33,931 nt of DNA from Blastococcus atacamensis (GTDB lineage Bacteria; Actinomycetota; Actinomycetes; Mycobacteriales; Geodermatophilaceae): contig NZ_POQU01000039.1 of NCBI RefSeq assembly GCF_002938425.1, forward strand, positions 1-33,931. Reading direction: 5' to 3'. The position numbers and the translations under genes are program-made. Below the pieces are notes generated by a model. The model was not told the DNA's origin, ran no database searches, and saw only the letters and a list, made by a program, of their open reading frames with translations. Below, in pieces: positions 1 to 33,931 of this stretch (its first letter is position 1; each line of letters begins with the position of its first letter).

Positions 1-21
1 GGCAGTCATGGCGTGCTCCAT
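1..21 (-). CDS. Start of a gene running off the left edge (partial)
   Basis: Only the first seven codons are in the window (MEHAMTA), beginning with ATG at 21-19 on the minus strand. The support is a strong purine-rich ribosome binding site (AGGGAG, seven bases before the ATG) just downstream of the 65-700 gene, in the same orientation and 43 bases from its stop. It is therefore probably the third gene of the same operon. Seven residues are not enough to assign a family. Confidence 0.45.
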
Positions 22-64
22 GGTCCCACTCCCTCACCGTTCCCGGTGCCGCCCGAGACCGACC

Positions 65-700
65 TCACCCCATCCGGCTCCCGCGCTGCCCGCCCGTCCC
101 CGCGGGAACCGCTGCCGCGTCACCGTCCGCTCCCGGGCCGGGAGCTGCCGCGGCCCACCTGCGGAGGGCCACGGACACCGCGGCCAGCGCGACCGCCTTG
201 GCCAGGGCTCCCGAGTAGCCGCCGTGGTCGGCCAGCCCGGCGATGGGCGAGAGCGCCACCCCGGCGGCGATGGAGCCTGGTTCCAGCAGGATCAGCGACC
301 AGCCGGCGGAGGCGGGCAGCACCCCGGCGCGGATCAGCGCGCTCCCCCACGAGATCAGGCCCGCCATCCAGGCCAGCGCGCCCAGCGGGAACCCCAGAAA
401 GGCCAGGCCGTCGAAGCCCAACCCCCAGGCGGCTGTCGCCGTCATGGTGAGGACCAGCGCCACCTGCGCCACCCCGTAGCTGACGCGCTCCCACCGCCCG
501 GCGCCGCCTGCGTGCGCCCGGTGCACGCAGGCGAAGGTGCCCATGGTGAGGAGACCTGGCACCAGCCATAGGACGTCGCGGTAGTTCTGCGGACCGGGCC
601 GGATCACCGACTCCGCCGAGAGGACAGTGAACCCCGCCGCCGCGGCCACGCCCAGGCGGTAGCCGAGCTCCGGTGCGCGGTTGAGGACCCGGCGGATCAC
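65..700 (-). CDS. Multi-pass membrane protein of unknown function
   Basis: A 211-residue, very hydrophobic protein with about six predicted membrane segments by eye (for example around LGVAAAAGFTVLSAE, VLWLVPGLLTMGTFA, VALVLTMTATAAWGL and the AFLGFPLGALAWMAGLISWG stretch), ending in a Pro/Gly/Ala-rich hydrophilic tail. I recognise no family or catalytic motif. The start is GTG at 700, chosen because it overlaps the stop of the upstream gene as GTGA and has GAGGGGG before it. A longer open frame reaches 922 but lies over the upstream gene and has no start signal. It is translationally coupled to the 697-1095 membrane gene, so the two products probably act together in the membrane. Confidence 0.7.
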   Translation of the reverse strand: MIRRVLNRAPELGYRLGVAAAAGFTVLSAESVIRPGPQNYRDVLWLVPGLLTMGTFACVHRAHAGGAGRWERVSYGVAQVALVLTMTATAAWGLGFDGLAFLGFPLGALAWMAGLISWGSALIRAGVLPASAGWSLILLEPGSIAAGVALSPIAGLADHGGYSGALAKAVALAAVSVALRRWAAAAPGPGADGDAAAVPAGTGGQRGSRMG

Positions 701-1095
701 GCCCGCCCCCTCACGGCCGGGCGGCTCAGCGCCAGCAGCACGATCAGCACCGCGCCGACGGCCATGAACCCGACCGACTCCTGCTCGTCGTAGACGGCGA
801 ACTTCACGACACCGAACACCAGGTCGAGGGCGATCAGGCCGGCCAGCGCCGGCAGGACCCGCCGGTCGCTGCCCAGCCGGAAGGCCGCGAAGAGGAAGGC
901 GACGGCCAGCGCGGCCGACCACGCTGCGACCGTCCAGTCACCGAGGCCCTGCAGGTCGCCGCCCTGCTCGGCGGTGGCGAAGAAGGTGAAGTAGGCGGTG
1001 CCGTAGAGCTTGACCGCGCCGAACAGGCCCAGCAGCACCTGGGTACCGCGCAGCAGCGCCCTGCGGCCGAGGGCGGGTGGCACGTCGGTGGTCAT
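697..1095 (-). CDS. Small four-helix membrane protein, unknown function
   Basis: A 132-residue protein with about four membrane segments (near GTQVLLGLFGAVKLYGTAYF, WTVAAWSAALAVAFLFAAF, LPALAGLIALDLVFGVVKF and FMAVGAVLIVLLAL) joined by short loops. The ATG at 1095 has an excellent AGGAGG site seven bases upstream. No family is recognised; the size and layout resemble small DoxX-like or uncharacterised actinobacterial membrane proteins, but I see no diagnostic motif. It is first of a coupled pair with the gene ending at 65 and is divergent from the kinase gene at 1250, with 154 bases between them. Regulation by that two-component system is possible but is only inferred from position. Confidence 0.75.
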   Translation of the reverse strand: MTTDVPPALGRRALLRGTQVLLGLFGAVKLYGTAYFTFFATAEQGGDLQGLGDWTVAAWSAALAVAFLFAAFRLGSDRRVLPALAGLIALDLVFGVVKFAVYDEQESVGFMAVGAVLIVLLALSRPAVRGRA

Positions 1096-1199
1096 GTCGT
1101 CCTCCTGCGGTATCGAGCGGCCCGGTGCGATCGACCGGCACGGCGCACGCTAGGGAGATCGGCGGCCCGGCCGCATCGCCCCGAGGGCGGCTCCGCCGG

Positions 1200-1249
1200 T
1201 CAGCCCACGGGCTGATGGATTCGGCCGCTGATCGACCTAGGCTTCGCAC
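1200..1249 (+). promoter_or_regulatory. Candidate promoter with palindrome in front of the kinase operon
   Basis: TAGGCT at 1238-1243 fits an actinobacterial -10 (TAnnnT) and ends six bases before the GTG at 1250, so transcription would start on or next to the start codon. No Shine-Dalgarno sequence precedes the GTG, which agrees with a leaderless message. A near-perfect palindrome TCAGCCC-AC-GGGCTGA lies at 1200-1215, where an activator or the operon's own regulator could bind. The -35 element is not convincing. Confidence 0.35.
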
Positions 1250-2386
1250 GTGACCCGGTCGCTACCCGTCCGCTGGCGTCCGCCGAGGACGGACGCCGCC
1301 CTGGCGGCGGGCTCGCTCGTGCTCTCGCTGGCGCAGGTAGCCGTCTGGCCCATCGCACATCCGGCGGTTTCCGCGCTGGTCGCCGTGGGTTCGACCCTGC
1401 CCGTCGCGTACCGGCGGGTCGTCCCGACCAGCGCGGCGCTGGCGACGACGGCGATGTGGCTGGTGCCGACCCACGGGTTCCTGCTGCTCGGCTTCGTCCT
1501 GGCCGGGCTGGTCTTCTACTCGTTCGGTCTTCTCGAACCCGCCCTCCGGCGGGTGGTCGCCGTGGCCTCGCTCGCCTCAGTGGTCGGCGTGGTGATGACC
1601 CTCGCGGGTCCGGAGGCTCCACCGGCAGCCATCGGTGCGGTCCTGGTCGTCGCCGGCCCCGTGCTGGCCGGCCGGCTGGTGGCTCACCAGCGGGCGCAGA
1701 ACGCGCAGCTCCGGGAGCTCACCGCCGAGTTGGTGCGGGGACGGGCCGCAGCCGAGCTCGCCGCCGTCGCCGAGGAGCGTGCCCGCATCGCCCGCGAGCT
1801 GCACGACGTCATCGGCCACGAGGTCAGCGTCATCGCCGTGCAGGCCGATGCCGCCGCCGCGGCGCTGAGCCGCGCTCCGAAACTGGCGGCGGCGCCCGTG
1901 GCGGCGATCCGCCGGGCGGCCGGCGAGACCCTCGACGAGATGCGCCGCGTGGTTGCCCTGCTGCGGGGGCCGGACGACCACGAGGCGCTGCACCCGCAAC
2001 CCGGCCTTGCCGACCTCGGCGGGTTGGTGGAGCGCGCCCGCCTCGCCGGCGCCGAAATCGACCTGGCGATGCGATTGCCGGCCACTCCGCCGCCGCCGAG
2101 CCTCCAGCTGACGGTGTACCGGGTCGTGCAGGAGGGGCTCACCAACACCCGGAAGCACGCGCCCGGCGCCTCGGTCCAGGTCCGGGTCGAGGACGCCGGC
2201 GACCACCTCTGCGTGGAGGTCGTCGACAGTGGCGGCCGGCTCGCCCGGAGCCCAGGCGGCGGACACGGGCTCATCGGCATGCGGGAGCGCGTGGGCATGC
2301 ACGGCGGAACGCTCCAGGCCGGGCCGACGGCCGACGGCTTCGCGGTCGCCGCGCGGCTGCCCCTGACCGTGGCGGGACGTTCGTGA
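1250..2386 (+). CDS. Sensor histidine kinase, NarL/DesK (HisKA_3) type
   Basis: A 378-residue membrane kinase that should autophosphorylate on His185 and pass phosphate to the response regulator encoded next. Residues about 15-145 form four or five hydrophobic segments with very short loops, so the sensor is probably intramembrane or senses the envelope. The HisKA_3 dimerisation motif RIARELHDVIGHEVSVIA is at 179-196, and the ATPase domain shows the N box QEGLTNTRKHA (295-305), the D box VVDSGG (324-329) and the glycine-rich GGGHGLIGMRERV (336-348). GTG at 1250 is used; there is no ribosome binding site, suggesting a leaderless message. The stop overlaps the regulator start as GTGA. The ligand cannot be read from the sequence. 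Confidence 0.92.
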   Translation: MTRSLPVRWRPPRTDAALAAGSLVLSLAQVAVWPIAHPAVSALVAVGSTLPVAYRRVVPTSAALATTAMWLVPTHGFLLLGFVLAGLVFYSFGLLEPALRRVVAVASLASVVGVVMTLAGPEAPPAAIGAVLVVAGPVLAGRLVAHQRAQNAQLRELTAELVRGRAAAELAAVAEERARIARELHDVIGHEVSVIAVQADAAAAALSRAPKLAAAPVAAIRRAAGETLDEMRRVVALLRGPDDHEALHPQPGLADLGGLVERARLAGAEIDLAMRLPATPPPPSLQLTVYRVVQEGLTNTRKHAPGASVQVRVEDAGDHLCVEVVDSGGRLARSPGGGHGLIGMRERVGMHGGTLQAGPTADGFAVAARLPLTVAGRS

Positions 2387-3114
2387 CCGCCCGGACGGCG
2401 GACGAGCCGCCGGTCTCCGTGGTCCTCGTCGACGACCAGGCGATGGTCCGCGACGGGTTGCGGCTGGTCCTCGAGCTCTCCGGTGTCGCGGTCGTGGGCG
2501 AGGCGGCGGACGGCGCCGAGGGGGTGGCCGTGGTCGGGGACCGGCAGCCGGACGTCGTCCTGATGGACCTGCGGATGCCCGGCGTGGACGGCGTCGAGGC
2601 GACCCGGCGCATCGTGGACAGGGGCGGCCGCACGCGGGTCGTCGTACTCACCACCTTCGAGGGCGAGGAGCACGCCTACCTCGCGCTGCGAGCCGGGGCG
2701 TCCGGTTACCTGCTCAAGGACGCCGGTGCCGATCGCCTGGTCGCGGCGGTGCGCGCGGCGGCGGCCGGTGAGATGCCGATGGCGCCGGCGGTGGCCGCGC
2801 GGCTGGTGGCCTCCTACGTGAGCCGGCCGCCCGCCCGGCCGGCGGTCGACCGGCTGACGCCGCTCAGCGAGCGCGAGCAGGAGGTCCTGGCCCTCGTCGG
2901 CGCCGGGCGTTCCAACGCCGAGATCGCCGAGCACCTCGTCGTCTCGATGGCCACGGTGAAGAGCCACGTACGGCACATCCTGGCGAAGCTGGACCTGCGC
3001 GACCGCGCCCAGGCCATCGTGCTCGCACACGAGTGCGGATTGGTCCGGTCCGGCTGGACCGGCCCACCCCCTTCTGGGCGCGACCCGCATGCCTCTGCCA
3101 GGCTGCCGCCATGA
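2383..3114 (+). CDS. NarL/LuxR-family DNA-binding response regulator
   Basis: A 243-residue transcription regulator, partner of the kinase encoded just upstream. The receiver domain (about 11-130) has all key residues: the acidic pair D17-D18, phosphoacceptor D62 (LMDLRMPG), T90/T91 and K112 (YLLKDAG). The LuxR-type helix-turn-helix (about 157-220) contains LSEREQEVLALVGAGRSNAE and the recognition helix region SMATVKSHVRHILAKL. The start GTG at 2383 overlaps the kinase stop (GTGA), which decides it over the much longer open frame. The last 25 residues are Pro/Arg-rich and its stop overlaps the ATG of the polyphosphate kinase 2 gene (ATGA), so all three genes are coupled. It probably also controls its own operon; the palindrome at 1200-1215 is a candidate site. 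Confidence 0.92.
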   Translation: MTARTADEPPVSVVLVDDQAMVRDGLRLVLELSGVAVVGEAADGAEGVAVVGDRQPDVVLMDLRMPGVDGVEATRRIVDRGGRTRVVVLTTFEGEEHAYLALRAGASGYLLKDAGADRLVAAVRAAAAGEMPMAPAVAARLVASYVSRPPARPAVDRLTPLSEREQEVLALVGAGRSNAEIAEHLVVSMATVKSHVRHILAKLDLRDRAQAIVLAHECGLVRSGWTGPPPSGRDPHASARLPP

Positions 3115-3878
3115 GCCGGCTCGCCGACGTGGACCTGTCCCCCTCCCTGTCGAAGAAGGACGGCAAGAAGCAGCTGAAGGAGGCCCAGGCGCGGCTGGTC
3201 CACCTGCGACTGCTCCTCGGTGGCCAGATCGGTCCCGGGGAGCTCGGCCCGCCGCTGCTCGTGCTCTTCGAGGGCTGGGACGCGTCGGGCAAGGGCGGCG
3301 CGATCCAGCGCCTCGTCGGCGAGCTCGATTCGCGGCACGTGCGCGTGGCCCAGTTCTCCGCCCCCACGCATGACGAGAAGCGGCACCACTTCCTGTGGCG
3401 GTTCTGGCCGGTGCTGCCGGGCTGGGGAGGGATGAGCGTGCTGGACCGAACCTGGTACGGCCGGGTGCTCGTCGAGCGGGTGGAGGGCTTCGCGACCGAG
3501 GAGGCCTGGCGGCGTGCGTACGGGGAGATCGTGGACCTGGAGACGTCGCTGGCCGCCGAGGGCACGATCCTGGTGAAGTTCTGGCTGCACGTCTCCCCCG
3601 AGGAGCAGCTGCACCGGTTCGAGAAGCGCCGCGCCGACCCGTACAAGGCCTGGAAGCTCACCGACGAGGACTGGCGCAACCGGGAGAAGCGGGCGGAGTA
3701 CGAGACCGCCGTCGAGGACATGCTGGAGCACACGCACACCGAGGTCGCCCCCTGGCACGTGATCCCGGCGGACGACAAGCGCTGGGCCCGGGTGGCGGTG
3801 GTCCGCACGGTCTGCGAGGCGATCGAGCGGGCACTGCACGCCCGGGGCATCGATCCCGACCCGCCGCTGACGAACTGA
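3111..3878 (+). CDS. ppk2: Polyphosphate kinase 2 (PPK2) family protein
   Basis: A 255-residue cytoplasmic P-loop enzyme that transfers phosphate between inorganic polyphosphate and nucleotides. Seen: Walker A GWDASGKGG (55-63), the substrate-facing QFSAPTHDE (81-89), Walker B LDRTWYGRVLVERVEGF (111-127), KFWLHVSPEEQ (156-166) and the lid with KRRADPYKAWKLTDEDW (172-188). Length and a single domain fit one-domain PPK2 enzymes; whether the substrate is ADP, GDP or AMP cannot be settled by eye. The start is ATG at 3111, overlapping the response-regulator stop as ATGA; a longer frame from 3033 adds only regulator-overlapping residues. Coupling to a two-component system suggests polyphosphate use or nucleotide energy charge is part of the response that system controls. 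Confidence 0.92.
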   Translation: MSRLADVDLSPSLSKKDGKKQLKEAQARLVHLRLLLGGQIGPGELGPPLLVLFEGWDASGKGGAIQRLVGELDSRHVRVAQFSAPTHDEKRHHFLWRFWPVLPGWGGMSVLDRTWYGRVLVERVEGFATEEAWRRAYGEIVDLETSLAAEGTILVKFWLHVSPEEQLHRFEKRRADPYKAWKLTDEDWRNREKRAEYETAVEDMLEHTHTEVAPWHVIPADDKRWARVAVVRTVCEAIERALHARGIDPDPPLTN

Positions 3879-3883
3879 ACCGC

Positions 3884-4330
3884 CTACCGCTGCGCCGGGG
3901 CGACCGGCTGCCGGAGAACGGTGCGCTGCTTCGCGGGTGCGGTCCGGCGGACGTCGCTGAGGTAGATCTCGTGGTGCTTCCCGACCATGCGGAACCCGTG
4001 CCCGGGGATCACGACGTCGTGCAGCCGCGCGAGCACCTCGGTCTCGTCGTCGAAGGACCCGACGTGCAGCGTCTGCACGCACCGGCCTTCGGCGAGGCGC
4101 TCCATGCGCACGTTGTCCAGACGTGCGGGTCGCTTCCGCGCGGCCTGTTCGAGCGCGGCGAGGAACATGCTCCGGTCGATCCACGGCGGGACCAGGAGCA
4201 TCAGGGTCCAGTTCCACCTGGACTCGTCCCGCGCCGTCGTGAACGACTCCATGTCCTCGGCCCACCACAGTCCTTCCAGCGGCGGCACCACGTAGTCGCG
4301 ACCCAGCTCCGTCTTGCTGGCGAACTTCAT
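3884..4330 (-). CDS. GyrI-like small-molecule-binding protein, C-terminal fragment (frameshifted gene)
   Basis: A 148-residue frame holding most of a GyrI-like (SOUL/BacT-fold) ligand-binding protein: VVPPLEGLWWAEDMESF, WNWTLMLLVPPWID, QTLHVGSFDDE and GKHHEIYLSDVRRTAPAK are the conserved blocks of this family. Family members begin with a VDLK...PNTS segment, which here lies in another frame at 4327-4506. Reading the joint (about 4339), the N-terminal frame ends ...AVESLTPSPTG and this frame reads through VAYGMKFASK; adding one base after ESL gives an uninterrupted family-like sequence of about 207 residues. The ATG at 4330 overlaps the upstream stop as ATGA, so separate translation by re-initiation is conceivable. 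More likely it is a -1 frameshift (mutation or sequencing error). Converges with ppk2, five bases apart. Confidence 0.8.
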   Translation of the reverse strand: MKFASKTELGRDYVVPPLEGLWWAEDMESFTTARDESRWNWTLMLLVPPWIDRSMFLAALEQAARKRPARLDNVRMERLAEGRCVQTLHVGSFDDETEVLARLHDVVIPGHGFRMVGKHHEIYLSDVRRTAPAKQRTVLRQPVAPAQR

Positions 4331-4506
4331 CCCGTAGGCGACGGGGTGAGCGACTCGACCGCCTCGGCGAAGGCCGGCGAGGTGTTGGGGCCCCCGCTGC
4401 CGTCGACCATCAGGTACTGCAGCTCCGGCACGTCGACGACGCGGAAGGACCCCCGGGCCGCCCGGTAGGCGTCCAGCGAGCGCTTGAGGTCGACCTTGGC
4501 CGTCAT
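4327..4506 (-). CDS. GyrI-like protein, N-terminal fragment (frameshifted gene)
   Basis: A 59-residue frame beginning MTAKVDLKRSLDAYRAARG and containing VPELQYLMVDGSGGPNTSP, the typical N-terminus of GyrI-like proteins of the kind encoded at 3884-4330. It ends early at TGA 4327-4329 because of the apparent single-base deletion near 4339. The ATG at 4506 overlaps the stop of the methyltransferase gene upstream as ATGA, so the intact gene was coupled to it. On its own this piece lacks most of the fold and is unlikely to be functional. Confidence 0.7.
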   Translation of the reverse strand: MTAKVDLKRSLDAYRAARGSFRVVDVPELQYLMVDGSGGPNTSPAFAEAVESLTPSPTG

Positions 4507-5150
4507 GGCCGGCCGACGACGGCGTGCTCGCGGACCCAGGCGTGCATGGCGATGCCCGCGGCCACCCCGGCGTTGATGGAGCGGGTGGAGCCGAACTGGG
4601 CGATCGAGACGGTCATCGCGGCGCCGTCGCGGGCCTCGGGGGTCAGCCCGGGGCCCTCCTGACCGAACAGCAGCACGCAGCGCTCGGGCAGCCGCACGGT
4701 CTCGATCGGCACCGCGCCCGGGCCGTTGTCCACCGCGACCACCGCGAGGCCCTGCTCGGCGGCGAACGCCAGGAGCCCGCCGACGTCGTCGTGGTGGCGC
4801 AGGTGCTGGTACCGGTCGGTGACCATGGCCCCGCGCCGGTTCCAGCGGCGGCGGCCGACCACGTGCACCTCGGCGGCGAGGAACGCGTTGGCCGTGCGCA
4901 CCACCGTACCGATGTTGAGGTCGTGCCCGAAGTTCTCGATGGCGACGTGGAACGGGTGCCGGCGCCGGTCGAGGTCGGCGACGATCGCCTCGACGGTCCA
5001 GTAGCGGTAGCGGTCGACGACGTTGCGCCGATCCCCCTCGGCCAGCAGTTGCGGGTCGTACCGCGGGTCCTCCGGCCACGGCCCCTCCCACGGACCGACG
5101 CCGACCGTCGTCCCCCAGTCGGTGGGGCCGGCCAGGACGTCGTCGCTCAC
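4503..5150 (-). CDS. SpoU/TrmH-family RNA 2'-O-methyltransferase
   Basis: A 215-residue SPOUT enzyme predicted to methylate a ribose 2'-OH in tRNA or rRNA using S-adenosylmethionine. The three SpoU motifs are present: motif 1 N79-IGTVVRTANAF, motif 2 LLFGQEGPGL (160-169) and motif 3 STRSINAGVAAGIAMH (188-203), which form the trefoil-knot cofactor site. About 60 residues precede the catalytic domain, with no clear L30e-like domain. GTG at 5150 is chosen because it overlaps the preceding stop as GTGA and the conserved sequence starts there; the frame is open to 5258 without a start signal. The target nucleotide cannot be deduced. It sits between two frameshifted genes but is itself intact. Confidence 0.88.
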   Translation of the reverse strand: MSDDVLAGPTDWGTTVGVGPWEGPWPEDPRYDPQLLAEGDRRNVVDRYRYWTVEAIVADLDRRRHPFHVAIENFGHDLNIGTVVRTANAFLAAEVHVVGRRRWNRRGAMVTDRYQHLRHHDDVGGLLAFAAEQGLAVVAVDNGPGAVPIETVRLPERCVLLFGQEGPGLTPEARDGAAMTVSIAQFGSTRSINAGVAAGIAMHAWVREHAVVGRP

Positions 5151-6125
5151 GCCCCGGATGGTTCCAGTTCGCCGTCGAGCCACTCCAGCCGACCGCCGTG
5201 CGGCGCCGACCGGGCCAGCGGCCGGCGGTCCAGGGAGACGACGAACTCCGTGCCCCATCCGTCGACCGGGCGCTCACCGGTCCCGGGCACGGCGCCGGGC
5301 GGCTCCTGGGCGAGCCAGCGCACCGGCAGGTCGGCGACCGCCTCGGCGAACCGCGCCCGGACGTCGCCGGGCACGTAGGGCAGCACCGCCGTGTGCATCA
5401 CGACCGTGCTGCCGGGAGACGCGAGCTCCATCGCGTCGAGGAGCCGGTCGACCAGTGGAAGGACCCCGTCCTCCCCACCCCTCGCACGCTCGGGGCGGGC
5501 CCCGGGACGGGGCCGAACTGCGCCACCGGGCCGGGCCAGACCAGCGCCCGCAGCCACTCCCGGTCATCGGGGTCCCGGGGGTCGAGCGGGTTCAGGTCGA
5601 TGCCGACGCGGGCTGCCACCTGCGGCATCGCGCTGGGCACCGGCACGGCCCCGGAGGTCTCGACCCGGATGCCGAGCGAGTCCGACGGCCGACCCGCACC
5701 CCGTCGTAGTCGTAGTCGTAGCCGTAGCGGTCGGGGTAGAGGCAGAGGCCCGCGGAGGCGCCGACCTCGATCAGCGTCAGCGGGCCGTCGAGCTGCGCGA
5801 GGACCGGGAGCAGGGCGCCGCAGCGGGCCGGCTCGTTGGTCTGGGTGGCGCGGGCGAGGACGGTCTCGCGCACCCGGTCACCGTCCTCGGTGATGCGGCG
5901 CTCGAGTTCGGCGCCGTCGGCGGGCGCTCCGCCCAGGAACTGCAGGGCTGCGAAGAGCAGATTGGGCTGCCGCTTGCCGGTCGGCAGCGCGGCGAGGAAC
6001 TCCAGCACGGGTCCGGACGCGGCGACGTGCGCGGCCAGCTCGGCGTACAGCGGGGAGGTGGGCTCCGCCTCGGCCACGAACTCGCGGTAGCCGCGGGCGA
6101 TCCGGTCGAGGTCCTCGTCGCTCAT
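5147..6125 (-). pseudogene. DUF2332 family gene with two -1 frameshifts
   Basis: DUF2332 proteins are about 330 residues and of unknown function. Here the family sequence is spread over three frames: 6125 to about 5690 (MSDEDLDRIARGYREF... to LCLYPDRYGYDYDYDGVRVG), about 5690 to about 5510 (SDSLGIRVETSGAVPVPSA, GIDLNPLDPRDPDDREW, RALVWP) and about 5510 to 5147 (GVLPLVDRLLDAM, TVVMHTAVLPYV, PVRWLAQE, LEWLDGELEP). Both joints have the phase expected from one missing base, at GGCCG near 5690 and in the G/C-run-rich stretch near 5490-5520. With both restored the length becomes 981 bases, a whole number of codons and normal for the family. Real decay and sequencing error both remain possible. The last stop overlaps the methyltransferase start as GTGA. 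Confidence 0.8.
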
Positions 6126-6144
6126 GCCGGCAGGATCGCAGAGC

Positions 6145-7260
6145 GTGCAGGATCACGGGGTGCAGCCCGACGTCCTCCTCCACCTGGTCGAGCCGTCGGC
6201 ATGGCGCGAGGCCCTGCGCGCAGGCGCGGTTCGGCCAACCTCGCTGACCGACGTCGGGTTCGTGCACCTGTCGACACCGGACCAGGTGCACCTGCCGGCG
6301 CAGGCACTGTTCCCCGGTCGGCGGGACGTGGCGCTGCTGGTCGTCGACCCCGCCCGGCTGCCCGACCCCGTGCGGTTCGAGCCCGGTCGCCTCGAGGACC
6401 CCGCCGGGATGTTGTTCCGGCACCTCTACGGTCCGCTGCCGACGAGCGCCGTCGTCGCCGTGGTGCCCTACCGCCGGCCGCTGCCCCCGCTGCCCTCCCC
6501 CGGCGACTCCGAGGCGCGCGCTCGCGCGTTCCTCACCTCGCTGCCCATCCGACGCGCCGTCGGGGTGGGCGACGTCCCCGGTGGCGTGGCCGTGCTCGAC
6601 CCCGACTTCCCGTACTCCCGCGACAACAACCGGCTGGTTCTCGCCGAGCCGGTGGACGCCGCCACGGTCGACGCCGCCGCCGAGCAGGTGGGCGGCAACG
6701 CCGGCTGGCCGCACCGCGCGGTGCTGCTGGCCTGGGCCGGGGCGGAGGACACCGCGGCGGCGCTGCGCGAGCGCGGCTGGGAGACCGAGGAACTGGTGCT
6801 GATGGCGCGCGCCGGCGAACCCGCGCCTCCCGGCGACGAGCGGGTGTCGGTCGTCGACCAGCGGGAGGTGCACGGCTTCTGGGAGCGGTCCTGGCTCGAG
6901 CGGTTGGCGCACGTGGGCCGCGACCTCGACCGGGTGGTGCGCGAACTCGTCGGCCGCGAGCACCTCAACGACCGGGTCGTGGCGGTGACCGATCTGGTGG
7001 TCCGGGAGGACGGGGAGGTCGTGGCGTCGGCCCAGCTGCGGGTCGACGGCGCCACCGCGGCGGTGGACTCGGTGCTGACCGCGCCGGCCGCCCGGGGCCG
7101 GGGGCACGCGGACGCCCTGCTGCGCCGGGCCCTGCGGCTCGCGGACGAGGCCGGCTGCGACCTCGTCGTCCTCGAGGCGACCGCCGACGACTGGCCGCAG
7201 CACTGGTACGCGCGACGCGGTTTCCGACCGGTCGGCACCATGTGGAGCGCGGAGCGGTGA
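6145..7260 (+). CDS. DUF952 - GNAT acetyltransferase fusion protein
   Basis: A two-domain protein of about 371 residues. The N-terminal 110 or so residues (VLLHLVEPSAWREAL, GFVHLSTPDQV, DPVRFEPGRLEDPAG, MLFRHLYGPLP) match the DUF952 domain, usually a free-standing protein of about 110 residues. The C-terminal part is a GNAT acetyltransferase: the acetyl-CoA loop is in VDSVLTAPAARGRGHADALLRRAL, followed by CDLVVLEATADDWPQHWYARRGFRPVG, a typical GNAT ending. Substrates are unknown. GTG at 6145 is preferred (AGGA nine bases upstream); GTG 6160 also has AGGA at good distance and ATG 6124 lacks a site. It is divergent from the DUF2332 pseudogene and ends against a shared terminator with cdsA. Confidence 0.8.
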   Translation: MQDHGVQPDVLLHLVEPSAWREALRAGAVRPTSLTDVGFVHLSTPDQVHLPAQALFPGRRDVALLVVDPARLPDPVRFEPGRLEDPAGMLFRHLYGPLPTSAVVAVVPYRRPLPPLPSPGDSEARARAFLTSLPIRRAVGVGDVPGGVAVLDPDFPYSRDNNRLVLAEPVDAATVDAAAEQVGGNAGWPHRAVLLAWAGAEDTAAALRERGWETEELVLMARAGEPAPPGDERVSVVDQREVHGFWERSWLERLAHVGRDLDRVVRELVGREHLNDRVVAVTDLVVREDGEVVASAQLRVDGATAAVDSVLTAPAARGRGHADALLRRALRLADEAGCDLVVLEATADDWPQHWYARRGFRPVGTMWSAER

Positions 7261-7266
7261 AGGCCC

Positions 7267-7285
7267 GCGAGGGTACGACCCTCGC
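7267..7285. terminator. Hairpin between convergent genes
   Basis: GCGAGGGT-ACG-ACCCTCGC forms a perfect eight-pair stem with a three-base loop, filling the 25-base gap between the stops of the DUF952-GNAT gene and cdsA. There is no U-run on either side. The position suggests it serves both converging transcripts. Confidence 0.7.
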
Positions 7286-8368
7286 TCAGACCGGGGCGAG
7301 GACCGACAGCAGCAGGTAGGCCGCGGCCGCCGACGGCAGCAGCGAGTCCAGCCGGTCCATGATCCCGCCGTGCCCGGGCAGCAGGTCGCCCATGTCCTTG
7401 ATGCCCAGGTCACGCTTGATCAGCGACTCGGCGAGGTCGCCGACGGTCGCGGACACGGCGAGGGCGGCGCCGAAGACCAGGCCGCCCCACCAGGGGCCGT
7501 CCAGCGCGAAGACGATGATCGGCGTGGCCATCAGCATGCAGGTCAGGACCGAGCCGACCATGCCTTCCCACGACTTCTTCGGGCTGATCGACGGCGCCAT
7601 CGGGTGCTTCCCGAACAGGACGCCCGCCGCGTACCCGCCCACGTCGCTGGCCACGACGGTGGCGATGAACACCAGCACCCGCGTCGCGCCGTCCTCGGGC
7701 ACGAGCAGCAGGACGGCGAAGCCGGCCAGGAGCGGGACGTAGAGGGCGACGAGGATCCCGGCGGCGGCGTCCCGGCGGTATCCGGCCGGTCCCGCGGCCA
7801 GCCGCCACAGCAGGACGGCGAGGGCGGTCAGGAAGAACCCGGTGATCAGGCCCGTCGGGCCGCGGGTCCAGGCCAGCGCCTGCATCGCGCAGGCCCCGAC
7901 CAGCAGCGGCACCATCGGCGCGGCGCGACCGCCCTTCCGCAGCGCCCGGACGAGCTCCACCACCGCGACGAGGATCGCCGCCCCCAGCACGGCGAGGAAA
8001 GCGGGGCGCCACACGAGCAGGGAGGCCAGGATGACGGCCACCAGGCTCACGCCGACACCGATGGCGGCCCGCAGGTTGCGCCCGGCCCGTCCGACCGGCT
8101 TCTCCGTGGTCGGCAGCGATTCGATGTCCTCCGCCGGCGGCAGCGCCTCCGACGTCGGGTCGCCGCCGGGAACGCCCACCTGCGGGAGCGCCGCGGTCTC
8201 GTCGGGCACCGGCACCGGCGCGCGGCCCGGCAACGGCGGCACCGGACGGGACGCCCGCACCGGTCCGGTGTCGTCGCCGGCCGCCCGAGCCCGGCGGGCG
8301 CCGAGCCGCGGGAACGGCTCGGCGCCCGGGCGGACTGAGCCCGGGCGGTCGGCGGAGGGAGGCGTCAT
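7286..8368 (-). CDS. cdsA: Phosphatidate cytidylyltransferase (CDP-diglyceride synthase)
   Basis: Makes CDP-diacylglycerol from phosphatidic acid and CTP at the membrane, the precursor of phosphatidylglycerol, cardiolipin and phosphatidylinositol. It has 360 residues: about 95 Pro/Ala-rich hydrophilic N-terminal residues, then about eight membrane segments. The CDS signature is intact near the C-terminus (about 315-341): SLIKRDLGIKDMGDLLPGHGG followed by IMDRLD. SPKKSWEG, also typical, lies in the cytoplasmic loop before it. The ATG at 8368 has only a weak ribosome binding site, so a start further in is possible within the disordered tail. It is the last gene of the pyrH-frr-cdsA run, 23 bases after frr, and ends at the 7267-7285 hairpin. 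Confidence 0.95.
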   Translation of the reverse strand: MTPPSADRPGSVRPGAEPFPRLGARRARAAGDDTGPVRASRPVPPLPGRAPVPVPDETAALPQVGVPGGDPTSEALPPAEDIESLPTTEKPVGRAGRNLRAAIGVGVSLVAVILASLLVWRPAFLAVLGAAILVAVVELVRALRKGGRAAPMVPLLVGACAMQALAWTRGPTGLITGFFLTALAVLLWRLAAGPAGYRRDAAAGILVALYVPLLAGFAVLLLVPEDGATRVLVFIATVVASDVGGYAAGVLFGKHPMAPSISPKKSWEGMVGSVLTCMLMATPIIVFALDGPWWGGLVFGAALAVSATVGDLAESLIKRDLGIKDMGDLLPGHGGIMDRLDSLLPSAAAAYLLLSVLAPV

Positions 8369-8391
8369 GGACGTGGCAGCCGAGTGCGAGG

Positions 8392-8949
8392 TCAGACCTC
8401 GAGCAGCTCGGTCTCCTTGTTCTTCATCGCCTCGTCGATCTGTGCGACGTGCTGGGAGGTGAGGTCGTCGAGCTCCTTCTCCGCGCGGCGCACGTCGTCC
8501 TCACCGGCCTCGCCGTCCTTGGCGATGCGATCCAGCTCCTCCTTGGCGCGGCGGCGGATGTTGCGGATCGCGACCTTGGCGTCCTCGCCCTTGCTGCGGG
8601 CCTGCTTGACCAGGTCCCGACGGCGCTCCTCGGTGAGCTGCGGGAACACCACACGGAGGATCTGGCCGTCGTTGGTCGGGTTCACGCCGAGGTCGCTGTC
8701 GCGGATGGCCCGCTCGATGGCCGTCAGCTGGCCCATGTCGTAGGGCTTGATGACCGCCATGCGCGCCTCGGGGACGGTGATCGAGGCCATCTGCGGCACC
8801 GGGGTGTAGGCCCCGTAGTAGTCGACCATGATCTTGCTGAACATCGAGGGCGCCGCGCGGCCGGTGCGCACCGAGCCGAGGTCCTCGCGGGCGACGGACA
8901 GGGCCTTGTCCATCCGCTCCTCGGCATCGAGCAGGGTGTCGTCGATCAC
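8392..8949 (-). CDS. frr: Ribosome recycling factor
   Basis: Works with EF-G to split the post-termination ribosome so that subunits can be reused. The 185-residue length is exactly usual. Recognisable blocks are [21 protein letters not shown], split here as [10 protein letters not shown] and [17 protein letters not shown], then [39 protein letters not shown] and the C-terminal helix-hairpin [15 protein letters not shown] and [19 protein letters not shown] at 8949 is used because GGAGGG lies seven bases upstream and the family starts M-I-D-D; a frame-extending ATG at 8964 also has a GGAGG site ten bases away. It lies 68 bases after pyrH and 23 before cdsA in a single operon. Confidence 0.96.
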
Positions 8950-9017
8950 GGGTCTTCCCTCCATCGGCGGCGGGACCTCCGCCGTCGTCTGTCTCGGTTC
9001 GTGGGCCGACCGGCCGG

Positions 9018-9794
9018 TCAGGACTCGGCGGACTGGCTGATCAGGGTGCCGATCTTCTCACCTGATGCCGCTCGCGCGATGTTGCCGTCCGTCAGCAGGT
9101 TGAACACGACGATCGGCATGCGGTTCTCCATCGACAGGCTGATCGCCGTCGCGTCGGCCACCTTCAGCTCGTCGGCCAGGACCTTCGCGTAGTCCAGGTC
9201 CTCGTACATGACGGCGTCGGGGTTGGTGCGCGGGTCGTCGTCGTAGACGCCGTCGACGCCGTTCTTGGCCATCAGCAGCACCTGGCAGCCGATCTCCAGC
9301 GCGCGCTGGGCAGCGACGGTGTCCGTGGAGAAGTACGGCATGCCGGCACCCGCGCCGAAGATGACCAGCCGGCCCTTCTCCAGGTGCCGGACCGCCTTGC
9401 GCGGGATGTAGGGCTCCGCGACCTGGCCCATCTCGATGGCCGTCTGGACCCGGGTCTCCAGGCCGACCTGCTCGCAGAAAGCCTGCAATGCCAGCGCGTT
9501 CATGACCGTGCCCAGCATGCCCATGTAGTCGGCGTGCCGGCGGTCCATGCCGGCCTGCGCGAGCTCGGCCCCGCGGAAGAAGTTGCCGCCACCGACGACG
9601 ACGGCGACCTGGGTACCACCGTGCACGACCTCGGCAAGCTGCTGGGCGATGCTGTGCACGATGCCGGAGTCCACACCGACACTGCCGCCGCCGAACGCCT
9701 CGCCGGAGAGCTTCAGCAGCACGCGCTTGTAGCCGTGCCCGTCGGCCGGCTCGAAGGCACTGGGAGCGGACAAGGGTGCGGTGGTGTCGGTCAA
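9018..9794 (-). CDS. pyrH: Uridylate (UMP) kinase
   Basis: Phosphorylates UMP to UDP in pyrimidine nucleotide synthesis; bacterial PyrH is a hexamer of the amino-acid-kinase fold, normally activated by GTP and inhibited by UTP. The 258 residues contain KLSGEAFGG (28-36), [35 protein letters not shown] (UMP site), [37 protein letters not shown] and [14 protein letters not shown]. The start is TTG at 9794, with AGGGA upstream; no ATG or GTG lies between it and the conserved core, and the first 22 residues are variable. It is separated from tsf by 154 bases that hold a hairpin, so it may have its own promoter there. Confidence 0.95.
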
Positions 9795-9896
9795 GGGACG
9801 TCCCTGGGTCTCGGTGGTGAATCGCTGGTGTGATCCTGCCGCATCGGCCGACCCGACTCCTGCCGAGATGCCGGGTGCGACCGGGCCCGGACGTGC

Positions 9897-9932
9897 GACC
9901 GGCCCCGTCCCTGCGAGGGAACGGGGCCGGTC
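9897..9932 (-). terminator. Hairpin after tsf
   Basis: A long inverted repeat, GACCGGCCCCGTCCCT (9897-9912) with AGGGAACGGGGCCGGTC (9916-9932), one bulged base and a three-base loop. It starts 17 bases beyond the tsf stop on the minus strand. There is no U-tract, as is usual for hairpins at actinobacterial gene ends. Confidence 0.7.
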
Positions 9933-9948
9933 GTCATTACCAGGTGGT

Positions 9949-10764
9949 TCAGGCCTGGCCGACCTCGAAGCGGGCGAACCGCTCGACGGTCATGCCGGCC
10001 TCGTCGACGATCTGCTTCACCGTGCGCTTGGGCTCGGTGATCGACGGCTGCTCGAGCAGGACGAAGTCCTTGTAGAAGGCGTTGACCCGGCCCTCGACGA
10101 TCTTGACGATCGCCTGCTCGGGCTTGCCCTCCTCCTTCGCGGTCTGCTCGGCCACGCGGCGCTCGGTCTCGACCGTCTCGGCCGGGACCTCGTCGCGGGT
10201 GAGGAAGCGCGGACGGGCAGCGGCGATGTGCATCGCCAGGCTGCGTGCGGCGTCCTCGGAACCGCCGCTGTACTGCACCGCGACACCGATCGCTGGGGGC
10301 AGGTCGGTGGCCCGCTTGTGCAGGTAGGTGGCGGTGCTGCCCTCGAACGCGGCGAACCGGCTCAGCACCAGCTTCTCGCCGATGCGGGCGGACTCGCCCT
10401 CGACGAGCGCGGCCACGGTCTGACCGTCGACGTCGCTGCCCAGCAGGGACTCGGCGTCGGTGGCCTTGTTGGTCACGCCGATCTCGAGCAGACGCTCGGC
10501 CAGCGCGATGAAGTCGGCGTTCTTGGCGACGAAGTCGGTCTCGCAGTCGAGCTCGAGCAGCGCGCCGTCCTTGCTGACGACGATGCCGTTGGTCGTCGAG
10601 CGCTCGAGGCGCTTGCCGACGTCCTTGGCGCCCTTGACGCGCAGGAACTCGACGGCCTTGTCGTAGTCGCCGTCGGCCTCGGTCAGGGCCTTCTTGCAGT
10701 CCATCATCCCGGCGCCGGTGGCGTCGCGCAGACGCTTGACGTCGGCCGCGGTGAACTCAGCCAT
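9949..10764 (-). CDS. tsf: Elongation factor Ts
   Basis: The guanine nucleotide exchange factor for EF-Tu. The 271 residues start with the UBA-like domain [20 protein letters not shown] and continue with the diagnostic [10 protein letters not shown] (EF-Tu contact), then the two core subdomains, ending in [25 protein letters not shown]. Length and order match actinobacterial EF-Ts. The ATG at 10764 has GAGGAAG at good spacing. It follows rpsB by 85 bases, the usual rpsB-tsf arrangement, with a strong hairpin between that may set the relative amounts of S2 and EF-Ts. Confidence 0.97.
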
Positions 10765-10815
10765 GTCACTTCCTCAATGGTCTGGGTGGTGCGAGCAGTG
10801 GTGGAGGCGCGCCTC

Positions 10816-10843
10816 GGCGCCGCCCCGCGGACAGGGCGGCGCC
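10816..10843 (-). terminator. Intercistronic hairpin between rpsB and tsf
   Basis: GGCGCCGCCC (10816-10825) and GGGCGGCGCC (10834-10843) form a perfect ten-pair stem with an eight-base loop, seven bases past the rpsB stop. No U-run follows. It may be a partial terminator, an mRNA-stabilising element, or both; tsf has its own ribosome binding site but no clear promoter in the remaining 50 bases. Confidence 0.7.
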
Positions 10844-10849
10844 AAGGTC

Positions 10850-11779
10850 TCAGCCGTTCTGGGCGCCCTGGGTACCGGTGTCGGGGCTGCCGGTGGCGGG
10901 CACGCCCTCGACCGGCGCGATCTCCTCGGCGGTGACCGTGGGGGCCTCGGCCGGGGTCTCGGGCAGCGGGGTGGCGGGCTGGTCGGCGGCGGTGCCACCG
11001 GTCAGCAGCTCGCGCTCCCAGTCGGCCAGCGGCTCGCCGGCGGCCACGGCCGGCTCGCCGCCGTCCTCGCGACCGGCGTTGGCCTGCGCGGCCGAGCGGG
11101 CCATGAGGCCCTCGGCGACGGCATCGGCGACCACGCGGGTCAGCACCGTGATGCTGCGGATCGCGTCGTCGTTGCCCGGGATCTTGTAGTCGACCTCGTC
11201 GGGGTCGCAGTTGGTGTCGAGGATCGCGACGACCGGGATGTTGAGCTTCCGCGCCTCGCCGACGGCGATGTGCTCCTTCTTGGTGTCCACGATCCAGATG
11301 GCGCTGGGCACCTTCTTCATGTCGCGGATACCGCCGAGGGACCGGTCGAGCTTGGCCTTCTCGCGGCTGAGGACGAGCTGCTCCTTCTTGGACAGGGAGA
11401 CCAGCACGCCGGTCTGCTCCATGTCCTCGATCTCCTTGAGGCGCTCGAGGCGCTTGAAGACCGTCTGGAAGTTGGTGAGCATCCCGCCCAGCCAGCGCTG
11501 GTTGACGTAGGGCATCCCGACGCGCGTGGCCTGCTCGGCCACGACCTCCTGCGCCTGACGCTTGGTGCCGACGAACAGGATCGAGCCGCCGTGGGCGACC
11601 GTCTGCTTGACGAACTCGTAGGCGTTGTCGATGTACCCGAGCGTCTGCTGCAGGTCGATGATGTAGATGCCGTTGCGCTCGGTGAAGATGAAGCGCTTCA
11701 TCTTCGGGTTCCAGCGACGGGTCTGGTGCCCGAAGTGGACGCCGCTGTCGAGCAGCTGCTTCATGCTGACGACTGCCAT
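10850..11779 (-). CDS. rpsB: 30S ribosomal protein S2
   Basis: Part of the small ribosomal subunit near the anti-Shine-Dalgarno region. The 309 residues begin [20 protein letters not shown] and contain [68 protein letters not shown] and [18 protein letters not shown], all standard for S2. The last 60 or so residues form an acidic, Pro/Thr/Ala-rich tail typical of actinobacterial S2. The ATG at 11779 is preceded by GAGAGG. Transcription probably starts near 11967, giving a leader of nearly 190 bases with hairpins. Confidence 0.98.
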
Positions 11780-11979
11780 ATCGCAGCCTCTCTGCTGTCA
11801 GCGCGCGGCGGGGCCGCGCGCTTCTACGGTTGTCGCGGGCACCGGGTGGTGCACGCCCTGGCGTCCTGCGGCGCCACTCACCCGGCTGAGCCGGGACCGA
11901 GGTGACGACTGCCCCGCCGATCGGCGGGAAGAGGACACGCGAAGTCGACCCGCCGAGACGGGCCGCACCGGGAAGCATA
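11780..11979 (-). promoter_or_regulatory. rpsB: rpsB promoter and structured leader (candidate)
   Basis: Together with 11980-12082 this is a gene-free stretch of about 300 bases between divergent genes. On the minus strand TATGCT (11979-11974) fits a -10 element; no good -35 is visible. Between it and the rpsB ATG lie three inverted repeats: CCCGCCGA-TCGGCGGG (11913-11928), CCCGGC-TGA-GCCGGG (11881-11895) and GCGCGCGGC-GGG-GCCGCGCGC (11801-11821). Such a leader could carry autoregulation by S2, as known for rpsB in other bacteria, but that is inferred. The remaining 11980-12082 should hold the promoter of the gene at 12083; only its ribosome binding site is clear. Confidence 0.4.
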
Positions 11980-12082
11980 CGCGTCCACAGGTTGCGCTCG
12001 GCCCGCCGGTCGGCACCCTCCGACGTGGCACCCTCCTCCTCCGGAACCAGCCGGTCCCCCGATCGACGAGGAGCGCTCCCCC

Positions 12083-13207
12083 ATGACCCTCCAGACGAAG
12101 GCGCCGGGTCCGTCGGAGCCGCTGTCCCCCGAGGCGGAGCAGCGGCGGTCGGCAGCACTCGTGCTCGGGCTGGTGGCGGCCGTGGTGATCGGGCACGTCG
12201 TCCTCGCCGGCGTCCCGGAGCTCGCGTGGGGGCTCGCCCACCTGATGCCGTCGGGCCCGCGCGAGGTCCTGGGCGCGGCGGTGCTGCCACTGGGAATGGC
12301 GGTCGCGACGCTGGCCGGCGAGCGGCGGCTCGCACGGGGGCTGCCGTATCCGTCCTGGCTGCGCGGGCTGCTCTGGGGCTGCGCGGCCACCATGGTGCTG
12401 CTCGCCCCGCCGCCGGGTCGGGGCGACGTCGGCTCGGCCGTGCGCGACCTCGTCCCGGTGTTCGTCTACTGCACCTGGGGCGGCTTCCTGCTGCTGGCCG
12501 TCGGCTGGTTCGCCACCCAGGTGCTGCGGGGCGTCCGGCAGGGCCGCGACCTCCGTCGGGGCCGGCCCGACCTCGGCCCCCCGCCGGCGGAGCCGCAGGG
12601 GTGGGCCCCCCTCGTGGTGCGTCTCGTCGTCACCGCCGCCGTTCCCGTGGCGCTCCTGGCAGGCATGGTGGCGGTCGGTCGGGACGCCGGCGACCCCCTC
12701 CACCCGACGCTCGATCCGGTCGTCGTTTCCGTCCCCGCGCTGGCCGGCGCCCCGCTGGAGCAGCAGGTGAGCACCGTGGAGCTGGAGGGGATGGCGGCGC
12801 TGGAGCCGTCCATGCTGGCGGACGAGCTCACCGGCGGAGAGCCCATGGATCGTGGGTGGCGCGCTCTGCTGCTCACGGCCCCCGCTCCCGGAGTCCCCGC
12901 GGGATCCCGGGTGTTCCTGACCGTCTCCGAGCTGTCAGGTGACGCCGACCCCGACGCCGCGCGGGCGCAGATGGTGGCCGAGGTCGAGGCCGAGGGCGGC
13001 GAGCCACTGCCCGAGGGGTGGCTCGCGGTGTTCCGCCAGTCCTACGGGGCCGCGGCTCTCGACGGCCGCTTCCTGATCGTGCTGGAGGCGGGCGAGGACG
13101 ACGGCACCGTGGCCTCCCGCACCGATCTGATGCGCACCGCCGTGGCGGCCCTGACCCCGGACCGGCGGGCGGCGGTGATCGAGGCGACCGATCCGGCGTC
13201 GCGCTGA
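12083..13207 (+). CDS. Membrane protein with C-terminal extracytoplasmic domain, unknown function
   Basis: A 374-residue protein with four or five membrane segments in the first 215 residues (near AALVLGLVAAVVIGHVVLAG, VLGAAVLPLGMAVATLA, LWGCAATMVLLAP, LVPVFVYCTWGGFLLLAVGWF and VVRLVVTAAVPVALLAGMVAV) and a soluble C-terminal half rich in acidic residues, probably outside the cytoplasm. I recognise no family. The ATG has GAGGAG nine bases upstream. It is divergent from rpsB and is followed after 82 bases by an M23-like gene in the same direction, so an envelope role is plausible but not shown. Confidence 0.8.
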   Translation: MTLQTKAPGPSEPLSPEAEQRRSAALVLGLVAAVVIGHVVLAGVPELAWGLAHLMPSGPREVLGAAVLPLGMAVATLAGERRLARGLPYPSWLRGLLWGCAATMVLLAPPPGRGDVGSAVRDLVPVFVYCTWGGFLLLAVGWFATQVLRGVRQGRDLRRGRPDLGPPPAEPQGWAPLVVRLVVTAAVPVALLAGMVAVGRDAGDPLHPTLDPVVVSVPALAGAPLEQQVSTVELEGMAALEPSMLADELTGGEPMDRGWRALLLTAPAPGVPAGSRVFLTVSELSGDADPDAARAQMVAEVEAEGGEPLPEGWLAVFRQSYGAAALDGRFLIVLEAGEDDGTVASRTDLMRTAVAALTPDRRAAVIEATDPASR

Positions 13208-13214
13208 CCACGTT

Positions 13215-13245
13215 CTCCACAGATCCTGGGTCCTCCACAGATCCT
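13215..13245. repeat. Two tandem copies of a 13-base repeat
   Basis: CTCCACAGATCCT occurs at 13215-13227 and 13233-13245, an 18-base period, in the 82-base gap between two plus-strand genes. The first copy read from 13213 (TTCTCCACA) also resembles a DnaA box (TTnTCCACA). No function can be shown. Confidence 0.7.
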
Positions 13246-13289
13246 CGGCCGCCGACGCTCTGGCCTGCTCGCGGGGCGAGCATCGGCCC

Positions 13290-13997
13290 GTGGCCTTCCG
13301 CGCGTTCCTCCTCGCCCTCCTGCTGCTCGTCGGCGTGGCGCCCTCCGCCGGGGCCACTCCCCCGCCGGGGCCGCCGTGGACCGCTCCGCTGGCCGGCGAG
13401 CTCGCCGTGACCCGCCCGTTCGAGGCGCCGCCGCATGCGTACGGGCCGGGGCACCGGGGTGCGGACTTGGCCGCCGTCCCCGAGGTGCCGGTGCTGGCGG
13501 CGGGCGACGGCGTCGTGGTGTTCGCGGGGATGGTCGCCGGCCGGCCGGTGGTGAGCGTCGACCACGCCGACGGATTGCGGACGACGTACGAGCCGGTGAC
13601 CCCGACGGTGGGCGCGGGTCAACGGATCCTGCGGGGATCGCCCCTGGGAACGCTCGGTCCAGGGCACGGGGGCTGCCCGGCCGCTGCCTGCCTGCACTGG
13701 GGGCTGCGCCGAGGCGAGACCTACCGGGATCCGCTGACGCTCCTGCGCCCGCCCCGGGTGCGGCTGCTGCCGGTGGGCGACCTCAGGCCGGTCGGGTCGC
13801 CCGCCAGATCGTCCACCGGTCGGTCTCCTCGAGCGGCCCGTGCGGCAGACGTGCCCGTAGTTGCTCCACCAGCTCCGCGAGCTCGTCGTCGTCGAGCTCG
13901 TGCAGGATCGAGCGGCCGGTGCGGGCGGCGATCTCGGCCAGGTAGTCCTCGCGGTCGGCGTACCTCCGGCGCACCTCCCACAGCGTCGTCGTGGTGA
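13290..13997 (+). CDS. Secreted M23-family peptidase-like protein
   Basis: A protein of up to 235 residues with a signal peptide (about 1-22, FLLALLLLVGVAPSAGA) and a LytM/M23 domain at about 38-155. Zn-ligand motif H55-RGAD59 is present, then AAGDGVVVFAGMVAGRPVVSVDH and GLRTTYEPVTPTVGAGQ. The second motif, normally HxH, reads C134-L-H136-WGLRRGE; this cysteine form also seems to occur in actinobacterial relatives, so catalytic activity is uncertain. GTG at 13290 is the only sensible start and lacks a strong binding site. The domain ends around LLRPPRVRLLPVG (about 168), yet the frame continues another 67 Arg/Ser/Pro-rich residues over the opposite methyltransferase gene, so the true end is doubtful. 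Confidence 0.8.
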   Translation: MAFRAFLLALLLLVGVAPSAGATPPPGPPWTAPLAGELAVTRPFEAPPHAYGPGHRGADLAAVPEVPVLAAGDGVVVFAGMVAGRPVVSVDHADGLRTTYEPVTPTVGAGQRILRGSPLGTLGPGHGGCPAAACLHWGLRRGETYRDPLTLLRPPRVRLLPVGDLRPVGSPARSSTGRSPRAARAADVPVVAPPAPRARRRRARAGSSGRCGRRSRPGSPRGRRTSGAPPTASSW

Positions 13998-14559
13998 CCT
14001 CGTCGAAGCCGGCGGCGGTGAGGGTGTTGATCAGCACGGCCGGGTCGGGTCGCCGCCGGTTCTCGACCTCGACCAGGCGCGGGGACACCTCGAAGAACCA
14101 CCCTCGTGGATGGGTGGGCGAGGCCGGTTGGGCGGTGTCGTCAGCGCTCCGGTCCTGGATCAGGTAGGTGCCGCCCGGCCGCACCACCCGGAACGCCTCG
14201 GCAGCGATCGCGGCGAGGTCGGGCGTGTGGTGCACCAGCGCCCGCTCGAACACGATGTCGGCGCAGCCCTCGGCCAGCCCGGTGGCGGCGGCGTCCCCCT
14301 GCCGGAAGTCCACACCCGCGAGCTGGCCGTGCTCGGCGCGGGCGGCCGCCAAGATCGGCTCGCTGACGTCGACGCCGAGCACCATCGCGGCGCCGAGGTC
14401 GTGCCAGGCGCGGGTGTAGATCCCACCGCCGCAGCCGACGTCCACGACCACGGCACCGACCGGGTCCACCAGCTCGCGGATCGCCGCTTCCCACGACGGG
14501 TCGGCCGGTCTGCCCCAGTAGCTCGTGCGATTCCGGACGTCGTGGAAGTCGATGGCCAC
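13783..14559 (-). CDS. Class I SAM-dependent methyltransferase
   Basis: A 258-residue cytoplasmic enzyme of the UbiE/Methyltransf_11 kind. Motif I VVVDVGCGGGIYTRAW (37-52) binds S-adenosylmethionine, followed by GVDVSEPIL (acidic loop, motif II), ADIVFERALVHHTPDL (motif III region) and FRVVRPGGTYLIQDRS. The substrate is unknown. GTG at 14559 is chosen over the in-frame GTG two codons earlier because GGAGG lies five bases before it. Its 3' end converges with, and overlaps by 215 bases, the M23-like frame on the other strand. A lipoprotein gene precedes it by 68 bases in the same direction. Confidence 0.85.
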   Translation of the reverse strand: MAIDFHDVRNRTSYWGRPADPSWEAAIRELVDPVGAVVVDVGCGGGIYTRAWHDLGAAMVLGVDVSEPILAAARAEHGQLAGVDFRQGDAAATGLAEGCADIVFERALVHHTPDLAAIAAEAFRVVRPGGTYLIQDRSADDTAQPASPTHPRGWFFEVSPRLVEVENRRRPDPAVLINTLTAAGFDEVTTTTLWEVRRRYADREDYLAEIAARTGRSILHELDDDELAELVEQLRARLPHGPLEETDRWTIWRATRPA

Positions 14560-14627
14560 ACGCACCTCCGCAGATCACCGAGCGGTCGAGGTGAACCTAG
14601 ACCGTTCCGCATCCGCCGGGCCAGTGC

Positions 14628-15113
14628 TCAGTCCAGCGGCGCGAGCGTCACCGTGGTGTCGTCGGACGAGGCCGAACCCCAGTCGAGCACCGCCGTCACC
14701 GGACGAGTCGCATCCAGTCCGTCAGGCGCCTCGACGATCGTCACGTACGGCGAATCGTCCGCGCTGCACGCTTCCTGACCGGGGCGCAGCTCCACCACGT
14801 CGATCACCAGACGCTGCGGCTCGGTGACCTCGAGGGAGCCGGGCCCTCGCGGGCAGCTCGAACTGCCCCCGATGATGACCGCCAGGTGCTCACCGCCATC
14901 GGCCCAGGCGACCGGTGGCGCCTCGCGGAACAGGGGCGTTCCGTCGGGGAGCGCCGTCGGACCGCCGCCCGGGGCCTCGATGACGTGGTCGGCCAGGTCG
15001 TCGTCGCCCGTCCCGGCCACCGGAGGTACGCGGTCGACCGGGTCGGACGAGCAGGCCACCGAGGAGGCCAGGACAAGGAGCGCGAGGGCTCCAGCCCTTC
15101 TCGAGCGGCGCAT
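14628..15113 (-). CDS. Putative lipoprotein, unknown function
   Basis: A 161-residue protein with an Arg-rich n-region (MRRSRRAG), hydrophobic core (ALALLVLASSVA) and a cysteine at 21 in SSVAC, so it is probably lipidated and held on the outer face of the membrane. The lipobox has Ser at -3 rather than Leu, which is slightly unusual. The mature part is acidic with no recognised domain; two cysteines (in SSSCPRG and QEACSADD) may form a disulphide. ATG at 15113 is used, with GGAG seven bases upstream and the signal peptide right at the start. It follows the sigma factor gene by 112 bases. Confidence 0.75.
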   Translation of the reverse strand: MRRSRRAGALALLVLASSVACSSDPVDRVPPVAGTGDDDLADHVIEAPGGGPTALPDGTPLFREAPPVAWADGGEHLAVIIGGSSSCPRGPGSLEVTEPQRLVIDVVELRPGQEACSADDSPYVTIVEAPDGLDATRPVTAVLDWGSASSDDTTVTLAPLD

Positions 15114-15225
15114 CGCGTGCTCCCGTCTCCGTCGTCGGTCACCGCCCTCTGGCACCCGTGCAGGCGCACAGGGGTCACGAGTCGATCCCTCGGTGACCGC
15201 CCGCCGGGACTAGCCGCAGGAGGAG

Positions 15226-16026
15226 TCAGGCGATGTCGGCGAGCTTGGTGCGCAGGTGCAGCACGGCCTTGGTGTGCAGCTGGCAGATTCGGCTCTCGGT
15301 GACGCCGAGGACGCGGCCGATGTCGGCCAGGGTGAGGCCCTCGAAGTAGTAGAGGGAGACGACGACCTTCTCCCGCTCGGGGAGCTGCTCGACGGCCCGG
15401 GCGAGCAGCTGGCGGGCCTCGCCGTGCTCGGCCATGGCCTGCGGGTCCAGGGCGGTGGTGTCCTGCAGAGTGTCACCGAGGCGGGGGGCGCCGCCGTCGT
15501 CGTCGGTGAGCAGCTCGTCGAGGGCGACGACGTTGACCAGGGAGAGCTGGCCGAGGAACTTGCGGATGTCGTCGACGTCCATCTCCATGGCATCGGCGAC
15601 CTCCTCGTCGGTGGGCGTCCGCCGGTACTTGGCCTCGAGCTCGGCGACGGTGCGCTCGAACAGGCGCGCCTTGACCCGCACCGACCGCGGGATCCAGTCG
15701 GTGTTGCGCAGCTCGTCGATGATCGCGCCGCGGATGCGCGACATCGCGTAGCTCTCGAACTTCACCTCGCGGGTGGGCTCGTAGCGGGTGATCGCGTCGA
15801 TGAGGCCGAACGTGCCGTAGGAGATGAGGTCCGCCTGCTCTACGTGCGCGGGCAGACCGCTGCCGACCCGGCCGGCGACGTACTTCACCAGCGGCGCATA
15901 GTGCAGGATCAGCCGGTCGCGGAGGGCCGAGTCGCGGCCCTCGACGTACCGGGCCCACAGCTCGGCCAGCATGGCGTCGGTGTCCTCGCCGGACTCGTCG
16001 AGCCGGCGGATCGTTGCCTCAGACAC
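15226..16026 (-). CDS. whiG: RNA polymerase sigma factor of the WhiG/FliA family
   Basis: A 266-residue sigma-28 type factor that directs RNA polymerase to motility or differentiation promoters. Region 2 is at about 34-115 ([67 protein letters not shown]), region 3 at about 120-170 and region 4 at about 205-262 ([37 protein letters not shown]). GTG at 16026 has GAGGAG eight bases upstream; extensions to 16113 lack a signal. In Streptomyces whiG also lies close to rpsB and controls sporulation; in motile actinobacteria the same protein can serve as flagellar FliA, and which role applies here is not visible. A possible cognate promoter is at 26401-26428. Confidence 0.93.
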
Positions 16027-16118
16027 GGTCGCGCTCCTCGGTCGTGCTGCGGGTTCCCCATCCGTGGTCCCGCGTGGTCCTGACTGCCGATGCGCGGCGC
16101 CGGGCACGGCCACCGCCC

Positions 16119-17057
16119 TCAGGCACGGGGGTGCGCCTGGGCGTGGACCGCACGGAGCCGTTCGACCGTCACGTGCGTGTAGATCTGCGTCGTCGCGAGG
16201 CTAGCGTGGCCCAGCAGTTCCTGTACGGACCGCAGGTCCGCGCCGCCCTCCAGCACGTGGGTCGCCGCGGAGTGCCGCAGGCCGTGCGGGCCGATGTCGG
16301 GAGCGCCGGGCACCCGCGCGGTGGCCGCGTGCACGGTGCGCCGGGCCTCGCGTGCGTCGAGCCGGCGACCACGCAGGCCCAGCAGCAGCGCCGGCCCGGA
16401 GTCGGGCGTGGCGAGCGCCGGGCGGCCCCGGGTCAGCCAGGCATCCAGTGCGCGCTCGGCCGGGACGCCGTAGGGGACGCTGCGCTCCTTGTTCCCCTTG
16501 CCGAGGACCCGCAGCAGCCGCCGGCCGCGGTCCACGTCGTCGATGTCCAGCCCGACGAGCTCGCTGACGCGGATCCCGCTGGCGTACAGGAGCTCCAGGA
16601 CGACGGCGTCACGCAGGCCAGCCGGCTCCTCGGCCCCGGCAGTGGACTCCACCAGTTCGCGGGCCTGGGCGGGCGCGAGGACGTCGGGCAGCGTGCGGCG
16701 GGCTCGCGGGCTGACCAGCCGCTGGCCGACGTCCTCGGGCAGCAGCTCGGCGCGGCGGAGCCAGGCCGTGAAGGAGCGCGCGCTCGCGGCGTTGCGGGCG
16801 GTCGTCGAGCGGCTGTGCCCGCGCGTGCGGCCCTGGGCCAGCCAGCTGCGGAGGGCGGCGAGGTCGAGGTCGTGCGGCTGCTGCCCGCCGCGGCGGGCGA
16901 GGTGGTCGAGCATCCGCACCGCGTCGCCGACGTACCCGCGGACCGTGTTCTCCGACAGGTCCCGCTGGGCGGACAGGTGCTCCTCGTAGCCGGCCAGTGC
17001 CTCGGCCAGCGCGGGCGGCAGCCCGGCGCGGACGTCGGCGGTGCTGGGGGTGGCCAC
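16119..17057 (-). CDS. xerC: Tyrosine recombinase XerC
   Basis: Resolves chromosome dimers at dif with XerD. The 312 residues have the SAM-like core-binding domain at about 15-105 and the catalytic domain at about 125-305, with all catalytic residues: R163 (SGIRVSEL), K187 (LGKGNKER), H258-x-x-R261 ([19 protein letters not shown]), H284 (LLGHASL) and Y293 (QIYTHV). GTG at 17057 gives the usual length but has a weak ribosome binding site. It lies 31 bases after dprA, and the position between dprA and the rpsB region is the normal place for actinobacterial xerC, which argues against an integrase of a mobile element. Confidence 0.94.
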
Positions 17058-17088
17058 GGGGGCACGGTCCGTCGGCGCGTCGCGCTGG

Positions 17089-18339
17089 TCAAGACGCCGC
17101 GCCGGAAGGGGTCGGCGGCGGTGCGAGCCGCCAGCCGGTGCCCGTCCACTGGACGAGGTCGGCCAGCTCCAGCGCCGGGAGCACGCGCAGGACGTCCAGC
17201 ACGTCGCAGCCGGCGATGGCGGCCAGGCGTTCGGGGGCGACCCCGATGCGCACGGGGCACGCGTCGAGGACCCGGACGGCGAGGTCGGAGAGCCCGTCCC
17301 GCGGGGAGCTCGACCGTGCGACGGGATCCGCCAGATCGCTGCCGATGCTGCCCACGGCCTCGATGACCTGCGCCGCCGACGTCACGAGCGTGGCGCCGAA
17401 CGCCTCGTCGCGCAGCAGCTCGTGGCAGCCGACCGACAGCGCGCTGGTCACCGGTCCGGGAACCACCAGCACCGGCCGGCCGAGCTTCTGGGCACGGTTC
17501 GCCGTGGCCTGCGCTCCCGACCGGGCCGCCGCCTCCACGACGACCGTGCCGCGGGTCAGCGCCGCGATCAGCCGGTTGCGGACGAGGAAGCGGTGCTTGA
17601 GCGGAGCACACCCTGGGGGCCATTCGCTCACCAGCAGCCCGGTCTCGGCGATCCGGTGGAAGAGCGCGCCGTTGCCGGCCGGGTACGGCCGGTCGACGCC
17701 GCAGGAGAGGACCGCCACCGTCGGCGCACCGGCGGCCAGCGCCCCACGGTGCGCCGCGCCGTCGATCCCGAAGGCACCACCGGAGACGACGGTCCAGCCC
17801 CGCTCACCGAGCTGGTGACCCAGTTCGCCGGCCACGTGCTCGCCGTAGGCCGTGGAGGCGCGCGAGCCCACCACCCCCACCGATCGGTCGATCACCTGGT
17901 CGAGGCACACGTTCCCGCGGACCCACAGCGCCATCGGCGGGACCAGCGCCTGCGTCCGTTCGGTCTGGTCCTTGCGGTCAGCCGGTTCCTGCACCGCGGC
18001 CACCGTCAGGGCGTGCAGCGGCAGAGCGGGCCACTCGTCGTCCTCCGGCACGACCAGGCGGGCGCCGCACCGCTCGGCCCGTCGCAGGTCGATCAAGGAT
18101 TCGTCCTGCTCCACCCGCGGTCCGGCCAGCGACCGGATCCCTGCCGGAGCGGTGCCCGACCGCAGCCGGCGCACGGCATCGACCGGTCCGACGTCCTCGA
18201 CGTAGCGCCAGAGGTCGACGGTGCCCGGCTCCACCGCGCGACTGAGCCAGGCCCGCGCGCGGCGGACCCCGGCGTCCACGAATTCCGGGGTGGCGGACCC
18301 GGCGGCCGCCTCCTCCAGCGCCTCCTCGATGGTGCTCAT
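17089..18339 (-). CDS. dprA: DNA-processing protein DprA
   Basis: Binds incoming single-stranded DNA and loads RecA during transformation; widely kept also in bacteria not known to be competent. The 416 residues contain the Rossmann-like core at about 135-335: GVVGSRAST (155-163), [33 protein letters not shown] (182-201), [57 protein letters not shown] and [13 protein letters not shown]-terminal winged-helix-like domain lies at about 350-405. The ATG at 18339 overlaps the yifB stop as ATGA, which decides the start; a long extension upstream is not coding. It is coupled to yifB, another gene associated with natural transformation. Confidence 0.95.
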
Positions 18340-19856
18340 GCCGCTGCCCGTTGGAGTCGCATGCCGAGGGCCTCGGCCACCTCGTCGGAGCCCGGCACCG
18401 TGCGACCCGCCAGATCGCTCAACGTCCACGCCACCCGCATGACGCGGTCGAAGCCGCGCACGGAAATCGCACCCCGCTCCAGCGCCCGCTCGGCCAGCCG
18501 CAGCGACGCCCTCGGAACGGCGAACCGCTCGCGCAGCATGCGCCCGGGCACCTCGCTGTTGAGGCCGAGCCCGGTGCCGGCCAGCCGCTCCCCCGCTGCG
18601 GCTCGTGCCCCGGCGACTCGCGCGGCGACGACGGCGGTGGACTCCGGTGCCGGCAGCCCGTCGAGCCATGCCGCCCGGGTGACCGGTGGCAGTTCGACCC
18701 GAAGGTCGACGCGGTCGAGCAGCGGCCCGGACAGCCGCGCCTGGTAGCGCCGTCGTTCCAGCGGGCTGCAGGTGCAGGCGGTGTCACCCACCGCCGTCGC
18801 GCAGGGGCACGGGTTCGCGGCCAGGACGAGCTGGGCCCGGCAGGGGAACGTCGCCGCGCCGGCTGCCCGCTGGATGGTCACCTGACCCCGCTCGAGCGGC
18901 TGGCGCAGCGTGTCGAGCACCGCCCGAGGGAACTCCGGCGCCTCGTCCATGAAGAGGACGCCGCGATGCGCCCGGCACAGGGCACCCGGCCGGATCGAGC
19001 CGGAACCACCTCCGATGAGCGCCGCCATGGTGGCGGAGTGGTGCGGCGCCTCGAACGTGGGCCGGGTGATCAGCGGGGCATCCGAAGGCAGGATTCCGGC
19101 GATCGAATGGATGGCGGTCACCTCGAGCGCGGACTGCTCGTCGAGCGCGGGCAGCAGCCCGGGCAGCCGCTCGGCGAGCATCGTCTTGCCCGCCCCGGGC
19201 GGCCCCGCAAGGTACAGGTGGTGGCCACCCGCCGCGGCCACCTCGACCGCGCGCCGCCCCGCCGCCTGACCGACGACGTCACCCAGATCGGGCGACGGCG
19301 GTGCCGGCGGCACCGCGCCCCGCACCTGCGGTTCCAGCCGGGTGATGCCCTTCAGGTGCTCGACGAGCTGGGTGAGCGTCTCGACGGCCAGGACGTCGAT
19401 CCGGTCGACGAGCGCGGCCTCGGCAGCGTTGGCCGCCGGGACGACGACGTGGTCGTGCCCCGCCCGCGCCGCGGCCAGTACGGCCGGCAGGACTCCGCGG
19501 ATGGCCCGCACGGAGCCGTCGAGCCCGAGCTCACCGAGCAGCACGAGGCGGTCCACCGCCTGCCGGGGCACCGTGCCCGACGCGGCGAGCACCGCGGCAG
19601 CCAGGGCCAGGTCGAAGCCACTCCCCTGCTTGGGCATCGACGCCGGCGACAGCCCGATGGTGATCCGGCGGGCCGGGAACTCCCCCTTCGCGTTGGCGAT
19701 CGCGGCGCGCACCCGGTCGACCGACTGCCGTACGACCGCATCGGGCAGCCCCACGAGGGCGACGCCGGGGAGCCCGGCGGCGATGTCCACCTCGACCTCG
19801 ACCATCGCGCCGCGGACCCCGGCGAGCCCCACCGACCAGGTGCGGGCCAGCGTCAC
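18336..19856 (-). CDS. YifB/ComM family AAA+ protein (magnesium chelatase-like)
   Basis: A 506-residue protein of the ComM type; ComM is a helicase that promotes branch migration in natural transformation. An N-terminal ChlI-like domain (about 1-165, with ITIGLSPASMPKQGSGFDL) is followed by an AAA+ domain with Walker A GPPGAGKT (218-225), Walker B GVLFMDEAPEFPRAVLD and the sensor-like AANPCPCATA; the cysteine cluster CPCA..CTCSP is typical. The C-terminal Mg-chelatase helical domain ends the protein. GTG at 19856 overlaps the yraN stop as GTGA. The yraN-yifB-dprA order is standard in actinobacteria. Confidence 0.94.
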   Translation of the reverse strand: MTLARTWSVGLAGVRGAMVEVEVDIAAGLPGVALVGLPDAVVRQSVDRVRAAIANAKGEFPARRITIGLSPASMPKQGSGFDLALAAAVLAASGTVPRQAVDRLVLLGELGLDGSVRAIRGVLPAVLAAARAGHDHVVVPAANAAEAALVDRIDVLAVETLTQLVEHLKGITRLEPQVRGAVPPAPPSPDLGDVVGQAAGRRAVEVAAAGGHHLYLAGPPGAGKTMLAERLPGLLPALDEQSALEVTAIHSIAGILPSDAPLITRPTFEAPHHSATMAALIGGGSGSIRPGALCRAHRGVLFMDEAPEFPRAVLDTLRQPLERGQVTIQRAAGAATFPCRAQLVLAANPCPCATAVGDTACTCSPLERRRYQARLSGPLLDRVDLRVELPPVTRAAWLDGLPAPESTAVVAARVAGARAAAGERLAGTGLGLNSEVPGRMLRERFAVPRASLRLAERALERGAISVRGFDRVMRVAWTLSDLAGRTVPGSDEVAEALGMRLQRAAA

Positions 19857-20212
19857 GAGAACGCCCCGCGGAGGTGCGTGACCAGCGCGGGACCCTCGGA
19901 CCGCACCAGTACACCGACGACGTCGAAACGGACGTCACGCGCGTGCTCGTCGTGGGCGGCGAGCCAGCGCTGCGCCAGCACCCGGATGCGGCGCTGCTTG
20001 GTGTGCGTGACCGCCTCGACCGGATGCCCGTACCCGGTGCCCCGGCGGGCCTTCACCTCGCAGAAGACGAGGGCCTCGCCCTCGCGCGCGACGAGGTCGA
20101 GCTCGCCCTCGCGGCAGCGCCAGTTGCGGTCGAGGACGCGGAGTCCCGTGTCGGTCAGGTAGGCGACGGCGATCGCTTCGCCGCGGGCGCCGAGCTCGGA
20201 GGTAGGAGGCAC
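19853..20212 (-). CDS. YraN family (UPF0102) nuclease-fold protein
   Basis: A 119-residue protein with the restriction-endonuclease-like core G-ELDLVAREGEALVFCEVKAR, whose acidic and Lys residues (E, D, E-x-K) are those of the PD-(D/E)xK fold, and LGARGEAIAVAYLTDTGLRVLDRNWR at the start. The function in the cell is not established; family members are suspected Holliday-junction or repair nucleases. GTG at 20212 has GAGGG immediately before it. The first 58 bases are overlapped by the end of the cassette gene 20155-20877, which is unusual for this conserved run. Confidence 0.9.
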   Translation of the reverse strand: MPPTSELGARGEAIAVAYLTDTGLRVLDRNWRCREGELDLVAREGEALVFCEVKARRGTGYGHPVEAVTHTKQRRIRVLAQRWLAAHDEHARDVRFDVVGVLVRSEGPALVTHLRGAFS

Positions 20213-20877
20213 CCCTCGACCATGCCGTCGGGAAGGACGACGGCGAAGGGGCCGCGGGCTTCTGTGGACGGCGACGGGTCCTGTGGAGGACGAGCGACGG
20301 GTCCGGTCACGGCGCAGCCCTGGAGCTGCACGCTTGCCGCCAGCTGGTCCAGATCGGCGAGCATCAGCTCGGCCTCGTGCGGATCGGGTAGCGACGTGGT
20401 CAGCGCCCAGGCGCCCTCGTCGCAGGGGAAGAGGTAGGCGATGTGGTCCGCCACCCTCCCCGTGTCGGCCGACCAGGCCCGCTGCCGTATGCGGATCCGT
20501 CGCAGGCCGGCGTCGGTCGACTGCTCCACCTCCGGCGGCAGCAGCTGCTGTTCGGCAGGGAGCAGGAACTCCTCGACGATGGATGACTCCTCGATCCCCG
20601 GCGAGTAGCGCAGCCCCATCAGGCGGACGCAGGCCCGAGGACCCCGCGACGGCTCCGGGCAGAACACCAGGGCGCCGAAGCTGGGCACCGCGAAGGCCAC
20701 CTTCGCCAGCACCGTGAACTCGGCCGCCAGGATCTCCGCGTCGAGCCGGGAGGGCGGCCCCCCGCCCAGCGCCCAGATGCGCTGGGCCGCCGCGGAGGCC
20801 CAGCCCGCGAGGTCGTCGTCCGGGCCCACCTGCACCCAGGCGGCCGAGAAGTCCACGACGATGTCCGGCGGACCCAC
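20155..20877 (-). CDS. Cassette protein E: possible LpqN/Mog1-like domain protein
   Basis: A 240-residue soluble protein, last gene of the WXG cassette. The block RRIRIRQRAW...HIAYLFPCDEGAWALTTSL (about 126-163) followed by LADLDQLAASV aligns by eye with the 20880-21488 and 23303-24433 products, so the three look like diverged copies of one domain. The strand pattern ending in WALTTSL and an amphipathic helix is like the LpqN/PsbP/Mog1 (DUF1795-like) fold; this fold call is an inference. The last 45 residues are Pro/Ser/Ala-rich and lie partly over the yraN gene. No signal peptide. GTG at 20877 is chosen for closeness to the previous stop; GTG 20895 is an alternative. Role unknown; partner, chaperone or immunity are options. 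Confidence 0.7.
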   Translation of the reverse strand: MGPPDIVVDFSAAWVQVGPDDDLAGWASAAAQRIWALGGGPPSRLDAEILAAEFTVLAKVAFAVPSFGALVFCPEPSRGPRACVRLMGLRYSPGIEESSIVEEFLLPAEQQLLPPEVEQSTDAGLRRIRIRQRAWSADTGRVADHIAYLFPCDEGAWALTTSLPDPHEAELMLADLDQLAASVQLQGCAVTGPVARPPQDPSPSTEARGPFAVVLPDGMVEGCLLPPSSAPAAKRSPSPT

Positions 20878-20879
20878 GG

Positions 20880-21488
20880 TCAGCTCAGCACCCACCGCAG
20901 GCTCCCCCCGATGACGTCGAAGAGCTTCACCAGCGGCGAAGCCAGGTGCTCGACGGGCGTCGTGAAGGTGAGCAGCAGCCACCCGTCGGATCCCGGTACG
21001 GGGACGAAGTAGTCGACCTGGGTCACCGTCAGCTCCCCACTGCGTACACCGTTGGCGTCGGGCACCATTTCCTGCCGCGACGAGAGCCGCCGGACGGCCG
21101 GAGCACCCGCGACGTCCACCAGTCCGAGCTCGCGGACGCCCTTTCCGCTGGACCTCAGACTGCCGAGCAGCCCCTCCAGAGCGCTGCTGCCTCCCGGACT
21201 TCGTACGTGGGTGACCAGTCCGGATGCCGGAACAGGCCGGCCGGCGACCGGATCGACGCTCAGCAGGACGTCGATTCCGCCCTGACGGGCCGCCGATTCC
21301 AGCGCCGCGGTGAGCTCCCGGGTCAGCCAGGCCCGCAGCTCGGCCCGTTGTGGCGCGGGCACGGCGCCCACGCGCTCGGTGACGAGGTTCTTGACCCGGA
21401 GCGGTGCCCGCGAGTCCAAAGGAATGCGTGCCCATCCCGGGGGGAGCAGGATCCGGAAGTCGGTCACCATGGCGACCGGAGCCGTCAC
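20880..21488 (-). CDS. Cassette protein D: possible LpqN/Mog1-like domain protein
   Basis: A 202-residue soluble protein without signal peptide or membrane segment. It starts MVTDFRILLPPGWARIPL (7-24), a layout typical of LpqN/Mog1/DUF1795-like domains (a beta strand with P-x-GW), and ends with AVRRLSSRQEM, TVTQVDYFVPVPGSDGWLLL, TFTTPVEH and a C-terminal helix, matching the corresponding parts of proteins E and A of the cassette. GTG at 21488 overlaps the stop of the 470-residue cassette protein as GTGA, so the two are made together. This coupling suggests direct partnership with that protein. The exact family is not recognised. Confidence 0.75.
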   Translation of the reverse strand: MTAPVAMVTDFRILLPPGWARIPLDSRAPLRVKNLVTERVGAVPAPQRAELRAWLTRELTAALESAARQGGIDVLLSVDPVAGRPVPASGLVTHVRSPGGSSALEGLLGSLRSSGKGVRELGLVDVAGAPAVRRLSSRQEMVPDANGVRSGELTVTQVDYFVPVPGSDGWLLLTFTTPVEHLASPLVKLFDVIGGSLRWVLS

Positions 21489-22897
21489 GACACACGCCCC
21501 AGCGGCATGGACCACCGGTCGACGATGGCCTCCCGGTTCGCCTTGTCCGCGGCCGCCTGATCCAGCGCGGCCGACGGATCCACGCTGACGCTGTCCTGGA
21601 GACCCCAGGCGGTCCTGCCGTTGATCACGGCGTTGGGAACGGTCACCGCTCCCACGACCATCGAGTCGGCCAGCGCGGTCAACGCTGTGAGCTGCGCACC
21701 TCCACCGGCCGCCTGACGGATCCGGTGGATCGCTGTCAGGGCGTCCGCGATGCCGTCCTCCGCGAACGACACCGCGCGGGTGAGGCCGGTACCGGACGAG
21801 CCCGCCGCAGCCGTCACCCCCTCCCGAGCCGCCTTCCCCGCATCATCCGCGGCCTGGAACGTCACCCGCAGTCCCGGCGACAGCTCGAGCAGAGAACGAA
21901 CGCCTAGCAGCCGGCCGAGGTCGAACAGCAGCGGAGAGCGACCGGCATCGGCGAACGCCTGCCGGCCTCCGCGCGCCGCCCCGACGCGTCCTCCGACGCG
22001 CTCCGTCACTCGCAGCATCCCCTGGGCGCCCACTGCGACGCCCTTGCCGAATCCGAGCGTGGCCGCGCCCGCCAGGTCCCAGAGCACGTCCTCGAAAGAA
22101 CCGTTGCCGCTGGCCCACATGTCGAGGCGCACGGTCGCCGACACGAAGCTCAGGGCGCTGCTCGTGACCATGAGGGTCCCGACGAGCGCGACGCCGGGGC
22201 CGAGGACGACGGCGACCACGACGGCAACGATGACCAGGGTCAGGGCAACGACCGAGACGGCATCGAGAAGCGCATCGATCCATCCCGCGTTCAGGTCCCA
22301 CCAGTCGTCGACCAGCTCGTCCCCGATGCGCCCGGCGCTCAGCATGTGCGCTGCGGTCCTCGCGGCGCGCTCGTAGGACTCGACCGCGAAGAAGTAGTCC
22401 CTGCGCGCGGCGGCCAGGGCGTCATCCGCGGCGAAGACCGCCAGCTGGTGAGTCTGCTGCTCGTCCTCGGCAGCGAGGAGTTGCTCGGGCGTCGCGCCGG
22501 AAGGGGGCGCGACCGGCGCGCCATTACGCAGCGCTCGCTGCGAGTCCTCGGCCGCTTGCGCCCGGCGGACCGCGTCGTAGGCCTCGGTCTGCACGACCTC
22601 CAGCGCCGTGGCGAAGAAGTCCAGCGCCCGGGCGGCAGCCTCGTAGCGGCCTCGCGCACGGCCGATTCGCTCGGCCAGATCGCCCGCGACCTCGACGAAG
22701 TTGTCGCCCGCCTCGCCCTTCCACGCCTTCTGCGACCGCGACGTGAGCGCCGTCAGGTTCGCTGCCTGGGCCTCGATCTCCGCCGCGGTGTCGGCGTAGC
22801 GACGGGCCAGGGTGGCGAGCTCCTCAGGATCGCCCGGCACACCGTTGCGGTCGTCCAGCGGCTCGAAGGATGCCGGCGCCACCGGGGTGACGGTCAC
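21485..22897 (-). CDS. Type VII secretion-type WXG/LXG-like protein with transmembrane region
   Basis: A 470-residue protein. Residues 22-125 form a long helical hairpin with W59-K60-G61 between the helices (SQKAWKGEAGDNF), the hallmark of WXG-type type VII substrates; a second helical stretch runs to about 190. Residues 212-256 hold two hydrophobic segments (VSVVALTLVIVAVVVAVVL, GVALVGTLMVTSSALSF), then a Gly/Ala-rich region 275-315 and an alpha-helical C-terminal part 340-470. No known toxin domain or nuclease motif is seen in the C-terminal part. GTG at 22897 overlaps the stop of the small WXG100-like gene (GTGA), making a typical co-secreted pair. Inferred role: secreted or membrane-inserting effector or surface protein. 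No ESX ATPase genes are in the window, so the exporting machine must be elsewhere. Confidence 0.75.
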   Translation of the reverse strand: MTVTPVAPASFEPLDDRNGVPGDPEELATLARRYADTAAEIEAQAANLTALTSRSQKAWKGEAGDNFVEVAGDLAERIGRARGRYEAAARALDFFATALEVVQTEAYDAVRRAQAAEDSQRALRNGAPVAPPSGATPEQLLAAEDEQQTHQLAVFAADDALAAARRDYFFAVESYERAARTAAHMLSAGRIGDELVDDWWDLNAGWIDALLDAVSVVALTLVIVAVVVAVVLGPGVALVGTLMVTSSALSFVSATVRLDMWASGNGSFEDVLWDLAGAATLGFGKGVAVGAQGMLRVTERVGGRVGAARGGRQAFADAGRSPLLFDLGRLLGVRSLLELSPGLRVTFQAADDAGKAAREGVTAAAGSSGTGLTRAVSFAEDGIADALTAIHRIRQAAGGGAQLTALTALADSMVVGAVTVPNAVINGRTAWGLQDSVSVDPSAALDQAAADKANREAIVDRWSMPLGRVS

Positions 22898-23196
22898 GGC
22901 GAACAGCCCTCGGTCGCGGTCTGGATCGCCTGGGCGAGCTCGTTGTCCACCTGCACGTAGGCGTCGTGGCTCTGCGTCGCCGCCTCGTACACCGCCTGCA
23001 GGGACTGAAGCAGCTTCTCCCTGTTGCACGCCCACTCGTCGACGAACTCGCGCACCTCGTCCAGCAATGCGTTCCGGCCGATGGTTGGCTCCGCGTCCTC
23101 GACGATGTCCGCCGACCGCTGGAACTCGTGCACCAGCATCCCGAGACCACCCGCGGTCTCGCGGAGCAGGGGGAGATCGACCACGATGTCCGCCAC
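22894..23196 (-). CDS. WXG100/EspC-like small type VII secretion partner
   Basis: Exactly 100 residues, entirely helical by eye: VADIVVDLPLLRETAGGL, then a helix with FQRSADIVEDA, a turn near 39-42, FVDEWACNREKLLQSLQAVY and a last amphipathic helix. Tryptophan 55 sits near the middle but the strict W-x-G is replaced by W-A-C, as in EspC-like (DUF2580-type) proteins that precede larger secreted proteins in actinobacteria. GTG at 23196 has a textbook AGGAGGTG site nine bases upstream, the best in the cassette, so this is probably made in excess. Its stop overlaps the start of the 470-residue partner. It lies 106 bases after the membrane-anchored gene, and that gap may hold an internal promoter. 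Confidence 0.75.
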   Translation of the reverse strand: MADIVVDLPLLRETAGGLGMLVHEFQRSADIVEDAEPTIGRNALLDEVREFVDEWACNREKLLQSLQAVYEAATQSHDAYVQVDNELAQAIQTATEGCSP

Positions 23197-23227
23197 GCCC
23201 GCACCACCTCCTCGTCTGTTCGTCGCG

Positions 23228-23283
23228 GAACGTAATCGTTCGCGCGAGGACGAGTCGGCGGTGCGACGGTTGCTTGTGGACAA
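23228..23283 (-). promoter_or_regulatory. Candidate internal promoter/operator region of the WXG cassette
   Basis: In the 106-base gap before the WXG100-like gene the minus strand shows TACGTT as a possible -10, lying inside the palindrome GAACG-ATTA-CGTTC (23228-23241). CCGACT 18 bases upstream of it is a weak -35. Further upstream TTGTCCACA (23283-23275) matches the actinobacterial DnaA-box consensus and is itself part of the palindrome TTGTCCACAA (23274-23283). The overlap of palindrome and -10 suggests a repressor site. All of this rests on motif matching. Confidence 0.3.
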
Positions 23284-23302
23284 CGCCGGCCGGAAGCAGC
23301 CC

Positions 23303-24433
23303 CTACCAGTCCGACCAGATGGGGTCACCGACCAGAAGGCCGCCGACCACGAGCAGCAGGACAGCGCCGAGCAGCGCCCAGAACGTCAGCATCCACAGAC
23401 CGCCGGTGAAGATCCACATCGGCGCGGCCCCCGGGTGCGCCTGCTCCATCTGCCGCGTGCTCGTGAACCGCCGGTCGTACACGGGCAGGCCGCTGGTCTC
23501 CAGCAACTCCACCGGCCACATCGTGTCGAGCGACCTCAGGGGTTCCAGCGCACTGCGGACGAGCACGCGGCCGTCCGCATCGATGAGCATCAACCGCCAG
23601 CTGTCGTGGAACTGCGGAGATCCGGCCTTGATCGGCGGGAACGTCGCGCGCAGCAGCCCCGCGACCTCACCGGGACCGGATCCCAGCGGCAAGTGGACGC
23701 GACGTCGCCGAAAGGCGTCCTCCACCCAGGTGACCTCGCGCTTCTCGCGGTCGATCGTGAGGGAGCAGTGCGCCATGTTCTGCGCGGAGCGGTGAGGGTC
23801 GGCATCCGTCCCGGGAACACCCGGGCGGAGGACGACGACCGGCCCCTCGACCACGGGCATCCGAGCGCGCATGCCGTTCGCCAGCTCGTCGATGGTTCTC
23901 AGGTTCGCCGCCACGACTCCCTGGTAGTCGGTGAGCGAGGTGGAGAGGACCCACACCGCCCCCGCGACGGGAACGAACCACCGGACCTGTTCCTGCACCC
24001 TCGCCCAGCGCCGGCGCCCCACCTGCCGGCGCATCCGCACCGCCCCGACGCCGGAACCCGGCACCGGCTCGATCAGCGGAGGAGCCAGCCGCGGGTCGTC
24101 CGACCGGAGGTGGGCCCGCAGCACCTCGTCGACGGCCTGTGCCGCGGGCAGCGCCGGGTCGTGCTCGTGCCGGCTGAGGCGCACGGCCATCTCCGGCGGG
24201 TCGGGAAGTCCCCCGTCCATGCGGAGGAAGACACCGACGCACCCGGCGTCGATGGTGTCCCTCAGCACAGGGAGCCACGAGCCGGTGAACCCCCTCGCGC
24301 GAGAGCGGGGCATACCGATGTACTCGAGGTGACGGGTGAAGTCGCGCCACGAGCCCTGCTGCTCCCAGTCGGCCGGGAAGTAGGCCCACGGCCGTGCGTG
24401 CTCGACGACGAGACCGGGCGGGTGGGACAGCAT
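23303..24433 (-). CDS. Cassette protein A: membrane-anchored protein with LpqN/Mog1-like N-terminal domain
   Basis: A 376-residue protein, first gene of the cassette. Residues about 5-190 look homologous to cassette proteins E and D (PPGLVVEHARPWAYFP, EMAVRLSRHEHDP, AVRMRRQVGRRRWARVQEQV, RWFVPVAGAVWVLSTSLTDY). Residues about 195-335 form a second beta-rich domain (HCSLTIDREKREVTWVEDAF, WRLMLIDADGRVLVRSALEP) that I cannot name. One transmembrane segment (about 339-367, MWIFTGGLWMLTFWALLGAV) ends the protein, leaving seven residues, so it is tail-anchored with the domains probably in the cytoplasm. The ATG at 24433 lies four bases past the DUF2469 stop without a clear binding site, so it may depend on coupling. 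It could tether the cassette's other products to the membrane. Confidence 0.75.
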   Translation of the reverse strand: MLSHPPGLVVEHARPWAYFPADWEQQGSWRDFTRHLEYIGMPRSRARGFTGSWLPVLRDTIDAGCVGVFLRMDGGLPDPPEMAVRLSRHEHDPALPAAQAVDEVLRAHLRSDDPRLAPPLIEPVPGSGVGAVRMRRQVGRRRWARVQEQVRWFVPVAGAVWVLSTSLTDYQGVVAANLRTIDELANGMRARMPVVEGPVVVLRPGVPGTDADPHRSAQNMAHCSLTIDREKREVTWVEDAFRRRRVHLPLGSGPGEVAGLLRATFPPIKAGSPQFHDSWRLMLIDADGRVLVRSALEPLRSLDTMWPVELLETSGLPVYDRRFTSTRQMEQAHPGAAPMWIFTGGLWMLTFWALLGAVLLLVVGGLLVGDPIWSDW

Positions 24434-24437
24434 CCAG

Positions 24438-24758
24438 CTACGGGAGGCGGGGGTTCTCGGGCAGCTCGAGGTCGGGCTTGTCGAGCTCTTCGACGTTGAC
24501 GTCCTTGAACGTCAGCACCCGCACGTTCCGGACGAAGCGGGCGGGCCGGTACATGTCCCACACCCAGGCGTCGGAGAGCTTCAGCTCGAAGTAGACCTCT
24601 CCCCCCGCCTCCCGCACCTGCAGGTCGACGGAGTTGGCCAGGTAGAACCGCCGCTCGGTCTCCACCACGTAGGTGAACTGGCGGACGATGTCCCGGTACT
24701 CGCGATAGAGCTGCAGCTCCATCTCGGTCTCGTACTTCTCGAGGTCCTCGGTGCTCAT
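24438..24758 (-). CDS. DUF2469 family protein
   Basis: A 106-residue protein conserved across actinobacteria, homologous to the protein encoded next to rnhB in mycobacteria (Rv2901c). Recognised by MSTEDLEKYETEMELQLYREY, split as EDLEKYETEMELQLYREYRD and FTYVVETERRFYLAN, then VYFELKLSDAWVWDMYRPARF and the VLTFKDVNVEEL ending. Function unknown. The ATG at 24758 overlaps the rnhB stop as ATGA, so the two are coupled as in other actinobacteria. Downstream, the conserved order is interrupted by the WXG cassette. Confidence 0.93.
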   Translation of the reverse strand: MSTEDLEKYETEMELQLYREYRDIVRQFTYVVETERRFYLANSVDLQVREAGGEVYFELKLSDAWVWDMYRPARFVRNVRVLTFKDVNVEELDKPDLELPENPRLP

Positions 24759-25525
24759 CGGTCCTCGGTGCTCGTCAGGGCTCGGGACTCAGGGCGCATG
24801 GCCCCATCATCGACCATGCCGGCCGAAGCGGTCACCCGGGCTGTGTACGAGTCGCGCGCGCTCCGCACGTTGACGAAGCGCATGCGGTGCTGCGGGCACG
24901 GTCCGTGGCGCTCCAGGGCAGCCGTGTGCGCCTCGGTGATGTAGCCCTTGTGCACCGCGAAGTCGTACTCCGGCCACCGCTCGTGCAGCTCGAGCATCAT
25001 CCGGTCGCGGGTGACCTTGGCCAGCACCGACGCCGCGGCCACGCAGGCGGCGACGCGGTCGCCCTTCCACACCGCCAGCCCGGGCCGCGCCAGGCCAGGC
25101 ACCGGGAAGCCGTCGGTGAGCACGTAGTCGGGTCCGGGGTCCAGCGTGGAGACCGCACGGCGCAGCGCCTCGATGTTGGTCACGTGCATGCCGCGGGCGT
25201 CGAGGTCCTCGACCGGCAGCACCACGACCGACCAGGAGACGGCGCGCTGCACGATCTCCTCGTACACGCGCTCGCGGGTGGCCGCGGTCAGCAGCTTGGA
25301 GTCCGCCAGCCCCGGCACCCTCCCCCGCTTGCCCGGCGGGAGGATGCAGGCAGCCGCCACCAGCGGTCCCGCGCAGGCCCCCCGTCCGGCCTCGTCGGCA
25401 CCGGCGATCGCCTCGAAACCGCGGCGGCGCAGGGTGCGCTCCATGTCCCAGAGCGCGTCGGGCCGGTCGACGGCGGGAGTTCGCCGGACCGGTGCCGATC
25501 GGGTGTGGGTGGGTCGGACAGCCAT
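24755..25525 (-). CDS. rnhB: Ribonuclease HII
   Basis: Removes RNA from RNA-DNA hybrids, including single ribonucleotides. In 256 residues the active site is visible: D44-E45 in AGADEAGRGACAGPLVAAA, DSKLLTAATRERVYEEI, a third acid in YVLTDGFPV, and KGDRVAACVAAASVLAKVTRD with the following HERWPEYDFAVHKGY, which are standard for RNase HII. About 35 variable N-terminal residues precede the domain, and a 25-residue tail follows. The ATG at 25525 is used. It starts a run with DUF2469 (ATGA overlap) and lies 113 bases from the upstream regulator gene, separated by a strong hairpin. Confidence 0.95.
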   Translation of the reverse strand: MAVRPTHTRSAPVRRTPAVDRPDALWDMERTLRRRGFEAIAGADEAGRGACAGPLVAAACILPPGKRGRVPGLADSKLLTAATRERVYEEIVQRAVSWSVVVLPVEDLDARGMHVTNIEALRRAVSTLDPGPDYVLTDGFPVPGLARPGLAVWKGDRVAACVAAASVLAKVTRDRMMLELHERWPEYDFAVHKGYITEAHTAALERHGPCPQHRMRFVNVRSARDSYTARVTASAGMVDDGAMRPESRALTSTEDR

Positions 25526-25582
25526 CGCGGCACGACACTACGACGCCCCGGCGACACCGCCGCCGTCCCCCGGACGCACGAC

Positions 25583-25610
25583 GGGCCGGCCCCTGGGGAG
25601 GGGCCGGCCC
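25583..25610 (-). terminator. Strong hairpin after the LuxR-type regulator gene
   Basis: GGGCCGGCCCC (25583-25593) and GGGGCCGGCCC (25600-25610) form an eleven-pair stem with a six-base loop, beginning about 29 bases beyond the stop of the gene at 25639-26373. No U-run follows. It separates that monocistronic regulator gene from rnhB. Confidence 0.75.
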
Positions 25611-25638
25611 ATGTGCCGGAGAAGGGGTTGCCGACGGA

Positions 25639-26373
25639 TCAGATGTCGGCGGGCACGTCGGGGACGCTCGCCTGCGGGGCGTGCGCCCCACAGGTGCAGC
25701 CGGGGCTGCGCGAGGACAGGACCAGCGAGACCGCGTGCGCCCGGTCGCGGGCACCCAGCTTGCGCAGGATGGCCTTGACGTGGCTCTTGACGGTGTCCTC
25801 GCTGATGAAGAGATTGCGGCCGATCGTCCGGTTGGACTGACCCTGCAGCAGCTCGTCCAGGACGTCCTGCTCGCGGCGGGTCAGCGGCACCTCGGGGGTG
25901 AACGGCTTGGCGGCGGGCACGTCCGAGGGCTCGATGCGGCGGATCTGCGGGTCGACGACGGTGCGGCCGGCGCGGGCGGCCAGGATGGCCCACCCGAGCA
26001 GCGTCGGCGAGGTGTTGATCATCAGGTAGCCGCGGATGCCGGCGGCCAGGGCCTCGTTGACCACGGCCGGGTCCTCCGAGGTGGCCAGCGCGACGATCGC
26101 CACACGGGGGAACCGGCGACGCAGGTCGCGGCAGGCGTTGAGGGTCGCGGCACGGCCCTGGCCCAGCTCGACGACGACGGCGTCGGGGCGGGCGGATTCG
26201 GCCAGCGTGAGAGCGCGGCGCAGTTCGCCAGGGGTGCCGACCGACTGCATGCCGGCCGTCTCGTTGATCATGCTGACCAGCCCCCGACGCAGGACGGGCG
26301 CGTCGGCGAGGAGGAGCACGCGGGTGACTCCGCGGGCGGTGCTCGCCATAGGTGCAGACACAACTGACTCCAT
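25639..26373 (-). CDS. LuxR-family regulator with a degenerate receiver domain
   Basis: A 244-residue response-regulator-like DNA-binding protein. The receiver fold is clear (VTRVLLLADAPVLRRGL, PDAVVVELGQG, VAIVALATSEDP, ALAAGIRGYLMINTS) but key residues are changed: only D24 of the acidic pair remains, the phosphoacceptor position is E69 and the conserved lysine is missing (MIN instead of LKD). It is thus probably not phosphorylated, and E69 may mimic a phosphorylated state. The LuxR helix-turn-helix (about 160-220: LTRREQDVLDELLQGQSN, SEDTVKSHVKAILRKLGARD) is normal. The C-terminal tail holds GCTCGAH (225-231), a possible metal or redox site. ATG at 26373 has GGGAG upstream. It stands alone between hairpins; its leader has a possible WhiG/FliA-type promoter. 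The targets are unknown. Confidence 0.88.
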   Translation of the reverse strand: MESVVSAPMASTARGVTRVLLLADAPVLRRGLVSMINETAGMQSVGTPGELRRALTLAESARPDAVVVELGQGRAATLNACRDLRRRFPRVAIVALATSEDPAVVNEALAAGIRGYLMINTSPTLLGWAILAARAGRTVVDPQIRRIEPSDVPAAKPFTPEVPLTRREQDVLDELLQGQSNRTIGRNLFISEDTVKSHVKAILRKLGARDRAHAVSLVLSSRSPGCTCGAHAPQASVPDVPADI

Positions 26374-26400
26374 TTCATTCTCCCGGACCGTGCAATGCAT

Positions 26401-26428
26401 CCATCGGAAGGGTGAAACGGTTGCTTGA
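26401..26428 (-). promoter_or_regulatory. Possible WhiG/FliA-type promoter of the LuxR-type gene
   Basis: On the minus strand TCAA (26428-26425), 16 bases, then TCCGATGG (26408-26401) resembles the WhiG/FliA consensus TAAA-N15/16-GCCGATAA. Transcription would start near 26394, giving a leader of about 21 bases with the ribosome binding site. The match is partial (TCAA for TAAA, TCCGATGG for GCCGATAA), so this is a suggestion, made more interesting because a sigma factor of that family is encoded in the window. Confidence 0.3.
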
Positions 26429-26449
26429 ATGCTTTCCCAGCATTTTTTT
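26428..26449 (+). terminator. Small inverted repeat with T-run (terminator-like or operator)
   Basis: AATGCT-TTCCC-AGCATT followed by five more T (26445-26449, seven T in total) looks like an intrinsic terminator reading on the plus strand, but no plus-strand gene ends nearby. On the minus strand it lies just upstream of the proposed promoter of the 25639-26373 gene, so it could instead be an operator or an A-tract element. The rest of 26374-26529 shows nothing further. Confidence 0.35.
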
Positions 26450-26529
26450 CCACTGGTACACGCACGTCGTAATGGTGCGACCCACGTCACTCGCGCAACA
26501 GGGCGACCATTCCCGGTCCGGGCAAGCGG

Positions 26530-27447
26530 TCAGGCGGCCGGGTGGCGGGCCCGCCGACGGCGGCGCCAGGCGGTGATCGGCACCGCTCCGACCAGGCCGA
26601 CGACGTAGGGAGCGAGGACCACGGAGCCGACCGGTGACTGCGTTCCGCCGACGGGAATGCCGGTCGCCTCCAGCCCCTGGATGTCCGGGGAATCGAGCAC
26701 GCCGAAACGGTCGAGGGGCCACACGATCAGCGACGCCTTGCCGATCACGTCGTCCACACCGATGGTTCCGCTGTACTCGTCGCCCATGTGCGACCGGGAG
26801 TCAGCCGAGGCGGAACGGTGGTCACCCATGACCCAGAGCCGGCCCTCGGGCACGGTGACGGGGCCGAACGGGCGCTGCTCGATAGGCGAGTTCTCGAAGA
26901 TGTAGGGCTCCTCGAGCGGCTCGCCGTCCACGGTGAGCCGGCCCTCGGCGTCGCAGCACTGCACCGTCTGGCCCTCGGTGGCGATGACGCGCTTCACGAA
27001 GTCGTCCTCGCTCGGCGGTGCGACCCCCAGGGTGCGCCCCAACCACAGCAGGGATCCGGTGAACCAGTTCGAGGGCTTCTCGACGCTGATCTCCGGCGTC
27101 CAGGTGTCGGGCCCCTTGAAGACGACGATGTCACCGGGCTCGGGCTCGCCGAACCAGTAGGGCACCTTGTTCACCAGCACGCGGTCGCCGGTGCAGCCGG
27201 TACAGCCGTGCAGCGTCTGCTCCATCGATCCGGACGGGATGAAGAACGCCTGGACGAAGAACGTCTTGACCACCAGGGCCAGGACGAAGGCGACGAGCAG
27301 CAGGATCGGCAGCTCGCGCAGCAGCGAGCCCTTCTTCTTCGCCTTGCGACCTCTGGACGTCTTGCCCGCGTCACCGGTGCTCTGGGCGTCGGGCTCGTCA
27401 TCCCCGGGAACGACGTCGGCGGGCCCCCCGGGCCGGTCGCTGCTCAT
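26530..27447 (-). CDS. lepB: Signal peptidase I
   Basis: Cleaves signal peptides from exported proteins at the outer membrane face. In 305 residues: a hydrophilic, Lys-rich N-terminus (1-44), a membrane segment (about 45-66, LPILLLVAFVLALVVKTFF), the catalytic Ser74 in IPSGSMEQTL, the actinobacterial GCTGCTGDRVLVNK block, the general base Lys152 in DDFVKRVIATEG, and the GDHRSASADSR box (208-218). A second hydrophobic segment (about 274-293) near the C-terminus suggests a second membrane pass, as in several actinobacterial enzymes. ATG at 27447 has no clear binding site. It follows rplS by 76 bases containing a hairpin; the rplS-lepB-rnhB order is conserved. Confidence 0.95.
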   Translation of the reverse strand: MSSDRPGGPADVVPGDDEPDAQSTGDAGKTSRGRKAKKKGSLLRELPILLLVAFVLALVVKTFFVQAFFIPSGSMEQTLHGCTGCTGDRVLVNKVPYWFGEPEPGDIVVFKGPDTWTPEISVEKPSNWFTGSLLWLGRTLGVAPPSEDDFVKRVIATEGQTVQCCDAEGRLTVDGEPLEEPYIFENSPIEQRPFGPVTVPEGRLWVMGDHRSASADSRSHMGDEYSGTIGVDDVIGKASLIVWPLDRFGVLDSPDIQGLEATGIPVGGTQSPVGSVVLAPYVVGLVGAVPITAWRRRRRARHPAA

Positions 27448-27465
27448 CAGGGAGCAGCGTACGGC

Positions 27466-27502
27466 CCGGGGAACCCGCCGAGTTCCAGCCGGTGTTCCCC
27501 GG
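27466..27502 (-). terminator. Hairpin between rplS and lepB
   Basis: CCGGGGAAC (27466-27474) pairs with GTTCCCCGG (27494-27502) around a 19-base loop, 22 bases past the rplS stop. A competing stem AGCCGG/CCGGCT (27487-27492 with 27499-27504) overlaps it, so two exclusive folds are possible. No U-run. It could terminate part of the rplS transcripts before lepB. Confidence 0.5.
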
Positions 27503-27523
27503 CTGTCAGGCGTGTCCCGGAGG

Positions 27524-27880
27524 TCAGCGGGAGACGGGCTCGCGCTTCTCCTTGATCTTGGCGGCCTTGCCGCGCAGCTCGCGCAGGTAGTAGAGCTTGG
27601 CGCGACGCACGTCACCGCGGGTGACGACCTCGATCTTCTCCACGACGGGGGTGTGCACCGGGAAGGTGCGCTCGACCCCGACACCGAAGCTGACCTTGCG
27701 CACGGTGAAGGTCTCGCGGACGCCACCGCCCTGACGGCGGATGACGACGCCCTGGAAGACCTGGATGCGCGAGCGGTTGCCCTCGATGACGCGGACGTGC
27801 ACCTTGACGGTGTCCCCCGGGCGGAACGAGGGGATGTCGTCGCGCAACGAGTCGGCGTCGAGTGCGTCCAGGGTGTTCAT
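27524..27880 (-). CDS. rplS: 50S ribosomal protein L19
   Basis: A large-subunit protein at the interface with the 30S subunit. The 118 residues contain [79 protein letters not shown] and [14 protein letters not shown], all standard for L19. The ATG at 27880 begins [13 protein letters not shown], the usual actinobacterial start; open frame further upstream is leader. It stands after the trmD-nudix genes with 145 bases between, which hold stacked inverted repeats. Confidence 0.97.
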
Positions 27881-27918
27881 CTCGGCAGTCCTCAGTCTCA
27901 GATGGCTCGTTCTCGGTT

Positions 27919-27978
27919 CGGACAGCGGAACGCCCCGGCTGTCCGTTCCGGGGAGCTGCGGCTCCACGAGGAGCTCCC
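27919..27978 (-). promoter_or_regulatory. rplS: Structured rplS leader with competing hairpins
   Basis: Three stems lie 39-98 bases before the rplS start: GGGAGCT/AGCTCCC (27951-27957 with 27972-27978), CGGAACG/CGTTCCG (27926-27932 with 27944-27950) and CGGACAGC/GCTGTCCG (27919-27926 with 27938-27945). The last two share bases and cannot form together. This is what an attenuator or a ribosomal-protein-binding leader looks like; there is no direct evidence for either. Confidence 0.4.
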
Positions 27979-28025
27979 GACAGCGGTGCCGTCGGTCAGC
28001 AGCGACTCTCTACTGTGCCACATCC

Positions 28026-28526
28026 TCAGGAAACGATGCGCGGGGGCCCCGTCCACGGACCCGACCGCAGCTCCGCCAGGAGAGCGGGCAGATCGGCCGG
28101 CACGAGGTCGTCGGTGGCCGTGACCAGCTCGTCGGCCGACCACCACCGGTGCGGCTCGTCCGCGAGGATCTCGAGCTCGGTCAGGGCGCCCGGGACGACC
28201 TCGTGGACGACGTCCCGCAGCACGAAGAAGGTCTCGCGGGTGTCGAACACCTGGTCCCCGAACGGGCCCACGTGCCGACGCAGCCACACCGGGCCCTCGA
28301 GGGCATCCGGCTCGACGACCAGACCGATCTCCTCGGCCAGCTCCCGGACGGCGGCCGCCCGCAGCGTCTCGCCGTCCTCCACTCCCCCACCGGGCGTGTA
28401 CCAGAACAGCACCTCACCGGGCGGCACGGACGGATCGGGCAGCCGGGCACCGAGCAGCAGCACGCGGCCGTCCGGATCGAGGACGACGACGCGCGCCGTC
28501 GTCCGCTGGACCGGCCGGTCACTCAC
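28026..28526 (-). CDS. NUDIX hydrolase
   Basis: A 166-residue pyrophosphatase of nucleoside-diphosphate-type substrates. The NUDIX box is complete: GGGVEDGETLRAAAVRELAEEIGL (split here as GGGVEDGETLRAAAVREL and AEEIGL, about 46-69) with the REL-AEE metal-binding glutamates. The strand before it, RVLLLGARLPDPSVPPGEVL, and the following WYTPGGG are typical. Substrate unknown. GTG at 28526 lies eight bases inside the end of trmD, so the genes are coupled. NUDIX genes at this place are not universal in the trmD-rplS region, so it is an extra member of the operon. Confidence 0.9.
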   Translation of the reverse strand: MSDRPVQRTTARVVVLDPDGRVLLLGARLPDPSVPPGEVLFWYTPGGGVEDGETLRAAAVRELAEEIGLVVEPDALEGPVWLRRHVGPFGDQVFDTRETFFVLRDVVHEVVPGALTELEILADEPHRWWSADELVTATDDLVPADLPALLAELRSGPWTGPPRIVS

Positions 28527-29259
28527 CGGACAGGGCCGCCCGCTCCGCGTCGGTGAGCGCGCCCTCGGGCAGGGCGGCCAGCAGGTCGGGACGCCGGGTG
28601 GCGGTGCGCCGCAGCGACTCCGCCCGCCGCCACCGGTCGATGGCCGCGTGGTCGCCGGACAGCAGGACCGGCGGCACCTCGTGACCGCGCCAGTTCGCCG
28701 GCCGCGTGTAGGACGGCCCCTCGAGCAAGCCGTCGGCGTGCGAGTCGAACTCGGCGGACTCCCGGTTGCCCAGGACGCCCGGGATCAGGCGGGTGACGGC
28801 CTCGGTCATCACCAGGACCGCGGACTCCCCGCCGGCGAGCACGTAGTCGCCGATGGAGACCTCGGAGACCGGGCCGGCGTCGGCCGCCCACTCGGCCACG
28901 CGCTGGTCGATGCCCTCGTAGCGGCCGCAGGCGAAGACCAGGCCGGGCTCGGTGGCCCACTGCGCCGCCATGGCGTGGGTGAACGGGCGACCGGCGGGGG
29001 TCGGCACGACGAGGCGGGTGCCGGGTGGGCGCACGGCGTCCAGCGCCTGCCCCCACGGCTCGGGCTTCATGACCATGCCGGGGCCGCCGCCGTAGGGGGC
29101 GTCGTCGACGGTGCGGTGCACGTCGTCGGTCCACTGGCGGAGGTCGTGCACGCCGACCTCGATGAGGCCGCGCTCGATCGCCTTGCCGAGCAGCGACTGG
29201 CGCAGCGGCGCGAGGTACTCCGGGAAGATCGTGAGGACGTCGATCCGGAAGCCGCTCAC
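28519..29259 (-). CDS. trmD: tRNA (guanine-N1)-methyltransferase
   Basis: Makes m1G37 next to the anticodon, preventing +1 frameshifting. The 246 residues show the TrmD set: FRIDVLTIFPEYLAPL, TDDVHRTVDDAPYGGGPGMV, PTPAGRPFTHAMAAQWA, VFACGRYEGIDQRVAEW, VSIGDYVLAGGESAVLVM, LIPGVLGNRESAEFDSH and EGPSYTRPANWRGHEVPPVL. The knot region with YEGID and SIGDYVLAGGE binds S-adenosylmethionine. GTG at 29259 overlaps the rimM stop as GTGA. rpsP-khpA-rimM-trmD-rplS is the standard order. Confidence 0.97.
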   Translation of the reverse strand: MSGFRIDVLTIFPEYLAPLRQSLLGKAIERGLIEVGVHDLRQWTDDVHRTVDDAPYGGGPGMVMKPEPWGQALDAVRPPGTRLVVPTPAGRPFTHAMAAQWATEPGLVFACGRYEGIDQRVAEWAADAGPVSEVSIGDYVLAGGESAVLVMTEAVTRLIPGVLGNRESAEFDSHADGLLEGPSYTRPANWRGHEVPPVLLSGDHAAIDRWRRAESLRRTATRRPDLLAALPEGALTDAERAALSGE

Positions 29260-29801
29260 AGGTCGAGCAGCCCCTCGGGCGGGTCCACCACCACGAAGCC
29301 GCCGGCGACGTCGACGGTCGGCACGATCGCCGAGACGAACGGGATCAGCGCCTCCCCGCCCTCGATGCGGCGGACGACCAGCAGGTCCTGGGCCTCGTGC
29401 CGGACGGCGATGACCTGGCCGATCGGCGAGCCGTCGGGCAGTCGCGCGGCCAGGCCGACCAGCTGGTGGTCGTAGTAGGAGTCGGGCTCCTCGATCTCCG
29501 GCAGGTCCACGACGGGGACCAGCAGGAGGGTGTTGCGCAGGGCGTCGACGTCCTCACGGGTGCTGAAGACGGCGCCGCTCGGATCGGCCAGCTGCAGCAG
29601 CAGCGTGCCGCTGTGCCAGCGCTTGTCGACCACGGTCAGCGGACCGCGCTCCGCGGGCTCGGTGAGCATCACCGCGCCCGGGGTGAAGCGGAGGTCCGGG
29701 TCGTCGGTGCGCACCTCGATGGTGGCCAGACCACGAACACCGTGGGGCCGGCCGATGCGGCCGACCACCACGGTGTCGAGGGGTTCCTGCTGTGCGTTCA
29801 A
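29256..29801 (-). CDS. rimM: 16S rRNA processing protein RimM
   Basis: Assists maturation of the 30S head and binds S19. The 181 residues have the N-terminal RimM domain (VVVGRIGRPHGVRGLATIEV, LQLADPSGAVFSTREDVDAL) and a C-terminal PRC-barrel (SYYDHQLVGLAARLPDGSPI, LLVVRRIEGGEALIPFVSAI, VDPPEGLLDL). The start is TTG at 29801, the only in-frame start that keeps the full N-terminal strand with a few leading residues; GTG codons at the first valines are alternatives. It lies 11 bases after khpA and overlaps trmD. Confidence 0.95.
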   Translation of the reverse strand: MNAQQEPLDTVVVGRIGRPHGVRGLATIEVRTDDPDLRFTPGAVMLTEPAERGPLTVVDKRWHSGTLLLQLADPSGAVFSTREDVDALRNTLLLVPVVDLPEIEEPDSYYDHQLVGLAARLPDGSPIGQVIAVRHEAQDLLVVRRIEGGEALIPFVSAIVPTVDVAGGFVVVDPPEGLLDL

Positions 29802-29812
29802 AGAGCTCGTGC

Positions 29813-30049
29813 TCAGCGCCCGTCGGTGTCGACGACGTCGACCCGCAGGCCTCGTCCGCCGACGCCGGTCATCACCTGGCGCAGCGCCTTGGCGGTGCGC
29901 CCCCCACGACCGATGACCTTGCCGAGGTCCTCGGGGTGCACCCGGATCTCGAGGGTCTTGCCGCGGCGGTTGGTGAGCAGGTCGACGGTGACGTCGTCGG
30001 GGTTGTCGACGATGCCCTTGACCAGGTGCTCGAGCGCTTCTTCGAGCAC
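29813..30049 (-). CDS. khpA: KH-domain RNA-binding protein KhpA
   Basis: A 78-residue single KH domain protein. The GxxG loop is in GKVIGRGGRTAKALRQVM, preceded by LEIRVHPEDL; the N-terminus MLEEALEHLVKGIVDNPDD is typical. In other bacteria it pairs with KhpB (Jag) in RNA binding. GTG at 30049 lies three bases after the rpsP stop, as usual for this gene pair. Confidence 0.94.
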   Translation of the reverse strand: MLEEALEHLVKGIVDNPDDVTVDLLTNRRGKTLEIRVHPEDLGKVIGRGGRTAKALRQVMTGVGGRGLRVDVVDTDGR

Positions 30050-30052
30050 GTC

Positions 30053-30523
30053 TTACTCGGCCGGCGTCTCGGCCGGAGCGGCCTCGGCGGCGGGAGCGGC
30101 GTCGGCAGCCGGAGCGTCCTCGGCAGCGGCCTTCTTCGGAGCGGCCTTCTTCTTGGCGGTGGTCGCCTCGGTGGTCGGCTCGTCCATGCCGGCGCGGACA
30201 GCGGCCTCGTAGAGGGCCTTCTTGTCCGGCTTGGGCTCCTTGACCTTCATGGGCGGCGGCGCGGCCTCGCCCTTGAACTGCTGCCAGTCACCGGTCACCC
30301 GGAAGATGGCGGCGACGGCCTCGGTCGGCTGCGCGCCGACACCCAGCCAGTACTGCGCGCGCTCGGAGTCGACCTCGATGAACGAGGGGTCCTCCTTGGG
30401 GTGGTACTTGCCGATCGTCTCGATCGAGCGGCCGTCACGCTTGGTGCGGGCGTCGGCGACGACGATGCGGTAGTACGGCGCGCGCATCTTGCCCAGGCGC
30501 ATGAGCTTGATCTTGGTGGCCAC
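30053..30523 (-). CDS. rpsP: 30S ribosomal protein S16
   Basis: Small-subunit protein needed for 30S assembly. The conserved first 85 residues are plain: [60 protein letters not shown]. The total of 156 residues exceeds the usual bacterial 80-90 because of a Lys/Ala/Pro-rich tail, common in actinobacteria. GTG at 30523 is used; AGGAG lies 13 bases upstream, rather far. The gene opens the rpsP-khpA-rimM-trmD run, and its promoter must lie in the 209-base gap before it; CACAAT on the minus strand near 30652 is a weak -10 candidate. Confidence 0.96.
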
Positions 30524-30673
30524 GGTGTGTGGTGTTCTCCTCGAACGCTGTGTGGTTGCTCGCCGGGCGGCGTGTGGGGTTACGCCGGGGCGGAGCGATG
30601 GACACGCGCGGGCACGGTGAGAGGGCCGCACCCGACGTGTTCGACCAGCCATTGTGCCAGAAGAAGTTGAAGG

Positions 30674-30724
30674 ACCTCGCTGCCCCCCACGCCTCGCCAG
30701 CTCGCCGCGGGCCCCTGCAGCGAG
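30674..30724 (-). terminator. Inverted repeat after the RraB-like gene
   Basis: CCTCGCTGC (30674-30682) pairs perfectly with GCAGCGAGG (30716-30724), starting nine bases past the stop of the RraB-like gene. The 33-base loop is itself G/C-rich and can fold. No U-run follows. It probably separates that gene from the rpsP operon. Confidence 0.5.
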
Positions 30725-30732
30725 GCCGGGAG

Positions 30733-31074
30733 CTAGTCGTCGGACCCCACCAGGAAGCCGCCCCAGCCGTCGTAGGTGCCGCCGTGCCGGTTGACGATCG
30801 GCACGATCTCGCGGGTGAAGGCGGCCGCGGTGGCGGAGTCGACCGCGGTGATGGCGCTGAACTCCAGCCACACGGTGAGCAGCCGCCGGTAGAGCCCGTC
30901 GATGCGGTAGCCGGAGGCAGTGAGCTCCTCCCCCGCGGCCTCGGCCGCCCTGCGGGTCCGGAAGCCGGCGAGGTGGTCGATGGGCCGTGGTTCGTGCACC
31001 CGGTCGCCCAGGCCGAGGCGCTCCTCGACCAGCGCGGCGCTCTGCGCCAGCAACTCCTCGACGTCCTGCGGCAC
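30733..31074 (-). CDS. RraB-like (ribonuclease E inhibitor family) protein
   Basis: A protein of about 113 residues matching the RraB fold family: [70 protein letters not shown] and the ending GFLVGSDD; the YDGWG motif is diagnostic. In E. coli RraB binds RNase E and alters mRNA decay; in actinobacteria the role is untested. GTG at 31074 is preferred because the stretch from the ATG at 31116 has codon use unlike the rest; neither start has a ribosome binding site. It lies between proS and rpsP, 114 bases after proS. Confidence 0.75.
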
Positions 31075-31188
31075 GACGCCAGTGGAACACGACGTCGGCC
31101 GATCTCCCGCGATCATGGAGTCCGGGAAGCGGCACGCCGTCGCGGACCGGCGTGGCGCGTCCCCGACTTCATAATCGTCGCGGGGGAG

Positions 31189-32937
31189 TCAGCCGCGGAC
31201 GGCGGCGACCACGCGGGCGGCGGCGCCGTCGACCGGGATCTCCTCGCGCTCGCCGGTCACCCGGTCGCGCAGCTCCAGCACGCCCTCGGCCAGGCCGCGG
31301 CCGACCGTGACGATCGTGGGCATGCCGAGCAGCTCGGCGTCCTTGAACTTCACGCCGGGCGAGACCTTCGGGCGGTCGTCGTAGAGCACCGTGAGGCCCT
31401 GGCCGACGAGCTCGGCGGCCAGCGCCTCGGCTGCCTCGAAGACGGCGGCGTCCTTGCCGGTGGCCACGATGTGCACGTCGGCCGGCGCGACCTCGCGGGG
31501 CCAGATCAGGCCGAGCTCGTCGTGCATGGACTCGGCGATGGCGGCGACGGCGCGGGAGACGCCGATGCCGTACGAGCCCATGGTGACGGTGACGAGCTTG
31601 CCGTTCTCGTCGAGCACCTTGAGGTCCAGCGCCTCGGCGTACTTGCGGCCGAGCTGGAAGATGTGGCCCATCTCCACGCCGCGCGCGAGCTCCAGCGGAC
31701 CGGAGCCGTCGGGCGCGGGGTCACCGGCGAGCACCTCGGCGGCCTCGATGACGCCGTCCCAGGTGAAGTCGCGGCCGGCCACGAGGTCGAACACGTGCTT
31801 GCCGGGTGAGTTGGCGCCGGTGATCCAGCGGCTGCCGCGAACCACCCGCGGGTCGACGAGGTACCGGATGCCCGACTCGCTCTCGCTGCCCAGCACCTGC
31901 GGGCCGATGTAGCCCTTGACCAGCGCGGGGTGCTTGTCGAACTCGGTGAACGCCTCGACCTCGGCGGGGGCGACCTGCGCCTCCAGCCGCTTGGCGTCGA
32001 CCTCGCGATCGCCGGGCAGGCCGATGACCAGCGGCTCGCGGGTGCCGTCGGGCTGGACCAGGGTCACGACGACGTTCTTCAGCGTCGAGGCGGCGGTGTA
32101 GCCGGCGTCGGGGAACAGCTGCTGGGCGACGGCGACCAGCGAGTCGATGGTCGGGGTGTCGGGGGTGTCCTCGACGTGCGCCTCGGGCAGGCCGTCGAAC
32201 GGCACCTCGTCGGGGACGACGGTGGTGACGGCCTCGACGTTGGCCGCGTAGCCGCCGGCCGATCGGACGAAGGTGTCCTCACCGATCTCGGTCGGGTGCA
32301 GGAACTCCTCGCTCCGGGAGCCGCCCATGGCGCCCGACATCGCCGAGACGATGACGTACTCCAGGCCCAGCCGGTCGAAGATCTTGATGTAGGCGTCGCG
32401 GTGGGCGGCGTAGCTCTTGTCCAGGCCGGCGTCGTCGACGTCGAAGGAGTAGCTGTCCTTCATCGTGAACTCGCGGCCGCGGAACAGCCCGGCCCGGGGA
32501 CGCGCCTCGTCCCGGTACTTCGTCTGGATCTGGTACAGCGAGAGCGGCAGGTCCTTGTAGGAGCCGTAGAGGTCCTTCACCAGGAGCGTGAACATCTCCT
32601 CGTGGGTGGGGCCGAGGAGGAAGTCGTTGCCGCGGCGGTCCTTCAGCCGGAACAGGTTGGGGCCGTACTCGGTCCAGCGACCGGTGGCCTCGTAGGGCTC
32701 GCGCGGTAGGAGCGAGGGGAAGTGCACCTCCTGGGCGCCCATGGCGTCCATCTCCTCGCGGATGATCCGCTCGACGTTGCGGAAGACCCGGAAGCCCAGC
32801 GGCAACCAGGTGAACCCGCCCGGCGCGGCTCGCCGGATGTAGCCGGCACGGGCCAGGAGACGGTGGCTGGCGACCTCGGCGTCGGCCGGATCGTCACGCA
32901 GGGTCCGCAGGAACAGGGTCGACATCCGCAACAGCAC
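31189..32937 (-). CDS. proS: Prolyl-tRNA synthetase (bacterial type, with editing domain)
   Basis: Charges tRNA-Pro with proline. The 582 residues follow the bacterial ProS plan: class II motif 1 region ([22 protein letters not shown], given here as [15 protein letters not shown]), motif 2 ([21 protein letters not shown] split as [18 protein letters not shown]), MKDSYSFD, an inserted YbaK-like editing domain (about 230-390, with [15 protein letters not shown] and YIGPQVLGS), motif 3 ([18 protein letters not shown]) and an anticodon-binding domain ([31 protein letters not shown]). GTG at 32937 has GGGAG nine bases upstream; ATG 32925 has none at fitting distance. It lies 31 bases after the small gene at 32968. 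Confidence 0.97.
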
Positions 32938-32967
32938 GGGGAAAGTCTCCCAGGCAGGAGAAAGCCC

Positions 32968-33357
32968 TTATCCGGAGGCCCGCCCCCGTCGACCGGGGAC
33001 CCGGGTACGCGCCTCTTCGACCTGCTTCAGCCACTCCGCGCGCTCGAGGGCCGCCATGTCACCCGCGGTCGGACGGCGACGGCCCTCTGCCTTCTCGACC
33101 GACGGGCGTTCCGCGAAGGCGAGCCGGTAGGCCAGGTGGGTGACGCGCGACTCTTCGAGGAGGTCCAGGGCCTTCGCGAGCTGACGGCTCGTCCGGCGTC
33201 CCCGCCGCGCCCCGACGAGCTCGCGCAGGTGGGCCACCGTCCCGAGGAAGCCGAACGGTGCGTGGAGGCTGGCGATCAAAGAGTCCAGGGACGTCACCCC
33301 GCGATCGATCGGCAGGGATTCGTCGCGCACCTGTCGCGCGTGCACTGCCCAGCCCAC
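32968..33357 (-). CDS. Hypothetical protein upstream of proS
   Basis: A 129-residue, Arg-rich, soluble protein with alternating helices (LDSLIASLHAPFGFLGTVAH, LRELVGARRGRRTSRQLAKA, LDLLEESRVTHLAYRLAFAE). No motif or family is recognised. GTG at 33357 gives the full frame; other GTG codons lie within the first 20 codons and no good ribosome binding site is visible. It ends 31 bases before proS on the same strand, so the two may be cotranscribed. Codon use (third-position G/C) supports coding. Confidence 0.6.
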   Translation of the reverse strand: MGWAVHARQVRDESLPIDRGVTSLDSLIASLHAPFGFLGTVAHLRELVGARRGRRTSRQLAKALDLLEESRVTHLAYRLAFAERPSVEKAEGRRRPTAGDMAALERAEWLKQVEEARTRVPGRRGRASG

Positions 33358-33386
33358 CCGCGGAACCCAGCGGACCGGTCCGGACG

Positions 33387-33557
33387 TCAGGCGGGTTCGG
33401 GCACGCCTCCCGGGTCGCCGCCGGGATCGTCGGGGGTCGCCTCGATCGGCGGGGGCGGCAGCGTGTCCGGGGTGTCGGGCAGGAGCTCACCAGGGTCGTC
33501 GGGCACGGGCTCGTTCGGATCGATCAACGGATCCGGCTCAGGCATCGGCTCGACCAT
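33387..33557 (-). CDS. Small acidic proline-rich protein (putative)
   Basis: A 56-residue frame from ATG 33557 (or 33545) made almost wholly of Pro, Asp, Glu and Leu (MPEPDPLIDPNEPVPDDPGE, LLPDTPDTLPPPPIEATPDD). It is low-complexity and would be disordered. The ribosome binding site is weak. The in-frame start, the length and the even use of G/C-ending codons make it plausible, but it may be chance. It lies 30 bases upstream of the 32968-33357 gene. Confidence 0.4.
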   Translation of the reverse strand: MVEPMPEPDPLIDPNEPVPDDPGELLPDTPDTLPPPPIEATPDDPGGDPGGVPEPA

Positions 33558-33722
33558 GTGAGGAGTCAACCAGCGAAGACACCCGTTGGGCACCTCGAGT
33601 GGAGGCGGCCGCCGGGCCCCGTGTCGAAGGGTCGGTGCAGAGGCACCGCGCCCCTACGATCGAACCTCGTCCGAGACTCGACGTCACCCCCGTGGCGGGG
33701 CCCTTCCCGGAAGCGAGGCACC

Positions 33723-33838
33723 GTGAGCCGAGACCGCGACCAGCAGGACGACCCCGCGGGTCGTCCGCTGCCCCCGCGGCTTGACCCGCGCGCCGGGCTG
33801 CCGCCGCGATCCCGAGCCGGCGACCGGCCCGCCCGTCC
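33723..33838 (+). CDS. Start of a plus-strand gene, cut off by adapter sequence (partial)
   Basis: GTG at 33723 with GAGG six bases upstream opens a frame reading VSRDRDQQDDPAGRPLPPRL and then a Pro/Arg-rich stretch, the kind of disordered start seen on many actinobacterial membrane or cell-wall proteins. Genuine sequence ends at about 33838, where Nextera adapter begins; in-frame residues after that are not biological. TACGAT at 33655-33660 could be the -10 of its promoter. The family cannot be told from some 38 residues. Confidence 0.5.
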
Positions 33839-33931
33839 CCGTCCCTTACACACATCTCCGAGCCCCCGAGACCGATCAAGCACTCGGAACCCGTCATCTG
33901 CCTGAAGATAACAAATAAATATGACTACAAA
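33839..33931. other. Illumina Nextera adapter read-through at the contig end (artefact)
   Basis: 33839-33872 matches the Nextera transposase adapter (CTGTCTCTTATACACATCT followed by CCGAGCCCACGAGAC) at 30 of 34 positions, including an exact ACACATCTCCGAGCCC. Then come eight bases where the i7 index belongs (CGATCAAG, 33873-33880), 24 bases (33881-33904) matching the P7 flank (ATCTCGTATGCCG, TCTTCTGCTTG) at 17 positions, and 27 A-rich bases (33905-33931), as when a read runs off the end of a short fragment. The order and spacing are exactly those of the adapter, so this is contamination, not genome. Confidence 0.93.

Follow-up and report, generated by a model that had tools for sequence, protein, structure and literature searches.

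The window analysed here, a 33,931-nucleotide stretch of DNA from Blastococcus atacamensis, carries on its minus strand five genes, A to E, which lie 3' of rnhB-DUF2469 and before yraN (Table 1). Four of them, B-C-D-E, make up a module that recurs across the class and often adjoins a non-canonical EccC. We propose, as the probable reading, that the cassette encodes a non-canonical (T7SSd-like) EccC substrate, B-C, together with dedicated Eag-like chaperones.

Table 1. The cassette, its neighbours and the leader repeats, in window coordinates
Feature	Position	Strand	Remarks
DUF2469	24438..24758	-	housekeeping left neighbour; PF10611, E 1e-52
A	23303..24433	-	376 aa; starts 4 nt past the DUF2469 stop
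B	22894..23196	-	100 aa; putative small partner of C
C	21485..22897	-	470 aa counted from GTG; WXG protein
D	20880..21488	-	202 aa; predicted PsbP/Mog1/DUF1795 fold
E	20155..20895	-	246 aa; D homologue; final ~50 residues in yraN leader and yraN start
Two TCCACAG repeats	20261..20286	-	ancestral yraN leader; retained on yraN side of cassette
yraN (UPF0102)	19853..20212	-	housekeeping right neighbour; PF02021, E 2.6e-30

The coordinates confirm the five-gene minus-strand cassette between yraN and DUF2469/rnhB that an earlier note on this DNA had described, as well as the tight packing of its last four genes: B to E each overlap the next gene, B and C as well as C and D by 4 nt (GTGA in both cases), D and E by 16 nt, and E and yraN over 58 nt; the spacing between A and B is 106 nt. 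The cassette interval holds no ESX machinery genes, as the note had also stated. Judged from substitution patterns, the cassette genes evolve under constraint, with median dN/dS values against orthologues of 0.16 for B, 0.43 for C, 0.29 for D, 0.41 for E and 0.51 for A (six pairs from four genomes), next to 0.056 and 0.096 for DUF2469 and rnhB. A defence system was also considered and set aside, as a PADLOC search returned no match for any of the five window proteins.

The cassette is found at six of 19 readable DUF2469-yraN junctions in Blastococcus, so that a housekeeping unit conserved here in all relatives can be dismissed. The earlier suggestion of an accessory hotspot is weaker and supported in part only: the carriers cluster together with one empty relative among them, a single genome from a different genus within the family (G030) also has this junction filled, and other Blastococcus junctions are short gaps or, in four cases, hold a small unrelated frame. 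In M. tuberculosis, the junction of rnhB-DUF2469 and yraN-yifB-dprA presumably holds fdhF/fdhD. As for the leader repeats, the second copy reads TCCACAG in all 12 junctions compared, and the first reads TCCACAG in eight and TCCACAC in four (G005, G006, G014, G015).

Within Blastococcus, all 22 related C genes examined have B directly upstream, and D/E lie nearby in 21 of the 22; the proximity of D to C is tested by these genus loci only, because loci outside the genus were chosen through D. A search of 394 genomes from the class found relatives of D in 44 of them. A non-canonical EccC-type ATPase, defined by a TIGR03924 score under the curated cut-off, is present in 44/44 D-positive versus 29/60 D-negative genomes, the 60 having been selected by handle number and the 29 counting G120 and G288, whose matches are partial; the corresponding Fisher test ignores kinship among genomes. 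As D-negative means no D match with eight candidates scored per genome, misses are possible and some of these genomes may be misassigned. In 29 of the 44 genomes D lies less than 10 kb from the non-canonical ATPase, and in no case does it neighbour a canonical EccC; these counts use 64 of the 67 D rows, three fragment rows being omitted. The link to type VII secretion drawn in the earlier note is well supported by the ATPase linkage and by a WXG100-positive C, and the co-occurrence with EccC-type genes that it suggested testing is borne out. The window genome itself encodes one non-canonical EccC-type ATPase with an FHA domain, away from the cassette (C82, locus L035: FtsK_SpoIIIE 2.4e-56, FHA 8.8e-10, WXG100 2.8e-19); the presence of both this ATPase and a WXG100 gene rules out a genome devoid of any ESX system. 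The EccC score falls under the curated cut-off in 20/20 Blastococcus genomes; EccB was found in 0/20, yet the controls scored nothing either. Of six linked ATPases outside the genus, three (L184, L181, L172) carry a Pfam FHA domain, L179 gives a sub-cut-off FHA-like match, and L168 and L176 give no match; for this reason the linked ATPases are called non-canonical here.

Protein C passes the curated Pfam WXG100 model PF06013 (31.6 bits, cut-off 27.3) and stays under the cut-off of NCBIfam TIGR03930 (31.3 bits, cut-off 44.85). It consists of a WXG/PPE-like helical domain (24-191), a hydrophobic hairpin at about 214-254, with hydropathy peaks at 214-232 and 236-254, and a helical C-terminal part, in agreement with the 470-residue WXG protein with a membrane hairpin described before. 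The predicted model yields the expected WXG-type helical hairpin, with WKG (59-61) at the turn between helices 24-58 and 62-125. In 23 aligned homologues, this motif is W-x-G in six, W-x-S in 12 and neither in five, and 14 of the 23 match T7SS_signal at E <=1 (best 5.3e-13). The first ~190 residues match PPE15/PPE41; BAR domains score alike in this comparison, and WXG100 is a simple fold. Among the best 25 of 41 families, PPE appears in one of 23 C proteins, at 0.022. C has no YxxxD/E motif. Such a motif is found in B, where YVQVD (YxxxD) starts at residue 80. All 23 B homologues carry [YF]xxx[DE] near the C-terminus, 14 of them in the Y form, the only form for which a shuffling control was run, on proteins that are mutually related; W55 and R59 are invariant in the alignment. 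The earlier description of B as EspC/WXG100-like holds in so far as homologues give weak matches at E <=1 to WXG100 (5/23, best 0.0035) and EspC (3/23, best 0.011), but window B passes no curated cut-off for either. DUF6507 is a further weak match, PE is absent among the 24 families matched by the 23 B proteins, and EspB_PE appears in one of 23, at 0.019. A profile relationship of B to the WXG domain of C was rejected (match 0.8%).

Going beyond the earlier note, profile comparisons place D and E in a single protein family without a Pfam model, to which the front half of A also belongs: D matches E at 96.8% (E 2.7e-10), and E matches the N-terminal half of A at 96.5%. Neither D nor E matches a Pfam family at E <=1, members of the D family match no Pfam family over its cut-off, and the sole match of A is Transgly_assoc at 0.19, far under the cut-off. 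The predicted structure of D (pLDDT 86, pTM 0.82) matches the PsbP/Mog1/DUF1795 fold, which is that of the type VI Eag chaperones; no EspG fold is among the best 50 fold matches listed for D. By sequence, the DUF1795/DcrB family is absent among the families that 22 members of D and 19 of E match at E <=1, a relationship of D/E to LpqN was not significant, and no convincing relatives of solved structure were found for either protein. Both lack an N-terminal signal-like stretch. Of the two proteins previously called soluble, D fits this description, but E shows a single stretch of borderline hydrophobicity (residues 60-78, Kyte-Doolittle 1.86). The description of A as a tail-anchored two-domain protein fits: its E-like N-terminal domain (about 1-190) and a second domain (about 195-345) precede a single hydrophobic C-terminal helix (351-369). 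The second domain is a separate frame in L040 and L183. Other cassettes carry a two-half membrane protein between C and D/E. That protein and the second domain of A are alike by eye, but homology is not claimed, because hhalign gave only 0.3% and an hmmsearch of the fetched loci with the second domain of A returned six relatives only, the two-half membrane protein not among them.

What might such a module do? Starting from the computed genes, families, co-inheritance, ATPase link, predicted D fold and helical WXG domain of C, we infer that B and C would form a co-secreted pair of the PE/PPE or Lap/LXG kind, C supplying the WXG hairpin and B the YxxxD/E-type signal. The hydrophobic hairpin of C would have to be kept out of the producer's own membrane before it could insert into that of a target. 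D and E would be paired chaperones in the cytosol, binding C, most likely through this hairpin, and passing B-C on to the EccC, whose gene lies at another locus of the genome, and membrane-anchored A, with its E-like front half, would perhaps provide a docking point.

The main rival to chaperoning is that C is a membrane-disrupting toxin to which D, E and A confer immunity. Immunity proteins against such toxins face the periplasm, whereas neither D nor E begins with a signal-like stretch; immunity, moreover, usually follows the toxin part, whereas D persists where the substrate C-terminus is RHS or hydrolase-like, and at least two D/E-type matches per C are common (28/43, counting the A front half and shared neighbours). 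We consider this rival unlikely. Slightly less likely still, A to E could be accessory parts of the machine, an envelope conduit with its assembly factors, rather than serve an exported substrate. The closeness of module and ATPase would suit such parts, as would a C that has membrane helices and lacks a known effector domain in Blastococcus, where its last ~170 residues are helical. However, G012 and G013 each have three different C genes but one EccC match, the ATPase occurs without a C match in four of the 20 genomes of Blastococcus, and in L165 a C-like N-terminal part is fused to RHS repeats. Finally, a lineage-specific cluster unrelated to type VII secretion, its WXG likeness a helical-bundle coincidence, could be argued from the simplicity of the fold and from a window-genome cassette that does not adjoin the ATPase; with C above the curated WXG100 cut-off, T7SS_signal in 14/23 C proteins and D within 10 kb of the ATPase in 29/44 genomes, it was already disfavoured and is very improbable.

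The proposed substrate-chaperone module has partial counterparts in several known systems. With mycobacterial PE-PPE/EspG (T7SSa) it shares a small YxxxD/E partner, a long partner with WxG at the helix turn and PPE-like first ~190 residues, the same split of motifs between partners, and a putative dedicated cytosolic chaperone; it differs in the lack of a significant PE or PPE family match, the helper's predicted fold, the presence of two to three helper-like genes for each pair, the link to a non-canonical ATPase and the hydrophobic hairpin of C. In type VI secretion, Eag chaperones (EagT6, EagR1, SciW; DUF1795) bind membrane segments of their effectors. According to the available part of one account, their genes adjoin prePAAR effectors with membrane helices in the N-terminal delivery part (PMC7773334). 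Both the predicted D fold and the gene's position next to a protein with such helices recall this arrangement, but the cassette is type VII-like and actinobacterial, has no DUF1795 sequence match and contains two diverged genes, D and E. Similarly, LXG effectors (T7SSb) combine a long helical WXG-like domain with a small helical Lap partner, as C and B may do, whereas the cassette is actinobacterial and has a T7SS_signal/WXG domain, and PsbP/Mog1-fold helpers are not mentioned in the portion of that source at hand (PMC11217815). The T7SSd components of Actinomycetota, in the section of the description accessible to us, are TsdA, TsdC, TsdD (a Ser/Thr kinase), TsdH and TsdI, and B to E are not among them; the FHA-bearing ATPase and WXG100 gene of the window genome and a Ser/Thr kinase adjoining the ATPase in L052 resemble this system, but FHA is limited to 3/6 linked ATPases outside the genus and no kinase was recognised by eye in the L035 gene list. 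Polymorphic toxins with T7SS_signal (PF21725) share the C-like N-terminal part, as in the RHS fusion, but not the C-terminal end of Blastococcus C.

Non-canonical EccC systems are frequent in our sample, in all Blastococcus genomes as in nearly half of the D-negative ones, and the literature consulted says little about what they secrete or which chaperones they use. The module offers a defined set of substrate, partner and putative chaperones, testable outside pathogens, and the D profile a handle on type VII substrates too variable to be recognised by their own sequence. More tentatively, and at somewhat less than even odds, it may represent a widespread actinomycete type VII route: membrane-inserting WXG-hairpin effectors would be escorted to a non-canonical, often FHA-bearing EccC by chaperones that have the PsbP/Mog1 fold and are of the Eag rather than the EspG type. 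The presence of a PsbP/MOG1 gene beside a toxin has been called diagnostic of type VI secretion, in the excerpt available of PMC12419801; if the proposed route exists, such a gene would lose this diagnostic value, a warning for annotations that infer type VI systems from PsbP/Mog1 genes. One chaperone fold would then serve effectors with membrane segments in two secretion machines that are unrelated to each other. Should D and E shield the hairpin of C, type VI and type VII secretion would have solved the problem of exporting membrane helices with one and the same fold.

How is the cassette built into its site? In the window genome (3.89 Mb, the window being one of its contigs), the interval between DUF2469 and yraN holds five minus-strand genes, A to E, placed directly behind DUF2469, with 4 nt between its stop and the start of A. 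The pairs B-C, C-D and D-E overlap, which makes their translational coupling probable, and all five genes are under selective constraint, less strongly than their housekeeping neighbours. The 3' end of E overlaps yraN by 58 nt, while E of three related loci (L037, L038 and L040) stops short of yraN; the last ~50 residues of E look like translated leader sequence. In genome G002, the front of A is matched in two frames, and the gene may be broken there. Retained on the yraN side of the cassette is the ancestral yraN leader of ~75 bp with two TCCACAG-type repeats, the same as in empty-site relatives. Copy 2 reads TCCACAG in all 12 junctions compared, copy 1 TCCACAG in eight and TCCACAC in four; the repeats, which resemble actinobacterial DnaA boxes, could be regulatory.

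Coordinates of features in the window and in related loci
Feature	Sequence	Positions	Strand	Basis
Overlap of E 3' end with yraN	window	20155-20212		
TCCACAG repeat pair (spacing 19 nt) before yraN	window	20261-20286	minus	junction comparison
Front of A in G002	L038	6112-6250		
D of G018	L037	6805-7386		
NmrA-like gene of G030	L183	6180-7310	plus	by eye
Glycosyltransferase 2 gene with PilZ domain	L050	10280-12397		Pfam

The junction could be read in 19 of the 20 Blastococcus genomes, G011 being left out as its contig ends there. Six junctions carry the cassette, six have a short gap of 81-89 bp, four span 362-404 bp and hold a short frame on the opposite strand, of one kind in all four, and the remaining three measure 454, 756 and 1321 bp. 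The site is variable, and the earlier note's proposal of an accessory hotspot is partly supported; no proof emerged that many kinds of module collect there. The four opposite-strand frames, 76-104 aa long and lying in the gap of the Blastococcus loci L078, L083, L085 and L086, are clearly alike; they begin MYVETVVQ or are slightly extended at the start. A tree of the four flanking proteins, rooted at its midpoint, places all six carriers together with the empty-site genome G003 (split support 0.96; G012 branch only 0.27). This grouping points to a single arrival plus a single loss of the cassette in Blastococcus, or else to two separate arrivals. The same junction holds B to E and the second part of A in G030, from another genus of the family; a gene lies there between cassette and yraN. 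This distribution could be accounted for by transfer, through recombination at the conserved flanking sequences, and equally by repeated loss.

The module recurs beyond this site. A search with C gave matches in 16 of the 20 Blastococcus genomes, some of which have as many as three C genes. The loci fetched from the genus number 21 and contain 22 C genes, not counting C of the window; B stands directly upstream of C in every case, and a D/E gene is found on the same strand within 4.5 kb of C in 21, the sole exception ending at a contig edge. Across 22 cassettes, change in B, in the front part of C and in D is correlated (r 0.93-0.945), as is change in the C-terminal part of C with that in D (0.90); by this measure the genes travel as a unit. 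In some other cassettes C is separated from D/E by another membrane protein, for which no kinship with A could be demonstrated. D of G018 is nearer to D of G013 and G002 (dS 0.25-0.31) than to D of the sister species G006 (0.41), a possible sign of recombination inside the cassette. Directly downstream in one cassette type (L050) is a cellulose-synthase-like gene; L048 and L051 hold similar genes by clustering.

The named records with a close relative of D number five, all from Blastococcus (family Geodermatophilaceae). The D profile matched 44/394 genomes (17/137 genera) over the class, and 19/96 genomes (4/12 genera) in the family search. All 44 D-positive genomes contain a low-scoring, non-canonical EccC match, as against 29 of 60 genomes without D (Fisher 4.6e-10, relatedness ignored). 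D lies within 10 kb of such a match in 29 of the 44 and near a canonical EccC in none, though 17 possess one. Every Blastococcus genome (20/20) has an EccC-type ATPase, each scoring under the canonical curated cut-off. The best match in the window genome, located on contig C82, is a 1459-residue FtsK/SpoIIIE protein with an FHA domain, adjoined by a WXG100 gene; a second, weaker-scoring locus is presumably an ordinary FtsK. Among 20 hand-picked loci of 18 genomes not belonging to Blastococcus, the ATPase falls inside the fetched stretch in ten, and a Pfam FHA domain occurs in just three of six scanned, so that the ATPase class linked to D is, by domain content, not uniform. L052 and L049 share the single-strand order ATPase-D-B-C; in L052 a Ser/Thr kinase adjoins the ATPase, a neighbourhood like that described for the type VII class T7SSd in excerpts of PMC11217815.

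Is D a chaperone or an immunity protein? In a distant genome (L165), D immediately precedes a gene that joins a C-like N-terminal part to RHS repeats, and B is missing; in another (L182), C ends in a hydrolase-like part (Pfam matches below cut-offs only), with D downstream. In these two cases D thus accompanies the WXG-plus-hairpin part whatever comes after it; as an argument from two cases, this makes D more likely a chaperone or adaptor than an immunity protein. The fold predicted for D is also found, by fold matches, in type VI immunity proteins, and a distance comparison over cassettes gave no separation of the two readings.

With D as putative chaperone, the best functional comparison is with the substrate pairs PE/PPE or LXG/Lap and their dedicated chaperone. 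D shares the predicted fold of the type VI Eag proteins, which, according to excerpts of PMC7773334, bind effector membrane segments. PsbP/MOG1 proteins were put forward as possible adaptors in type VI operons by a 2012 survey (PMC3482391), and their domain is called diagnostic of type VI secretion in a 2025 paper (PMC12419801); a limited literature search found no description of such helpers in type VII systems. Sequence features that define the PE/PPE and Eag families were tested for and gave no significant match in the cassette, which is therefore filed apart from both, as a new form among the type VII substrate modules and neither PE/PPE nor Eag.
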